Shown here: in pieces, positions 1 to 64,000 of the stretch | Position numbering within the stretch: position 1 is the first letter of the stretch | Layout: every line of letters starts with the position of its first letter | Source: Picochlorum sp. 'celeri' | Lineage: Eukaryota > Chlorophyta > Trebouxiophyceae | DNA: 64,000 bases | Direction: 5' to 3' | Assembly: GCA_010909725.1 (NCBI GenBank) | Contig: JAACMV010000027.1 | Span: forward strand, 901,001-965,000 | Notes under the pieces: generated by a model | Told to the model about the DNA's origin: nothing | The model's database searches: none | Seen by the model: the letters and a program-made list of their open reading frames with translations, nothing else | Made by a program: the position numbers and the translations under genes

Positions 1-267
1 TCAGTTGATGAAGGTGGCGCACCCAAAGCAGTCTTAAAGAAACCCTTTGAGTTTTTGAGTTTAGGCATTCTGGCATCGATTGGCGATGACAAGGCAATTG
101 CTCAAGTTGAAGCATTTGACTCCAGTCTGGATGTGTGGGGCAGTCCTGCATTTCTTCTATGGAAGAGTGTGTACATCACCAAGCAAGTAAGTATCAGGAA
201 TCGAGTGCTCATCCTGTTCGACTGGTTGAAAACGCAAGTCTTTGGTCGAGATTTGAGTCAATTTTGA
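1..267 (+). CDS. Type II NAD(P)H:quinone dehydrogenase (NDH-2), C-terminal end, partial
   Basis: The open frame runs in from the window edge and ends at TGA 265-267, so only the last 88 residues are seen. The fragment contains FEFLSLGILASIGDDKAIAQ, followed by a W-G stretch, FLLWKSVYITKQVS, and a final LFDWLKTQVFGRD. This is the C-terminal membrane-association segment typical of rotenone-insensitive NDH-2 enzymes (NDA/NDB/NDC type). These single-subunit flavoproteins pass electrons from NAD(P)H to quinone at the mitochondrial or plastid membrane without pumping protons. The nucleotide-binding folds lie outside the window, so NADH or NADPH preference and organelle cannot be judged. The family call is confident; the subfamily is open. 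Confidence 0.85.
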   Translation, partial: SVDEGGAPKAVLKKPFEFLSLGILASIGDDKAIAQVEAFDSSLDVWGSPAFLLWKSVYITKQVSIRNRVLILFDWLKTQVFGRDLSQF

Positions 268-589
268 GGTGGAGACTAGTGCCCATCGGCACCCAGCCTG
301 CAAGAAGCAAGGCCAAGGGACATTGATGTACTATCAATATTTTAATAAAGAAACTTTTAAAAGACGTTGTCATTCGTATCCATTGTCACTGGATTTGAAC
401 AAAGACTGACACCCAACGACAACGGATTTGTGGACACTTGAACTTTGAGCCACAGGGTGTCCAAAGGCGCAGTGGGCTGCATTTAAACAGATAGTATCGC
501 ATGTGTACAACATAGTTGATTAAAGGATCCAGAAACCCGATATTGTTTGGAAAGGGATCGAAACCTAAGGGTGTCCTCAGCAGTTTGTG
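268..589. other. Intergenic stretch, no gene seen
   Basis: This is the space between the NDH-2 stop and the RING gene start, both on the + strand. It should hold the NDH-2 3' UTR and the RING gene promoter. An AATAAAG-like string lies near 344-351. No RNA gene or conserved reading frame is visible. Confidence 0.5.
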
Positions 590-1675
590 ATGGGGAACCG
601 CACGAGTCGACAGAGACAAGATAACGATACTAATCAGCAGCAAAATGGTAATGGGTTGCCTCAGAATTCGCACTATGCGCGATATCCACCCTCGAACACG
701 GCTGGTCGGGTACCCCCACCTCCAGCGTCATATGGCCACAGTGGTCAATACTACAATATGCCGTACGGAAGTGGTGGGCGTCATCCAGTGACTACAAGTG
801 CTGGACAGGGCAGGAGGCAAGGGACGTCGCAGAGCCAGGAAGCACAGCCTCCTCCTCAGTCTTTGACCCAGACTGCTACAATCCGCAATGCTGTGAATCT
901 GAAGAAGTCATCATTGACGGTTGTTCCGTCGGAGGCAGACCCAAACTTTTTGACCATTGGGTTTGAGTTTGATGCTTCTGAGCCATGCTGTGTCATGACC
1001 TTTTGTGGAGTGAAGGAGGATGTAGCCAATGGCAGCAAGTTGGTGCACCTCCCACAGGTGTACAAAGATGCCAATCGCGTGTTTGCGTCGTGTGTAGAGT
1101 ATGAGAAAGGAATGCAGCAAAAGTTTCCCAAAGATGATATGTCGCTGTTCCTGGCAACGCAGCATGGGATTGACCTGAGCCAGGTGTGGCTGGATGAGTT
1201 GCTCAGCCTTGGCCAACAGGGCAGTGAAGGATTCCCTGTGGTGGTCAGATTGGCGACTGTGACAGAAAAAGGGAAAAAAGAAGGATTCACGCTGAATGAT
1301 ATTGTCCCTGGTGAGCCTTTGCAGCCATGGATCCAAGGGCAGACGACATTTGCGATGATTGATAAACAAGACTCGGGCGAATGGACCGTGTCAGTGGTGA
1401 AGCAAAAGCTTTGGGTGGACGGGGTGTCCTATGTCCTCCAAGAAATCTACGGGCTAGAGAATGCCGTGTCTCCTGTAGAAAATAGCTCGACGGAAGAGCA
1501 CCTGTGCGTCATTTGCCTGAGCAACAGAAGGGACACCACCGCATTACCCTGTCGGCACATGTGCATGTGTCACGAGTGTGCTGATGCACTACGAAGGCAA
1601 AGTAGTGTGTGCCCCATTTGTCGAAACAAGGTCGATTCTTTGCTCCGAATCAAGTTGAACCATAGAAATGAATGA
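590..1675 (+). CDS. N-myristoylated RING E3 ubiquitin ligase (MGRN1/LUL-like)
   Basis: The first ATG at 590 gives MGNRTSRQ, a good N-myristoylation signal (Gly2, Ser6), as in plant LUL and animal MGRN1 ligases. The frame has only a GTG just upstream, so 590 is preferred. The 361-residue protein has a Pro/Gln/Ser-rich disordered N-terminus (about 1-100). A central MGRN1/LUL-type domain follows (about 110-290; note FEFDASEPCCVMTF). A C-terminal C3HC4 RING spans about 304-345, with CVIC, CRHMCMCHEC and CPICR pairs. The family transfers ubiquitin to membrane-proximal substrates. A TGTAA motif lies about 10 nt after the stop. The substrate is unknown. Confidence 0.88.
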   Translation: MGNRTSRQRQDNDTNQQQNGNGLPQNSHYARYPPSNTAGRVPPPPASYGHSGQYYNMPYGSGGRHPVTTSAGQGRRQGTSQSQEAQPPPQSLTQTATIRNAVNLKKSSLTVVPSEADPNFLTIGFEFDASEPCCVMTFCGVKEDVANGSKLVHLPQVYKDANRVFASCVEYEKGMQQKFPKDDMSLFLATQHGIDLSQVWLDELLSLGQQGSEGFPVVVRLATVTEKGKKEGFTLNDIVPGEPLQPWIQGQTTFAMIDKQDSGEWTVSVVKQKLWVDGVSYVLQEIYGLENAVSPVENSSTEEHLCVICLSNRRDTTALPCRHMCMCHECADALRRQSSVCPICRNKVDSLLRIKLNHRNE

Positions 1676-1934
1676 TAGATATCGTGTAAGGAATAGAATC
1701 GTTGTTGTTGTTGACTTCTTCACAGCCAGGAAGGTGACTGACTGCCTCGAGCAGGACGATTTCTAGGAGAATCAAACCACGTGGAAGCTTGGGCCGTTGA
1801 CTCGCAGAGTCGTGATGACGATGGAAACTCGGACGACGATTGTAGCGATTGAAATCGTATCGTCACGACGAACCCATCAATTAAATATTTTGATAGAATA
1901 TTTTAGGTGGATACTCACCGCTGAAACGCTGAAT

Positions 1935-2165
1935 TCAGGCACGTCGTACTTGTAGGAGCCTCGGGGACATACCAGAGAGTGGCGAGTGGTCGTGAATGTT
2001 GTTGGCACCATTCAGGACAGTCTGCCATATCTGATCCGTGGCATCTCTGTATAGAATAGGACTGTAGAGATAGATTGAACGAGACGAGGAGTATCGGGCT
2101 TGGAAGGTTGAATCCCCCCAGCCACTCTGAACGTCTCGTGAATTGTATTCCATCGCATTTCTCAT
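1935..2165 (-). CDS. Hypothetical minus-strand small ORF
   Basis: The ATG at 2165 opens a 76-codon frame rich in Ser, Tyr and Gln with no recognised domain. A possible donor (GTATGT near 1972) and a GGTGAGTA near 1920 could extend it by splicing, but no unique gene model emerges. The + strand space is otherwise only the 3' UTR of the RING gene and the promoter of the cyclin-like gene. It may be chance; no function is assigned. Confidence 0.18.
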   Translation of the reverse strand: MRNAMEYNSRDVQSGWGDSTFQARYSSSRSIYLYSPILYRDATDQIWQTVLNGANNIHDHSPLSGMSPRLLQVRRA

Positions 2166-2213
2166 CCCATCGCTTGATAGTGTGAATCAATCTTGTCGTG
2201 CACGACGTTACAG

Positions 2214-2223
2214 TATATATATA
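2214..2223 (+). promoter_or_regulatory. Probable TATA box of the cyclin-like gene
   Basis: TATATATATA lies 50 nt before the ATG at 2273 in otherwise mixed sequence. The motif is palindromic, so it could equally serve a minus-strand transcript. This is inference from position only. Confidence 0.4.
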
Positions 2224-2272
2224 GATCACGTACTGGATACTCGGTACTGTGTCTACATATTGAATCCACAAC

Positions 2273-2977
2273 ATGTCGAATCATAGCATTGTTGACCAAA
2301 TTCAGGGGGCTGGCATGGACTGGCATGGTGTTGTGCATCCATCCGAGTTCAACAACGATAAAATAATGGCGTCATATCCGAATGATGGAAGGGATGAACC
2401 TATGGTTACTGTGAATGTGAGCACCAAAACCCCTCAAAAGAAGTTCGAGAACAAGAGGCAAAAGGTTGGGTTCAAGTACTTCTCAGCAAGGGCACTCAGT
2501 TTTGAGGAAGAAGACACTGAATGCCTCGAGCGAAGCAAGGCTGATGCAAAGTCGAAAATACGCATTGAAAATGCAGCCCGATTCGACAGCGTTCTGCGTT
2601 CGCAGCTTGTCATGTGGACAGAAAAGCTACTTCAGCTGCAACCAAAAGTCCACATGAGCCCCCACATTATGGAATGTGGGCTCTGTCTATTCAAACAGCT
2701 CAGAAAGAAGCAATTGAAGTCGTGGTCCCAAGGGAAATTGCCTGATTCTTATATCAGCAATAGGGACCTGATGATACACGACCTCGTGGCCTGCTGGTGG
2801 ATTGCCATGAAGCATTGCTCTGTGAGAACAGCCGTACCCAACCGAACCCTGTTGAGTCGAGCCACAGATTCCAAATCCCTGCTGCTGTCGGATTGTGAGC
2901 TTTCTGCCCTAATTGCAATGGACTGGAATGTGAACCACATACTGGAACGACATGGTCTTGTCACATGCTCTGAGTAA
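2273..2977 (+). CDS. Putative cyclin-box protein
   Basis: The product is 234 residues. The N-terminal ~75 residues look disordered. From about residue 100 there is a helical region. The C-terminal part (HDLVACWWIAMKHCSVR, then a loop, then LIAMDWNV near 225) follows the cyclin-box pattern: alanine/cysteine-rich helix 3, conserved Lys, and the xLxxLDW-type helix 5. Cyclins activate Cdk kinases, but here the conserved Lys/Glu pair cannot be placed with confidence, and the box is close to the C-terminus with no second fold. It could be a divergent cyclin or an unrelated helical protein. No introns are seen. Confidence 0.4.
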   Translation: MSNHSIVDQIQGAGMDWHGVVHPSEFNNDKIMASYPNDGRDEPMVTVNVSTKTPQKKFENKRQKVGFKYFSARALSFEEEDTECLERSKADAKSKIRIENAARFDSVLRSQLVMWTEKLLQLQPKVHMSPHIMECGLCLFKQLRKKQLKSWSQGKLPDSYISNRDLMIHDLVACWWIAMKHCSVRTAVPNRTLLSRATDSKSLLLSDCELSALIAMDWNVNHILERHGLVTCSE

Positions 2978-3116
2978 GAGGCAACGCGTTGAAGCTACAA
3001 CAAATGTTGTGTACTTGTTGATCAGTTTTTTTTAATGGTTTGGATTGCCATCTATCTTTTTGTACGAGTGGCACATATATGATTCATTTCATTCATTATT
3101 GTAATAATAATACATT

Positions 3117-3881
3117 TTACTGATACACGGGCAAATCTCTGGGCCTGTATGATGATTTTGGAGCAGATGCTGTCTTTGAGATATCCACCTGTCGATTATG
3201 GTGTCCATCCACAGACGTGCTGAGATACTCCTTCACCATATCAACAAAATACCGGTGCCATCGAGTATCCGCCGTCAGCTCTGGGTGAAATGATGTCGCC
3301 ATGAGATTCTTGCTTCGAACAGCAATGATGACAGACTCGTGACCGGATTGGAGCAACTCCTCCTTGGTCAGCACGTATTTTGCAAGCACCTCCACCCCCT
3401 CTCCGACCTCAGTGATTGCCGGCGCTCGAATGAATACGGCGCGAAAAGTCTCTTCATCTTTACTCAATTCCTGACCTTCCTTCTTCAAACAGTCCGGAGT
3501 AGGCAGCTGTGATTCAAAACTGTTTATCTGCGCCCCAAAGAAATTCCTGTGCACCAGGCAGTCAATCCCACCAATGAGGGCCTGGCCCCCTTCCTTCATC
3601 CCTGTCGCTCGATCCGCCAAGAAAATGAGACCAGCACAGGTCCCCCACACAGGCTTGCCTTCTCTTTCGAACGCTCGCAACGCTGGCAGCAACCCCCACT
3701 TCTCAGCCACAAGGGCCATAGTAGTACTCTCCCCCCCAGGAATCACCAAACCATCCACCATCTTCAACTGCTCTTCAGTGCGGACTTCTGTCGCAACTAC
3801 ATTCTCAATTTTATTCAATAAAAACATATGCTCTCTGAAAGAGCCCTGGAGGGCCAACACTCCAACGCGAATCTGCTGCAT
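3117..3881 (-). CDS. PDX2: Pyridoxal 5'-phosphate synthase glutaminase subunit (PdxT/PDX2)
   Basis: The protein is 254 residues and a full-length class I glutamine amidotransferase. It supplies ammonia to PDX1, which builds vitamin B6 (pyridoxal 5'-phosphate) from ribose 5-phosphate and glyceraldehyde 3-phosphate. Visible are the N-terminal IRVGVLALQGSFREH, the oxyanion strand PGGESTTMAL (about 49-58), the nucleophile in GTCAGL (about 80-85) and the catalytic His-Glu in SFHPELTADTRWH (near 200). The family is strongly conserved and the start matches plant PDX2 proteins. The ~35-residue polar C-terminal tail is longer than in bacteria. It is a single exon on the same strand as EMC5. Confidence 0.95.
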   Translation of the reverse strand: MQQIRVGVLALQGSFREHMFLLNKIENVVATEVRTEEQLKMVDGLVIPGGESTTMALVAEKWGLLPALRAFEREGKPVWGTCAGLIFLADRATGMKEGGQALIGGIDCLVHRNFFGAQINSFESQLPTPDCLKKEGQELSKDEETFRAVFIRAPAITEVGEGVEVLAKYVLTKEELLQSGHESVIIAVRSKNLMATSFHPELTADTRWHRYFVDMVKEYLSTSVDGHHNRQVDISKTASAPKSSYRPRDLPVYQ

Positions 3882-4068
3882 GGTTCAAACTCCAACACAG
3901 ATACGCCCCCACACTGAACCAACTGATTCAGAAATAATTTTCTATAGGTACTCGTGAGAAATATCAGTCATCAAACACTGGAGATGATCCAAGACACCAT
4001 ACATGCCGCTGCCTGCATGACAACAAGGACACCTCGGTCAACCACACACATGGACCGGAATACCATGG

Positions 4069-4604
4069 TTAGTCAGCCTTGGCAGCAGCAGAAAGGATTC
4101 TTCCTCTGTTGTTGAAGGATATGAAATCCCTAAACTCTGGGTACTCTCCTGTCACTCTGCAACAAACACATACATTCAGACATAATGCCGCATGGTGATG
4201 GATACAACGATGAGCAAATCACGCACGGAGGTGCCTTGGAGATGACGATTGGTTTGAGTGGGCCCTGGGCAACCAAGCCCCCTGCCAAGGTGATGAGCGT
4301 TGCCAACACCAGTAAGATGCCCGTGGACGGAGCCCCAGACCCAGACAATATCCATGAGCTACCCATGCCATTGCCTTGCCTACTCAACTCCCCACTGGAA
4401 GTTTCACCTGTGGCACGGTGAGATACTCGCATACTTTCTCCATCTGCATTGCCCAAATTTTCACTCAAGTCAGATCTATATACTGCATACACCTCATGAC
4501 AAATACGCACACGTCATGGTCTGATATCCTGTGTAAAAGAAAATGCTGAAACCCAGCAAGAGAAGCAGTTTTCCTGCCGCACCTCTGCTGTGCGGGTTTG
4601 CCAT
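4069..4604 (-). CDS. EMC5: ER membrane protein complex subunit 5 (EMC5/MMGT1), 3 exons
   Basis: I assembled this gene from three exons (4511-4604, 4227-4443, 4069-4156). They are separated by introns of 67 and 70 nt, both with GTGCGT donors and CAG acceptors, and phases agree. The 132-residue product starts MANPHSRGAAGKLLLLLGF (first membrane helix). It has a polar lumenal loop, a second helix (STGILLVLATLITLAGGLVA) and a cytosolic end, FRDFISFNNRGRIL. That last segment matches the diagnostic EMC5 ending (FxxFNxRGR). EMC5 is a core subunit of the ER insertase for tail-anchored and multipass proteins. The loop after helix 1 is longer than in plants. The splice structure is inferred; the C-terminal motif makes the family call firm. 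Confidence 0.82.
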
Positions 4605-5272
4605 GGATCAATCGGTGTTCGGGCCTGAGAGACAGGTGTACTTGCTAAATCCACAAAGGTGATTCCCTGCAACCGGATATTTCCATCAGGTCAACGCAAG
4701 TGACTAGTAGATGTGAGAGGTAAACAAAGCTCACAGCCTCGCGACGAAACTCGGCGAGCAACCAAAGAATAAAAAGAAGAAGAATGAAATGAAATGTTTG
4801 GACAAAATTGCGTGCACCACTCCGCGCGTTCACCAAGACTTGGTGCCATTTGGATGCAGGATAGGGTTATCATAATAACGATATATAATCCAGTGAGGCG
4901 CATTCCTGACTAGACGACGCCTGAACCGAACCTATTGTGTCCCAGCATGGATGCTCAATGGCGAACACGCACCTGTATATACTGGTAATCCAACCGCAAT
5001 GCTTTTAATTAATATCTTTTGTTTTACATTAATCAATTAATGCAGCTGAAGTGCCACTTATGGTACGATCAACCCCCTTGTTACTGACATCCTCATATGA
5101 GGATGCTGATCAGGAAGAGCCATATGGCCATGGTCAATTCATGAATTGGTCAAAAGCCTCATGAAAAAAAGCCAATGTACTTTAGGATGACATGAGCTGC
5201 ATGTTTGTTTACTTTACAAAGAAGACTAATAATAATTGATTGCTATCATCATCACAAGGATGCTCAGCCTTT
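4605..5272. other. Intergenic region with a cluster of palindromes
   Basis: The region separates the EMC5 start from the OPA3 stop, both on the minus strand, so it holds the EMC5 promoter and the OPA3 3' flank. Short minus-strand frames exist but are not supported. Between 5088 and 5148 three perfect palindromes sit close together: 18 bp at 5088-5105, 10 bp at 5119-5128 and 14 bp at 5135-5148. An AT-rich patch lies at about 5004-5041. Confidence 0.5.
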
Positions 5273-5794
5273 TCATCCCTGAACAAAGGATAAAGGCCAG
5301 GGCCATCTAGATCGTTTTGCATTCGTTGCCTCCAGTGCTAAAACTCGCTCTTCTATTCGCTCCAAAATCCGCCGCATCTGGTATTGCTCCTGAGCTATTC
5401 GTAGGTCCATTTCCTCATGCCGTCGATGCAGCATGGCATTATGTTCCTTCTCTTCATTTGCCTTCTTCTTCTTTTCCTTGTCCTCTTCATCCTTCCTCTG
5501 CATCTCCAACACCAATAGTATGAGCGCTGTGCCGTAGACAAATGACTCTGATGCTACTTTTGAGGCAAGCTGGATTGATTTCTCCTCACTCATATCCCCC
5601 ACAAATACCCTTCCTGTCTTTCCCTGTGCCCCTCGATCGATGCTGACCTCCAGAGTGTGTATCCATTGGGCTATATTGATCACTTTGCTCCGCAGCTTGG
5701 GATGCCCCATGACGTACTTCTCAAACCTAGAGGCCAGGGGTTTACTCACAGTCTTCAACGTCAAGGTGAACACCTTGAAGATCAAGGCCACCAT
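5273..5794 (-). CDS. OPA3-like protein
   Basis: The product is 173 residues from the ATG at 5794 (MVALIFKVFTLTLKTVSKPL), chosen because OPA3 proteins begin with this hydrophobic segment. The frame is open further upstream but only through a non-ATG codon. Family marks are the VSKPLASRFE motif, the following aromatic region with WIHTLEVS, a second hydrophobic segment (ESFVYGTALILLVLEMQRK) and a charged coiled-coil tail (about 115-165). OPA3 proteins are associated with mitochondrial membranes; their biochemical role is unsettled. A single exon is seen. Confidence 0.85.
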   Translation of the reverse strand: MVALIFKVFTLTLKTVSKPLASRFEKYVMGHPKLRSKVINIAQWIHTLEVSIDRGAQGKTGRVFVGDMSEEKSIQLASKVASESFVYGTALILLVLEMQRKDEEDKEKKKKANEEKEHNAMLHRRHEEMDLRIAQEQYQMRRILERIEERVLALEATNAKRSRWPWPLSFVQG

Positions 5795-6083
5795 GGCGTC
5801 GTGATCAGAGAGACGATAATAGAGCAATTATTCTGCATTTTACGGACCCATCGTGGATCATGACGGGGTCATGCGGATTTTTATACATGCGGTCTAAGGA
5901 ATTGAGAACAAAGGAAATTGAGACAAGAGCGTCACGTCTCAAGATTCCCAAGCAAGCAATCCCATACAAGGTATTCAGAGGGCCTTTCTCACAGACAAAT
6001 ACAATTTAAACGTTATAAATTTAGTAATCATGGTAGCTATATCACGTACATTGTCTTTGAGCTCGTCCAGTTGTGTCAGAGAC

Positions 6084-7812
6084 ATGAACAGGACAGGACA
6101 ATACCACCCGCGCAGATGCTGCATTCGTGTTCCGATGGGCGCATGTGGAAATAGACACCGCACGATGAGGAGCGTGAGGGCCATTCAGGACGATGAGGTA
6201 CGTGTTTGAGTCCATGAACATTGGTGTACAGGTTGTGCAGGTGATGATGCATCATGTGTCCATGCAGAAGGTGGATCTGGATCAGCCGATTGATACAGGA
6301 AAACTGATTGATGCTGAAGGAGCTGGTACGAGTTTCACGAGCCCTGGGTGGCTGACCCAGCTGGGCAGATTGTGGGGAGGAAAATCAGATGTTCCAGTGG
6401 CGGATGCCAAGCCTGAGGACATTCAGGATTTGTTGGGCGGCGCATTGTTCAAGGCTCTCTTCAAATGGATGGTGGAGACTGGTCCGGTGTATCTGTTGCC
6501 GACGGGACCCGTGTCGTCGTTTCTGGTCATCTCTGAACCGCAAGCTGCCAAGCATGTGTTGAGGGGCTCTGACAACCCACAGAGGCCTGTGTACGTCAAG
6601 GGGCTCGTTGCGGAGGTGTCTGAATTCTTGTTCGGACAAGGATTTGCAATTAATGGAGGAGAGACGTGGAGGATACGGAGACGGGCGGTTGGACCGTCGC
6701 TGCATCGAGGATATCTGGAGGTTATGATTGAAAGGGTCTTTGATGCAAGTGCGCACCAGCTGGTCGATGAACTGGATAAGCAGTTGGCGAAGAACCCGAA
6801 AGCGGCAATAGATATGGAAGCTTGCTTTTCTCAGTTGACCCTCGACGTGATTGGCAAGGCCGTGTTCAATTATGATTTCAACTCTTTGACGACCAACTCA
6901 CCCCTTATCCAGGCGGTGTATACCAGCCTGAAGGAGACAGAGCAGAGAGCGACGGACGTACTACCGATATGGAAAATTCCATTCATGCGATATATCATTC
7001 CAAGGCAAAGAAAAGCCATGGAAGCGGTTGACCTTATCAGGCAAACAACAGAAGAACTCATTGCTACCTGCAAGGCCATGGTTGAGGCTGAGGAAGAGGC
7101 AGCAGCATTCGATCCCGACAATTATGTCAACGAGAGTGATCCATCCGTGCTCAGGTTTTTGATTGCATCTCGTGAAGAAGTCTCCTCCGTCCAATTGCGG
7201 GACGATTTGCTGTCCATGCTGGTGGCAGGACACGAGACCACTGGTTCTGTGTTGACCTGGACTCTCTATTTGCTGGTCACCAATCCCGAATGCATGAAGA
7301 AGGCGCAGGAAGAAATAGATAGAGTATTGGGCCAAGATGATGGGCCCATGACACTGGCAAAATACCAAGAACTAAAATATACCATGCGTTGCATCAACGA
7401 GAGCATGAGGCTGTACCCTCACCCACCAGTTCTTCTCCGCCGTGCTCTCGTAGAGGACTCCCTGCCAGGAGGATACACCGTGCCCGCTGGCCAGGATGTC
7501 ATGATTAGTGTGTACAACATCCATCACTCGCCGGATGTGTGGGAAGACCCAGAGGCTTTCAAGCCTGAACGATTTGACATTGATGGCCCTATTCCAAACG
7601 AGCAAAATACAGACTTCAAGTACATTCCATTCAGTGGAGGGCCTCGCAAATGCGTTGGAGACCAATTTGCACTGATGGAAGGTGTCGTGGCCTTGGCTGT
7701 GCTGCTCAAAAACTTTACATTTGCCCTCAAGGAAGATCATGAGATTGGCATGACCACCGGAGCCACGATCCATACATCCAACGGACTCTATATGTACGCA
7801 CAAAGGCGCTGA
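6084..7812 (+). CDS. CYP97C1: Carotenoid epsilon-ring hydroxylase, cytochrome P450 CYP97C type (LUT1), 2 exons
   Basis: Exon 1 is 6084-6197, then a 70-nt intron (GTACGT...CAG), then exon 2 is 6268-7812; the protein is 552 residues. The first 38 residues are Arg/Cys-rich and look like a plastid transit peptide. P450 marks are the I-helix AGHETTGS (about 357), the K-helix ESMRLYP and the heme loop [14 protein letters not shown] (Cys near 499). Stretches such as [17 protein letters not shown] and [19 protein letters not shown] match CYP97C rather than CYP97A/B. CYP97C hydroxylates the epsilon ring of alpha-carotene on the way to lutein in the plastid, a green-lineage trait. The start exon is inferred from the splice site. 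The subfamily call is from remembered sequence. Confidence 0.9.
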
Positions 7813-7984
7813 GATAATCCCCAATTTATGATTGTAAATAAAAAGAATGAATCTTTAATCCCATTCGAAGCAATAGATCGCATAGAGCACATGGCGTGGA
7901 TCGCATCGAGGTGGTTGTGAGTGTTCTCAGGGACACAGTCTGAGCATTTCATGCTGCAAGTAGAATTATTGATCAATATTTATA

Positions 7985-9554
7985 ATGCAACTATCTCCAA
8001 AGTCAAGTAGGAAAACTAGCACCCTTGGCCGAGCGACATTGCTGTTTCTGGGAGCGATTGGGACCGTGTTGGTACGCACACTAGTTCGGACAGGGCAACA
8101 TTCTCGCATTTCTCCTGATCTATATATGTTGATGTAGATATACCTCTTTCTGGCGGATTCTCAGCCGGAAGTGGGAGATGTGGAACGAGAAGATAGGAAA
8201 ATTCTAGGCGTCGTGAAACTGCCCAACTTTCTTGGCAACCATGCTCTCCTCACTGGGAGTGTGACGGATACGATTGACGAGGAAGACCCGCAGCAGAGTT
8301 TGGCGGCATTGCTAGCAGAGAGAGATAATACTCCACCGCCTCCGCCAGACGAGAAGGAATTCAAAGAGGATCCACTGGCAGGCAACCTGACGGACCGTTT
8401 CCATGGTGCATGCAAGAGCCAATATCCCCCAACAGTACCAAATCTGCTCGTGAGACAGATATGGAAGAGTCAGAAAATGCGGCGCTACACAGATATTTCA
8501 CTCGTGACTCATCTTTCAATAGACATGTTGCATAAACTCGAGTTTCAGTGCCAATTCTGGAGCAGTAGAATTGCTGCTGCGGTGTATGTCAAGCTGCCAT
8601 ACGAAGAAAACCCCTTGGGAAACGCATACACGGCTGAAGTGAACAAGACTCTATCAGATGCCGAAGAAGAGGTTGGTGCGTTCTTTAGGAAAATTCACGA
8701 CATGGAGGATGTGTGCACCCTTGACATTCTCCTGGCGTATGAAGATTATAATGCTGGGGACATTTACCTGGGGCTGTACCCCATCAATTCTCTCAGAAAC
8801 CGCGCCCTGCAACTTGCTGATGCAGAAAATGTATTGGTGGTAGATGTCGATGTCGTTCCAAATGTGGATTTATCGCACGACTTGCATGTCATGTCTCTGT
8901 ATGAGACACTGAATAGGGTGACTGCAAACAGGCAAATGATTGTGCTCCCAGCTCTCACGGTGACAGGCTCGGATGACGATCTGACCACATCTAGGTGGGT
9001 CAATCGATCGCTGGAGGGCGTAGATAGGATCCAAGTAATGCACGAAAAAGGAAAGATCAAGCCGTTCGAGACGATTCGTAATCCAATAGGGCAGATTGAC
9101 ACCAACTTTAGCAGATGGATTGGCAGCACAGAGCCGTACAGGTTGATGGATATCCAGCTGGGTTATGAACCCTTCTACCTCGCGAAAAAGGCGTCTTTGC
9201 CTTGGTATGATGGTACGTTCATTTCTATTTACATGTGTGCATGCTACTGTTGATGATCATGTGTATGGTGCTCTCCCTGCAGAGAGATTCAGGGGCCTCA
9301 AGCTCAACAAGGTGGTGCACACGTGGCATGCCCACAAGACTGGCTTCATATTCGTTGTCACTCCTCGTGCGTACGTCATGCATGTACCTCACCCCAAAGG
9401 CCGCACATGGCTCGAGACGCGTAGGCGTGGCCATTATAAAAAGATGATGAGAATGTTCAACCAAACCTTTGGGGAAATTGAGGAAGACTTGTACAGTCCC
9501 AGCACCCTTTTCCAGTGCTCTACACGGCGAGGAAATAAGTGGACATGGTATTAA
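7985..9554 (+). CDS. LARGE-like glycosyltransferase (GT49), type II membrane protein, 3 exons
   Basis: The exons are 7985-8071, 8138-9212 and 9283-9554, with introns of 66 and 70 nt (GTACGC and GTACGT donors); the product is 477 residues. Exon 1 plus the start of exon 2 encode a signal anchor (ATLLFLGAIGTVLIYLFLA) after a short basic cytosolic tail, typical of Golgi transferases. The luminal domain has the metal-binding DxD in VVDVDVVPN (about 260) and the C-terminal YDERFRGLKLNKVVH and HVPH motifs of the LARGE/B4GAT1 family. Such enzymes add xylose or glucuronate to glycans; the algal acceptor is unknown. The stop lies 8 bp from the convergent TFIIA gene. Confidence 0.85.
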
Positions 9555-9562
9555 TGTAATTA

Positions 9563-9916
9563 TTATTGTCTCGCCACACGCAATAATTTGGCGTCCACCA
9601 CTGTCAATTTCACCTCCCCATCCACGTCTTCCTCGTTCTCGTCCTTTTTCGGAATGCTTTGGCTCACAGCAGAACGCAGTTTTGCATTTGAAAGCACAAA
9701 TGTCCAAATGTTATCAATATACCTGTACAAATCGAGTTTCCCGATGATTGTCCCCTTGGCACTCGTGTCCTTTTCTAACGCCTCCATCATCGTTTGGTCG
9801 TACGCCTCCAATACTTTCTGTGCTAAATCTCCACCAATCTTCCCCTCCGTCACCAATACGTCTAATGCTTCGACGAGGGCATCGCCCAGCTTTCCTCCCC
9901 TGTAGATGGCGGACAT
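9563..9916 (-). CDS. Transcription initiation factor IIA, small (gamma) subunit
   Basis: The protein is 117 residues, the usual length for TFIIA-gamma/TOA2. It has the N-terminal four-helix region (YRGGKLGDALVEALDVLV), KVLEAYDQTMMEAL, then GKLDLYRYIDNIWTFVLSNA and the C-terminal beta strands ending KLTVVDAKLLRVA. It binds TFIIA-alpha/beta and stabilises TBP on TATA DNA in the nucleus. An acidic insertion (KKDENEEDVDGE) precedes the last strands. It is a single exon, convergent with the glycosyltransferase gene, so the two 3' UTRs must overlap. Confidence 0.93.
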   Translation of the reverse strand: MSAIYRGGKLGDALVEALDVLVTEGKIGGDLAQKVLEAYDQTMMEALEKDTSAKGTIIGKLDLYRYIDNIWTFVLSNAKLRSAVSQSIPKKDENEEDVDGEVKLTVVDAKLLRVARQ

Positions 9917-9979
9917 TGTCGTTCCTTCAAGAGCTACGAATTTCGGTCATTCTTTTCGAATTTGTTATTATTTTAGTCA

Positions 9980-10672
9980 TTAGTGACCTGGGAGAGATGT
10001 TTCCCTTAGTCTTTCCAAACTCCATAGCGTCGAATTCAATCTTGTTTCGACCAGTTCCACAGACTCTGAGCATCTCAGAGAGGAATCCGAATACAGCACA
10101 TAGGTGCTGTGAATATGTATTCGCGTTTTGGGCATCACAAAGATGCCTTCAGTCACAGTCTCGACCTGTTGGAGAGACTCCAATGTCTCAATACCCTTGG
10201 TGACTTGACCAAAAATTGTATATTGCATGTTCAAGTGTGGCGCCGGACCAAGAAGAATACTGAATGATGATCCTCCACTGTTTGGATCATCATGCCTTGC
10301 CAAGGACAATATGCCTACTCTGTCATGCTTGACATCCTCGTGTACTTCCAAAGGAACAGTCTTGGATGCCCATTTCTGCTGTAGCTCGTCCATGGGTGCT
10401 TGTCGACCATTCTGGACATCAGCAATCTGCGCAACAAAACCCTTGTCGACCCTGAAGAAATGATTTGTGTTGTAGCATCCCAACTCAAACAGTGCAAGAA
10501 TGAGCTCAACAGTGCGTGGGGCAATCGTAGGATAAAATGCGAGGTGAATATCACCAAAATCAGTTTGCAACACTGCTCTCTCTCTGCTCAGTTCTCTCTG
10601 TTGCCGAGCATCGACTCCATCGTGGCTGGCCAAAACCATGGCAGCAATGATGAGTAAAAATATTCTCCGCAT
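9980..10672 (-). CDS. Secreted cyclophilin-type peptidyl-prolyl isomerase
   Basis: The protein is 230 residues. It begins with a classical signal peptide (MRRIFLLIIAAMVLASHDGV). The cyclophilin domain follows: LQTDFGDIHLAFYPTIAP (about 36), TNHFFRVDKGFVAQ, GILSLARHDDPNSGGSSF, YTIFGQVTKGIETLE. The usual FxRxxxxFxxQ catalytic motif is partly kept as FFRVDKGFVAQ. Substitutions elsewhere (SILLGP in place of FFI) resemble divergent plant cyclophilins. It is probably an ER or secretory-pathway folding factor. A single exon is seen. A run of ten T residues lies just past the start on the + strand. Confidence 0.88.
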   Translation of the reverse strand: MRRIFLLIIAAMVLASHDGVDARQQRELSRERAVLQTDFGDIHLAFYPTIAPRTVELILALFELGCYNTNHFFRVDKGFVAQIADVQNGRQAPMDELQQKWASKTVPLEVHEDVKHDRVGILSLARHDDPNSGGSSFSILLGPAPHLNMQYTIFGQVTKGIETLESLQQVETVTEGIFVMPKTRIHIHSTYVLYSDSSLRCSESVELVETRLNSTLWSLERLRETSLPGH

Positions 10673-10822
10673 TTATATCGTTTTTTTTTTAATAAGAAGA
10701 AGAGAATATGGGGCATCTCAGTCTCGACAGGTTTTTTTGAGGAATTTTGGGCGCCCCCCTCGGGGTCTCCACCCGAAGTATTCGACAGGAAATTCCCGAT
10801 TGGGCAATCGTGATGCTGAAGA

Positions 10823-10925
10823 CACTGGTCCTCTTTGAGGGCGCAGGTTCGAACCCTGTCATGACCATGCCGAGATACTCTCTCTGAGGTCATGTGGTGG
10901 AGTGGTCTAACACGCCAGTTTTAAG
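10823..10925 (+). tRNA. Circularly permuted tRNA-Leu(UAA) gene
   Basis: The 3' half (10823-10867) comes first, then a 20-nt spacer (10868-10887), then the 5' half (10888-10925). Joining 5' half to 3' half gives an 83-nt class II tRNA. Its acceptor stem is GGTCATG/CATGACC (7 perfect pairs) with discriminator A. The D stem is GTG/CAC with A14 and G18G19 in the loop. The anticodon stem is CCAGT/ACTGG, with loop T-T-TAA-G-C (anticodon TAA at 10922-10924). The variable arm is CCTC/GAGG. The T arm is GCAGG-TTCGAAC-CCTGT. The break falls at position 37/38, the canonical tRNA intron site. Box A (TGGTGGAGTGG) lies downstream of box B (GGTTCGAACCC), the reverse of a normal gene. Processing by circularisation and cleavage is inferred from known permuted tRNAs of red algae and prasinophytes. 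Confidence 0.88.
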
Positions 10926-10953
10926 TGCTGATCGATACGAATGAATTCTGTTA

Positions 10954-10964
10954 TTTTTTTTTTT
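10954..10964 (+). terminator. Pol III terminator of the permuted tRNA gene
   Basis: A run of eleven T residues begins 28 nt after the 5' half of the permuted tRNA-Leu, as expected for RNA polymerase III termination. It shows that the transcript would run 3' half, spacer, 5' half, trailer. The TIP41 stop lies just beyond on the other strand. Confidence 0.7.
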
Positions 10965-10977
10965 ACAAGTTATTTTC

Positions 10978-11913
10978 TCATCCGACGAAGAGCTTCTCCA
11001 TCGCGTAGTGTTGCACTCCTGACGGGGCAAGAGCTTGGAGCATCTGTGCTGCTTCATCTGCATTGCAATAGCCCACCCCCGAGGTAGCCTCCTGCCATCG
11101 CACCTCGCGCAAGACAGTCTCACCATGTCCAAAATTGCAGAAATATCGCGCGTCACGTATTCGAACAAGCTGCCCATCTATCCTCAGGAAGAATCTCAGC
11201 AAGACAAACCAGCACTCTGGCATTACTCGTATTTTGACACTCGCCTCTGACACCCCCATGTCGTCCAACTCGGACACGTACAGCGGGAATGAATCAAATA
11301 CTAGAATTGGAGCACGTCGATCCATCAACAAAGCCTTGTCCATCTGCTCCTGCGTCTCTCGAGGGACATCCCACCCCTCACAGCTCCCCACATAGGAGGT
11401 GGTGTATGTCCAATCATACACCACTCGTGTCGCCTCTGCTGCATCCTTCTTCCTCTCCTGCTGCCACTTTTCGGATATATTCAACTGTATAGGCTCGTTA
11501 CCGTCAGAAATCCATTGCTGCAACGCATCTGCTGCGCTGAACCTGATGGTGTTCCCACTGGGCCTGTGCTCCAGCACCAGGACATTCTCCGAATAGACCT
11601 GCTCGGGCAGATTCCGAATGGTAGGCCCCTGATCGCCTTCTCCTTGCCCTTGAGAAGAATACAGCGCCTCCTCCAGGCGTTCTCTCTCTTCCTGGGATGC
11701 TATACGAGACCCATGAGTCAAGCGAATGGACCAGTCGCGAATGTGAACAGCAGTCGTCGCGGCTGATGATGAAGGCTGTTCAAAGAGGACAGAGCCCCCG
11801 CATCTTTTCAGCTCTGCACCACACGAGTGAGCTCAAGAGAGGATCTGGGAAACCCACACGAATACATAGAACCCACCTGGCACGTCCACAATGGTCTGTT
11901 TCGGATATTCCAT
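10978..11913 (-). CDS. TIP41-like protein (TIPRL), PP2A regulator, 2 exons
   Basis: Exon 1 is 11877-11913 (MEYPKQTIVDVP) and exon 2 is 10978-11813, separated by a 63-nt intron (GTGGGT...CAG); the product is 290 residues. The start exon is inferred because the main frame lacks an ATG. TIP41 family marks are DWSIRLTHGSRI, YDWTYTTSYVG (about 150), LDDMGVSEASVKIRVMP and WFVLLRFFLRIDGQLVRI (about 225-245). TIP41/TIPRL binds the PP2A-type catalytic subunit and modulates TOR signalling. It is convergent with the permuted tRNA gene, with the stop only 14 bp from the T run. Confidence 0.87.
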
Positions 11914-12118
11914 TGATGATCACCCACTCTTTCTACAACAAAAATTCCTTGAAAAGAGAAATGGTGAATTTTTTTTTAATAGACCAAGCCAAGTGATTTC
12001 AATTACAGAATTGCCTGGCTGGTCACCGGAAGGAAGTAGACGAAGAAAGAGGAAAAAAGCCCTCACGCGCCCACCGGTGTACAGACAGATATAACAAAGG
12101 GAAAACAGCTCTCAGGAT

Positions 12119-13336
12119 ATGGCATCAAAGGTACCCAAGGATCAGAAGCCAGATATGCCCACGACAGCAGAGACGCAGGAGGACGGAGAGCAACGGGTCT
12201 CTTTGTTGCCTGAAGGGAATCAGGTGGACTTGGATCACCCGGAAACATCAGACAATGCTACTGAATCAGTGAATGCCCATGGGCCACGGCCTAGGTATAG
12301 CACGTACGTGGACCTTGCCAAGTTGAAGAGGAGGGTATCATACATGGATAATGAGCAGCACAGTGTCAATATGAGGGATGTGGGCCGTCCTGAGGCCTCT
12401 CACAATCACCTGAGAGCCGAGATTCTTTTCAGATCGTCGCAGGTCATCAGCAGCACGGACATGAAGAACCATGGCATCAGGACGGTGTTGGATCTCCGTG
12501 TTCCACCCGCTGCCTGCAAAGCATCTGCCCAGAATCAGATGCAGCGTTTGAACAGGTGGTTGACAAGGATGGTCGTCCTCATCCGCCGACTTGTGCTGCG
12601 AAAGAAGAAAAAATTGTTGAGGCGAACCATGACTGTGCTGGTGGATGAAGACACCTTGGAAGAGTATCCAAAGTGCATCAGGTGCACCAACAACAGCATG
12701 GCCAAGTACGGGGTGGCTCCGGTGGACGTGTACCACGTGGACCTGCTCCCTAGTTGGGTAGAGTACTGGATCTTTTATGAATTACCAATGTATATCAAAG
12801 CCAAGGTGGTGTGGATGAAGATTAAAGGGGAGGAACCAGACAATATGGTGGCAGCAGCTGTTGCTGACCCAGAAGTTCTGGGGTTTGTCAGGCTGTATAA
12901 GATCATCCTGAAAGGCAGCAGGAAGAGGATTGTGCGCGCCTTGAGACTTTTCTTGGATAAAGATGCAAATAGGACGTGTTTCCCAGCAATCGTGCACTGT
13001 ATTCATGGCAAGGACAGGACTGGGCTGTTCATCATGCTAATCTATCTGTTGTGTGGTGTCCCAAGAGAAGACATCATTAAAGATTACGCCCTCAGCGAAG
13101 TGCTCTTGAAAGAAGGCCGCCAGAACCATCAACTACGATCAATGCCAGAGTCTCTGACGACAGATGCCATCATGGCGTCGGCAGAGAACGTGATGGAGGC
13201 CACCCTAGACTTTCTCGAGCAGGAATATGGTTCCTCCACCACCTCCGGAGTCGAGGGGTATTTGATGGCTGGTGGCATGAGGGAGGAAGAAATACAGTCT
13301 CTGCGGTGTATTTTCCTCTGTCCCGATTTCAGATAA
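12119..13336 (+). CDS. Atypical protein tyrosine/dual-specificity phosphatase
   Basis: The protein is 405 residues and a single exon. The disordered N-terminus (1-65) is followed by a domain with FRSSQVISSTDMKNHGIRTV and LDLR (about 105-125). The PTP loop HCIHGKDRTG (Cys near 294) supplies the catalytic Cys and Arg. The arrangement is that of the Y_phosphatase3 / IphP-like group. A ~160-residue Lys/Arg-rich insertion separates the LDLR strand from the P-loop, far longer than usual. Phosphotyrosine or phosphoinositide substrates are both possible (the loop has a Lys, as in lipid phosphatases). The C-terminus has an LTTDAIMASAENVMEATLDF helix and a short tail. A TGTAA motif follows the stop by about 20 nt. 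Confidence 0.8.
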   Translation: MASKVPKDQKPDMPTTAETQEDGEQRVSLLPEGNQVDLDHPETSDNATESVNAHGPRPRYSTYVDLAKLKRRVSYMDNEQHSVNMRDVGRPEASHNHLRAEILFRSSQVISSTDMKNHGIRTVLDLRVPPAACKASAQNQMQRLNRWLTRMVVLIRRLVLRKKKKLLRRTMTVLVDEDTLEEYPKCIRCTNNSMAKYGVAPVDVYHVDLLPSWVEYWIFYELPMYIKAKVVWMKIKGEEPDNMVAAAVADPEVLGFVRLYKIILKGSRKRIVRALRLFLDKDANRTCFPAIVHCIHGKDRTGLFIMLIYLLCGVPREDIIKDYALSEVLLKEGRQNHQLRSMPESLTTDAIMASAENVMEATLDFLEQEYGSSTTSGVEGYLMAGGMREEEIQSLRCIFLCPDFR

Positions 13337-13369
13337 TTTTTTTCAGCTATTCAATTGTAATACGGTGCA

Positions 13370-14860
13370 ATGCAGAAATCGCGGGTGGTTGTGTATGCTC
13401 CGGCCATTCGAACGCTGGAGCAGTGGGACACGGACGACGTGGTGTCTCTGGTGGGGTGTTCAGGATCAGAACAAGAAATTTATGTAGTTGGAGTGGTCAG
13501 GGACGCAGGACTGGTCGAGAGCGTCCTAGTGCCCGGTCTGCAGACGGTGGGGAGCGTGGAGAAGAAGAATGGCACAGACCTTGTCTTTTCTTTGGACGCG
13601 TGCGGACAGTACGCGATGGAGGATGTCGTGCTCGTGGAAGAAAACCCTTTAGAGACACATATGAAGGCATTGCATGTTTCAGCTCAATTGCCTGTGAGTT
13701 CAAATAGCAGTCACAATGTGGATGATTTTCTGGACTCGCTTGACGGTATTGTCCTGTCGGACACCGGTATGGTATTGTCCCACACGAAGGATAACCGCCA
13801 CCTTGCCCCATCTCTGGGTATTGATGTTTCACAGGGTCAGGTGAATTGGACGACGTTTTGCATGAATGTTATGTGTTTCCTCCCCTCCACAGGTTCTGAT
13901 GGAAAAGGGAGTGTTGCCAGTGCCCTCAGGCGCCAGGTGGCAAGCATGAGGAGCATGTTCGAAAGCAATAGATACGGTCCATCCTATCATTTTGAAGCTT
14001 TTCATTTCTGGCCGGAGCGATTAGGCTTCCCCGTGTGCATGGTGTACCCTGTCAAAGAAGGCACCGTGGATGATGATGGTGAGCAGTCCATTGCCCATAG
14101 ACGAGCTGTCCAGCATGCGCTGGGGCTAGGAGATGAGCGACCCTTTTTGCGGATAGCCAATTCTATTCCATCGATGCAAGGAGAGTCAGTCTCGGGAAAG
14201 AAAATCGGTCGACTGAGATGCGTTGACCAAGGTCTTGAACGGAAGGCCACTGGCACCCTGCACAAGATACAAGGGGCCTACGAGTACTACCACTACATGC
14301 AGGACAACATCGACGATTCTGGATGGGGATGCGCGTATAGGTCTCTACAGACAATCAGCTCCTGGCTAAAACTGCAGGGATATACTGCCAGGGATCCCCC
14401 ATCGCACGAAGAAATTCAAAAAACACTAGTTGCGTTGGGTGACAAGCAGGCAGGCTTCGTTGGCAGCAAAAATTGGATAGGCGCGATAGAGCTAGGATAC
14501 GTACTGGACTCGCTATACCAGGTCCAATGCAAGATTATCACTGTGTCGGACGGGGCAGAGATGGCAAGTGTTGCAAGGCAGATTGGTCAGCACTTTGACA
14601 CCCAGGGAACCCCAATCATGATTGGAGGGGGTGTCCTCGCATACACCTTATTGGGCATTGATTACGATGAAGCCACAGGAGACTGTGCATTCCTTATCCT
14701 GGACCCTCATTACACCGGCTCGGATGACCTAACCAAGATTCACAAGGGGAAATGGGTCGCTTGGAAGTCAGTTGGTGACAAGGCAGCAGCAGGGGGCGAT
14801 CTCTTCGTGTCTGGTGCATTCTACAATCTGCTCTGTCCCCAGCGACCACATATCATATAG
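13370..14860 (+). CDS. UFM1-specific protease (UFSP2-type)
   Basis: The protein is 496 residues. A poorly conserved N-terminal domain (1-285) is followed by the C78 peptidase domain. It shows YYHYMQDNIDDSGWGCAYRS with the catalytic Cys near 322, then GSKNWIGAIELGYVL, PIMIGGGVLAYTLLGID and the Asp-His pair in LILDPHYTG (about 445). UFSP2 matures the UFM1 precursor and removes UFM1 from substrates, mainly at the ER and ribosomes. An intron-like stretch (13841-13892, GTGAAT...CACAG, 52 nt) lies inside the frame. Removing it would cause a frameshift, so the full-length reading keeps it. The ATG at 13370 follows the phosphatase stop by 33 bp. Confidence 0.88.
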   Translation: MQKSRVVVYAPAIRTLEQWDTDDVVSLVGCSGSEQEIYVVGVVRDAGLVESVLVPGLQTVGSVEKKNGTDLVFSLDACGQYAMEDVVLVEENPLETHMKALHVSAQLPVSSNSSHNVDDFLDSLDGIVLSDTGMVLSHTKDNRHLAPSLGIDVSQGQVNWTTFCMNVMCFLPSTGSDGKGSVASALRRQVASMRSMFESNRYGPSYHFEAFHFWPERLGFPVCMVYPVKEGTVDDDGEQSIAHRRAVQHALGLGDERPFLRIANSIPSMQGESVSGKKIGRLRCVDQGLERKATGTLHKIQGAYEYYHYMQDNIDDSGWGCAYRSLQTISSWLKLQGYTARDPPSHEEIQKTLVALGDKQAGFVGSKNWIGAIELGYVLDSLYQVQCKIITVSDGAEMASVARQIGQHFDTQGTPIMIGGGVLAYTLLGIDYDEATGDCAFLILDPHYTGSDDLTKIHKGKWVAWKSVGDKAAAGGDLFVSGAFYNLLCPQRPHII

Positions 14861-14914
14861 AATATTTATATTTTGTAACGGTGTATTGTTGATAGTGTGC
14901 CATGTTCTGACGCC

Positions 14915-16245
14915 ATGGTTACAATTCGAGTTCGATCGAGGTACGCCAACGAAACACACCCCCATGGTATCCTACGATGATTCTAATGCACAATATTCGT
15001 TCAATGAATTTCAGGGATGGCCTGGAGAGGGTCAAAGTGCCAGAAGGAGCGACGGTGAAAGATTTGAAGCAGCACATTGCCTCTGATCTCGGAGTTCCTG
15101 AGGATGCGATGACGCTTTCTCAGAATCCTAAATTATTAACGACACGAGATGATGTTGGTTTCTGTCCTGAGTCGTTCGGAGACATGTCCGATGACACTGC
15201 CGAGTTGGAAAGCTTGGGGATCAGTCATGGAGACATTGTTCACTTGTTCTATGATTTTGATAGAAAAGTCGAGGGTGTTCGCCTCCCTGAGTTTATGAAG
15301 CGCAGTTTTGGAGCTCATATGACTATCGAGGAGATGGTTGCCAAGCAGACTAGAATAGAAAGGCAAGAGAAGGCAGTGTGCTCATCAGCCTCGTTTGACA
15401 TGCATGCAGCCAACATGTTTCAGACCTACATTCAATCGGCGATTGCCTTTTCTATAAAACGAGGGGGTATTCTCTATGGAGAAGTGGATGATGAGAAGAA
15501 CGTCTTGATCCATGCGATCTACGAACCACCTCAGCAGGGCTCGCAGGATGGCCTCTCTCTGGAAAGGAACACGCCGCAGGAAGAGATGGCGGACAGGATT
15601 GCGGAAGTGTGGGGTTGGAAAAAGGTTGGGTGGATATTTTCGCAAAGCACCAAAGAGCGTGATTACATTTTCAGCGCGGAGGAAGTGCTGCAAATGGCAG
15701 CCATCCAGGACGAGATGGGTGAATGTGCGGTGACTGGAGTTGTGGCGCTGCTGGAGCCAGAAGAAGACGGCGACGTGCCAGAAATCCATTTTGAAGCCTT
15801 TCAAGTGTCCGAGCAATGCGTTCGATTGTACAAGGAAGGCTGGTTCTCGGAAGGTGGGACATCGACATTAAAGGTGACAAACCCAAAGGATACTAGGGAT
15901 GCCACGCCTGTCATTGTTGGAGGGAAAGATACGAGCGAGGTTGATGTAGATTATTTCCTAGTCCCTGTGAGTATTAAGGATCACGAAAGCATTGTGATGA
16001 ATTCTTTTGCAATAGAGAATAGGTTGCTGGCCCAGGGCCCAGCAGAATTGAAGGCGCACTTGGACAAGTATTCTGCGAGGCCATTCTCCGAGCGATTGAA
16101 AGATTTTCACCTCATGCTGTTTTTAGCTGAGAAGGCTGGATTCAGCCCAGAGGACGTGGACGCCATCACAGCAGCTGTCATGCAGGGAGACCCCATCCCC
16201 GATGGTTATCAGATGATCATTCAAGGCCTTGCCGGGTCTCTTTGA
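14915..16245 (+). CDS. NPL4: NPL4-like protein (Cdc48/p97 cofactor), 2 exons
   Basis: Exon 1 is 14915-14940 (26 nt), then a 74-nt intron (GTACGC...CAG), then exon 2 is 15015-16245; the product is 418 residues. Splicing gives MVTIRVRSRDGLERVKVPE, the ubiquitin-like N-terminus that NPL4 uses to bind Cdc48. The MPN-like core follows (FQTYIQSAIAFSIKRGGILYG through GWIFSQS) but lacks a JAMM metal motif, as expected. The C-terminal NPL4 domain includes FHLMLFLAEKAGF. There is no NZF zinc finger, as in plant NPL4. With Ufd1 it delivers ubiquitinated ER and chromatin substrates to Cdc48. The stop is 60 bp from the convergent ABCC stop. Confidence 0.93.
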
Positions 16246-16304
16246 GGGGCGCTCAACAAATTACCTAATAGAAGTAAATAAAATTGTACAAAAATGAAAT
16301 ATTC

Positions 16305-19300
16305 TCATGCACTGGAGTGCAAACTACTTTTAGTTTCCTCGACCAATGATTTGAATGCACCTCCCTGCTGTGCCAAAAGCGCATCAGGTGTGTCAAACTC
16401 TGCCACATGTCCAGCATCCAGAACGAGTACCCGGTCACTACCAATGATGGTATGCAATCGATGCGCTATTGTGAGGACGGTACTGTCCTTGAAAGCAGTG
16501 GCAATAGTGGACTGGATGATCGCGTCCGTTGAGGTGTCAATACTCGATGTTGCTTCATCCAATATCAAAATTTTGCTGGACCTCAGCAATGCTCTAGCCA
16601 TGCACAACAGCTGCCTCTGGCCTCCACTGAGATTTCCTCCCGATTCGGCGATTGGTGCGTCCAATCCACCATCTAGCTCTCGAACTAAATTTGCAAGACC
16701 TGCCTGGGACAGTGCTTCCCATAGTTCGTCATCATGCTCTGCGTTGTTAAAAGGGTCAATGTTGCTCCTCACGCTTCCACTGAACACGATTGGATCCTGA
16801 GGTACCAAAGATAGGCGTGAGCGAAGATCCCGGAGACCGATGGCTCCCACATCAATGGAATCAATGATGACCCTGCCCGACCAAGGCTCCACAATCCTGT
16901 AGAGAGCCATCATCAATGTTGACTTGCCACATCCAGTGCGACCTGCGATTCCAATCTTCTCCCCTGACTTGACAGAAAAAGATATTCCATGCAATACTGG
17001 GTCCAGCTCCGGCCGGTACCGGACAACCAGGTTTTCCACCTGTATCTCTCCCCGTGTAGGCCATTCTGGGAGAGGACGATTGGTTGGTACAATGGCAGGG
17101 GCCTCTGTTTTCTCGTCGTCGTATTCCATTAATCGCTCGACAGAATTCATATTAACTTCGAGTTCTGTCGTCTGACGAACCATCCAGCTCATCAGGCCGG
17201 TCAGGTTGAGGGCACTGGTGAGGGCAAGCCCTGCCAATCCAGCTGATGTGGGCATGATGCCAGACACAAAGACTGCAGAGCATAACACGACGAAGGTTCC
17301 CAAGAGTTCTAATCGGACAGACAGCCATCTATTAACGCATTGAGTAGGCCAGAAGCACCGGTTGGACTCGTTCAGCAAAACCTTATTCTTGGATTCAAAG
17401 TTGCCCTGGGCCCTGAACGCCCTCACCACTGTCAGGCCCTGGACTGTTTCTGAAAAGTGCGAGAATATCGGTGACATCGCCAAAGAATCCAGCCGTTTCA
17501 ATTCTCGTGATGTTGCAATGTATCTCTTTTGAATAGATGCATAAGCAAACGCAATTGGCACGAACGCCAATGCTATGGTTGGGCTTACCGCAACAACAAC
17601 AATGAGGGACCACAAGACACTCACAGTGCAGTTCAAAAAGGATGATACAGAAGCTTGCAGCGAGGTATCAACCGCTTCCACGTCCTTTGTAAACCTATTA
17701 AGTAATCTTCCAGTCGGCTGCGAGTCAAAGAAAGACATGGGAAGGCGAAGAACTGTAGCCAAAAGTGAGTTCTGCAAGGTCCCAGCTGCCAACAGAGATC
17801 CAAGGACAAGGACCACCGCCCTGACCACCTGGACTCCCAAAGACACAAAGCCGAGCAAAAAGTACACTTTCATATAATACAAAGAATCGCTTTGCGCAAG
17901 CTTGCGTTCCTCAGACGCTGTCGACCATACCGACAGCCACCAACTCTGTGCGGACTGAAGTCCTCTCTCAGTCATCGCCAGGAACAATACAGTTGAGGGA
18001 ATGATTAGCATTGGCCCCCATGCCAAGAAATATTTCATGTATACCTTTCTATTTACTTGTCCTACCGCTCTGTCCTCTGCTTTGGTAAGTTTCTTGCGGC
18101 TTAGTGACACATCCGCATCTGTTGCTGCTCCTTTGCCTTTGGCCTCTGACCCGCCATTCTTCGCGCTCGCCTTCTCCAGAGAAAGCGGGGCATCGCCATT
18201 AGATCCTTCACTAGAGGATGCGATTGAAGAGCTAGGTTGATCACCATCCTTGGTAGTGCCATCCTGACTAGAACCATCACCTGCATCAATGGAGGAGGTT
18301 GACGATGATGAGGGCAAGGATTCCATCTCAAATTGGTGGAAGTCAATGCCCCTGTCCACGAGGGATTCATACGTTCCAGACTCTATGATTTTACCGCCTT
18401 TTACTACGATCACAACGTCGGCTGCGGGAAGGTATTGCAGCTGGTGGGTCACCAATATTCTGGTTCTTGTCTTCAACAAACCAAGCAGGCACTCGTTGAG
18501 TAACTGTCTCCCTACATGTGCATCGACAGCTGATAAAGGATCATCCAACAGATATACGTCGGACATTCCGTAGCAAGCTCGGGCAAGTGCCACTCTATGA
18601 CGCTGACCACCAGATAAGTTGACGCCTTTTTCTCCAATCTCTGTTTCATCACCTGCAGGCAACATTGCTAGATCCTTTACCAGAGCACATGCCCTGATCA
18701 CCTCGTTGTACTTTTCTTCGTCGTATTCACGATCCAATAGAATATTTTCTTTCAAAGATGCATTTTGTATCCATGGATCTTGCTGTGTATAGGCCACTGA
18801 GCCTCTGACAGTCACCTTCCCAGAGCGAGCGAGCATCTCACCCAATATAGCTGCCAACAAACTCGTTTTGCCCGACCCTACTTCCCCGACAACAATAGCA
18901 AACTGTCCCTGTCCTACAGATAAATTTATATCATGTAGCAGGGTATCATGCCCCATCATCCACGAGAAGGAACCCTTTGCAATTGACACTGCAGGGGCCC
19001 CGGCTGCTTGCTCTTCTGCTTGGGCCATCTCATCCGACTCCATGAATGCCTGTATCCTATCCAAAGCCACCTTTCCATTAACGATATTCATCAACTGCGT
19101 GGGGAACATCATGACTGGAAACCTCAACAAGTTGAACAGAGATAATGCTGGAAAAGCCACAGCTGCTGTGAGTTCATACCCCATCATGGTGTAGGTATAG
19201 AAGGCTGCCATGCTAATCACAATTGGGCCTCCAAGCCATAATATATTGTTCCACAAACCCACAAGTGCAGCAGTTCTAATCGCCCCAAGCTCTTTCCTCC

Positions 19301-20428
19301 TTAGCTCTTGAATCCTCTCACAGTATGCCTCCTCCCAGGCATACAACTTGATCGCTTTGATGCCTATGATCACCTCGCTAGCGAGTTTCACGCGAGCATC
19401 GGTCAATTTCACGACTCGCTTCCGGATTCGTGCCAAAGCCCGCGCCACTATCGTCGACAACGGGATGATTGTCACTGTCACTGCGAGCCCAACAAACGCA
19501 GGCCAGAAATGTATGATTCTGATCAGCAATCCCATCACCGTGAGAATTTGAAAGGGCCCGGACCATATCATATGCAAATACTGGGGCAATTTCCACAATT
19601 TTGCCGCATCATTTGATTGTAAATTGACAATGGAGCCTACTCCAAGATCCGACACTTTCCCAGATGCAAGCCTCAGACTCTTTTCATACAGCGAGTTGAC
19701 CAACCCTGTCTTCAAATGCAGACATATTCGAAATAAAATGTGAAAGTACTTGTTCACTGCAAGTGTCTGTACTATATTTGCCACAGTCAAAGCCAGAGCA
19801 AACACTATTCCAAGCCACCGGGATCCGTCTCCCTGAATGTGCTTCAGCAGCACCTCCAAAATAAAAGGCCCCAAGAACATGATGCAATCGTGGAAGAACT
19901 TGATCAAGCCGGCAATGATGAACATCTTTCTATGCGCCTTCCACATGGCCCACCCAATCCTTCCCTCGGGAGCCTCGATGCTATCAGCAGTGGAGATGAG
20001 CTGTTTCCTAAAGGAGTCGGACACTCTAAATGCATCGTCCTGATGCGCAATGTCCCACAAATCATGCTGCTCCAGAGCCTTCTGCCTACCAAGCTTCAAG
20101 AGACCACCCACCCACGCAAAAAATAACCCAGACATAGTACCAGCCTCTTCTTCAGGACACCAACGATGCTGATAGGACGACACATCCTCCCCTACCCCCT
20201 CCTCCTCCTCAGTGGGGAGAGGACGAAAGCTCTGAGTCCTTTTGCCGAATACACGACCCAGCCCATCACCAAAAAATCTGCACACGGCCAATAGTACAAT
20301 GTTTATGAACAAACAATGCAAACAGAACGGGTATCAAACACCCCGTACCTCCAAAACCCACTCGAACTCGAGTCGCCCAGAATTCGACGACCAGAACTGC
20401 CAGTCTCTTCCACCTCAAAGGAGTCCAT
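16305..20428 (-). CDS. ABCC-family (MRP) ABC transporter, 2 exons
   Basis: Exon 1 is 20349-20428 and exon 2 is 16305-20277, with a 71-nt intron (GTACGG...CAG); the product is 1350 residues. The order is a short N-terminal linker, TMD1 (about 125-430), NBD1 with Walker A GEVGSGKTS and signature VNLSGGQ, an acidic Ser-rich linker, TMD2 (about 770-1080), and NBD2 with GRTGCGKST and GNLSGGQRQ. The TMD0 bundle of long MRPs is absent, as in short ABCC proteins. These pumps move glutathione, glucuronide or other anionic conjugates, often into the vacuole; the substrate here is unknown. A serine-rich linker (SSSSTSS) may be a phosphorylation site. Confidence 0.93.
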
Positions 20429-20719
20429 CGGTGCTATATTTCACTAGTTACACACAAATGCGTCTGCATTCATGCTAGATTCTCAGCTTTAACAGGACGT
20501 CGCTTTGAAAGTATTTTCAGCCAGAGAGGGTAGCATACGCTCTTGACTAGCACAGCATTCATCAACAACTACTACTATAATTATTATTTTACATGTAATG
20601 CAATACACAGCATCAGATTGAGTCATGCAGCGAAATCACCAATTCTGGTGCCATCAAGCTTGCTTAAGCAAGCAGGAGATGATGATGTCCTCCATTCATG
20701 GAGCATGCATGCTGATTGA

Positions 20720-22025
20720 TTACAAAGCACTATTGACATGATGGCCAATGGCCAATCCAGTCGTTAATAAACCAAAGACAAGGAATGGTTGGGCTGATGC
20801 CTGATACTTGACGTCATTTGCAATTGGGTCTGGAATAAAGTACTTGACCTGAGCAATGATTTGGGGAATGATCAGTCCGGTCAGTACGGCGGCGTATATC
20901 GGCTCATCCAAACCAAATGCCAGGTACGCAGCAATGCCCAACTGCGTGATATCAATGGAAGCCACACAGATCCATTTGGCAGTTTCCACTCCAAAAGCGA
21001 CTGGGAGGGACTGAAGTCCCATCTGACGATCTCCCTCTATAGATTTAAAATCATTCACAATAGCAATGCCGAGTCCTGCAATTGAGTAAAGCATTGTCAG
21101 GATGACAACATCCAATGTGACTGTTCCAAAGAGTGCCTGCCCAGCAAGCCATGGCAAGGTGATGTAGGAGGAGCCAAGGGCGTAATTTCCAATCCATCCG
21201 CTCTGCTTCAATTTCAATGGCGGTGCGGAGTAAATATACGATATTCCAGACCCAAGAAGAGCGAGCCAAAAGAGTGTGGGTGTCTCATGCCCGACCAGAG
21301 TATCCAACAGGTATGCCACACCCAATCCTCCAGCAAGGAGCCCCAAAATCTGACCCACGACCTCATTCTCTGAAATCTTGCCGGATGGAATGGGGCGATA
21401 TGGCTCGTTGATGGCATCGATTTCCTTATCGTACCAATCATTAATGGTTTGCGTGAATCCAGTGAGCAGAGGACCTGACATGACCATGCACAGAGCTGAC
21501 AAACCCACATCCCTTGGGGTCCATTCAAAGTTTCCAGAGGCGGCAGCTCCACAGAGAACACCCCAAATCAACGGAATCCATGTGACTGGTTTCATCAGCT
21601 GAATTCGGATTTTCAACACATCAGTCTCCTCATCAGCACCCTTCATTCCCAACAACTGAGCATTACCCTTGACCCCAAGAAAAACCTCTTGCTCCTTTCC
21701 AGACTTTTGCTTCTGAGCATTCGAGACTACATTTCTCTGTGAAATTCCTATAAAAAAAGAACAGAGGTCCGCGTTAGTCCGTCCGTCCACCCTCGCCCAG
21801 ATATCAAGCAAGGAAGGAAGGAACAAAAGATCAGATTGTATTCAGAGCACACCCATCCCTATACCCACCCAGGCTAACCAAACTGTACATGCAGTACACC
21901 ACAATAGCATAAAACGCACTATTTTTGTATGATTTGGTCGCAAACAACGATGCAGGTGTTCTAGAGGCTGCAGTGCCACGTGAAAGTGCGCACCCAGTGA
22001 ACGCGGATGTGGCCTTGGTGAGCAT
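20720..22025 (-). CDS. CHLG: Chlorophyll synthase (ChlG), plastid-targeted, 2 exons
   Basis: Exon 1 is 21920-22025 and exon 2 is 20720-21747, with a 172-nt intron (GTGCGT...TAG), the longest in the window; the product is 377 residues. Exon 1 encodes a Ser/Thr/Ala-rich transit peptide starting MLTKATSAFTG. The UbiA-type prenyltransferase domain has the Asp-rich motif NDWYDKEIDAINEPYRP (about 155) and a second one in NDFKSIEGDRQMG, plus about eight membrane helices. It attaches phytyl or geranylgeranyl diphosphate to chlorophyllide in the thylakoid membrane, the last step of chlorophyll synthesis. The mature part is very close to plant CHLG. The intron model is inferred but phase-consistent. 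Confidence 0.95.
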
Positions 22026-22519
22026 CTTGTACGATAAAACGTTCGATGAGGACAATACTATGAAATACTAAAGAATTTTTGGCCTATGTATCGCAATGAC
22101 AAGGCCTCAAATCCTGCAAAAAAAAGTGGCGCCTTATCCAGATATTTCCTCTCTAATGAGAACAGTATTAGAGAGGAAGCTCTTTCTCACTGCATGGACC
22201 ATGATACACGCATGTATCCCCTCTCTTGACGTACGAGCATCTATTCGTGTTCTCATGTTCTCAGCCATACATCTTCACCATATATGTATGGTGATTGATG
22301 ATAATGCAATAGTCTGGCAATAATAATGGCCATGCGCATGGACAATGAACTATTGGCCACACACACTCTACCTCTGATGGTCCCCATGAAGAAAAAACAT
22401 ATAAAAATTATTGATATATATCACAGGGATACCACCAAGCAAAGAACGAGTGAGATTCGGGCGTTACAAAACTGCATGCTCCATTGCAATTGCAAGGTGT
22501 AGACATAGCCTAGCATACC
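22026..22519. other. Intergenic region between divergent genes, with two hairpins
   Basis: ChlG (minus) and TRM112 (plus) start at either side, so this holds both promoters. A perfect 12-bp stem with 9-nt loop lies at 22146-22178 (left arm TTCCTCTCTAAT). A second 8-bp stem lies near 22272-22291 (TCACCATA/TATGGTGA). No tRNA, snRNA or coding pattern was recognised. Confidence 0.5.
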
Positions 22520-22888
22520 ATGAAGCTGTTGACCCATAATATGCTTCAATGTCATATTAAGAATGTAAAGAATGGATATCCATTCAAAATTGAGGCAGAG
22601 AAGATAGAGACTCGAGAGGTAGACTACGACCCCGACTTTCTTCGACATATTTTCCCTCGGCTCCAGTGGCAGGCACTGAAAGAAGCAGCTGATACTCTAG
22701 GAGAGACAGATTTGCCGACAGAGGTTACAGAGGAGATGCTTGAGGATGATGAATTCCTTCAAAAGTTCCATCACGCCCTGCTCGAAGTGTATGTCGAGGA
22801 GGGAGCTTTGATATGCCCAGAAACTGGAAGGAGATTTGAGATCCACGACGGAATTCCTAATTTATTGCTTCTAGAGGATGAAACATAG
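22520..22888 (+). CDS. TRM112: TRM112-like methyltransferase activator
   Basis: The protein is 122 residues, the usual length. It begins MKLLTHNMLQCHIKNVKNGY and contains the central helical insertion (about 37-90). It ends with the zinc-ribbon-like strand region GALICPETGRRFEIHDGIPN and LLLLEDE. As in many plant proteins, only part of the zinc ligand set is present (Cys11, Cys near 101). TRM112 is the obligate partner of several methyltransferases that act on tRNA, rRNA and the release factor eRF1. A TGTAA motif follows the stop by about 10 nt. Confidence 0.93.
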   Translation: MKLLTHNMLQCHIKNVKNGYPFKIEAEKIETREVDYDPDFLRHIFPRLQWQALKEAADTLGETDLPTEVTEEMLEDDEFLQKFHHALLEVYVEEGALICPETGRRFEIHDGIPNLLLLEDET

Positions 22889-22930
22889 TGATTTATTGAT
22901 GTAACAGTAGTTACAAGTAAATTTTATGCC

Positions 22931-23479
22931 ATGTCTCAGAAGGGCGAGGAGACGAATACATCTGACCAGCATGTCGGCAAGCTTCCGCCAAGTTTGACGA
23001 CACGCATTTTTGATTCGATCCGATCATTCATTCCGGAGAGATTTCACGGTCCTTTCCGAGAGCATGAGCGGGGCCTGTTATTATTAGAGCGACGGATCCA
23101 GCGAGAATTTTTGAATGACTATCGAAAGCAGGCAAGGGTTCTGGAGCCAATCATCCGAGAACGAGGGGTAGCAATTGGGAAGGCTATTCGATCTAGTTTT
23201 GTGAGTGGAAAAAGTGTGACTGTGACGTACGATGATGCCAAAAATAGTGGGCCACCTTTTGGTGTGTCAGAGTCCACTGCCGAGCTACTCAAGACTGTAG
23301 AACCGCTGCTGTCTCCAATCATGGATCCGTTCTTGGATGGCGTCAAGCAACCTATAAACGAGAAGTTGAAGGAGGTGGAGAAGGACATTCGACGGGCATT
23401 TGTAGTCGGCGCAGGGGTTTCTTTCATCACCGGGTATGTCATAGCTAGGCTGACACATAGAAGGAGGAACGATGCGTGA
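22931..23479 (+). CDS. Conserved-looking protein with C-terminal membrane segment, function unknown
   Basis: I do not recognise this 182-residue protein. It has a polar N-terminus and a helical region with ERGLLLLERRIQREFLNDYR (about 47-66). The segment LLKTVEPLLSPIMDPFLDGV follows. Near the C-terminus there is one hydrophobic segment (AFVVGAGVSFITGYVIARL, about 156-174) followed by THRRRNDA. That layout fits a tail-anchored membrane protein of a mitochondrial or plastid envelope, but this is inference. Codon composition and a clean ATG 42 bp after the TRM112 stop support a real gene. No introns are seen. Confidence 0.6.
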   Translation: MSQKGEETNTSDQHVGKLPPSLTTRIFDSIRSFIPERFHGPFREHERGLLLLERRIQREFLNDYRKQARVLEPIIRERGVAIGKAIRSSFVSGKSVTVTYDDAKNSGPPFGVSESTAELLKTVEPLLSPIMDPFLDGVKQPINEKLKEVEKDIRRAFVVGAGVSFITGYVIARLTHRRRNDA

Positions 23480-23524
23480 TAACGTCAATTCATTTACATG
23501 CGTGTGTCATTCATCAAATATGAT

Positions 23525-24859
23525 TTAGGATGGTTTATGGTAGTGCACAGGGACGAATGGCATTTTCGTCACCACGGCATCAGAGGCTTTTCCTCGGACA
23601 ACCACCTTGAGCTCAGTGCCTGCCTTGGCAAAAGGCTTGTCAACATATCCCATGGCGATATTCTTCTTGAGGCATGGTGAGAAGGCACCAGATGTAATCT
23701 CTCCTACTTTCTGGCCCTCGGGAGTGATGACGTCGGAGTGCTGCCTCGCTGGGGCTCCCTTGCAGACAAATCCAACACGGCGCTGCTTGACACCATCAGC
23801 AAGCTGCTTCTTGATCACGTCTCCGCCCAAAAAGTCACACGCGTCCCTTCGAGATTTGGCAATAGTCCAAGTCAAACCAGCTTCAACTGGTGTAATATCT
23901 TCGTTCAGATCATTGCCATACAGGCACAGACCCGCCTCCAGGCGAAGAGAATCTCTTGGCCCGAGGCCAGCCAGGCGGACACGGGAGTCACTCGTCAGAG
24001 CCTTTGCGAGCGCGACGGCGTCAGCGTTTGGGATGGATAACTCGAATCCATCTTCTCCCGTGTACCCAGTACGAGTCACGAAGCACGGCGACCCCGCAAT
24101 GTCAATCTTGGTGAACATGCCAAAGTATAACTTGGACAGGTCTTCCTTGACATGCTGCTGCAGCACCTCGGCTGCCTCAGGACCCTGAAGAGCCAGCAAA
24201 GACCTATCATCGTGCACTTCCATTGTAACATCTCCACCTTTGGCAGTGAATGCTTGCAAATGCTTGTTCAAATGGGCCAAATCCTTCTCTCTGCACCCAG
24301 CGTTCACAACCAAATACACCTCATTCCCATTCACCTTTGTGACCACGGTGTCATCAATGATTCCACCCTTCTCATTGGTGAACACCGAGAGCGTACCAGT
24401 GCCATCAGCAAGAGCGTTGATGTCTCCGACCACGAGTCCCTCCAAGAACTTGATCGCGTCCTTGCCCTTGAGAGTCAGTCCACACATGTGGGACACGTCG
24501 AACAACGATGCGTGCGTTCTGCAATGATTCGTCGCCTCCATGATACTATCTTTGTACTGAATAGGCATCGACCATCCAGCAAAGGGCACCATTTTGCCTG
24601 CATACATCGGTGATAACAGACTCGGTCAGAAAAGACTGAATATCAGACAAAGACAAATGACACCGAACCCACCTCCATTCTCCACGTGGAAGTCGTACAA
24701 GGGAGTTTTCAACAAATCAGCGTCGTTGGCAAACGATCTGGCCGATATCGCAAAGGGTGCTGCCACTTGTGCACTGCTGCTGGTTGTGGTAGTGTTCACT
24801 CCCTGGAGTTCCAGAGCTCTGGCAGCCCTGGCGACCAATGTACGAGCAGATTGGCGCAT
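23525..24859 (-). CDS. GCVT: Glycine cleavage system T protein (aminomethyltransferase), 2 exons
   Basis: Exon 1 is 24673-24859 and exon 2 is 23525-24597, with a 75-nt intron (GTGGGT...CAG); the product is 419 residues. Exon 1 encodes a basic, Ala/Arg-rich mitochondrial presequence ([19 protein letters not shown]). The mature protein begins [20 protein letters not shown] across the splice junction. Conserved blocks are [41 protein letters not shown] and the C-terminal [20 protein letters not shown]. It transfers the methylene of the lipoyl-bound aminomethyl group to tetrahydrofolate, releasing ammonia. This is central to photorespiratory glycine oxidation in mitochondria. It is divergent from PAM68. 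Confidence 0.95.
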
Positions 24860-25108
24860 CCTGACCAAAAATGTGATACGATAAAGTTGATCAAATAAAT
24901 TATTGTGGACATGACTCATCTGAGTGGTAGTAGTACTTCTCCAACCACTCACCGATCGCGATCTCTAAAGATCTCTTATTTGCCTCATCAGGATTGCATC
25001 CATCTTGCCTCAAGCCAAGGATTGTCTCCCAGAATGTATGTAACAAATCCATTGATCCTTCGATGTATGTAAAGACTCTTGATGCACTGATTATTTGAAG
25101 ATATCATC

Positions 25109-25717
25109 ATGCTTTGGTCGTCTTTGAATGCTTCGACTGGATTATTAGCAACACGTGGGCTCGCACGTCCCACCTCTGGAAGAGTTTTTAGGCATGAGAC
25201 CGTGTGTCGCAGTGGATTTGGAAGTGAGAATGAGAAACGATCTAGTAGAAGTGCGAAGAAAAAGGGAAGGCGGAAAGCCCCCAAAGGACCCAGTCCAAAG
25301 GAGCAACTGAAACGACTGCAGGAAGATGAGAAGAAATTCAGGGAGGAGATGGAGAGAAAGTATGCAACCTCTGTGAGTGACGCACCAGAGGAGGACGATT
25401 CGGATGCGGTCGTTCCAGAGCAGATCACGGATAGAATGCTGAGACGTATACTCCTGTTCAGTGGTGGTCCACTCCTTCTGGGGATGCTGTTGTTCCCTCT
25501 TTTCTATTACATTAAAAAGGTCCAAGGGATAGATCTTCCTGTGTGGGCAGTGTACATTGTTCAGACTGGAGTTTTCGGGGGAGCTTTGGTGGGTATCTCG
25601 TACGGCATCGTCTCTGCTTCATTTGATCCCACGAGAGAGGGGTCGCTGCTCGGGTGGAATGAATTCCAGGCAAATTTGCCTCAAGTATTGGATTCGTTCA
25701 GGAGAAAAAAGAATTGA
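25109..25717 (+). CDS. PAM68: PAM68-like photosystem II assembly protein
   Basis: The protein is 202 residues. The N-terminal ~40 residues form a plastid transit-like region. A Lys-rich stretch and coiled coil follow (PKEQLKRLQEDEKKFREEM), then an acidic patch, then the PAM68 domain. That domain begins VVPEQITDRMLRRILLFSGG, with helix 1 GGPLLLGMLLFPLFYYIKK, helix 2 VYIVQTGVFGGALVGISYG and the signature SFDPTREGSLLGWNEFQANL. PAM68 is a thylakoid protein that helps early PSII assembly, near the insertion of CP43/CP47 chlorophyll proteins. It is a single exon and the ATG choice is straightforward. Confidence 0.93.
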   Translation: MLWSSLNASTGLLATRGLARPTSGRVFRHETVCRSGFGSENEKRSSRSAKKKGRRKAPKGPSPKEQLKRLQEDEKKFREEMERKYATSVSDAPEEDDSDAVVPEQITDRMLRRILLFSGGPLLLGMLLFPLFYYIKKVQGIDLPVWAVYIVQTGVFGGALVGISYGIVSASFDPTREGSLLGWNEFQANLPQVLDSFRRKKN

Positions 25718-25752
25718 TCTGAATATAATTTATAACATTAACGAAATAATGA

Positions 25753-27768
25753 CTATGATATCCAGACATCTTTCTGCAATCGCTTGGAAGCTACCAAGGA
25801 TTTCACATACTCTTCTGCAGCTTCCATGCCTTTGCCCTGATGGGATTCAATCACAGAAAGGAGAGCTGATTCCACTGCCTTTGACATGTATTCCCCATCT
25901 CCGCAAATGTAAAAATGTCCTCCTTTTTCAAGAGTCCTCCAAACGAGCTCGCCGTGCTCTCTCAGCCTGTGCTGCACGTATACTTTTTCATCCTGCTCTC
26001 TCGAAAAGGCTGTGATGAGGGACAACTTGCCAGATTCCTGCCACTGGGTCAATTCATCACCATACAAAAAATCCTGATCCCTTCTTCGACTTCCAAAGAA
26101 TAGTATATTTTCACCACATGTCGCATTGGATTGGATCCTCTGTTGTAAGAATGCTCTGAATGGGGCGACACCTGTACCTGGTCCCACCATGATAATTGGT
26201 GTCAAATCGTCATCTGGCAGTCTGAAGTCTGGATTTTCGTAAATATAGACAGGAACTTTTGTTCCTTCCGATACCCTCTGATCCAAATACGTCGAGCACA
26301 CGCCGATCCGAGATTTATCAAGTTGCTCATACTCGACTACGGCAACGGTCAGAGTGACACTGCTTGGACTGGCGAGAGGAGAGCTCGAAATCGAATACAA
26401 GCGAGGAGCCAATTGCCTCAATTTCTTGATCAAGACACTAGGATCTGTAAGTTTCGAGTTTTCATTCGCACGAAAATCTTGTAGGATGTCGATCACGTGT
26501 CGCTCTCCCAGGTATTTCGCTCTGGTAGCCGGGTCAGCAACCCTTGCATCCGACCCATCCTCCACCAATATGTCCAGAATATCCGGTTTGGGTGCTTTAA
26601 TGTCATAACAAATAGTCAATAAATCCTTCAATGATGCTGATTCGCCTTTTGACCTCGCCCCTTGGAGTTTATAATGCCAGCTAGGCATGGCCATGCTCTG
26701 ATCCGCATCCCATCCCATGAACTGGATGATTTCTTGAACGGCCTTCTCATCATTCCGTGGCCACACCCCCAAAGAGTCTCCTACGCAATATTGAAGACCA
26801 GAGTCTCCCAAATCTATGTCGACGCGGATGGTGTTCTTGTCATCTTGCCCCCTGATGGAACACAGGCTTGTCACGTTTGTGATTTCTGCAAGGTATGGTT
26901 TGGACTTCGAGTACGTCACGTCCCCTTGAGTGTCCACGGATGCCTTTGTAAAGTTCATGCTCTCTTGTGATTCGGCAAGTGATTTCAGTTCCATCCCCGC
27001 AAGTGCAGAAACCACACTGTTAATCCATCCGTCAATGGCAATCCAGTCCTCTTTATTGACATCCACCCTGGATACCACCCTGGTTGCCCCCAAGCTCTCC
27101 AGACGAGCATCAATGTCCTTTCCACACTGCGCGAAGTGAGTGTACGAGGTATCACCGAGCGCACAAACACTGAACCTCATGTTTGAGATGGCTCCAGCAT
27201 CTGGCCCGTGTAACCAAGAACAAAAAGGTCTTGAATCTGTGGGCGGAACGCCTTCTCCCTGCGTTGAACAGGCAACAAATAGAGCTTGAAAATTGTTTAG
27301 ATCCATGCCCTGTGGGTAATCGTCCATGCTCATCAACAGAGGCCAGTATTCCCCAGTGCCCTTGAGCGTGTCACACAGCTTCTCGCACACTTCCCGGGAT
27401 AGACCAAACTCCGTTCCGTACAGCACCCCCACAGGCTTGAGATGAGACGGAGGTGCAACCTCATCATCAGACGTCTCATGAGAACTAAACTTTTCCGTCA
27501 CGCTCTGCGGATCAGGAACCTTTAGATAGGACTCAAAGTCTGTTGGAGCAGGCCTCTTCCCCGCGACCCTCTTGGCAGCAGCCAGACTGGGATTCTCGGT
27601 GGGAACTTTCAAATACGATTCAAAATCCACCGGAGGACCCTTTTTCTCCGCGGGCTTTCTCAGCCATCTGTAGGTGCAGTACGCAGAAACAACCCCTGCG
27701 CCGCTCAACAGCCACAGAATGCTGCGCCGATCATCCAGATCAACTCCCATAAAAGTATTCATTCCCAT
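25753..27768 (-). CDS. NADPH-cytochrome P450 reductase
   Basis: The protein is 671 residues and a single exon. An N-terminal membrane anchor (SILWLLSGAGVVSAYCTYRW) is followed by two similar 13-residue segments, DFESYLKVPTENP and DFESYLKVPDPQS. Then comes the FMN domain (VLYGTEFGLSREVCEKL; CALGDTSYTHFAQCG). The FAD domain has RLYSISSSP, and the NADPH domain has IMVGPGTGVAPFRAFLQQR and CGDGEYM. It ends KDVWIS, the Trp that stacks on FAD in this family. It passes electrons from NADPH to ER P450s and other acceptors. The tandem DFESYLKVP motif in the linker is unusual. The start at 27768 is the first ATG; a second Met lies two codons on. Confidence 0.92.
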   Translation of the reverse strand: MGMNTFMGVDLDDRRSILWLLSGAGVVSAYCTYRWLRKPAEKKGPPVDFESYLKVPTENPSLAAAKRVAGKRPAPTDFESYLKVPDPQSVTEKFSSHETSDDEVAPPSHLKPVGVLYGTEFGLSREVCEKLCDTLKGTGEYWPLLMSMDDYPQGMDLNNFQALFVACSTQGEGVPPTDSRPFCSWLHGPDAGAISNMRFSVCALGDTSYTHFAQCGKDIDARLESLGATRVVSRVDVNKEDWIAIDGWINSVVSALAGMELKSLAESQESMNFTKASVDTQGDVTYSKSKPYLAEITNVTSLCSIRGQDDKNTIRVDIDLGDSGLQYCVGDSLGVWPRNDEKAVQEIIQFMGWDADQSMAMPSWHYKLQGARSKGESASLKDLLTICYDIKAPKPDILDILVEDGSDARVADPATRAKYLGERHVIDILQDFRANENSKLTDPSVLIKKLRQLAPRLYSISSSPLASPSSVTLTVAVVEYEQLDKSRIGVCSTYLDQRVSEGTKVPVYIYENPDFRLPDDDLTPIIMVGPGTGVAPFRAFLQQRIQSNATCGENILFFGSRRRDQDFLYGDELTQWQESGKLSLITAFSREQDEKVYVQHRLREHGELVWRTLEKGGHFYICGDGEYMSKAVESALLSVIESHQGKGMEAAEEYVKSLVASKRLQKDVWIS

Positions 27769-27902
27769 AGTATCTTCAATTCTAGCAATTGTGCACTTCT
27801 GTCATGAGTAGATTCCTTCAGGACGAGTGTCGAAGCATTTTTTGCTTGCTCACAATAGACGCTCGATCAATGTGTGTATGTTTAAATTAAAATTATGTAT
27901 TC

Positions 27903-28853
27903 CTAGGCGAGCAAGCAAAGGGTCAAGTACAGTCCCAATAGACTAAATTCTCCCACGACCGTGCCAGGAGAGCTCATCCCAAAGATGGGCAATACATCCA
28001 CCCTCAGCCAACTTTCCAGCATGGCACCCGACAGTGTCCCTACGATCAAGCCAATTGTCGCTAAAATTACAGACTTCTGAAGAGTGCTTCGCTTCTTCTC
28101 TCGCTGAAAATATATCGCAGCAGCAAGCCCGATTGCAATTTGAAGGCTTGGAATATCGCCCGAGGCGGACCCCTGAGCCCCCATGGCCATTCCTTGGGCG
28201 ACAGACCACACGCCAAGAGTTGCAAATATGCCTGATATGATCAAAAGATCCTCCTGTCTATCCAGCAACGTGACGGTGATGAGCCCGTCAGGCACCTTTG
28301 GAATGTTCACCTTCTCCTGCAGCTTGTTGGCAAAACCTGTGCTCTTTGCCTTAGGCTTGACGTCCGCAAATCGGACGCTCGTGCTAACATTCAAATCCCC
28401 GGATAGACGTGCTTTGAGCTGGGAGCTAAATATGACATCGTATGCTATTTCAACCACCATGGCCCTCTCCTGGTCACCTTGGCACTCCTCCAACAGCTTC
28501 CCCTTCCTCTCCAGAACATCGTCATAGCTTGCGTTCGTTGACAGACCAAATACGCCATATGCTTCTTCTAAGCTCATTCCCTGTTCCACAGAGGGAGGGC
28601 CCGAACCACCCTGAGAGTCGTTCCCTCCCTCGTCTCCCTTGGAGGAGGACCGCACAACCGTAGAGAACCCATCGGCGAACCCATGACCATGGGTCTTGTT
28701 TGAATACTTTGGACTATAAAGTACATTGCAATGCATCCTAGGTAACATTCCTGTCGCACTTCGCGAGATACCCACTGGCTGGTGAACGACAAGTGGTGGT
28801 ACTCCTAGCACCGGCGTATGGTGCAGGTGCTTGGTAGATAATATCCCCGTCAT
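27903..28853 (-). CDS. CPP1: CPP1-like plastid protein (chaperone-like protein of POR1)
   Basis: The protein is 316 residues. A basic Ser/Gly-rich N-terminus (1-85) looks like a transit peptide plus linker. A J-like domain without the HPD motif follows (about 92-150: MSLEEAYGVFGLSTNASYDD, RAMVVEIAYDVI). The C-terminal half has several membrane helices (GIFATLGVWSVAQGMAMG, SLQIAIGLAAAIYFQRE, SVILATIGLIVGTLSGAML, GEFSLLGLYLTLCLL). This is the DUF3353/CPP1 layout. CPP1 stabilises light-dependent protochlorophyllide oxidoreductase in the plastid. It fits the neighbourhood of ChlG and PAM68. A single exon is seen. Confidence 0.87.
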   Translation of the reverse strand: MTGILSTKHLHHTPVLGVPPLVVHQPVGISRSATGMLPRMHCNVLYSPKYSNKTHGHGFADGFSTVVRSSSKGDEGGNDSQGGSGPPSVEQGMSLEEAYGVFGLSTNASYDDVLERKGKLLEECQGDQERAMVVEIAYDVIFSSQLKARLSGDLNVSTSVRFADVKPKAKSTGFANKLQEKVNIPKVPDGLITVTLLDRQEDLLIISGIFATLGVWSVAQGMAMGAQGSASGDIPSLQIAIGLAAAIYFQREKKRSTLQKSVILATIGLIVGTLSGAMLESWLRVDVLPIFGMSSPGTVVGEFSLLGLYLTLCLLA

Positions 28854-29063
28854 CGTAATATTCGTTCAAATTTTACACGGTGTGCTGCGACAGAGGACAA
28901 ACGTTCAGATTTGATATCCAGTCTCTCTCACGGATCGATAAGACTCCCATCAGACGGAGGGCACGACCGGCCCTGCCTTTGGAGGCAATTGCAATGTGCA
29001 ATGAATGGATGGCTACGCTTGATATCACAATACACATGCTATATATCAAAATTCATCATCAGG

Positions 29064-30458
29064 ATGGCTCATTTGCGAGGTAGCCTGAGGTATAGTCGAA
29101 CAGTAGGCCTCCTGGTCGAGTATGGAAAACTGCCAACTCAGGTGTCAGGAGTCGATGGCATTTTGTCGTCTGTGTACACAAATAATCCGTTAAGAGAATA
29201 TGTTTCAAAAGATTTTGGGAAGAGGGCATGGTCATCTGCATCCTGGGATCCTTCGGTGTCGGGAGAAGGGCGGTATGAGCGCATGTCAGATGTACCACCG
29301 GAAGGGATAGTGACTGTGAGGGATCCCATTACATTCAAGGACAATTGGCACGCTGGAATGAGTTTAAAAGAGGCTGTGGAGTCGAGGAACAAAGAAGACA
29401 CGTTTGGTCTGTACGTTGACCTGCCGAAGAGGGCAGGGAACGTGGTGGCAGAGGCCACCGCCTCCTTTTACCATCATCCCGAGTTGACGAGGGCTAATAT
29501 TCGACAGTTCGACTATGGATGCAAAGGAGCAATGCAAGAATTCAATGCAACGGGTCAGCATATGTGTATGTACAGGCCATGCCTGGATGATCTGTATAGT
29601 GCTGCTCTAGATGAAGGAAACAAAGGGTCACGGGTTGACATTGTGCTAGATGGCTGGAAGGGCTCGGGCAAGACCGTCGCACTGTATTCCTTGGCTGCAT
29701 TGGCTCGTGAGAAAGGATGGGTGGTTATGTTTGTCCCTTCTGCATCTTTGCTGGTGCAGGGTGGAATGTTCAAGAGAAAGGACGAGGATGAGGCGGTGTG
29801 GTACACGCCGCAGGCTGCCCATCACATCCTCCGAGCAGTCTTTGAGCCCCATGCCGAATCTTTGGAGAAATTATCTGCTTTGGATGGGAAGAGATCTCTG
29901 GGTGACGTTTGTCGGCATGGACTGGAGACAAAGGATGACTTTGAAAGGGTTGATGCTGCCATAGAGGTGATGCGCGGGCTGCTCAGGGCAGATGGGGAAC
30001 ATGGCATTCGCACCCTCGTCATCGTGGACGAATACAATTATTTATATCATAGAACAGAATATCATGAAACTATGCATCAGTTCCATCGGAGGCGGATCGA
30101 ACCTCGTGAACTGAAACTTGCCTCTGCATTCATGCTCAGTGAGCAGGACAGGGAAGCAGGCATCCTTGCCACTGCATGCACACATGGTGGCCCAATATCT
30201 CCTCGTGTGCATATTCCAATCCACTCAGAATCTCGTATTATTAGAGTTCCCCGGTTCTCGTTGGAAGAAGTATCGAATATGTGCTCCATGATGGTATCAA
30301 AGAAGCTTGTGCCAGAACTTCCCCCTGATGACTCCCTCCGGAGGGCATTGGCACTGACAAACGGAAACGGAAAAGAGATTCGTGAGGGTCGCACTACATT
30401 ATTTCAGAAGGATTGCGGCATGGCACTAAGCTTTGGAAGAAAAAATACATCTAAATAA
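29064..30458 (+). CDS. DAP3: Mitochondrial small ribosomal subunit protein mS29 (DAP3)
   Basis: The ATG at 29064 gives 464 residues with a basic N-terminus (MAHLRGSLRYSRTVGLLVE) suited to mitochondrial import. The frame is open further upstream but without a better start. The core has a P-loop, LDGWKGSGKTVALYSLAALA (about 194-213), a Walker B-like TLVIVDEYNYLYHRTEY and the C-terminal RFSLEEVSNMCSMM motif, all typical of mS29/DAP3 GTP-binding proteins. It sits in the head of the mitoribosomal small subunit. The stop is 5 bp from the convergent histone deacetylase gene. Confidence 0.9.
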   Translation: MAHLRGSLRYSRTVGLLVEYGKLPTQVSGVDGILSSVYTNNPLREYVSKDFGKRAWSSASWDPSVSGEGRYERMSDVPPEGIVTVRDPITFKDNWHAGMSLKEAVESRNKEDTFGLYVDLPKRAGNVVAEATASFYHHPELTRANIRQFDYGCKGAMQEFNATGQHMCMYRPCLDDLYSAALDEGNKGSRVDIVLDGWKGSGKTVALYSLAALAREKGWVVMFVPSASLLVQGGMFKRKDEDEAVWYTPQAAHHILRAVFEPHAESLEKLSALDGKRSLGDVCRHGLETKDDFERVDAAIEVMRGLLRADGEHGIRTLVIVDEYNYLYHRTEYHETMHQFHRRRIEPRELKLASAFMLSEQDREAGILATACTHGGPISPRVHIPIHSESRIIRVPRFSLEEVSNMCSMMVSKKLVPELPPDDSLRRALALTNGNGKEIREGRTTLFQKDCGMALSFGRKNTSK

Positions 30459-30463
30459 CATTT

Positions 30464-31121
30464 TTAATTCGGTGATTTCCACATCTGCTGAGGAGGTCTG
30501 CTGACACCCATCACGACTTCATGGCCATCTTCAACGGATGGTAACGCCATTGTCGCATCTGGGGTATCAGGTGGGCGCTCATGAAATGCTACACTTGGCG
30601 AATGTTGCACATATGACAAGTGGTGCATCACCTTTTCCAAGATCTTGCTCCTGTAGGCCTCATCGTTCTGATCCTTTACAGAAGGGTCACAAACGACCTC
30701 GCTATTATACTCTGGTGCGAAATACTCGTAGTAATCACTGAGAGGAGTATCATTAATATCATCCCCAACTGACACTCCTGTCTCAAATGCCCAGCATCGC
30801 GCAACATTCTTTATTGTGTATCCTCCTCCACCCAGCAACAACAAGGGCACACTGAATTGCTTCATATGCTCGATACACGATGCGTGTCCCTTTGAAGACA
30901 GGTTGAACTTTCCCAGACGGTCATGCGCCAAGGAATCAGCGCCGGCTTGAAACACCACCACTTCTGGTTGATACACCTGCATGATTCTGTTCACTATTGG
31001 TTTGAACATGAGCTCGTAGGAAGTATCACTCGCTCCATCCTTCAATGGAACATTGACGGAGTAATATTTTCCGGGCCCATGCCCAACATTGACGATGTCT
31101 CCAGTCCCAGGAAAGAACATA
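30464..31121 (-). pseudogene. Class I histone deacetylase gene, 3' part, separated by the mobile element
   Basis: This is the downstream portion of the gene whose 5' part is at 36441-37029. It begins at the TA duplication and encodes FFPGTGDIVNVGHGPGKYYS, the zinc-binding Asp in VVFQAGADSLAHDRLG, the catalytic Tyr in LLLLGGGGYTIKNVARCW and a ~75-residue C-terminal tail. The FFPGTGD spelling (one residue longer than HDAC1/2) and SDYYEYFAPEY resemble HDAC3. Removing 31122-36440 and one TA joins GAT and ATG in frame, so the host gene was a single continuous exon here. As it stands this part has no promoter of its own. Confidence 0.9.
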
Positions 31122-31145
31122 TCGTAAAAATTTTAAATTTCGTTT
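31122..31145 (+). repeat. Left terminal inverted repeat of the Fanzor element
   Basis: Starts TCGTAAAAATTTTAAA and continues TTTCGTTT. It aligns without gaps to the reverse complement of 36417-36440 with 4 mismatches (positions 1, 2, 9 and 14). The TA at 31120-31121 is the flanking duplication, and the preceding bases make CATA immediately outside the element. Confidence 0.88.
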
Positions 31146-33967
31146 AAACATTCCCGCGATGCTGTCTTTGATTACCTGCCTTTCATCGGGATCAGTGTCT
31201 TGATTTCAAATTTCGTACATAGATTCGAGGATTCGTTCGGGGGCGTCTCTGGACCGACCAGCCTCATGCGAGATGGGATGGTGCAGCCCATGTGTTTGAA
31301 CGCATGGTTTGATGCGAATACTTCAAATATTTGGACATAGACAGATGGTTCCAAACGTACGGGGTGTTTGCTTGTGGACTTGAACATGAGACAGGGCAGT
31401 TTGTGGACATATGTTGGTCGTTGCCGACGGAAGAGGTGCTTTAAATACGTGGCAGATGTGTTGACCAACAGAGAACTGTAGCCAGGTCTGTAGAAGTTCG
31501 AGTGTGCACCGATATTGAAGGCAATGCCATGTCCCTAGTCCCTACGCAATTACAGAAAACTATATCATTATGATAGATGGTCCATGTGATTCAACGTCCC
31601 CAAGTCAATTAACAGTGCAATTTGTTTGCTGTGTGTTGGGCAGGAGGCTAGTATCAGATGTCTTGTGGGGCACTCATCACCGTTCTCTTGCTCTTAAGCG
31701 CCATTAATTCCTTTCATCATACTATATATGATTCCTCAGTCATTTGATCGGTGTTGTCTTCTTCGTATATCCGCGTTTGGTCGCAGTATCCGTGATACAT
31801 CTGAGATCCTTTGGGGTACCTGAGTGTTGCTCACTTCCAGTCATACCCTTCCTTGCAATGCTTGGTGTGCATCAATCCGGTATCCTTGGCTTCGAGATAA
31901 TGCTCTATTCTTTCTTAGAGGCGAATCTCTTGGCGCTTTGGCCGCTGTGTGATTGATTACAATCTTCTTGTCTTCTATTTCCCACAGTATCGATGTGAGT
32001 CATTCCAACCTATACCTTCCTTTTGTTTCGGCAGATCTTCGTGATTCTCTCGATCCTTTTGTTTTATCTCATATGATCGGTAAATATAATGCTGGGTTTT
32101 ATGTGCTGAGAGGTCAATTGAAGGTATGGACTCAACCATCAAAGGAGGGAGGTTTCTGTCACCTGGAGGTGCTGAAAGTGAGCTATGGTTGGTGCCATGA
32201 TTTCTGATATTTGTCGACTGCTTCCTAATTGTGTAAAGCGATCCTGTCAGTCAAATCCACCATTTATTTTCTTCAAATCACTTCCATTTGAGATGCCAGT
32301 GCTACCCTACTATCCGATATATCCTACTCTGTCTCAGTGTACACATAGCGAACCTGGAAATTGGAATAGACAACAGACAGGCCTTCTTTCAACGGAGCTT
32401 CAGGTCCAGCACAGACGAGACACGGGTCTTCAATCAATAGGATCGAAGCAAGGATGCTATGAATGGGGTCACAATGACTATCTCACCTAGAAAACTCGCT
32501 TGGCTGTCAACGCTTGGTGGGTACAAAAAAGATTTGACCCACACTTGTTAGCAGGTCTTAGTTTCCTTCTCCCCATCAGATTACACACTCAATCAACTCA
32601 GCCATGGAAACGAGCCCCAACGGAAGCAATATTGATGGTATCAATATGTTAGAAAGTTGCATCCCGTGAGAAAGGTCACAGGTAGATTCCTGATGCTCTA
32701 CCGGTGAGACGAAAACCTTCATCTGATGGTCCCTGCTGAATAACTCAGATTTGGCCACTCTTTTGGACGGTGTTGATTGATTCTCGGCATGCTAAATGTA
32801 CTCATGAACCGACTGACTCTTTCATCCAAACCATGAAAATATTTCTTTTTGCAACAGTTGGACCAGTCAAAAAAGCCATCTGTTCTGGAGGAATACATGT
32901 AGAACTTTGTGGTCTAATGCAATTCCCCCGAATTTGATCATACTTGCCGGGCTCAAAGGATCCGGGCTGCCTGATTTTGGTCTTGGAGGTCGATGAGTAA
33001 AATATCGGGACATATATTGATCGGGGCGGACGGAGGACATGCTCTGAGTGCAGGGCAGTTGTGTTGACTGACAAAGTGTTGACAGGACAGCACCCTCTCA
33101 TGCACCTCATGAGAAACAGTGCCATGTCAGTAACCATCTGCTTTTTGAGGATTATACTGATCACTCTAAACATGAGCAATTACATCGAATCTTCTCTCAT
33201 CTCTTTAGATGTTCATGAAATGCTCTTAGGTGCTCTCTGATGTTCTTAGAGCCTTTTCAGGTGTTCTCAGATGATCTTGGATGTTCTCAGAGCTTCATCA
33301 AATGCTCCCTGATGTCGATCACATGTTCTGATGATCTTAGATATTTGTTGAATGTCCATGAAATATTGATCTGATGTTCTCAGAGATTCTGAGAGGTTCT
33401 TGTTCATTGAATCTTCTTTCATCTTCTTTGGCACTGCTGTTTCCGTAATAAGTTGGGGGCACTCTGGGGAGTGGGTCGATCGAGAGTATCGGCCGGTCCA
33501 CTGAGGGCCGCGACAGATGAAGAAGACCGGTTTCGGAGGTGTCGGCAACCCGCCTTTGCGGCGCTGGGCCGCCCAGCAGAAACGCCCGTTGCGGCCCGGA
33601 CCGTAGCCCAGCCCAGTTTTTTTGAAATATCTTTTCGTCGGGGGCCGAGCGAGGAAATTTCGGAGCCTGGCGAGGGAGCGATTTTCGGCACATTTCCGGA
33701 AATCGCGCACATCGGCGGAGACCGCCCCTCGCGCCCGGCACCTCCTCCGGCGAGAAATGCAAAATCCCACACTTATGCAGTGTGTTATTCGATTGGGAGG
33801 CTCGTTTCCGGGCGATCGGTCTCGTGCCGGACGCCCCGATTTAAAGAAAATCCCGATTTTTTTATGGTTACAGCTGTAATCCTTAATCTACGCATCGCAA
33901 TTAAGGAATGTAACATCTAGTCCATTTGACTCTGGTCAATCCGAATCTTCTAGAACCTTGGATTGGT
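31146..33967. other. Left arm of the Fanzor element, no intact gene
   Basis: About 2.8 kb without a convincing frame. Three kinds of internal structure are visible. First, a diverged direct repeat of 62 bp (31405-31466 and 33008-33069; 46 of 62 positions match). Second, a degenerate array built on GATGTTCTCAGA-like words (about 33180-33420). Third, a strikingly GC-rich block (about 33440-33840) just before the Fanzor ATG. The GC-rich block may be the Fanzor promoter region or a nested insertion. Mismatches in the 62-bp repeat show no codon periodicity, so it is not obviously decayed coding sequence. Confidence 0.55.
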
Positions 33968-36319
33968 ATGAAGTCGAGCCGCCATCGCCAACCGTGTCAT
34001 TTCAAAATGAAAAAAAAGAGAAAGGTGTCCGCCACACCATCGAAAAAGGTGAAGAAAAAGAAGTTTACTCGATTGGATGTGGCTATAAAGAAGGATAAAG
34101 ACCGTTTTTTCAATAAGACAGTCGTCAAGTGCACTTTGCAGCCTTTTTGTAAGTTCAAAGTGGTTCAACGCGAAATTGAAGAATGTGTATTCTATCTGAG
34201 TAGACTACAGATTCATGCGCATCATGTCATGCATCTATTGTTATTGAGGAACGGTGGGGCATTTAGGGACGATAAAGATGAATCTCTCTACGAACTCTAC
34301 AACAAAATCTACAGACACCTTGCTAATCATTTGCAACAAAAGAAGGAGAGAAAGGATGTTGATACCAACTTGCGCGACTTGTGTAAGGAATATTGTGATG
34401 AGGTTGCGTTGGAGAGAGATTGGCCTCAGGGTTGTGTCTCTGGTTGGAGGGACAGAACAATTGAGCAGATGGCCCAGCAGTCGTCTGTTATGCACACCAC
34501 GCATTTGGAAACAAACCTCAATGTGTATACATTACGATATCTGAGATATTTGTTGTTTCGAGACGACACGGACTTTGACCAAATCAAAAATTTGTCAAAG
34601 AAGAAGTTTGGACAAGTATTTTCTGCAATCACACAGGCATTCTGGGAGAGGACGAAAGTCAGTGATATTGTTGAACGTAGACCATCATTGACAGAATTTG
34701 CGTCTGATGTGTCAGTATGGGATGAAGCACAGAGAGCCTTGGATATCATTTGCTCGTTGGTGCCAAAGACGACAACTCTTTCTGAGAAATCCAGAATTTG
34801 CTTCTTCATTTTGGGTCACTTGGAGCCATTCGTGGAATCACTGCAACAGAGGTTCAGAAACGGAGAGTTTGAAGGGAAGAAGAGTATACTTGGAAGACAG
34901 AAATGGACATTTTGTCTGTGTCCACAGATGGCCTGGAAACCAAAGCATATCCATATCTCCAGCACAGCAGTGAAGACTATGGTTGAGCAACTCGCAAAGA
35001 AATATCCATATATCAGAAAGATAGTAGATGACTGTCCAGCACTGGATGACTATACAAATAAGTATTATTATTGGAAATCGATATTCAACATGAAGCGAGT
35101 ATTGAAAAAAAAGCACATGAAGGACCAAAAGAAACTCAGATTCGGATGCTCTATATGCACTGATGGCGTCTCTGTTTCTGCTGTTATAGACACTGTGAAG
35201 TCGGATCTGGAATGCACGATAATCCATCTGCAGGATGATATGAATTACGTCAAAGCAAAGTTGTGGGCCACCTACTGTGGGATGTTTGCAACCAACATTA
35301 TTGCAAAAAAGATCAGATATGACCCTTTGCGTATTCTCCTTGGTGACATTTCCACCATACATTATGTTCTACTGAAGCCATTGTTGCATACATTAAAGTC
35401 ACAAAAGGACGTTCTACAGAAACGAAAGGCTAAAAACAAAGACAAGACAGTCATCACAGAAAGGATCAAAAGGTTGGCTGGCATACGCAAAGATGACCAT
35501 GGTATATATCACACAGATTGTATCATTGTCGGTTTGGACCCAGGTAAAAAGTCAGCGGCCACGTGGGTTTTTCATGATTCGGAAAAGCAAAAGATCCATG
35601 CAAAGTGGAATGCAGAAAATGGTCGTCATACAGAGGTGGAAGACAGATATAAAAGTGATTCTCTGGGGTCAGGAGAATGGATCTTCGTATCTAGTCAGAA
35701 ACAGTATACAGCCAAAATGAAGAAAAGGATGTCTGAATACTGTCCTGCATGGGTGTCTGTGCCAACATGCAAGACAGTAGATCTTGAGAAAATTTTTGAG
35801 AGTTACAGATTCCAAGTTTCTATGTGGCCCCAACTGCAACAAGCCTTCTTCGATGACAAAAAATGGTATCAGAAACAGAAGATGAGGAAATTTTGCAAGG
35901 AAAAGTCGGCCATGGAGGATGTGGTCGCTCGAATCTGTGGAACAAGAAACAAAGAGGCACAGAAGAGAGTCATCGTGGCGTATGGTGATGGTGATAATAA
36001 CGGCACAATGAGGGGCACTGCTCCTATCATGAGCACAAAACTGTTCAACAAGGTATCGGAATGTGCCACAGTTGTGTTGGTTAATGAGTTCAATACGTCC
36101 AAACTCTGTTCTTGCTGTCATGAGGCAATGGAACAGTACAACAAACAATTCAGGATGAAACGTTGTCACAACAATGAATGCATTCGAAATGTTTGGGACC
36201 GTGATGTCAATGCCAGTATCAATATCAAAGACTTGTTTTTGGAAAAGTGTTACAATGGATCTCGAATCAAGGCTTTCAAGAGGACGAGGAAAAGGCAAAG
36301 GACATCAACACGGCAATGA
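33968..36319 (+). CDS. Fanzor: eukaryotic TnpB-like RNA-guided endonuclease family protein
   Basis: The product is 783 residues and uninterrupted. The ATG at 33968 is the first in frame. The N-terminus carries a nuclear localisation-like cluster, KMKKKRKVSATPSKKVKKKK (about 14-33). The C-terminal RuvC-like nuclease has motif I IIVGLDPGKKSA (Asp524), motif II VLVNEFNTSKLCS (Glu707) and motif III VWDRDVNASINI (Asp746). A zinc finger sits between II and III (CSCC, then CHNNEC). These are the catalytic marks of TnpB/Fanzor/Cas12-type proteins, and all three acidic residues are kept, so the enzyme may be active. Known Fanzors cut DNA beside a short target motif, guided by an RNA from the element's 3' end. 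The long N-terminal region (1-500) and association with a transposon suggest the Fanzor1 group. No introns are seen. Confidence 0.92.
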   Translation: MKSSRHRQPCHFKMKKKRKVSATPSKKVKKKKFTRLDVAIKKDKDRFFNKTVVKCTLQPFCKFKVVQREIEECVFYLSRLQIHAHHVMHLLLLRNGGAFRDDKDESLYELYNKIYRHLANHLQQKKERKDVDTNLRDLCKEYCDEVALERDWPQGCVSGWRDRTIEQMAQQSSVMHTTHLETNLNVYTLRYLRYLLFRDDTDFDQIKNLSKKKFGQVFSAITQAFWERTKVSDIVERRPSLTEFASDVSVWDEAQRALDIICSLVPKTTTLSEKSRICFFILGHLEPFVESLQQRFRNGEFEGKKSILGRQKWTFCLCPQMAWKPKHIHISSTAVKTMVEQLAKKYPYIRKIVDDCPALDDYTNKYYYWKSIFNMKRVLKKKHMKDQKKLRFGCSICTDGVSVSAVIDTVKSDLECTIIHLQDDMNYVKAKLWATYCGMFATNIIAKKIRYDPLRILLGDISTIHYVLLKPLLHTLKSQKDVLQKRKAKNKDKTVITERIKRLAGIRKDDHGIYHTDCIIVGLDPGKKSAATWVFHDSEKQKIHAKWNAENGRHTEVEDRYKSDSLGSGEWIFVSSQKQYTAKMKKRMSEYCPAWVSVPTCKTVDLEKIFESYRFQVSMWPQLQQAFFDDKKWYQKQKMRKFCKEKSAMEDVVARICGTRNKEAQKRVIVAYGDGDNNGTMRGTAPIMSTKLFNKVSECATVVLVNEFNTSKLCSCCHEAMEQYNKQFRMKRCHNNECIRNVWDRDVNASINIKDLFLEKCYNGSRIKAFKRTRKRQRTSTRQ

Positions 36320-36440
36320 ATTCGGCATGTAAGTCGGCTGCTTTTTGCAGACGCTATGCTTCAAGATACAGCAGAGAGAACGATGGAACTTCCAAGTTTG
36401 GAACATTCCGTCCGACAAACGAAATTAAAAAATTTTACTG
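36320..36440 (+). ncRNA. Candidate omega-RNA region at the right end of the Fanzor element
   Basis: The 121 nt between the Fanzor stop and the element end are non-coding. In TnpB and Fanzor systems the guide scaffold is encoded here, with the guide read from flanking DNA. Short hairpins are visible: CTGC-TTTTT-GCAG (about 36340-36352) and TTCCAA-GT-TTGGAA (about 36390-36403). The terminal inverted repeat follows. The guide would start in deacetylase sequence at 36441 or after the TA. The evidence is positional plus weak structure. Confidence 0.45.
36417..36440 (-). repeat. Right terminal inverted repeat of the Fanzor element
   Basis: Reads CAGTAAAATTTTTTAA then TTTCGTTT on the minus strand, the inverted partner of 31122-31145. 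The TA at 36441-36442 is the flanking duplication. Confidence 0.88.
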
Positions 36441-37029
36441 TATCCCCAAACTTGTGAAAAGAGAGGGTCAACACGCGATCAGTTGTCAGAAAAGCCTCTT
36501 CCACACCATCCCCATGATGAACATCGATATCAATATATAAAACCCTCTGATGATACTTTAGAAGCTCTAAAATTCCAAGCACGATATCATTCACGTAACA
36601 GAAGCCCGCAGATTCAGCTTTCTTTGCATGATGCAATCCTCCAGCCCAATTGATTGCAATGTCAGCCTCCCCTTTGTTTAATTTGACGGCACAACCCAGA
36701 GTACCCCCTGCTGTTATCTGATTATACTCCCATAAGCCTTCAAAAACAGGACAATCGTCGTGCATGTTATACAGCCTCAACTGCTGCGCCAAGGCAGGGT
36801 TGGTGTTGCTGAGCAGATCGACATAATCGGCGTCGTGAAACGCCATCATGTCCTCCTTTTGCGCACGTGAAGGCAAATAGCAATCGAGTTTGTCATAGAT
36901 CCCCGAATGCATGATCAGTGAGTGCGCCATCCTCACCCTGTGTGGTTTCATTGGGTGCCCTGGACCATAGTAAAATGAGCCTATGTCGGCATCATACATG
37001 TACGCGACTCTTTTCTTTCGCTCGACCAT
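36441..37029 (-). pseudogene. Class I histone deacetylase gene, 5' part, broken by the Fanzor element
   Basis: The ATG at 37029 gives [20 protein letters not shown] and [10 protein letters not shown], the usual class I opening. It continues through [23 protein letters not shown] and the zinc ligands in [13 protein letters not shown] to TLSFHKFGD. The frame then enters the element's right end, runs about 26 foreign codons and stops. The truncated product would lack the second zinc Asp and the catalytic Tyr, so it should be inactive. No splice acceptor lies at the far element end to restore the protein. The gene removes acetyl groups from histones in the nucleus when intact. It resembles HDAC3 at the junction. 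It could be intact on another allele. Confidence 0.9.
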
Positions 37030-37122
37030 CTTATTTTTTATCACAGTAAAGAACCGATCTTACGCCAGTCACCCAAGGTGGCGTTGCTCTCAGCATCTTC
37101 TACAAGACCTCATTGCCTCATA

Positions 37123-37419
37123 ATGACTCTGTTCAGAAAGCATGACCTCAGAACCTGCACTATATCCGCAGTAGTAAGTAAACAAAACTCAATGCATGTG
37201 TCGCTTGAGATGGCTCGTTCTTTGATCGGTATATCCATGCGACCGATTCGAAAGCCTCATGCACTCCTGAGGTCTGTCAACCTTGCCCATCACAAGATGG
37301 ATTGGATGGGCCTCAGACCCATCAACAACGAGTGTGTGCGTGCGGTCTATCAGGATGTGGTACGCAGGATTGTCGCAGACAACCACATTCTGAAAGTAAA
37401 TTGCATAATTGAAGAGTGA
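37123..37419 (+). CDS. Hypothetical small ORF upstream of the MFP1-like gene
   Basis: The ATG at 37123 opens a 98-codon frame ending at 37419. The last ~45 residues (MDWMGLRPINNECVRAVYQD region) look protein-like, but I recognise no family. A GTAAGT string at 37174 and an AAG at 37298-37300 could bound an intron. It is divergent from the deacetylase start. It may be a short mitochondrial-type protein or chance. Confidence 0.2.
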   Translation: MTLFRKHDLRTCTISAVVSKQNSMHVSLEMARSLIGISMRPIRKPHALLRSVNLAHHKMDWMGLRPINNECVRAVYQDVVRRIVADNHILKVNCIIEE

Positions 37420-37447
37420 ATTAGAGTTTTAGGTGTACATCGAAGAC

Positions 37448-40120
37448 ATGTATGCAAGTATTGGAGGAGTACACGTGCGGCGCAGCAAACCGACACTCTC
37501 GGTCCCACGGACCAGGGCTCGTGCTTGCTGTGGCCAGAGATCTTCTTCACACGTCATCAACGAATCTTGTCATCAGATCTCAGGCGTAAGATCGCGCGTG
37601 TTGAAGCACATTGCATGCCGTGTGAAATCAGAGACGTTTCAAACTGAGGTGGAAGAAGAGTTGGGCACGGCGACGCACACCAGGTTCCTCGATACCTTGG
37701 CGGGTGCAGCGCTGTCGGTGTCTTTCTTCTCGGTACGTAGTATAGATGTCGTGCGCTGGGAGGGGCACTGGGCATTGAAGCCTTGAACTGTTTGGCATTC
37801 CTCCATCTTTTGTTGATACCTGCTTGGGTTTGTCACGTGCAGATGGTGCATTTCTTTGGTTTGTCTGGGCCAGCAGAAGCTAGTCTCACAGCGGAGAGAC
37901 GTGGAACGGAGGCTGAATTTCAGAGTATTTTGGAGAAGCGCGGAGCCAGATTGCCTGCACTCCAGTCTTCTCCAAACCAGGCTCCAGCTGAGCCAAAGAT
38001 CACAGGAGGCAACAGAGAGCTGATTCAGGAGCTGCGCAGAGAAAATGAAGAAATCAAGAGGCTAAAGGCCCAATTGGAATCATCTGGCGCAAAGAGGGTG
38101 GAGCCCTCTGCACAGCAGCAGGCTACAGTCACGGACAAGGCTCCAGGAGAGACCGAAGGGACCGGTGCAGCCCTCCCTGTATTGAATATTTTTGGAATTG
38201 TAGCTGCTTCAATTCTTGGAGGATTTCTTACGCTGCAAAAGAAAGACGCTGAGGTGGCACAGCAGGAGTATGATGACAAGATCAAGGCAGAGAAGAGCAT
38301 GATCTCAGGTTTGGAAAAGGAGTTGGAGCAAATTCAAAAACTCGTGGAGGATGAGAGAAACATGGTGGAAAAGATCAAGAGAGAATCGTCGACAGCTTCT
38401 GCCGAATACGCAAGGCAGCTCAGCCTGGAAAAGGCAGCAAAAGAGGCCATTGACCAGGAGCGCAGACTGGTTGAACAGTCCTTGTCTGCTGAGCAGAGAT
38501 TGGCAGAAGCTTTGAGAGTGGAGGCTGAGAGAACACAAGAGCTGTTAGAGGCTGAGAAAGCTGCTAAATTTGCTGCTGATGCGGAGGCAAAACAGTTGAA
38601 AGATCAGTTGAGCCAGGTACAGAATGCATTGGCAGAGGAGCAGAAACAGGTTGAGAAATGGATTGCTGACACAGAGGCAGCAAATAAGAGGCTTTCAGAG
38701 GCACAAAGCCGCAATGAAGACCTTCAAAGAGAGAACGAAGAGCTTGGAGAGGATTTGGAGGCCCGCCAAGCGAGGATTGAGGAGTTGAATGAGGCAGCAA
38801 AAGCTCTCCAGGAGCAAATTGCCAATGCGGATGCAGTGAATGCTTCCCAAAACGACTTGATTGAACGCATTGGAAAAGATGCTCTTTCCATGCAAGAAGC
38901 AATGTCCGTCATGAGAGCGCAGGCCGCGGAGAGAGCCTTGGCAGCTCAAGCTGCTGCAGAAGAAGCTCAAAGGGAAAGAGAATGCCATCAGGCAGAAGCA
39001 GATTCCTTCCGTGATAGAATCGCCGAGGAGCAGGCGATGATTGCTTCATTGCAGTCCGAGATTGACGCTGCAAAGATTGAAATTCAGAGGGCAAATGATG
39101 AAGCAAATCAGACGAAAGAGCAGTTGAAACAAGCCCAAGAGAAGATGTCCACTATGGAGGCAGAAATTCAAAATCTCACAAACAAAGCATCTGAACTTGA
39201 AAAATCTCTTAGTGAGGAGAAAGATTCTTCCAGTGCTGCACGAAGTGAAAATGTTTCATTGCGTTCAGAACTGGCAGCGCTGCATTCAGAACTTTCCCAG
39301 GTTTCGTCCACCTTGGTTGCAGAAAGGGATGAGAGTGCGTCTTTTTTGTCTTCATGATCTCTTTCAAATTTACGACTCATTTGTATAAAATTGTGTAGGG
39401 GAGCAAATTCTTGGAGCTATGGAATCGTTGAAAGAAGATTACAACACAATGTCTGAGAGGGTGGAAGCCGAGCAGAACACAGTGGCTGCCCTTCGCCGAG
39501 AGGCAGCAGACCTTCGAAAGACCATCTCAGACCTGGAGACGAAAAATAAAGTCCTCGGATCGAATTTAATGCAGGTGGAAGACCAAAATAAGCAGAAATT
39601 GGCCGAGGTAGAGAGTCGTCTTGCTGAGGCAGAGAAGAATGCAACTAGTGCCCAGGCCTCCAAGGAAGATGCAATCGCTGCTATTGACAAGCTGGAAAAT
39701 GTCATCAGGATGCTGCAAGAAGACATGCAAGAATCTCAAGCAATTGCAGTCTCGGCCCAAAAAGAATTAGAGTCAGAAAGGTTGGCCCGCTCTGATGCGG
39801 AGGCATCCCTAGAAGACATGCAAGGACAGCTGAAAGCCATCGCAGATGCTGAGGAGAGGGCCCGTTCTGATGTCCAATCTCAACTGGTGGACCTCCGTTC
39901 GGAATACGAAGCAGCCATGGAAAAACTGAAAGAATTACAGAGCGTCAAGTCGAGAGCTCCCAAAAAGAGTGCGAAGAGTACTTTGACAGAGGAGGAAAGG
40001 AAGGCCAAGTACAAGGCTGCAGCAGAGAAGAGAAAAGCTACGATAGCAAGGAAAAAGCGGGAAGCAGAGGAGAAAGCAAAGCAAGAGGCTGAGCAAGCAT
40101 CCTCTGGTTCAGAGCAATAA
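37448..40120 (+). CDS. Plastid coiled-coil protein, MFP1-like (MAR-binding filament-like), 3 exons
   Basis: The exons are 37448-37732, 37843-39334 and 39399-40120, with introns of 110 and 64 nt (GTACGT and GTGCGT donors); the product is 832 residues. The N-terminus is Arg/Ser-rich, like a transit peptide. Hydrophobic segments span the first splice junction (TLAGAALSVSFFSMVHFFGL) and lie at about 225-245 (LNIFGIVAASILGGFL). The rest is a very long Glu/Ala/Lys/Gln coiled coil (about 250-770), ending in a basic tail (EERKAKYKAAAEKRKAT). This layout is that of plant MFP1, a thylakoid-anchored, stroma-facing coiled-coil protein that binds plastid DNA. Coiled coils align promiscuously, so the name is tentative, but plastid location is plausible. 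Confidence 0.6.
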
Positions 40121-40176
40121 TTTGAAACATTACATGTACATGGTTTAAAAAATAATAAAAAATAATTTCTGTGTAT

Positions 40177-41067
40177 TTATTTTTGGCATTCTGCACATAT
40201 TGGCAGTCCTGCTTGTGCTCCCTTTCCTTGGATACAGATGTACTTTCTCAACTGCTTTCTTAGGGTTGCATTCAATACTCCATGAACAGCAGAATCGATG
40301 GGGTGGACAATGAAAGGAATCGCGAGTAGCCCCAGAAAGGTGGGAAGAGATTTCTCTGACAAGCTCTGAAGAGACTCAGGCTCAAGCATGAATGCATGTC
40401 CTAACCTGCTGAAAAGATCATCACCGAGACTACTTTCTAGCACCCGGTTACAAATACTGCTAGAGATTCCAACCACGGTATGAATTGTGTATCCAGGTAA
40501 GATGACCGAGGCAAGCAACTGCCAGACCAAAGTGTCGACACCTCTCTCAAGACCGATAATGGAGACTAGTCTGTCCTTGTCCACAACCCCAGGCAGGCGC
40601 CTCGCACCCAGAACTTCCTCGGCTTCAGTCAAAGTTTTCGTGTACTTGTCCCATGTATCGAATAGCACATAGCCGATGGCCACCGCATAGGACAAACTGA
40701 CACCTCCAGGGAAGAGCCACGCCGAGAATGCTTCTCCGAGCTCGTTAGAATACCCCAGATACCGCAACGGTCCATCTCGTAGTGGGTCAAACTCAACCTT
40801 TTCTTGGCCGTCGAAAGACACAGGCTCGGAGGTGTCAAGATTGCGGAACAGGTTCAATCCGTTGGAGAAGGGCTCGAACTTTGACGTGTCCTTGTCCGTT
40901 CCAATTGTCTCAAATACATCGATATCTAAGCTTGAACTCTTCTCACCTTTGCTTTTGACTCCTTGAATTCGGCCCTGTACCTGCCGCCTGCGAGAGTTGG
41001 AGTTGAGTGGCAACACGAACCTTGCAGGTCCTCTGCCAGTGCGAGAAGATGAGCAAAGAGTGGGCAT
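40177..41067 (-). CDS. Mitochondrial fission process protein 1 (MTFP1/MTP18) homologue
   Basis: The protein is 296 residues. A basic N-terminus (1-55) could be a presequence. The MTP18 domain begins GPLRYLGYSNELGEAFSAWL (about 97), continues SLSYAVAIGYVLFDTWDK and VDTLVWQLLASVILPGYTI, and ends FLGLLAIPFIVHPIDSAVHG with several membrane helices. The HPID motif is diagnostic. MTFP1 is an inner mitochondrial membrane protein that influences fission. The ~90-residue polar N-terminus is longer than in animals, and the C-terminal CIQGKGAQAGLPICAECQK tail is unusual. A single exon is seen, same strand as NAD synthetase with a 15-bp gap, so it lies directly downstream. Confidence 0.88.
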   Translation of the reverse strand: MPTLCSSSRTGRGPARFVLPLNSNSRRRQVQGRIQGVKSKGEKSSSLDIDVFETIGTDKDTSKFEPFSNGLNLFRNLDTSEPVSFDGQEKVEFDPLRDGPLRYLGYSNELGEAFSAWLFPGGVSLSYAVAIGYVLFDTWDKYTKTLTEAEEVLGARRLPGVVDKDRLVSIIGLERGVDTLVWQLLASVILPGYTIHTVVGISSSICNRVLESSLGDDLFSRLGHAFMLEPESLQSLSEKSLPTFLGLLAIPFIVHPIDSAVHGVLNATLRKQLRKYICIQGKGAQAGLPICAECQK

Positions 41068-41082
41068 CTGAAAATATAAAAG

Positions 41083-43362
41083 TTATTCCGAATGTGCCTT
41101 AGCTATCTCGTCAATCTTCCTAAATTGCCATGGCCAAGATACATTGTACAGAAATTGCCTGTGATCAAACCTGTTGTCATCAGGAGAGTAACTCTCAGCA
41201 TGATATGACGGTGTCAATACCGTCACTTTGTGTCGATTGATGCTGTATTGCCTGAAGAAATGTTTTACTTTGTCCGCGATCACATTTGGTGGATGGATAT
41301 TCCTCCAAATGCCCGCGAGCGCCTTGTACATGCTGACGGGGCCACACATATTGATCTTTCTGAGCCGACCAAAAACAGACAGCTCCTCGTAGGTCATGCC
41401 CATATCCGCTTCATCCGTTTGTGTAATGTTTCCTGATCCATCAAGGGGTTCTAGCTCCGCAGTGGCAGGAGCTGCTTCAATCTCTGCCAGGGTCATGTAT
41501 CCAAGTGCATCAGCAGCCCATCTCAGAAATCGCCGCAGATCCTGCTTACTGACACCACCTGCAGGCGAGAAAACTTCCGTTAATCCATCCCTGAAAAGAA
41601 TAAATAGCACTCAATACCACATACCAATAGGATTTAAATCGGCTGAAGAGCAATCGTATTTAGTGAGGTACCCTCTGAGGGCCTCGTCAACATTCCCACT
41701 GCCTAGAACCAACAAAAAGCCAGACTTACCAGTGGCCCAAGGCATCAGCTGTGCAAGGAGGAACGCAATCACCATTCTTATTCTAGCCTGTATATTTTGT
41801 AGCGCGGCGTTCTCCGAATGGGTGCCTCCATGAACCTTGAATTTTGGCATCTTGCCTGTGACAGCAGAGAACAAAGCTGTCAGGGCTGAGACCACTGTGT
41901 CAATCTTCACGTCCAGATGATACGCCCCAATCTCCGCTGAGAGCCTGGAAGCGCGCATGCGTGTTTCGTTGCTCGAATTCGCAGTACCCATGTACACTGT
42001 CGTGAGAATCATTCTGGCAAGGTCCTGATGGGTCTGAATCAGAGAGGCATCCTCAATGTTACAAACCCTTTCCACATCCTTCTTCAGCCCTGCATCGATG
42101 GGTATATTCTCCATGATCATCTGACACATACACCCAACGATGGCAGCAACCGACGCACTATCGGCTCCTCCAGACAGTGGAAGAAGAAATCCGCTTGCAC
42201 CAGATCGCCGTAGGTAATCCCACAGCCAGCAGGCAGGGCCCCGCCCAATCTCTTCTTCTGGCGATAAATAGCGTGCACTGATGCTTTGAGATGGCAGATA
42301 TGTACCGTCTATGCAAAGAGAAAAGTCCACATGGACGACCGGAAAGGCCTCTGCCTTGCTAGATTGGTCCCTCATGCTACTCAGGGCACCCCTGTATGTG
42401 TCAATTTGATCCAAATCAATATCAGCCACCACCGTCTCGACTTCCCTCACAGAGAACTGGGATCCTTGTTTCACTAGATCACCATTTACTATCACGCAAG
42501 CGCAGCCATCATAATACAAGCGGCCTCCATCACATCCCTGCTGATTTGCATACAGGTACGCTCCGCCTGCTTTGGATGTCGCGCTTCTCATCAGATCGAG
42601 CCGGACATTCAGCTTCCTCAGCTGGTGATGTGATCCTGACCCGTTAGTGATAATCTGAACTCCAGCAAGCGCCAGATCTATATGGGGTGCAGCCGGAGTG
42701 AAGAGCTCTTCACAGGTTTCTGCTGCTAGAGTCGCATCCACAAACTGCAGGTACCCATCTCCTATTGGACAACTCTTCTGCCCAGTAGCTTCCCGAATCT
42801 CGTGAGGAAGCTGAAACTCATCCAGTGTTTTCCTGGCCTTCCATGTCGAAAAATACCTGGGCTCTCTATAGTTGCCGTCATTTGCCAAATCCATCTTTGG
42901 CCTGATCAACAACACTTTTGAATTCAAGATGAAAATTCTACAGTTATACCTGACCCCTTTGTGGCTCACTGGTGCCCCTATATCAATCACGATACCATTG
43001 GAATACCCGTTGACAATCAAATCGCCAATACATTCCCAAGAATGCGTTTCTGTATCAAGCTCGTTGAAGTGGTCTTCACAACCGTACCCAGGCACTTCCA
43101 GCTCTGGCCCCACTCGATACCGAGCACCGAGCACCCGAGATTCTTCAATTGATGCTTTAATTCTCTTTAAATTACCATCAAAGTCCATCGACCATTGGCA
43201 GAGGTTGCACGTCGCCAAGCGTGCTATCCTTGACGACATTTGGGCAGGTACACCACAACCACCTTCGATCGCCGTGTTCTTCTGAATGTCCAGGGAAGGG
43301 TAGCCCAAACAGTCAAATGCACTGAAACGTTGCAAAATTTTCCTATTGCGCCATGCTGCCAT
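41083..43362 (-). CDS. NADSYN1: Glutamine-dependent NAD+ synthetase, 2 exons
   Basis: Exon 1 is 41625-43362 and exon 2 is 41083-41558, with a 66-nt intron (GTATGT...CAG) joining NPIG to [11 protein letters not shown]; the product is 737 residues. The N-terminal nitrilase domain has [12 protein letters not shown] (Glu), [10 protein letters not shown] (Lys) and [10 protein letters not shown] (Cys). The synthetase domain has the pyrophosphate loop [12 protein letters not shown] (about 380). It converts nicotinate adenine dinucleotide to NAD+ using glutamine and ATP. The family normally starts near [13 protein letters not shown] (residue 42, ATG at 43239). The 41 extra residues from 43362 may be a targeting peptide or simply 5' UTR. 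Confidence 0.94.
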
Positions 43363-43500
43363 AGAATCTTTTGGAGAGCGTTTTTAAATAGTTTAATTAA
43401 TGACAACCCATGTCAAATCTGATGCCAACCACGACGTGGCTCATTTCATTGCTGAAAGATTGTTAAGTGACAAACTATTGAATATCTATGGACTGATCAA

Positions 43501-46500
43501 ATGTCTTCGCCTGGCACCATTGTTCTTGAGAATGTTCAAGAGATTCAGGAAGACTCGGGCAACGGCCTCTTTTTCAGTCGCATTGGAGAGTGTAAGATTG
43601 GATTGGGTGGAGATAACGATGATGGTTGTGTAGCCGTCTCAAGAACGAATGGGGTGATCTATCTGGCGTCAGGAACAGGTACGTTTCATGCCTTGAGACT
43701 TGAGAACCAGTTTCGACTTTCTTCATTTGACCAACACACGTATCGATTTTTATGTAGATATATATTGTCTAAAATGCTCTGTAATTCGCAGTCTGTTGAA
43801 GAAGATTGAAAATAGCGATACCATGTGCGTCTTTCTTTTGATTTTGATTTCTTCAAGTATGCCTCCCTCGCAGAACCTGAGGGGGGTGGCTCCTCGTATT
43901 TCCTTGAAGCCGATTAACTAGTGCGTACACCTGTGTGCTATGCAGCCCGAAGTTGGCCACAATTTTCGACAATCCCGATGTGCGACCTGTTTTTGGTGTT
44001 TCAAGGCCTGTCTCTGACCTCGTCCTCACCAGAGATGGAGCCCTTCTCACAATCATCTGCGGGAGCAGGATTAGTGTTTATAGTGCTCTAGATATAGAGA
44101 ATGGTTGTGTATCGTCTCTTTGGGACATTGACATGGATGGCCCAGTCTGCTATATTGAGTGGGAACCAAGGGAAAACTCTCACCTTCTATCAGTGTTGAC
44201 AGACAGGGGAGATTTATTTTTGTTGGACGTCTCGGTAAAGAATCTCTTGGATTCTTGCAAAGTTGATAGCAATGTCCGCTCGTTCAGCTGGAAGCCCACT
44301 GGAGGAACGATGGTGGTTGCCTCTGGAGATTTTGTGTATCTGTTTGATGTTGTCTCGCGTGCACGCTCCAAGAATATGCAATTGACGAGTATAGATGTGG
44401 AAGAGAATTGTGCCTCGATTGAGATGGTGGATGGCTCGATTTGGCTGGGAGATCGAAGTATCATTGTCACCTGCCAAGAGCTTGTGGATGAGGAAGAACT
44501 TTTGGTGGCTCATCTTTCATTGACTTGGACAGGTGATTCGTTCCCGGAATCAGAGCAGAACATATCCATCCATGAACTATTTCCTGCTACGGTGGAGAGC
44601 TCTGTTCCTCCAAAGCAAATGTTGATCGGCGGGGTAATACCTGAGTGGGGTGTCCTTGTGTCCTCCCATCAAGGCATCGCGGATGGCCACATTAGGGTAT
44701 TTTCGAGCGATGGAAGCGGTATTTCATTTGATCCAATAGTTGAAGATGCTTTATCCATTCGGATTCCAGGTGGTCCAGAGGATGTGGACAATTTTGTCAG
44801 GAAAATTGGCATTGATCAGACAACAGGAATTTCATGCCCACATCCAGTGGATGCAACAGCTCCAGACTTGGAAAATTTGCCAGGAGTTTGGATCTTCACT
44901 TCGGACGGAATGTTGAGATTGTATGCGCTAGGCTCCCTCGCGAATACAAAAGTGGTCACTAACGAGCCACTGGCCACCACGGAGACCAGATGCGTATTCT
45001 TCAAGGAGGTGTCAGATGTAGCTCTAGGTCTGCAGACGGCGTTGCCAGAAAATGTTTCTGACGAGTTTCTAGAAGAAGATTTCAGCGATGAAGGAGCTAA
45101 TGAAGAAACCTCAGAGGTGCCTGCAGGCAAGTCACTTGAGACAAAGATTGTGCCAGAAAGAGCACCTGAGCCAGTCCCGGGTGCCGTTTCGATCGAGACA
45201 AGCGAGCGACGCATTTCTGATGACCCCGAAATAGCATATCCTGTGTCTTCATTGTCTAGTTGCCCAGGAGACATTCCCAGAATTGAGAAGGAATTTCTCG
45301 CTGACTTGTTCACATCCAGACATTTGGAATTTCAGTCATTCAAGACTCTCGCGTCGTCAATTGAAAAGGTGAAAAGCCAATCGTTGAGAGACAAGACAAA
45401 TGATTTGATGCCAAGAATGAGCGCTCCATTGATAGAATTGTCTGATCTTCAAAACGGGTTTGACACTTTGCTGTCTTCCGTCAAAGAGGCTTACAGCAAG
45501 ATGGAGGCCATGCCCCTTTTCCAGGGGAAACAATCTTGCATACAAGGAAAGGAGGGGAAGCCGTTGAATGCATCCCTTCTTAATGTCAGAGAAGCTATAA
45601 AATCGCAATTGAAATCGTTGCGGTTCTCATGTGAAGAATTACAGGAGACTCTGTCATCTTTTGGAGAGGCAGGGATACAAAATAGAGGTTTCTCAAACAA
45701 TAATCCATGGGGCTCTTTGAAGAAATCTGTATATGCCCAAGACATTATAATTAAAGACCAGGTAGCGAAAATCAATGAACTCTGGGCACTAGCTTGCAAA
45801 GTAGGGATTGTGTCAAATGAGACCCTTGTCAAAGAAAGGGGACTTGTAACCTTGCCAGGTATGCAGAAACAAAAGGGATTCTTTCCGTAATTATGTCTGG
45901 TAGCTATGATGTTTTTATTCATTTTGTTTTGCAGGCACTCCAGTGTCTCCACATGGCCATGACCTCTTGCATGTCAGCCCTCGGCATGACAGGCAGCATT
46001 GGGTCTCATTGAGCCCTAGTGCTGATATACGGTCTCGTGAAGTGAATTTCTTGTCCAATGTAGGAGCACAACATGGTGATGAGTCGAGCAATCAACTCAG
46101 CAAGGATATTTTAGAGAGATGTATGAGCAAAGCGGGCATCAGGAGGACCTTGATATCACCAAAAACTGATCCTGGATCAAAATTAGCGTCCAGTTTGCCT
46201 ACCTTGGCACCTATGTCTTTGCCAAAGATTCCTGAACCACGAGATCTATACAGGAAATATGAGGAAAAGAGATCCGTGTTCAAACAACCCTTGAGCGCTA
46301 CTGCAAAGCCTGCGGTCAAGGAATCCAAGCCTATTCTGGGAGGCAGCGGTGCCAGCAGCCAGCCTCCGCTGCCTTCGTTGTCAATGCAGCAGCAGTCCAA
46401 GGGACTGATGGATAAGATGGGTGCTACTGCAAAGCCTGCGGTCAAGGAATCCAAGCCTATTCTGGGAGGCAGCGGTGCCAGCAGCCAGCCTCCGCTGCCT

Positions 46501-47673
46501 TCGTTGTCGATGCAGCAGCAGTCCAAGGGGCTGATGGATAAGATGGGTGCTACTGCAAAGCCTGCGGTCAAGGAATCCAAGCCTATTCTGGGAGGCAGCG
46601 GTGCCAGCAGCCAGCCTCCGCTGCCTTCGTTGTCGATGCAGCAGCAGTCCAAGGGACTGATGGATAAAATGGGCACGGGAAATACAGTAAAACCATCTGA
46701 TGATGTTTCCCCTGCCAAGGATATCTCGGCACCGTCTTCTCATGTGTCTCAGGGGACAAACATAGACACTGCAAAACTTTCGGAAGACTCGACAGAAATC
46801 AGTGGAAAGATTGGCAATGAATCCAATGTATTCGGGAAACTTGTTATTCAGACTACTGAAACTCAAAAAGACAATAGTTTGACAGGCTCCCAGGCTTTCA
46901 TAAAGCCTAAAACGCTGGAATCATCAGATGCTCAACCATTTGGGGTTGGTCAAGCGTTCCCACTTAAGGCAACTGCAGAAACGCAGGGCCAGACTAGTGC
47001 TACGGCAGGGTTGGAAAGTGCCCCTTCCATCTCCAGTGAAAGTACAATATCTCCAAACGGAAGTTTCTCTAGCATGGGACAATCAGCAGGAATAGGGAGG
47101 CCATCATTTTCCGGAACATCATCTGCATTTGGGCAGGCGTCTACTTTTGGACAGGCATCTACTTTTGGACAAGCGTCTACTTTTGGACAGGCATCTGCTT
47201 TTGGACAGGCATCTACCACACAAAGTATAGCATCTCCTGGGCAGTCTTCTGGCTTCGGACAACCCTCTAGCTTGGGGCAGTCACCAGCGTTTGGACAGGC
47301 ATCTGCTTTTGGGCAGGCATCTACCACACAAAGTATAGCATCTCCTGGGCAGTCTTCTGGCTTCGGACAACCCTCTAGCTTGGGGCAGTCACCAGCATTT
47401 GGACAGGCATCTGGATTCGGGCAGACATCTACCTTTGGACAGGCATCTGCAACACAAAATATAGCATCTGGCTTTGGTCAGTCTCCAGCATTTGGACAAT
47501 CCACCACAGGATTCTCAACGTTAGCACAAGGCCAAGGATCTGGGTTTGCATCCATGGCAAATCAGGGAAAGACGGAATTTGCATCATTCGCTCAGATGGG
47601 CCAGGCAACATCATCTTTTGGTACCAATCCCGCGAAAAATTCGAATTCAGCAATGTGGCAAGCAAGAAAGTAA
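43501..47673 (+). CDS. NUP214: Nucleoporin NUP214/Nup159-like, 4 exons
   Basis: The exons are 43501-43678, 43758-43824, 43946-45858 and 45935-47673; phases agree and the product is 1298 residues. The N-terminal beta-propeller (about 1-400) includes FGVSRPVSDLVLTRDGALLT and CYIEWEPRENSHLLSVLTDR. A helical, probably coiled-coil region (about 510-680) follows. A long disordered C-terminus ends in FG repeats such as AFGQASTFGQAS and SGFGQPSSLGQ. This is the plan of NUP214, the cytoplasmic-face nucleoporin that docks the mRNA export helicase DBP5. The second intron (121 nt) could also be cut differently. The C-terminal half carries two DNA-level tandem repeats, listed separately. Confidence 0.82.
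46297..46674 (+). repeat. Three 126-bp tandem repeats inside NUP214
   Basis: Copies start at 46297, 46423 and 46549 and differ at only a few bases. Each encodes 42 residues beginning ATAKPAVKESKPILGGSGAS and ending LMDKMG. The near identity points to recent duplication or gene conversion. The repeat keeps the reading frame, so copy number may vary without harm. Confidence 0.95.
47183..47398 (+). repeat. Two 108-bp repeats in the FG region of NUP214
   Basis: A 108-bp unit, running from TTTGGACAGGCATCTGC through ACACAAAGTATAGCATC to the next TTTGGACAG, is repeated almost exactly. It sits on a background of shorter 15-18-bp TTTGGACAGGCATCT-like units (about 47130-47200). It encodes FG-type motifs, in frame. 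Confidence 0.85.
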
Positions 47674-47741
47674 TTTTCTTAAGACTCAGACATTACAGAC
47701 TTAAAGATATAGACTTTAAAAAATTAGATGTTGCATCTCAA

Positions 47742-48881
47742 TCAACCGAACCTGCCATGAAAATTGACACTGGGACTATTGTCAGGCTTGTCGTCTGCTC
47801 CAGAGTGCGGCTCATCATCTGTCCGATCAAAAAAGTAGCAGATGTCTGGACCATCATATGATCCATCAAAAATAGAGTCCTTGAGTGTAAAATATGGATT
47901 ATAATTGTATATCAAATCCGAAAGTTCTTCCTCAGGAGATTCAAAATCGTGTGGAGACTGCCTGGCAGTCTCAATAAACACATTGGCAAGATGTTGGGCC
48001 ACCCTTATGGCATCAAGAGAATGTGGAATCTCTTTCATGCCAAACTCAAAAGGAGGCTTTTCGGGATGCCATTGGGTCGCGAAAAATGGATACTTTTTAT
48101 GTTCTGCAGAGGAAACATATTCGACGCCATTCCTATCTTTCGAGATGGACAAGATGTTGAAGTTTTCCTTCAGCACAGGCCACGTTGAGTAGTGCTCTGG
48201 AGGAAGACCAAACATATGATTCTCCATAATGATGTTCTTCTCCTCATCTTCTGCTGCATCAAGAAGCTCTTGATCCATTGTTCCAAACATAAGGGACTCC
48301 GAAGCTTCTTCCGTGAATTCCAGAGTTGATGGATGCGCAACTGAATCAGTCTCAATCAGCAATTTCTTGAATGACACGTCACTCTCAAGGAGATGCAAGA
48401 GTTGGAATCCAAGACAAGTTCCGTGAATCGGATACGGATTTCCTTTGTCATTTTCCTCTTTTGCCCAAGTCCAAAGCTTTTTCGCGGCAACGACGTACGG
48501 AGAATCTTTGTACAAATCCGTCAAACCTCCGGGGAAAATCAGGCCATTTGTGGCACGGAACAGCCTTCTCAACTCCTTCTCCGATGAATAATACCGGATG
48601 GGCACCGGACGCCCCCCAGCTGATTCAATCCATTTCACAAATCCAGCTGCAATGTACGATTTTCCCGGGCAATTGTGACATCGCTGCGCGAGAATACCGA
48701 TTGCTGGAGTCGGATTGCCAGCCTGTTTCGATTTTGTAATCATCGTCTCGATAGACTTGAAATCTCGAATCCAGGCATCCCATTTGTTAATTCGACCATC
48801 AACATGCAATATCAATGACGTAGCAACGGCCAAAACGACCAAGCTCCTGAGATTAACAAAGCCCTTGTTAGACGACAACAT
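47742..48881 (-). CDS. GGH: Gamma-glutamyl hydrolase (folate poly-gamma-glutamate hydrolase)
   Basis: The ATG at 48881 gives 379 residues starting with a signal peptide (LRSLVVLAVATSLILHVDG). The frame is open upstream but that part has no family match. The C26 peptidase core has PAIGILAQRC, FPGGLTDLYK, the nucleophile in GTCLGFQLLHLL (about 190-200) and the His in FATQWHPEKPPFEF (about 295). The enzyme trims polyglutamate tails from folates in the vacuole or secreted space. A ~60-residue acidic C-terminal extension (DFESPEEELSDL onward) is longer than in most plants. It is divergent from the ABC1K gene. Confidence 0.92.
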   Translation of the reverse strand: MLSSNKGFVNLRSLVVLAVATSLILHVDGRINKWDAWIRDFKSIETMITKSKQAGNPTPAIGILAQRCHNCPGKSYIAAGFVKWIESAGGRPVPIRYYSSEKELRRLFRATNGLIFPGGLTDLYKDSPYVVAAKKLWTWAKEENDKGNPYPIHGTCLGFQLLHLLESDVSFKKLLIETDSVAHPSTLEFTEEASESLMFGTMDQELLDAAEDEEKNIIMENHMFGLPPEHYSTWPVLKENFNILSISKDRNGVEYVSSAEHKKYPFFATQWHPEKPPFEFGMKEIPHSLDAIRVAQHLANVFIETARQSPHDFESPEEELSDLIYNYNPYFTLKDSIFDGSYDGPDICYFFDRTDDEPHSGADDKPDNSPSVNFHGRFG

Positions 48882-49140
48882 CTTTCCGGAAGGTTTGGGA
48901 AGGTATCCCCAATGGTAACTCCCACTGCAATATGAACAATGTGCTATGTCAGTTCTTTTACTGAATTGGGTTCGAAATTCAAGCTGAAGTTCAGGCAACT
49001 GATGAAGGAATATTCGAATCGCAGAACAAAGATGGATGCCTCCCATCGGAATGAAAGGTTGATCGGCTCCTTTCAAAACCTCCTGCACAAACTCTCTGTT
49101 GTCGATGGCTGTAGAAATGGACTTGAAATGGCTAGTACGG

Positions 49141-49148
49141 TATATAAA
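49141..49148 (+). promoter_or_regulatory. Probable TATA box of the ABC1K gene
   Basis: TATATAAA lies 85 nt before the preferred ABC1K start (49233). It falls within a longer open frame that starts at 48939, which argues that the upstream part of that frame is promoter and 5' UTR rather than coding. Confidence 0.5.
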
Positions 49149-49232
49149 ACAATAGAAGAACACTATTATAAGCCAAGAACATCTCAGAAGCTCCGTTTAC
49201 ATAACAAAGAGGTGGTGCCTGAACGTTGCGAC

Positions 49233-51401
49233 ATGAGCGCCACACGTTGTCCGCAACGCTTTGGTGTTGCAGGCAACTCTCGGGGCACAAACAGGGTTAC
49301 ACATTCATACAAGGCTGGCTGGATACATGCCAGACCGTCTGAGAAACAGATAGGTGTCTCCAAGAGGTATGCTGTCCAGGACAGGCAAGAGCAGTCAGTG
49401 GAGCGGGACATCAACGACTGGTTTTTCACAGAAACGGGGCAGAAATCACTCGTTGATGCAATGGAGCTGTCATCGTTGTCTCCCGAGCTTCCGACACTGT
49501 TGGCAGAGATGGGACAGCAGTATGACCCAGACAAGCTTGCTCAGTCCATGTCACAGCGACCCACATATCTCACGGCGAGAGCGCTGAGCATAGCTTCATC
49601 CCTTGGCGGAGTTATAGGTGGAATTTTAACGGATATTGCTTCAGGTAGTTTCGAGGCAAACGCTGGCAAGAGAGCAGAGCAACTTAGGAGGACCCTGGCA
49701 GGACTAGGCCCATCTTTTGTCAAGGTAGGCCAGGCTCTTTCATCAAGACCAGATTTGCTTCCGAAGCCATATCTAGACTGTTTAGCATCGCTTCAAGATA
49801 GACTGGACCCTTTCCCTACCCCGGTAGCCATGGCTGTGATTGAAGAAGAGCTTGGCTGCCCAGTGGATCAGATGTATTCCTCAATCTCTGAGGAGCCTGT
49901 TGCAGCAGCTTCCCTGGGACAAGTATATAAAGGTGTTTTGAGGGAGACCGGAGAGGAGGTGGCGATAAAAGTTCAAAGACCCGCCATCGGGGAGGGCATT
50001 GCTGTGGATATGGTCCTCTTACGGCGCTTGGTGAAAGTTATTGATGCACGACTAGATGTATTGTCACAACCTTTGGTTCCTTTGGTTGACGAGTTTGCTG
50101 GAAGGCTATTTGGAGAATTAGATTATGTCCAGGAGGGAAAAAATTGCGAGAGATTTCAGGAGCTGTACTCCCATGTACCAAGAGTCAGAACCCCAGCAAT
50201 CAAGTGGCAAGCAACCTCAAGGAGGGTTCTAACGATGGAGTGGATCGATGGGGTCAAACTGACGGATAAAGAAGCCATGACAAATGCTGGACTGGATGTC
50301 GTGGACTTTGTTACTGTTGGGGTGGAATGTACTCTGCGGCAGCTCTTGGAGGCTGGATTCTTCCACGCAGATCCGCATCCAGGGAACCTGCTGGCCACCA
50401 AGGGGGGCGATTTAGTGTATCTGGATTTTGGAATGATGAGTGAAGCTCCTCCATCCGCTCGATATGCCATAATTGCCCACGTAGTCCATTTGGTGAACAA
50501 AGATTACTTGGCCATGTGTTACGATTATTACACATTGGATTTCATGGACCCAGACGTCGATACAACGCCCATAGCTCCAGCTCTTGCTGCGTTTTTTGAC
50601 GAGGTATTGGCGGATTCAACGGTCTCCCGCTTAAATTTCAGGACACTGGTCGATGGGCTTGGTGGAGTTTTGTTCCAGTACCCATTCAGAGTCCCAGCGT
50701 ATTATGCTCTCATTTTGAGGTCTTTGACAGTACTGGAAGGTTTGGCTCTGAGCGCAGACAAACGCTATAATTTATTAGGCGCTGCGTACCCATATGTGGC
50801 ACGGCGGCTATTGACTGATCCAGCTCCTGAACTTCGATCCTCACTTGAGGATTTGATTCTCCAAAATGGCCGTCTGAGGTGGAATAGATTAGAAAATTTG
50901 ATAAGGGAAGGTTCAAAGAGCTATGACTTCGACTCTTCACAAATCTGGACGCTTGCAGAATGGGTCTTGTCGGATGGAGGAAGGCCAGTGAGAAAACCCT
51001 TGGCAAATGAAATTGTGAGGCTCGTTGACTCATACATCTCGAACGCAGTTCGCAAATCGTTGGTGGATAGGGTAGGCAGTGAACAAGCTCAAAAGCTGGT
51101 GCCAGAGACGAGTGAAGAGAGTGAAGCGCTTGAACGACTGTCATTGCTTGCGCCATTGGTCTCCCAAGGGGTTGATGATCTTGAAGGTCTTCTGCCAAGT
51201 TCCAATGCAGTGCCTGGGCCAGGAGACATTGTGTCATTTATGGGAAGAGTTAGATCTAGTTTACAATCCGCAGATCCTCAGGTTAGACGTCTGCTACAAA
51301 AGCCAGGCATGCAAGACTTGATTGTGGATGTGCAGTGGGGCCTCGTGCAGCACGCTCTAGCCAGAGGCATCAAGCTTGGTGCAGCATTGACAACCCCGTA
51401 G
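49233..51401 (+). CDS. ABC1K/UbiB-family atypical kinase, plastid-type
   Basis: The product is 722 residues from the ATG at 49233, chosen because a TATATAAA lies just upstream and the protein then starts with a Ser/Arg/Thr-rich transit-like region. Kinase marks are KxGQ (FVKVGQALSSRPDLLP), the Ala-rich loop VAAASLGQVYKG, VAIKVQRP, EGKNCERF, the catalytic AGFFHADPHPGNL and the DFG-like YLDFGMM. The domain is complete and followed by a ~250-residue helical C-terminus, as in ABC1K1/ABC1K3-type plastoglobule kinases. These regulate prenyl-lipid (plastoquinone, tocopherol) metabolism. The frame is open back to 48939, so a longer protein is possible. TGTAA follows the stop by about 15 nt. Confidence 0.9.
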   Translation: MSATRCPQRFGVAGNSRGTNRVTHSYKAGWIHARPSEKQIGVSKRYAVQDRQEQSVERDINDWFFTETGQKSLVDAMELSSLSPELPTLLAEMGQQYDPDKLAQSMSQRPTYLTARALSIASSLGGVIGGILTDIASGSFEANAGKRAEQLRRTLAGLGPSFVKVGQALSSRPDLLPKPYLDCLASLQDRLDPFPTPVAMAVIEEELGCPVDQMYSSISEEPVAAASLGQVYKGVLRETGEEVAIKVQRPAIGEGIAVDMVLLRRLVKVIDARLDVLSQPLVPLVDEFAGRLFGELDYVQEGKNCERFQELYSHVPRVRTPAIKWQATSRRVLTMEWIDGVKLTDKEAMTNAGLDVVDFVTVGVECTLRQLLEAGFFHADPHPGNLLATKGGDLVYLDFGMMSEAPPSARYAIIAHVVHLVNKDYLAMCYDYYTLDFMDPDVDTTPIAPALAAFFDEVLADSTVSRLNFRTLVDGLGGVLFQYPFRVPAYYALILRSLTVLEGLALSADKRYNLLGAAYPYVARRLLTDPAPELRSSLEDLILQNGRLRWNRLENLIREGSKSYDFDSSQIWTLAEWVLSDGGRPVRKPLANEIVRLVDSYISNAVRKSLVDRVGSEQAQKLVPETSEESEALERLSLLAPLVSQGVDDLEGLLPSSNAVPGPGDIVSFMGRVRSSLQSADPQVRRLLQKPGMQDLIVDVQWGLVQHALARGIKLGAALTTP

Positions 51402-51448
51402 AAATGAATTTTTGCTCTGTAAATTTTTACATTGTAATGTTACAGTCA

Positions 51449-52141
51449 TCACTTCGGTGGAGGAGGGTACCCAGCATAGGCAGGTTGCTGTTGACCAGGA
51501 TATCCTCCGGCCATGTGAGGGGGCGGAGGTTGAGGGATGCCCATTTGCTGTTGGACAGGTGCCATGAAAGGATGAGGTGGCTGGACCAAGGAAGGGTCCC
51601 TATCTCGAGCATCCAACTGAATCTTGTGCTGTGTCTGCATGCAAGCGCACATCGAGCACCAGAGGCAATCTGCAATATAGTCGAGGATGCATGCAGCCTC
51701 TTGCATGCCATCAACGCAAAGAGCTATACACGAAAATATGCACGACAGATACTGCATGAAAACCGTTGTCGCGATAATGCAATTGTCGCACTTCGTGTTG
51801 GACAGATGCATCTCATCTTGCAATAACCATCGCGTGGAGGCCACACTCTGCGAGAAACACACACAGACTTCCAGGCACAGACAACAGCTTGGACACTTTT
51901 GTTCTCCACACCGTCCGGAACAGGGCAAATATCCGGCACAGCATAAATATCGCGACATATCTCCGTACAAGGCCCTCTTTCGCAGCTGATAACTCGCACA
52001 CCAGGGACACCAAATCGTGTAGCAGCAATACCCGGGCGATTCTCCGGTAGTCCCCATCAGGTCACTGACCCAGTGGCGTTGATACGCCCTTCCCCTAGCC
52101 TCATACGCATCCATCCTCATTTTTGATGCCTTGCTCGACAT
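51449..52141 (-). CDS. Conserved Cys-rich membrane protein with Pro/Gln-rich tail
   Basis: The ATG at 52141 gives 230 residues. The core (about 20-165) is very cysteine-rich: WCPWCASYQLRKRALYGDMS, CCAGYLPCSGRCGEQKCPSC, CLCLEVCVC, SVASTRWLLQDE, KCDNCIIA. Two hydrophobic stretches are present. The C-terminus is Pro/Gln-rich (PPPPHMAGGYPGQQQPAYAG). I recall closely similar plant proteins of unknown function with the same WCPWC...SYQLRKR and CDNCIIAT blocks; PLAC8-type proteins are a possible distant relation. A single exon is seen, convergent with ABC1K (47 bp apart). No function is assigned. Confidence 0.7.
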   Translation of the reverse strand: MSSKASKMRMDAYEARGRAYQRHWVSDLMGTTGESPGYCCYTIWCPWCASYQLRKRALYGDMSRYLCCAGYLPCSGRCGEQKCPSCCLCLEVCVCFSQSVASTRWLLQDEMHLSNTKCDNCIIATTVFMQYLSCIFSCIALCVDGMQEAACILDYIADCLWCSMCACMQTQHKIQLDARDRDPSLVQPPHPFMAPVQQQMGIPQPPPPHMAGGYPGQQQPAYAGYPPPPK

Positions 52142-52521
52142 CTCTGCGCGTTTTTTTAATATCGATGCCCACGAGTTGCCAATACGGTTGTTACAGATGA
52201 TGGCACGCGTGACCGAATATCCCAGATTTTCGGTTTCTCCCGGTGCCCATGCGATACAATTTCCAGAATTTTCCCAAAAGCTATCAAGTATACGTCGACT
52301 GTTTTGTGGGCCATCGTGGGCCCATACGAAGACGTGTGTTCTTCTTGACACGGTTTCATCGGTCAAACTGCGTCCATAGCCGGACGACTCCCCCAAGGAT
52401 TCAGTCTGTCGACCATGGATCGTTCCTGGCACCAACAAAAGAAAGAAAAATCATTCCACAGCATGCATTGCCTCCATCGGCATTCGAGATAGTGGCTCTA
52501 AACACGAGCAACAGGACGCAA

Positions 52522-52749
52522 TCATGTCTTTATTGATTGAGCAATGGGATACACTGGGATACGATATCTCTGGTCGCCCATGCTCCAATAGCTGATTGAC
52601 CCGGGGGTATCCGGACCGTCTCGTGGCTGCGAGGGGTGCTGTCGAAGCATATCTTCCATCCAATCATGCGCTGCGTGACCATGCGCTCCTCCAGTATATT
52701 GTGAGCGACACAGACCTCGTGCGTCACAAGTAAATATATATGCGCGCAT
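52522..52749 (-). CDS. Hypothetical small protein
   Basis: A 75-codon frame from the ATG at 52749 contains YTGGAHGHAAHDWMEDMLRQ and then PGSISYWSMGDQRYRIPVYP. It reads like a soluble tail of a small organelle subunit, but I recognise no family. AATAAA overlaps the stop. It lies in a 670-bp gap between the Cys-rich gene and the F-box gene. A second overlapping frame is also open, so coding status is uncertain. Confidence 0.28.
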   Translation of the reverse strand: MRAYIFTCDARGLCRSQYTGGAHGHAAHDWMEDMLRQHPSQPRDGPDTPGSISYWSMGDQRYRIPVYPIAQSIKT

Positions 52750-52811
52750 AAATATGTTTTTAGAATTCAATTGATATTAGTTAGTCAGAGAGAGGCAAGT
52801 ATACAAACGGA

Positions 52812-54052
52812 ATGAGCAGTAACGCGACAGCGGTAGATTTGCTCCAGTTGCCCGACACCGCCCTACTCACAGTCTTGCAGTGTCTGGACGGAAAATCCCT
52901 GAATGCGCTATCACAAACACATAGTTATTTCAATTTATATATGCCAGTGAGTGGTCTTAAGTTAACAGAGCACGTGGCCAGAGAGCGGGTGTTGGCCCTG
53001 CACGAGGGCGACCTTGAATCAGCAAGTCGCTTCAAGTACGTTGTGCATTGGGGATGTCAGATCATGATATCGATTTTACATCTCATAATATTAAGTATAA
53101 AGAGCATCAACATGGTGCAAATGAGCGGAACGCGAGATTCCGTGTTGTTCTGACGTGTTGTCTTCGTCTTATTTTCTAACTCGTCCTTTCTCCCAATGCC
53201 TGCAGACATTCCACTTGGAGAGAGAGGCTATTTCTAGAGGAAAATGCTGGGTGTGGTTTTGACTCGAGATGGTGCGAGTCTTCCGGATTCAGCATCCAAG
53301 ATGCAAAGGATGGTCAGAGCAAGTGCCCCACAGTACGCTTGCTGGATATGGGACCAAAATTGTTGCTCTCAAATATGAGTACTTGTGACCAATCAATTCT
53401 GAGGTGGAGGTTACGTGTGACTGGAAACACCGCTGTTGAGTTTGGAGTGATTCCGGTTGATTTGGAAGCAAACCAAAATTCACTGCACAAGACTGATGCA
53501 GTAAAGTCGAGGAGGGAGCAGCGGTGCACTGGATTCTGTTCACAAATCACAGCTGGATCCCACCTCCCCGTGAAAGTCCCAGTTGTTCGAGGGACTATGG
53601 TCGATTTGGTAGCACGCCGTGGTTTGGTCCAGATAGTTTTGATTTACCCTAGGGATGCACAGGAAATAAAATGGAACCGAGACGGCCATCCTGTGCCAGC
53701 CCCATACCAAGGCCCTAGCTCATTGCGGTTTGAGTTAGAGTTTCCAGATACTTTTGATGTTAAGCTTGCAGTCACCTGCTGGGCAAAAGCTTCTTTTGAT
53801 GTGATTCACAGTGGGCTGTATGACCAGGCACAGACAGAAGCAGAGGTGAAAGCTGAGGAGGATATGGTCCTGGACGTCAAGGAGGACCCGATGGAATTGG
53901 ATGAAACCATAGAATCCGAATCCTCGTCTCGTAATTCTTTGGAGAGATCACGCTCAGTCCCAAATGCAGTGTGTTCTGGACCAAGACAAACTGATGGGAG
54001 CAAGAATGATAGCATGAGGGCCCCAGAGGATAAGAGCCTCCCCGTGTCTTGA
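52812..54052 (+). CDS. F-box protein, 2 exons
   Basis: Exon 1 is 52812-53035 and exon 2 is 53206-54052, with a 170-nt intron (GTACGT...CAG); the product is 356 residues. The F-box is near the N-terminus (about 9-50: LLQLPDTALLTVLQCLDGKS, LNALSQTHSYF), followed across the junction by STWRERLFLEENA. The middle contains beta-rich sequence (RLLDMGPKLLLSN, RFELEFPDTFDV), and the tail (about 285-356) is acidic and Ser-rich. F-box proteins bring substrates to SCF ubiquitin ligases. The substrate-binding domain is not one I recognise. Confidence 0.7.
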
Positions 54053-54139
54053 AATTTTATGATATACATTCATTTTATTTGTATAATATTTTATTTTTCT
54101 AAACACAAGGGATATGCGCAACAGCTGAAGTTGACCAAC

Positions 54140-55333
54140 ATGGCTTCCGCCTTGGCCTTTGTTGGCGCTGTCTTTTCTGTACTCCTGTTTTCGCTCTTCT
54201 TCTGGGTTGCGTTACAGCATCCAACGCACCTCGAAGACTTTCGACACTGGAGTAAGACTGTGAGAGCGGTGGGCTGGAAACCACTCGCCCTTCGACAGTC
54301 ACTCACGCCCTTCTCCCCCGTGTGTCGACAGTTTTCGTATGAGAGATACTTTAGAGCATACGATTTCTCTCAGATGCGGAAATTCGGTAAGAAAGCCGTC
54401 CCTGGAGACATGATTGAGCTGATGCCTGGTATCCACAAGCCATTTTACAGTACAAGGGAGAAGACCGACGGAGAGGGGCTCTGTGGCGAGTGGCCGAGAA
54501 GATTGAAGAGTGCTACCGCATTCAAGCTCCATGGGACTCCAGAAAAAATGATAACCTTCTGTGGATCTCCTCACGATACGGTTATTGACGGCACTCGCAA
54601 CCTCAACACTGGAGCTGGGCTTGAAGTGGCACAGAGTTCCTACGTGAGATTTGCGGGGTTCAGTATCAAGAATGTGCTCCGCGCTGTTGATGTGCAGGAT
54701 ACAGTCCACTCAGAGATTTTGTATATCACAAGCACCAACACCTGGCATGAGAGCATGAGGATTCGATACAATTCGTCACACAATACAGTGGCCTTTTCGA
54801 AAATCATGCACACTGGAAAGGGCTATCCTGGAAATGGAGAGGGCATCTACGTAGGCACTGCCTCCGGGAGGACTGTAGACTGCGGGAATCCGAGTGATCA
54901 GACGAATTATAACACAATCGCGCACAATTCATTTGGGCCCATGGTTCCCTCAGAGAACATTGATGTGAAAGAGTTTACCGTAGGAGGAAGAATTGTGAAC
55001 AACACATTCAATGGTGCAGGCTTAAAGGGTATCCATGCATCCACTTCGTGGGTCGCCCTCAAAGGAAAGGAGTGGCTCGTTGCCAATAATACAGGATTTT
55101 CACTCGCAGTCAAGGGAGCTGGCATCAGAGTTCTGAAAAGGGCCCCGACGTATGGCTCGTCTAATTTATTTCTAAACAATACTTGCTATGATATTTCTGA
55201 AGACAGTTTTTGCATATTTGTGGATCCACAGACGAAGAACAATTCCTTGGGCTGTGGAGACAACAAAAATTCCTTAAAGTCCTCAGCCGTGACGTCGTCA
55301 TTGACCAATCAACCTCGCCTGAACATTTGCTAA
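54140..55333 (+). CDS. Parallel beta-helix (pectate-lyase-like) membrane-anchored or secreted protein
   Basis: The ATG at 54140 gives 397 residues starting with a signal anchor (MASALAFVGAVFSVLLFSLF). The frame is open upstream without family support. The body resembles right-handed parallel beta-helix proteins: GDMIELMPGIHK, repeated short N-rich turns such as SSHNTVAFSKI, NYNTIAHNSF, RIVNNTFNGAG, and scattered N-glycosylation sequons. Such proteins include polysaccharide lyases and mannuronan epimerase-like enzymes. No catalytic set can be assigned. It is probably secretory. The stop is 12 bp from the convergent LSM8 gene. Confidence 0.65.
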   Translation: MASALAFVGAVFSVLLFSLFFWVALQHPTHLEDFRHWSKTVRAVGWKPLALRQSLTPFSPVCRQFSYERYFRAYDFSQMRKFGKKAVPGDMIELMPGIHKPFYSTREKTDGEGLCGEWPRRLKSATAFKLHGTPEKMITFCGSPHDTVIDGTRNLNTGAGLEVAQSSYVRFAGFSIKNVLRAVDVQDTVHSEILYITSTNTWHESMRIRYNSSHNTVAFSKIMHTGKGYPGNGEGIYVGTASGRTVDCGNPSDQTNYNTIAHNSFGPMVPSENIDVKEFTVGGRIVNNTFNGAGLKGIHASTSWVALKGKEWLVANNTGFSLAVKGAGIRVLKRAPTYGSSNLFLNNTCYDISEDSFCIFVDPQTKNNSLGCGDNKNSLKSSAVTSSLTNQPRLNIC

Positions 55334-55345
55334 TGTTTTATTTAT

Positions 55346-55671
55346 TTAATGAGCCACATCTTTTAAGGGTGGAGCCCTTATCTTGCTGAAATCTATGGCC
55401 GCATCAGCTTCTTCATCTAACTCTCCAATAACTGCAATGCTGTCCCCCCTCACCACGTACAAGCCCAGGACAATGGTCTCGGTCCCCGCATCTTCCCTAT
55501 AAATTCGTTCAAAACTCTCATCTACAATAAGATTTGTCGCCTGGTCGTACCCCCGTAGTATCCCAACAATATGCCTTCCATCATTCGTGATGATGGACAC
55601 TGGAGCTGCACAGCAGGAAAAAAATGCCACGTGGTCAGCCGAGCACTGGCCGCTGCCAACAATTCACTCAT
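55346..55671 (-). CDS. LSM8: U6 snRNA-associated Sm-like protein LSM8, 2 exons
   Basis: Exon 1 is 55647-55671 and exon 2 is 55346-55605, with a 41-nt intron (GTGCTC...CAG); the product is 94 residues, starting MSELLAAATPVSIITNDGRH. Sm motif 1 is ITNDGRHIVGILRGYDQATN and Sm motif 2 is LGLYVVRGDSIAVIGELDE, very close to plant and animal LSM8. LSM8 defines the nuclear LSm2-8 ring that binds the 3' end of U6 snRNA. The intron is the shortest in the window. A read-through start (MAFFSCCAAPVS) is possible but fits the family less well. Confidence 0.92.
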
Positions 55672-56152
55672 GTCTTTCCATTTATTTTGTACACAAAATT
55701 AGTTGTATCAAGTACGTACTATCCACGAATGGCGCAAGCCCTGAAGACGACATTGTCCAATTCAAACGTTCCAAAAGGGAGAGACCCCCTTTTGCTTAGA
55801 CTGGATACCTGCAGACGGATATGCCCTGATACGACTATTAGTTGATGTTTCGATGCAAAGGTCCCAATGCAAATGCTCTGCCTCTGTGTCCGTCCATCTC
55901 TGCAGTTTGGCTTGGCCATCGCAACTTGATGCAGTACCTTGCCAAGGTACTGCGTCTACTCCATACACTGAACCCGCCACGAAGCAAACCAAACAGGCTG
56001 AATGACATTCAGAATTTTTTGTGACGGTGTCACCCACCACATTTGAGAAACCTGGATATGCCCGCGAGCGAGGCATTGGACAACAGGGCACACAAATCGA
56101 TTCTGTGCAAGGCAACCAAAGAACTACTATAAAGAGGAACTGTTATTTCTGA
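55672..56152. other. Intergenic region between divergent genes, no gene seen
   Basis: It lies between the LSM8 and WD40 starts and holds both promoters. A TATAAAG at 56128-56134 is close to the WD40 start. Short minus-strand frames (for example 55719-55919) have no family match. Confidence 0.45.
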
Positions 56153-57295
56153 ATGCGTGCTTCTCGTATTAAATTGGTGCGGGTGGGATTGGTAGGACGC
56201 AACGCAGGCGTGAAGCCTTGTGTGGCTCCGAGGGCCCCTCTTCGTGCGAACCACCGCTGCAGTGTGAGAGCGGGCAGCGCTACCGCATCCCAAGGATCCC
56301 AAATGAGCTTGGACGACTGTTTCCTCCCTTGTGGGGTGGAAGATATGGTATTGGATTCAGGTGACTGGGTCGGGAGACGCGATGGCTCTTGTTGGGCCAT
56401 ACAGCAGGCCCACAGCGGTGCAGTCACTGCCATGAAGTTGATTAGCGACGAAGGAAAGACAAAGGTACTCAGCGCGGGAATGGATAAGACGGTGGCCATT
56501 TGGAGCGTTGGTGAGGAAGGACATCTTGAGATCGAGAAAAGGATTGTGCTGTCTGGGGGACCATGCTTTTCTCTCCATGTGGAAGATGAGGACGGGTTTG
56601 ACAGCATCCTCATGGGAACCCATGCCAAAAACATTCTGTCGTGGGCGCCCTCGAGAAGCGATCTCGATAACGACGCGTATTCGGTCATTGAAAATCATTG
56701 TGGATGGGTGCGATCATTGGTGACCAATGACCGCTGGCTTTTTAGTGCAGCATGCAATGAAATCAAGCAGTTTGACAATGTCCGTGCCGTTCCCTCCCTG
56801 GTCTCGACGCAATATCTTGAGAAGGGAGATATATTGAGTCTTGCATGCACCAAGGATAAACTGTTTGCGGCCACCGTTGACGGGTGCCTCTACGCGTATG
56901 ACATCGACAAGTCGGGTGGCCTGGCACCCTCTGCCTCCAGAGTGAAGGCTCACAACGGGCGGGTGACCGATCTGAAAGTGCACAAAGGTCTCTTGTTTAG
57001 TTCTTCGTACGATGGAAGTATTAAATCCTGGGATCTGGAGGACTTGGAAATCGTAGATCTGTGCTCAAATGCACATGGAGGCCAGCGCGTGAACAGCATG
57101 GGCTGTTGTGATGGCATTCTGTACACGGGCGGAGGAGATGGTGCTGTCAGAGCTTGGGAATCTAATTTATTGGTCGAAATGGACGTGGTGTGCTCGTGTG
57201 AGCAGCCCATACGGTCTCTTGCTGTGAGTTCTGATGCACTGTGTGTGGGCACCTCAGAGGGCACCTTGCTGGTCAAACAGAAATCGGTTCTCTAG
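56153..57295 (+). CDS. Plastid-targeted WD40-repeat protein
   Basis: The protein is 380 residues. The first ~50 residues are basic and rich in Arg, Ala and Ser (MRASRIKLVRVGLVGRNAGV), like a transit peptide. About six to seven WD40 blades follow, for example AHSGAVTAMKL with GMDKTVAIWSV, AHNGRVTDLKVHKGLLFSSS with DGSIKSWDL, and VNSMGCCDGILYTGGGDGAV with RAWE. WD40 propellers are protein-docking platforms. I cannot assign a named family, although plant plastid WD40 proteins of this size exist. A single exon is seen. Confidence 0.75.
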   Translation: MRASRIKLVRVGLVGRNAGVKPCVAPRAPLRANHRCSVRAGSATASQGSQMSLDDCFLPCGVEDMVLDSGDWVGRRDGSCWAIQQAHSGAVTAMKLISDEGKTKVLSAGMDKTVAIWSVGEEGHLEIEKRIVLSGGPCFSLHVEDEDGFDSILMGTHAKNILSWAPSRSDLDNDAYSVIENHCGWVRSLVTNDRWLFSAACNEIKQFDNVRAVPSLVSTQYLEKGDILSLACTKDKLFAATVDGCLYAYDIDKSGGLAPSASRVKAHNGRVTDLKVHKGLLFSSSYDGSIKSWDLEDLEIVDLCSNAHGGQRVNSMGCCDGILYTGGGDGAVRAWESNLLVEMDVVCSCEQPIRSLAVSSDALCVGTSEGTLLVKQKSVL

Positions 57296-57552
57296 ATCTA
57301 AATGTACACTAGTTTTCAATTCAATTTGTACTTTTTCATGTTTGATGTATTTGCAGCAGTTTGTTTCGTTTGTAAATTCAATGTTGACTCTCACCATACA
57401 GATTGGCCATCAACTGCAAGGATCATCATGATCCGTAAGCGCTGATCAACTACAGTACTGGAACAAGAGCCAGAATGATGCTTAGATGTCCCCTACCCCA
57501 CCTGCCGCCCAGAAAGAAATTAGTATAGAATATTCATCACATAATTTTTGGA

Positions 57553-60500
57553 ATGCGCGGCATTGGACGAATAGGAGACAGCAGAATGCGCTGCAGCCCT
57601 AGTCTATCGTCGACCAGGATACGATTTTGCCATGTCACAAGTACGTTGTTGCCCTCGACTTGAAAAAGGGTTTCTTTGGTTGGATGGAGTACATTTGACT
57701 CGTATATTTGAAAACTAGTCACTGATCGATCGCTTTTTCTGCAGATCGCCATGTATTCAAGACAGGGTCCCACAGTAGTCTTGCTGGTGCACAGCCGAGG
57801 AGGCGTCTTATTCGCTCCGTCGCGCGAACAGCGACAACAGGGGAGAATGATGAACAGTGCAGTACACTGAGAGAGGAGAATAGCATTCTTCGAGAGCGGT
57901 TGAGGGCGATAGTGACCAATGAGCCAGAGAAGCAAGAGCAGTTGACAGCCTTTCTTGAAAAGCACGAGGCCCTTGTGACGATCGGGCAGCGTGTTGGCGA
58001 ATACATCCCCTCTATACTCGATAAAGATGATATAGTTACGGAAGAGAAAGGCGCCAGTAATGATTTTCCAGGAATTCCTGCTGATGCTGGTGTCAAGGTG
58101 GAGGTGGAGGAAGATGATGCAATCTTGTTCAGGTTTCAGAATATATCCGTCTCGAATAACGCTGTGGCTTCTAGCATGTCTTCATCGGCGTCGAATAAAG
58201 GAGACGGCTTGCCACGAAGTGGTGCAATGCCCCTGAAAACGGCCTCGGGTGCAGCAGAAACAAAGCAAGTGAACAGTAATACAGTAAAGATTGATCGAGC
58301 TAATGCAGAAGTAGCCACTCACGATCCCGCAACCGTACTTGAGGGGAAAGAAGATTGGCTTTTTGTGACGGTGCCAACGGATCTGACTGCTGGGGCAAAG
58401 GCAGTATTGTACTACAACAAAGCACAGTCTCAAGTGTTGCAGCACAGGCCCCATATCCAACTACACGCGAAATTCAACAATTGGGAGTTAAATATGGGAG
58501 ATTCTGACAGAATCGACATGGTCGCAGCTGGCGTGCAAGGACCAGGGATGGATTTGGTCAGGGCAGAGTTTGATGTCCCGCATGATGCCTATGAACTCAA
58601 TTTTATTTTCAGCGATAAGGAGGACATGTATGATAATAATGAGACAAATAACTACCGCTTGCCAGTGGTGGGAGATATGACGGAGCAGAAATGGATAGAC
58701 ACTGCACCAGAGCGGGCAGAGGCAGAATACCTGAGGAAGAAAGAAGAAGAACGGATTGCGGCAGAGGTGGCAGCCAAGGAGGCAGAGATAAGGGCGTTGG
58801 AAAGTGATGCTCACAAGGCACGTGAGATCGTTGAAGATATCAAATCACAATATGACTCTCTGACTGCGGGCGCAGTGACATCAGTAGATGGAGATGGCGG
58901 TCAACAGGTGGTGACAGTGGAGCAGAAGACTGTCAGGGGCTCTGTGCAGTTGAAGATTCTGTACAATAGGGCAGCGACGAATCTCGTTGACGTCGATGCC
59001 TCTGATTCCATGCCCATGGTACGAGTGGGTCACAACGCATGGCAAAGTCCGGCCGACTTCTCCTTGAAGCCTGCGAAAGTGAAGAAATCTGCTGCTTCTG
59101 ATGATACAGAATGGTGGGAGACCACCATCCAGGTTCCAGTGGATGCAGTCGTCCTGAATATGGTGTTCTTCTGCAATGATATATTTGACAACAATAATGG
59201 AGAGGACTACTGTATCGTGATTGACAGAGGCGCAGATGTGGAATCATGGGCTGACTCCATTGTGCAGCCTCTGACGAAGGAGATCACGGCAGCACGTCAT
59301 GCGGAAGAGGAGGCAGCGAGGAGGTTGGAGGAGGAGAGAGCCAAAGCGAGACAGGCAGTTCGGGTGCGTATATTCATGGTACATGATGCATTCAATGCAT
59401 TTTTCTTCGTATGAACTTGTGTTTTTCGTGTGTGTGCAGGACAAAGCTGAACAAGTGCGAAGGCTCCAACTCAAACATGTGTTGTTCACCGACCCAGAGA
59501 TTCCTGTGGCCGGTAAGGATGTCAAAATCTATTATAATCCTAACAACACGACTCTAAATGGGAGCACTGATATCCATCTCACTCTGGGATTCAACAGGTG
59601 GAGGCACCCCAAGGCGGTTGGGCCAGTGGAGATGGAGCCCACCTCGGGGGACCATTATGAAGCAGCCATTCACATTCCCAAAGACGCCTATGCTTTGGAC
59701 TTTGTCTTCTCCAACTCTGATGGGCTTTATGACAATAGAGGTGGCCTCGATTACAATGTCGCTGTGCAAGGATCTGTGGTGGAGGAGCCACCATTGTATG
59801 CCGTGCATATTGCCGTTGAGATGGCACCGATTGCCAAGGTTGGAGGGATGGGGGATGTTGTCACCGCGCTTGGGCGTGCTGTCATGGATCTTGGGCATAA
59901 CGTAGAGGTCATTTTGCCTCGGTACGACTTTTTTCAGCAGAGTCCCCTCCTCGGGGCCACACAATACGAGACCGAATTTGAATGGGGAGGAACCAGAATC
60001 TTTGTCAGCACTTGCATCGTGGAAGGCATCAGGTGCTGGTTCATTGAGCCCGCAAATGGTATGTTCTCGGGGAATACCGTCTACAGGGGGAACGAGGATG
60101 CTGGTAGGTTCGAGTTCTTCTCCAATGCAGCATTGGAGTTCCTCCTGCGCACACAGAGGCAGCCAGACATTATTCATTGTCATGATTGGTCTACAGCGAC
60201 GGTTGCCAGGTCCTATTGGACCCATTACCATGACCAAGGTTTGTGGAAGTCGAGCGTCGTGTTCACCATTCACAATTTGAACTATGGAGCCGACCTGATT
60301 GGCGAGGCTGCGTACTACTCTCAAAGGTTTACAACAGTGTCGCCATCGTATGCTTGGGAAATCGGTGGCAATCCAGCCATTGCTGCAAATAATGCAAAGC
60401 TAACTGGCATCAGAAACGGTATCGATGTCGACATCTGGAATCCAGAAACTGATCAGTTTTTGCCTGTGAGCTACACAGCAGCCTCCTGCGATGCAGGGAA

Positions 60501-61176
60501 AGCAGCAGCAAGAGAAGCTCTCAGGCAGCGCTTGGGACTTTCTGGGTGGGGTGACAAGCCCTTGGTAGGAGTAGTGACACGACTGACCAAGCAAAAGGGA
60601 ACACACCTGATAGCGCATTCATGCTGGAGGACCTTGGACCGGGGAGGCCAGTTTGTTCTCCTGGGGTCTGCTCCTGATCCAAAAGTCCAGGCTGAATTCG
60701 ATGGCCTCGCTCAAATGCATGCTGGAGAAAATGCAGCATTCTGCTTTGCCTTTGATGAGCCTCTGAGTCACTTGATCTATGCAGCCTGTGACATGATTTT
60801 GGTACCATCCATGTTTGAACCGTGCGGTCTGACACAGATGATTGCCATGAGGTACGGGGCAGTGCCCGTGGTGCGTGCAACTGGTGGACTCAAGGACACT
60901 GTATTCGATGTGGATACTGACAAGGCAAGAGCTGCGTGGGAACTGGAAGGTTCTACGGATTGGGAAGGTGACAAGGTAGATGCAACAAATGGTTTCTCCT
61001 TTGAGGGTACCGATGAGGGTGCAATGGATTATGCATTGAATAGAGCTTTCGATGCATATTACAATGATCGAGCATGGTTCAGAAGCCTGCAGCAAAGGGT
61101 GATGGCCCAGGATTGGAGCTGGAACAAGCCTGCCATAGATTACATTCAGTTATACTATGCTGCCTTGAAGAAATGA
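57553..61176 (+). CDS. SS3: Starch synthase III with three CBM53-like modules, plastid-targeted, 3 exons
   Basis: The exons are 57553-57640, 57745-59363 and 59440-61176, with introns of 104 and 76 nt (GTACGT and GTGCGT donors); the product is 1147 residues. Exon 1 and the start of exon 2 give a transit peptide (MRGIGRIGDSRMRCSPSLSS). Three starch-binding modules lie at about 230-320, 425-520 and 580-665, each with a Tyr-Asn motif and an N-N-W or N-R-W strand (KFNNWEL, HNAWQS, GFNRWRHP). The GT5 domain (690-1147) has KVGGMGDVVTALGRAV for ADP-glucose, HCHDWSTA and MFEPCGLTQMIAMRYGAVPV. SSIII elongates amylopectin chains in the plastid. The three-CBM53 plan is typical of green plants. Confidence 0.94.
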
Positions 61177-61188
61177 GAAAAGAAATTT

Positions 61189-62412
61189 TCAAAAGTATTT
61201 AACCAAATTCGAAATAAAAATAATCCCCTCTTGATTGGAAGAGCAGAAAATTTGGGAATCCGTTCCCGTCGAAGAGACGCACATGTTTTCAAACACACCA
61301 TGGGGCTCCTCATACAACAGGTGAGCCTCCCCGCCAGCCACTTTATATATTCCCCCAGAATCTGTGCAAAACCGGAGACGCTCTACAGTAGATCCTTCGC
61401 ACTCATATCTAATGGCATTTATGGCTCCTCGCACGCGTTCGGTGAAAGTCGGCTCCTTCGGGTACCTGAAATCCCATTCAGAAAATTCCCCCGCACTCGA
61501 TCCAGTAACACAGACATGGGATTTGGCTGGGTTGCTCGCGAGAGACAGCAAAGGTTCGTGATGCTCGGCTATGTAGTCGTCACATCCCATACACATCGAG
61601 GATACTCGGTCCCGGAAATCCCAGAGCGTCACCCGTCCTTGGTGGTTGGTCGTCACCAATGAATCAGCCATCTTGGTCCATGAGCACGAGGTATAGGACA
61701 CTGCTCCTCCCGCGTCATCGTGCACCTTGCTGCCTGACGACGAGCCTTCCAAATCAGAAAGTGCTAGAGTTCCATCCAACGAGACGCTCGCAACGATGCT
61801 GGCCCCATCCTGCACGGAGACTGACGTGCAGGGTCCTCGGTGTGGCCTCGCAAAACTCGTCAAGACTGTGTCGTCAAAGTCCCCTTCCCGAAGGCGTATC
61901 GCCGATGGACACGATCCCGGGACATTTGGAACAATTAATCTCAGCCGATGGAGGTGTCCATGTTTTGATCCGGCCACAATCACGTCGCTCGACCCCTGAA
62001 AAGACTGGTTGCTCCTGGCAACGTCCACAGTCGAGCAACACCCAGGAGTCTGGAAACTCGCCAACACAGAGACGTCTGGTGGTGCGATAATATCACCATA
62101 CTTTTTCTCGACACATAGATTGCACAAACTAAGTTGATACTCCTGAAGCGTGAACAAGCAACAAACCCAAATTAGTCGGTGAGAGAATTTGGGGGTCTCC
62201 CGGCAACGTTAACAGCAGATCACCAGACGTACCTTTGCTTCCTCGTTCCAACCTCCCAAACATAGTATATTATGCTGAGATGTTCTTCCTTCCGAGTCTT
62301 CCTGGCCAGGCGGAGGAAAAGGGACAACACCCAGCCCTTCCGCCTGGCACGCCAAAAAATGACGACTCAGGAATGGCTGGTACGGCACCCTGTCATCCGT
62401 GATTCCTATCAT
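61189..62412 (-). CDS. NUP43: Nucleoporin NUP43-like WD40 protein, 2 exons
   Basis: Exon 1 is 62233-62412 and exon 2 is 61189-62142, with a 90-nt intron (GTACGT...CAG); the product is 377 residues. Exon 1 ends ILCLGGWNEEAK and exon 2 begins EYQLSLCNLCVE, which together match the NUP43 opening blade (SWDNEE-Y-SLW type). Later blades include HRGPCTSVSVQDGASIVASV, TTNHQGRVTLWDFRD, CVTGSSAGEFSEWDFR and FCTDSGGIYKV. NUP43 belongs to the NUP107-160 Y complex of the nuclear pore. WD40 proteins are easy to misname, but the first and last blades both fit. It is convergent with starch synthase III (12 bp). Confidence 0.75.
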
Positions 62413-62479
62413 CCAATTTCCTATACGATTTACTGTATTCTGTATTACATGGACGTGGTAACTACACCGTAAATCAAGT

Positions 62480-63610
62480 GGTTTGCTCTTTTTTTATTGT
62501 GTTTTTTTATTGTATCTTTTTACGAACGAGGAGAACGCGACTTCTTCTTTTCCGGTCCAGCCGTTGGATAGACCGGACCATTGTTCTATCCGTGGTGGTG
62601 TCACAAAGCTCCACGCTGGTGTCACTTTTTGTGCAAAACTGTCCACTTTTGTCGCGTGGTCGCCTTTTTTTATTGTGTCTTTTTACGGACGAAAACACGA
62701 CGTTTTGTTTTTATTGAAATCATGTCTCCGGTCGAACGGATGACAGGAGCGGAGCCACAGGGTTGAACAAGCTAGTGCTCTTGACGCAACACACTCACTG
62801 CCACCCGCCTGCTTGAGCTTGGTTTTGTTTTTTCTGCCGTCTCATTGATTTGATTCAACAGTATTGCAATTTCAATCAACGATTCATGCAGAAACCCACA
62901 GAGAAAGAGAGGTCCTGGACGTCGTGGCTCTGTCCACTGTGATTGCCAAGGCATTCTCGTGGAACGGTGCGGGACCCTTCTCTGTGGCCATACGTGGGTC
63001 GTATGATGGACTTCTTATGAATCTATGAATCATATTAATGGCCCTTCCTGCCCATAGGTGACAGTTCTGTCTGCAGGCCCCTCCTCCTCGTCCCAACTAA
63101 TGTGACGCGAACGGAATTGACGACGACCATCTGTATTTTTAATGGGGACTTTCATTCGTCGCGGTGTCGGCAGGACGTTGCTCCAAGTATAATAATGGCA
63201 TATTAAATGCAATTGGACACTAAAGCGATCAATAGACATTCCCAAGTACCCAAGCGTTTTTCTGCTGTAATTGAACACAATAAAAAATTGCGACCAAAAA
63301 TATTGTGTAGGGGCTCGAACCCTCGGACCACCGTCGCTCTTTTTTATCGTTCCCATTTACGGAGAGAAAAGAGAAGAGTCAAAATGAGTGCGTGGCATCT
63401 TCCTACTATCCCAACGGATCGATGGACCGGACCATTTGCGTATGGTCCGTGGTGGTGCCAACACAGACAACATACATATCCGCTTTCCTTGAGCTTTGGA
63501 TTATTCTGCCGTCTCCTTGATGTGATTCGGCGGTGTTAGAATGACAATCAAACGATCGATTCACAAAGAAACCCACTTGGAGGAGAACTTCTTGGCTCGT
63601 CTTGGCTCTC
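62480..63610. repeat. Region of diverged dispersed repeats
   Basis: Words starting TTTTTTATTGTGTCTTTTTACG recur near 62486, 62500, 62667 and (diverged) 63341. The block GATAGACCGGACCATT...CCGTGGTGGTG (62568) returns as GATGGACCGGACCATT...CCGTGGTGGTG (63421). TTGAGCTTGG...TCTGCCGTCTC (62814) returns at 63490. CGATTCATGCAGAAACCCAC (62880) returns at 63556. An inverted copy of GGTCGCC(T)nATTGTGT (62656) lies at 63276-63298. So two diverged copies of one element, the first with extra sequence, fill this gap. No coding capacity was recognised. Confidence 0.7.
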
Positions 63611-63621
63611 CACAAGAGCAG

Positions 63622-64000
63622 TTGGATGGGGGGTGTTTGTGTAGCGGTGTTTCTCTGGTGGCAGCGACGAATCGACCTGATATGATTGATCCAGCTTTGT
63701 TGCGTCCTGGAAGATTGGAGAAGATTCTCTACGTGCCACTTCCTCCACCCGAAGGAAGAGAATCAATACTCCAGGCCTTGACGAGAGCAACAGCATTAGG
63801 GGATGATGTTCAACTACGCCAAATTGCTGCCATGCCGGCATTAAATGGTTTTAGTAGCGCAGATTTGGCGTCATTAGTTCGAGAAGCGAGTGTGCTGGCA
63901 TTGAAAGAAAGACTGAAGCAGGAAGATAGCAATGAGCGGAGTGACATGTCCTCGTCACAAAACATTCTTGTGATGAGAAGGCATTTCGATATGTCTCTGC
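63622..64000 (+). CDS. NVL/RIX7-type AAA ATPase, C-terminal fragment lacking its 5' part
   Basis: From LDGG (63622) the frame is open to the window edge: GVSLVAATNRPDMIDPALLR, PGRLEKILYVPLPPPEGRES, then GFSSADLASLVREASVLALK and RRHFDMSL. This is the second half of AAA domain 2 of NVL/RIX7, the nucleolar ATPase of 60S subunit maturation. It has the arginine-finger region (RPGRL) and the sensor 2-like GFSSADL. The Walker A and B motifs and domain 1 should lie just upstream, but the upstream DNA is repeat sequence that continues the same frame back to an ATG at 63541. The fragment is therefore a truncated or rearranged copy, or its 5' part was displaced. It is incomplete at both ends in this window. 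Confidence 0.8.
   Translation, partial: MDGGCLCSGVSLVAATNRPDMIDPALLRPGRLEKILYVPLPPPEGRESILQALTRATALGDDVQLRQIAAMPALNGFSSADLASLVREASVLALKERLKQEDSNERSDMSSSQNILVMRRHFDMSL

Follow-up and report, generated by a model that had tools for sequence, protein, structure and literature searches.

A Fanzor1-only transposable element within a histone deacetylase gene of the alga Picochlorum celeri, and a possible case of allele-to-allele homing

An open Fanzor gene inside a broken histone deacetylase (HDAC) gene raises the question of what kind of element carried it there, why the insertion stands on both homologous contigs, and what a predicted RNA-guided nuclease may do for such an element. The role of Fanzor proteins in their hosts is described as unknown in the passages of Saito et al. 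drawn on here (PMC10432273). The locus lies in a 64,000-nucleotide stretch of the phased diploid Picochlorum celeri assembly (the window). The explanation favored here, with the balance for and against it about even, is a Fanzor1-only, non-autonomous element of the DDE_1 family that was later hit by a 2.75-kb repeat and that homes from allele to allele. The element and the interrupted gene comprise the following features:

30464..31120, minus strand: C-terminal half of the HDAC (PF00850 positions 179-293)
31120..31121 (left) and 36441..36442 (right), plus strand: target-site duplication (TSD) TA (sequence)
31122..31145, plus strand: left terminal inverted repeat (TIR), TCGTAAAAATTTTAAATTTCGTTT (inverted-repeat search, TIR pattern search)
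31148..33898, no strand given: separate 2,751-bp repeat just inside the left TIR, with many copies elsewhere and missing from the 2,566-bp copies
33899..33967, plus strand: remaining native leader, from the left end to the ATG (junction comparison)
36417..36440, plus strand: right TIR, ending CTG (inverted-repeat search)
36441..37029, minus strand: N-terminal half of the HDAC (PF00850 positions 1-176)

The inverted ends and TA duplication described by the initial annotation were found at 31122-31145 and 36417-36440 with TA on each side, the two ends being 85% identical over 27 nt (20/24 by direct count). Its placement of the insertion in a coding exon also stands; the element splits the Hist_deacetyl domain, and because this domain stops at position 176 and resumes at 179, the interrupted HDAC is regarded as a real gene. 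The site is occupied on both homologous contigs. Intron-like splicing of the insertion was considered and set aside, no AG being seen by eye at the element's far end on the HDAC strand. Other HDAC genes are present in the genome, one of them 55% identical over the searched half (462-aa frames on C27 and C15), a second 57% identical (a 474-aa frame on C4 and only a 292-aa frame on C30), and others more distant; from similarity, these remaining genes are labelled class I. (C-numbers denote contigs of the phased diploid assembly, and homologous pairs were inferred from paired sequence matches.) A gene resembling DAP3 (mitochondrial ribosomal death-associated protein; 29001-30458) adjoins the HDAC.

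The description of a single 5,319-bp element needs correction; a single 5.3-kb element is ruled out, since the left TIR leads directly into the leader at all 16 of the other places where its core is found exactly, and the canonical copy is a 2,566-bp, Fanzor-only element. The window thus contains such an element plus a nested 2,751-bp repeat with AA on both sides (31146-31147 and 33899-33900). Most of the 2,566 bp is taken up by the Fanzor frame, the only long sense-strand ORF listed there; having no DDE transposase of its own, the window element is classed as non-autonomous. Over a compared length of 2,001 bp, copies of the nested repeat on C21 and C5 show 100% identity to it, and its insertion is therefore regarded as young. 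The claim of a recent insertion finds no such support for the Fanzor itself; among the copies compared, this one has diverged furthest (37-45 substitutions in 2.5 kb versus 0-15 among the others). Elsewhere the 2.75-kb repeat occurs on several contigs as single copies and as tandem arrays with a spacing of 2.57-2.76 kb, the tandem units being joined by AA and some arrays adjoining Fanzor copies. A search of the window against Rfam gave no match above the gathering score.

The protein encoded by the element has the following features:

33968..36319, plus strand: Fanzor1 ORF, 783 codons, open (ORF list, Pfam, alignment, fold)
34007..34066, plus strand: basic cluster resembling a nuclear localization signal, residues 14-33 (sequence; putative function)
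35537..35539, plus strand: RuvC Asp524, inside the DPG motif (alignment)
36086..36088, plus strand: RuvC Glu707 (alignment)
36107..36181, plus strand: C4 zinc finger, Cys714, 717, 733 and 738 (Pfam, alignment)
36203..36205, plus strand: RuvC Asp746 (alignment)

Its identity as a Fanzor, proposed from the letters alone, is borne out by profile search, which places the 783-aa protein in Fanzor/TnpB (PF07282, 33.4 bits versus a cut-off of 26.3), and by the Fanzor/TnpB motif of Bao and Jurka, D-X(125,275)-[TS][TS]XX-C4-X(5,50)-RD, as given in the consulted part of PMC3627910. The Fanzor fingerprint, according to the portion of PMC10711439 used here, is a DPG motif together with a repositioned Glu; DPG stands at residue 524, and Glu707, which directly precedes [TS][TS]XXC, can be read as the 'alternative' Glu of Fanzor. 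The three RuvC acidic residues named by the initial annotation are invariant in a 12-protein alignment and kept in 13/13 open full-length copies, and the zinc finger and basic N-terminus that it reported are both present. Translation likely starts at codon 14 (34007), giving 770 aa, as this is the start position used by 10/11 relatives in the alignment (the eleventh, P0007, begins further downstream). A PDB search with the single sequence returned no Fanzor, and a profile recovered GtFz1; in a fold comparison of the predicted model, which is weak (pLDDT 66), SpuFz, PpFz and GtFz took the top ranks, so that the overall fold appears to be that of the solved Fanzor1 proteins. Viral relatives were limited to three matches (46-47% over 46-59 residues), all at the zinc finger. 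The dN/dS ratio of the HDAC copy against seven other loci is 0.25-0.34, and among those seven, where changes are few, it ranges from 0 to 2 with one pair undefined. These values indicate that the Fanzor lineage was under past constraint along its deep branch, with none clearly visible in recent copies.

Thirteen full-length open Fanzor ORFs with 97-100% identity were found by protein search of the genome, together with others that are interrupted or more distant; consensus errors may account for part of the interruptions, because the C5 and C20 copies of a relative are separated by 13 small gaps and not one substitution over 3.7 kb. Twenty right ends stand at about 11 places, comprising nine homologous pairs and single copies at C27:12.8 kb and C21:101.7 kb. 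The C13/C29 (25-kb contigs) and C1/C21 places have both flanks in common; if they are a single locus, as is possible, 8/10 places would be biallelic. One truncated copy (C22:14 kb) has a left end without a right end, and the left flank of this copy occurs three times in tandem at a spacing of ~5.3 kb in C2:13491-24413. A genome-wide search with the TIR pattern gave 38 exact matches, all of them ends of copies of this Fanzor element.

The search of these ends for a transposase-bearing relative, proposed with the initial annotation, was successful. A match with two mismatches at C20:40490 is the left end of an element that also contains an open Fanzor of 811 aa (50% identity), with a DDE_1 transposase frame (51-53 bits) located between this left end and the right end of the Fanzor; the sequence read there covers C20:33140-38545 and the left end. 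The left end of this relative is homologous, not identical, to that of the window family over about 60 bp, and the right ends are less alike. Its transposase is presumably of the pogo/Fot type, and the pair of genes sits just behind the stop codon of a neighboring ORF, which we take to be adaptin-like. The window element is best explained, from these sequence comparisons, as a Fanzor1-only member of a TA-targeting DDE_1 (pogo/mariner-type) TIR family. Profile searches of the genome gave eight matches to DDE_1 (PF03184), none to DDE_3 (PF13358; control matches in 3/14 genomes) and none to Transposase_1 (PF01359), the last being uninformative as the control was likewise without a match. The genome also has Fanzor-like matches of lower similarity (26-39% identity across the C-terminal part, with frames of up to 1,034 aa), which in many cases lie near contig ends; their places include C5:47517, C20:47373, C10:1080021, C11:1142431, C14:386044, C16:1071868 and C19:34320. 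On both homologues (C2:1322216-1322738 and C22:1296354-1296876), two near-copies of the Fanzor TIR face each other in inverted orientation over ~0.5 kb, resembling a MITE that belongs to this transposon family.

If the nuclease is guided by RNA, the element should contain a scaffold and meet its targets beside a target-adjacent motif (TAM), for which the candidates are:

31118..31121, plus strand: left flank CATA, NATA being the TAM-like motif (A at -3 in 11/11 left junctions)
36320..36440, plus strand: 3' noncoding region, predicted omega-RNA (reRNA) scaffold (conservation, folding)
36365..36371, plus strand: GATACAG, a predicted pairing partner of CTG-TA in the right end and TSD, 36438-36442 (folding)
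36443..36462, plus strand: predicted guide, ~20 nt of flank directly behind the TSD (expected from Fanzor biology)

The 121 noncoding bases after the stop show no difference to six of the seven other loci compared and one to the seventh, while synonymous differences between the HDAC copy and the same loci amount to 17-19 of about 470 (4%). In the C20 relative, the 3' end (139 nt) folds better than any of 200 shuffles (z -3.66), with a closing helix that includes the TSD and two hairpins, one of them from the TIR; pairing of the GATACAG/CTG-TA type is also possible there. The window 3' end can form the same kinds of parts with the flank included (overall fold z 0.37, not better than shuffles); other folds of this region are not clearly better than shuffles either (z -0.67 and -0.93), and for the last 88 nt z is -1.83, with 7/200 shuffles as good.

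All 11 left junctions read NATA (AATA six, CATA two, GATA two and TATA one), a count that enters alleles once, likewise treats the four copies on C13, C29, C1 and C21, which have a single flank in common, as one, and has no left end from C11. On the right side, T is the first base after TA in only 1/10 junctions. The preference for A before TA thus follows the orientation of the element (Fisher 3e-5, or 1e-4 if C21:101k, which has the same right flank as the C13/C29 place, is left out), and a palindromic preference of the transposase would not produce it. By analogy, the left flank resembles a TAM; SpuFz1, which comes from an element with TA TSDs, requires CATA according to the part of PMC10432273 consulted. 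The C20 relative has CTTA on its left, and the NATA motif is therefore limited at most to the window subfamily.

The predicted guide would match an empty HDAC allele. No unoccupied target for it was found in the assembly within three mismatches; guide plus TAM recurred within that limit only at the occupied HDAC right junctions, with CTGTA in place of ACATA, and at the HDAC paralogue loci the best sites have 5-8 mismatches in 24 nt. At both HDAC copies the right end places CTGTA, not NATA, before the flank, and the occupied site would be spared by its own nuclease, since CTGTA is no TAM under the TAM rule inferred above. Together with the dN/dS of 0.25-0.34 and biallelic occupancy, the near-unchanged 3' region and the TAM-like flank suggest that the window Fanzor is possibly active.

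Comparison of homologous contigs demonstrates where the two alleles agree. At the HDAC locus there are no substitutions in the 5,319 bp of the element, nested 2.75-kb repeat included, versus 16 in 3,000 bp of near flank (Fisher 8e-8), and the wider map shows 44 differences in 9,541 bp of flank with a void of 6,000 bp over the element, the next-largest being 1,325 bp. Provided that the assembly is right, this identity would imply that one of the two HDAC alleles is recent. Similar differences between element and flanks were observed at C11/C19 (0/2,500 versus 73/2,755, with 43/1,356 in the right flank alone; Fisher 2e-21), C22/C2 (0/2,566 versus 11/2,741; Fisher 0.001), C4/C30 (0/2,565 versus 8/2,780, all eight on the right and 1,407 bp on the left identical), C15/C27 at 61 kb (1/2,566 versus 9/2,780; Fisher 0.02) and C13/C29 (4/2,563 versus 16/2,694; Fisher 0.01). 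The Fisher values overstate the case, as differences are clustered (22 clusters at the HDAC locus, permutation p 1e-4). Both C8/C17 loci, with flanks free of substitutions, and C1/C21, with 0/1,299 in the flanks and 2 substitutions plus 22 gaps in the element, do not discriminate. Among the nine homologous pairs, six therefore show lower divergence in the element than in the flank and three are uninformative.

The same figures bear on a rather unlikely account in which the element is an ordinary non-autonomous transposon, the Fanzor plays no part, and homozygosity arises by loss of heterozygosity (LOH) or mitotic recombination in the vegetative diploid near chromosome ends. Of the 20 right ends, 16 are no more than 70 kb away from a contig end, versus about 3 expected by length, and recombination may be common in such regions, where most copies stand. 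As would be expected of larger LOH tracts, stretches free of substitutions do extend beyond the element at both C8/C17 loci, at C1/C21 (1,299 bp), over 1.4 kb to the left of the C4/C30 element, and across the C20/C5 transposase-bearing copy and its 1.3-kb flank. However, at the HDAC locus and the five further pairs just listed with reduced divergence, the dip is centered on the element and absent from at least one flank of each pair, a centering that chance LOH tracts do not predict, and LOH also leaves the orientation-dependent ATA flank unexplained.

The nuclease-free 2.75-kb repeat served as a control. Nine interstitial places of this repeat are without a counterpart among the matches on the partner contigs (all candidates were scored, except for a fragment of 35 nt on C23 and those arrays that adjoin Fanzor copies), the C5 site being verified as uninterrupted and empty on C20, and C7:558k being represented only by its left flank, on C24. 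Biallelic occupancy is thus 9/11 for Fanzor places versus 0/9 for the repeat (p 3e-4; with 8/10, p 7e-4), a contrast confounded by location (interstitial versus near chromosome ends) and by age.

Biallelic identity could also come from the assembly itself, with one phase written into both at repeat-rich loci and some pairs truly heterozygous, an explanation considered improbable. The assembly consists of pseudohaplotypes with long-read polishing only, FALCON-Phase output may put one sequence into both phases, and the gap patterns (13 small gaps without a substitution over 3.7 kb at C5/C20; 22 gaps with 2 substitutions at C1/C21) are typical of consensus error. The HDAC identity alone could be artefactual, and at that locus itself no contrary observation exists. 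Elsewhere, heterozygous insertions were kept by the assembly (e.g., the 2.75-kb repeat on C5, with its uninterrupted C20 counterpart), and four pairs differ inside the element or at its edge (C15/C27 at 61 kb, C8/C17 at 984 kb, C13/C29 and C11/C19). Very improbable is the view that the insertions are older than both haplotypes and that selection on the Fanzor has held the copies similar; it accords with nine homologous pairs occupied on both contigs and with the constrained deep branch, but the identity reaches noncoding DNA, the nested repeat and synonymous sites, while the flanks of the same haplotypes diverge.

Two pairs carry small deletions beside the element: C30 is without 3 bp that are present in C4 at nt 21-23 after the right TA, and C11 is without about 14-16 nt that are present in C19 directly after TA, the left TIR of C11 also being lost. 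SpuFz1 cuts after nt 16/17 and 20/21 (from the consulted part of PMC10432273), and these two cases, suggestive only, might be repair scars near cut positions of the SpuFz1 type. A counter-case to homing is the C27:10k element, where the partner C15 is unoccupied and keeps AATA plus a protospacer with one mismatch; the far-side flank was not found beside it, hence it is no clean empty allele.

As a function, allele-to-allele homing fits the sequences best, unproven as it is. What the sequences show is an intact ORF, TIRs and a TSD, a family of many copies, a relative with a transposase, NATA at the left flanks and, in the assembly, occupancy of both alleles; the explanation builds on these observations and would proceed as follows. 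A transposase acting in trans, presumably that of the C20 relative, would paste the Fanzor-only element at TA. Transcription through its 3' end would yield an omega-RNA with a scaffold that includes the right TIR and TSD and with the adjoining host sequence as guide. The Fanzor would then cut the homologue that lacks the element, at (N)ATA plus protospacer, and the element would be copied across when the break is repaired with the occupied chromosome as template; occupied sites would be spared because the right end, CTG-TA, would be no TAM. The element would thus become homozygous in the HDAC, split on both chromosomes with other HDAC genes remaining, and homozygous insertions would be expected even where a gene is destroyed. 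That this amounts to a natural homing drive in a eukaryote, with a site-programmed omega-RNA, an (N)ATA TAM, the empty homologue cut, the element copied and insertions homozygous, is held tentatively, at clearly less than even chances.

Elements of this kind are already known, namely SPu-1-like, non-autonomous Fanzor1 genes in TIR elements with TA TSDs. In the parts of PMC3627910 and PMC10432273 consulted, SPu-1/SpuFz1 of Spizellomyces punctatus is likewise a multicopy, Fanzor1-only element of 2-2.6 kb with TIRs, TA TSDs and many open ORFs; its TAM, CATA, parallels the NATA flank here, and SpuFz1 is the best structural match to the window protein model. It differs in protein length (633 aa versus 783, likely 770, here), in TIR length (33 bp versus 24) and in having no transposase between its ends according to Saito et al. 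(PMC10432273), whereas the Picochlorum family has a transposase-bearing relative; unlike the SPu-1 work, the phased diploid assembly also allows comparison of alleles. Mariner Fanzor1 elements (PGv-1, PUl-1 and PUl-4), as described in portions of PMC3627910, share TA TSDs and the occurrence both of families that combine a transposase with Fanzor1 and of copies that have Mariner TIRs and Fanzor1 alone; in contrast, the C20 transposase matches Pfam DDE_1, and the left end of the C20 relative is homologous, yet not identical, to that of the window element. An abundant Fanzor repeat is also found in Auxenochlorella, a diploid trebouxiophyte alga, where the passages of PMC12636532 consulted call it an uncharacterised element and contain no TAM, transposase or allele analysis. 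The closest functional parallel is the plasmid gene drive of IS200/IS605 TnpB (PMC11870625, in part), in which the guide records the insertion site, unoccupied copies are cut and the occupied state spreads; that system is bacterial, with plasmid copies and IS200/605 transposition, versus eukaryotic homologues and a TIR element here.

Among the open-licence PMC works listed, none was seen to deal with homing by a Fanzor in a eukaryote or with a Fanzor from Picochlorum; PMC12636532 and the review PMC10820777 contain both words, Fanzor and Picochlorum. As far as this literature was searched, the Picochlorum family, its transposase-bearing relative, the TAM-like flank and the element-centered allelic identity are new. 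P. celeri is a phased diploid and fast-growing alga for which Cas9 editing papers exist (consulted in part), making the homing hypothesis directly testable in its native host: some 11 places are occupied, a TAM rule can be proposed, a relative with a transposase exists, and the nuclease-free repeat offers an internal control. If true, RNA-guided homing would be a natural means of biasing inheritance in eukaryotes, and not only a bacterial or engineered one.
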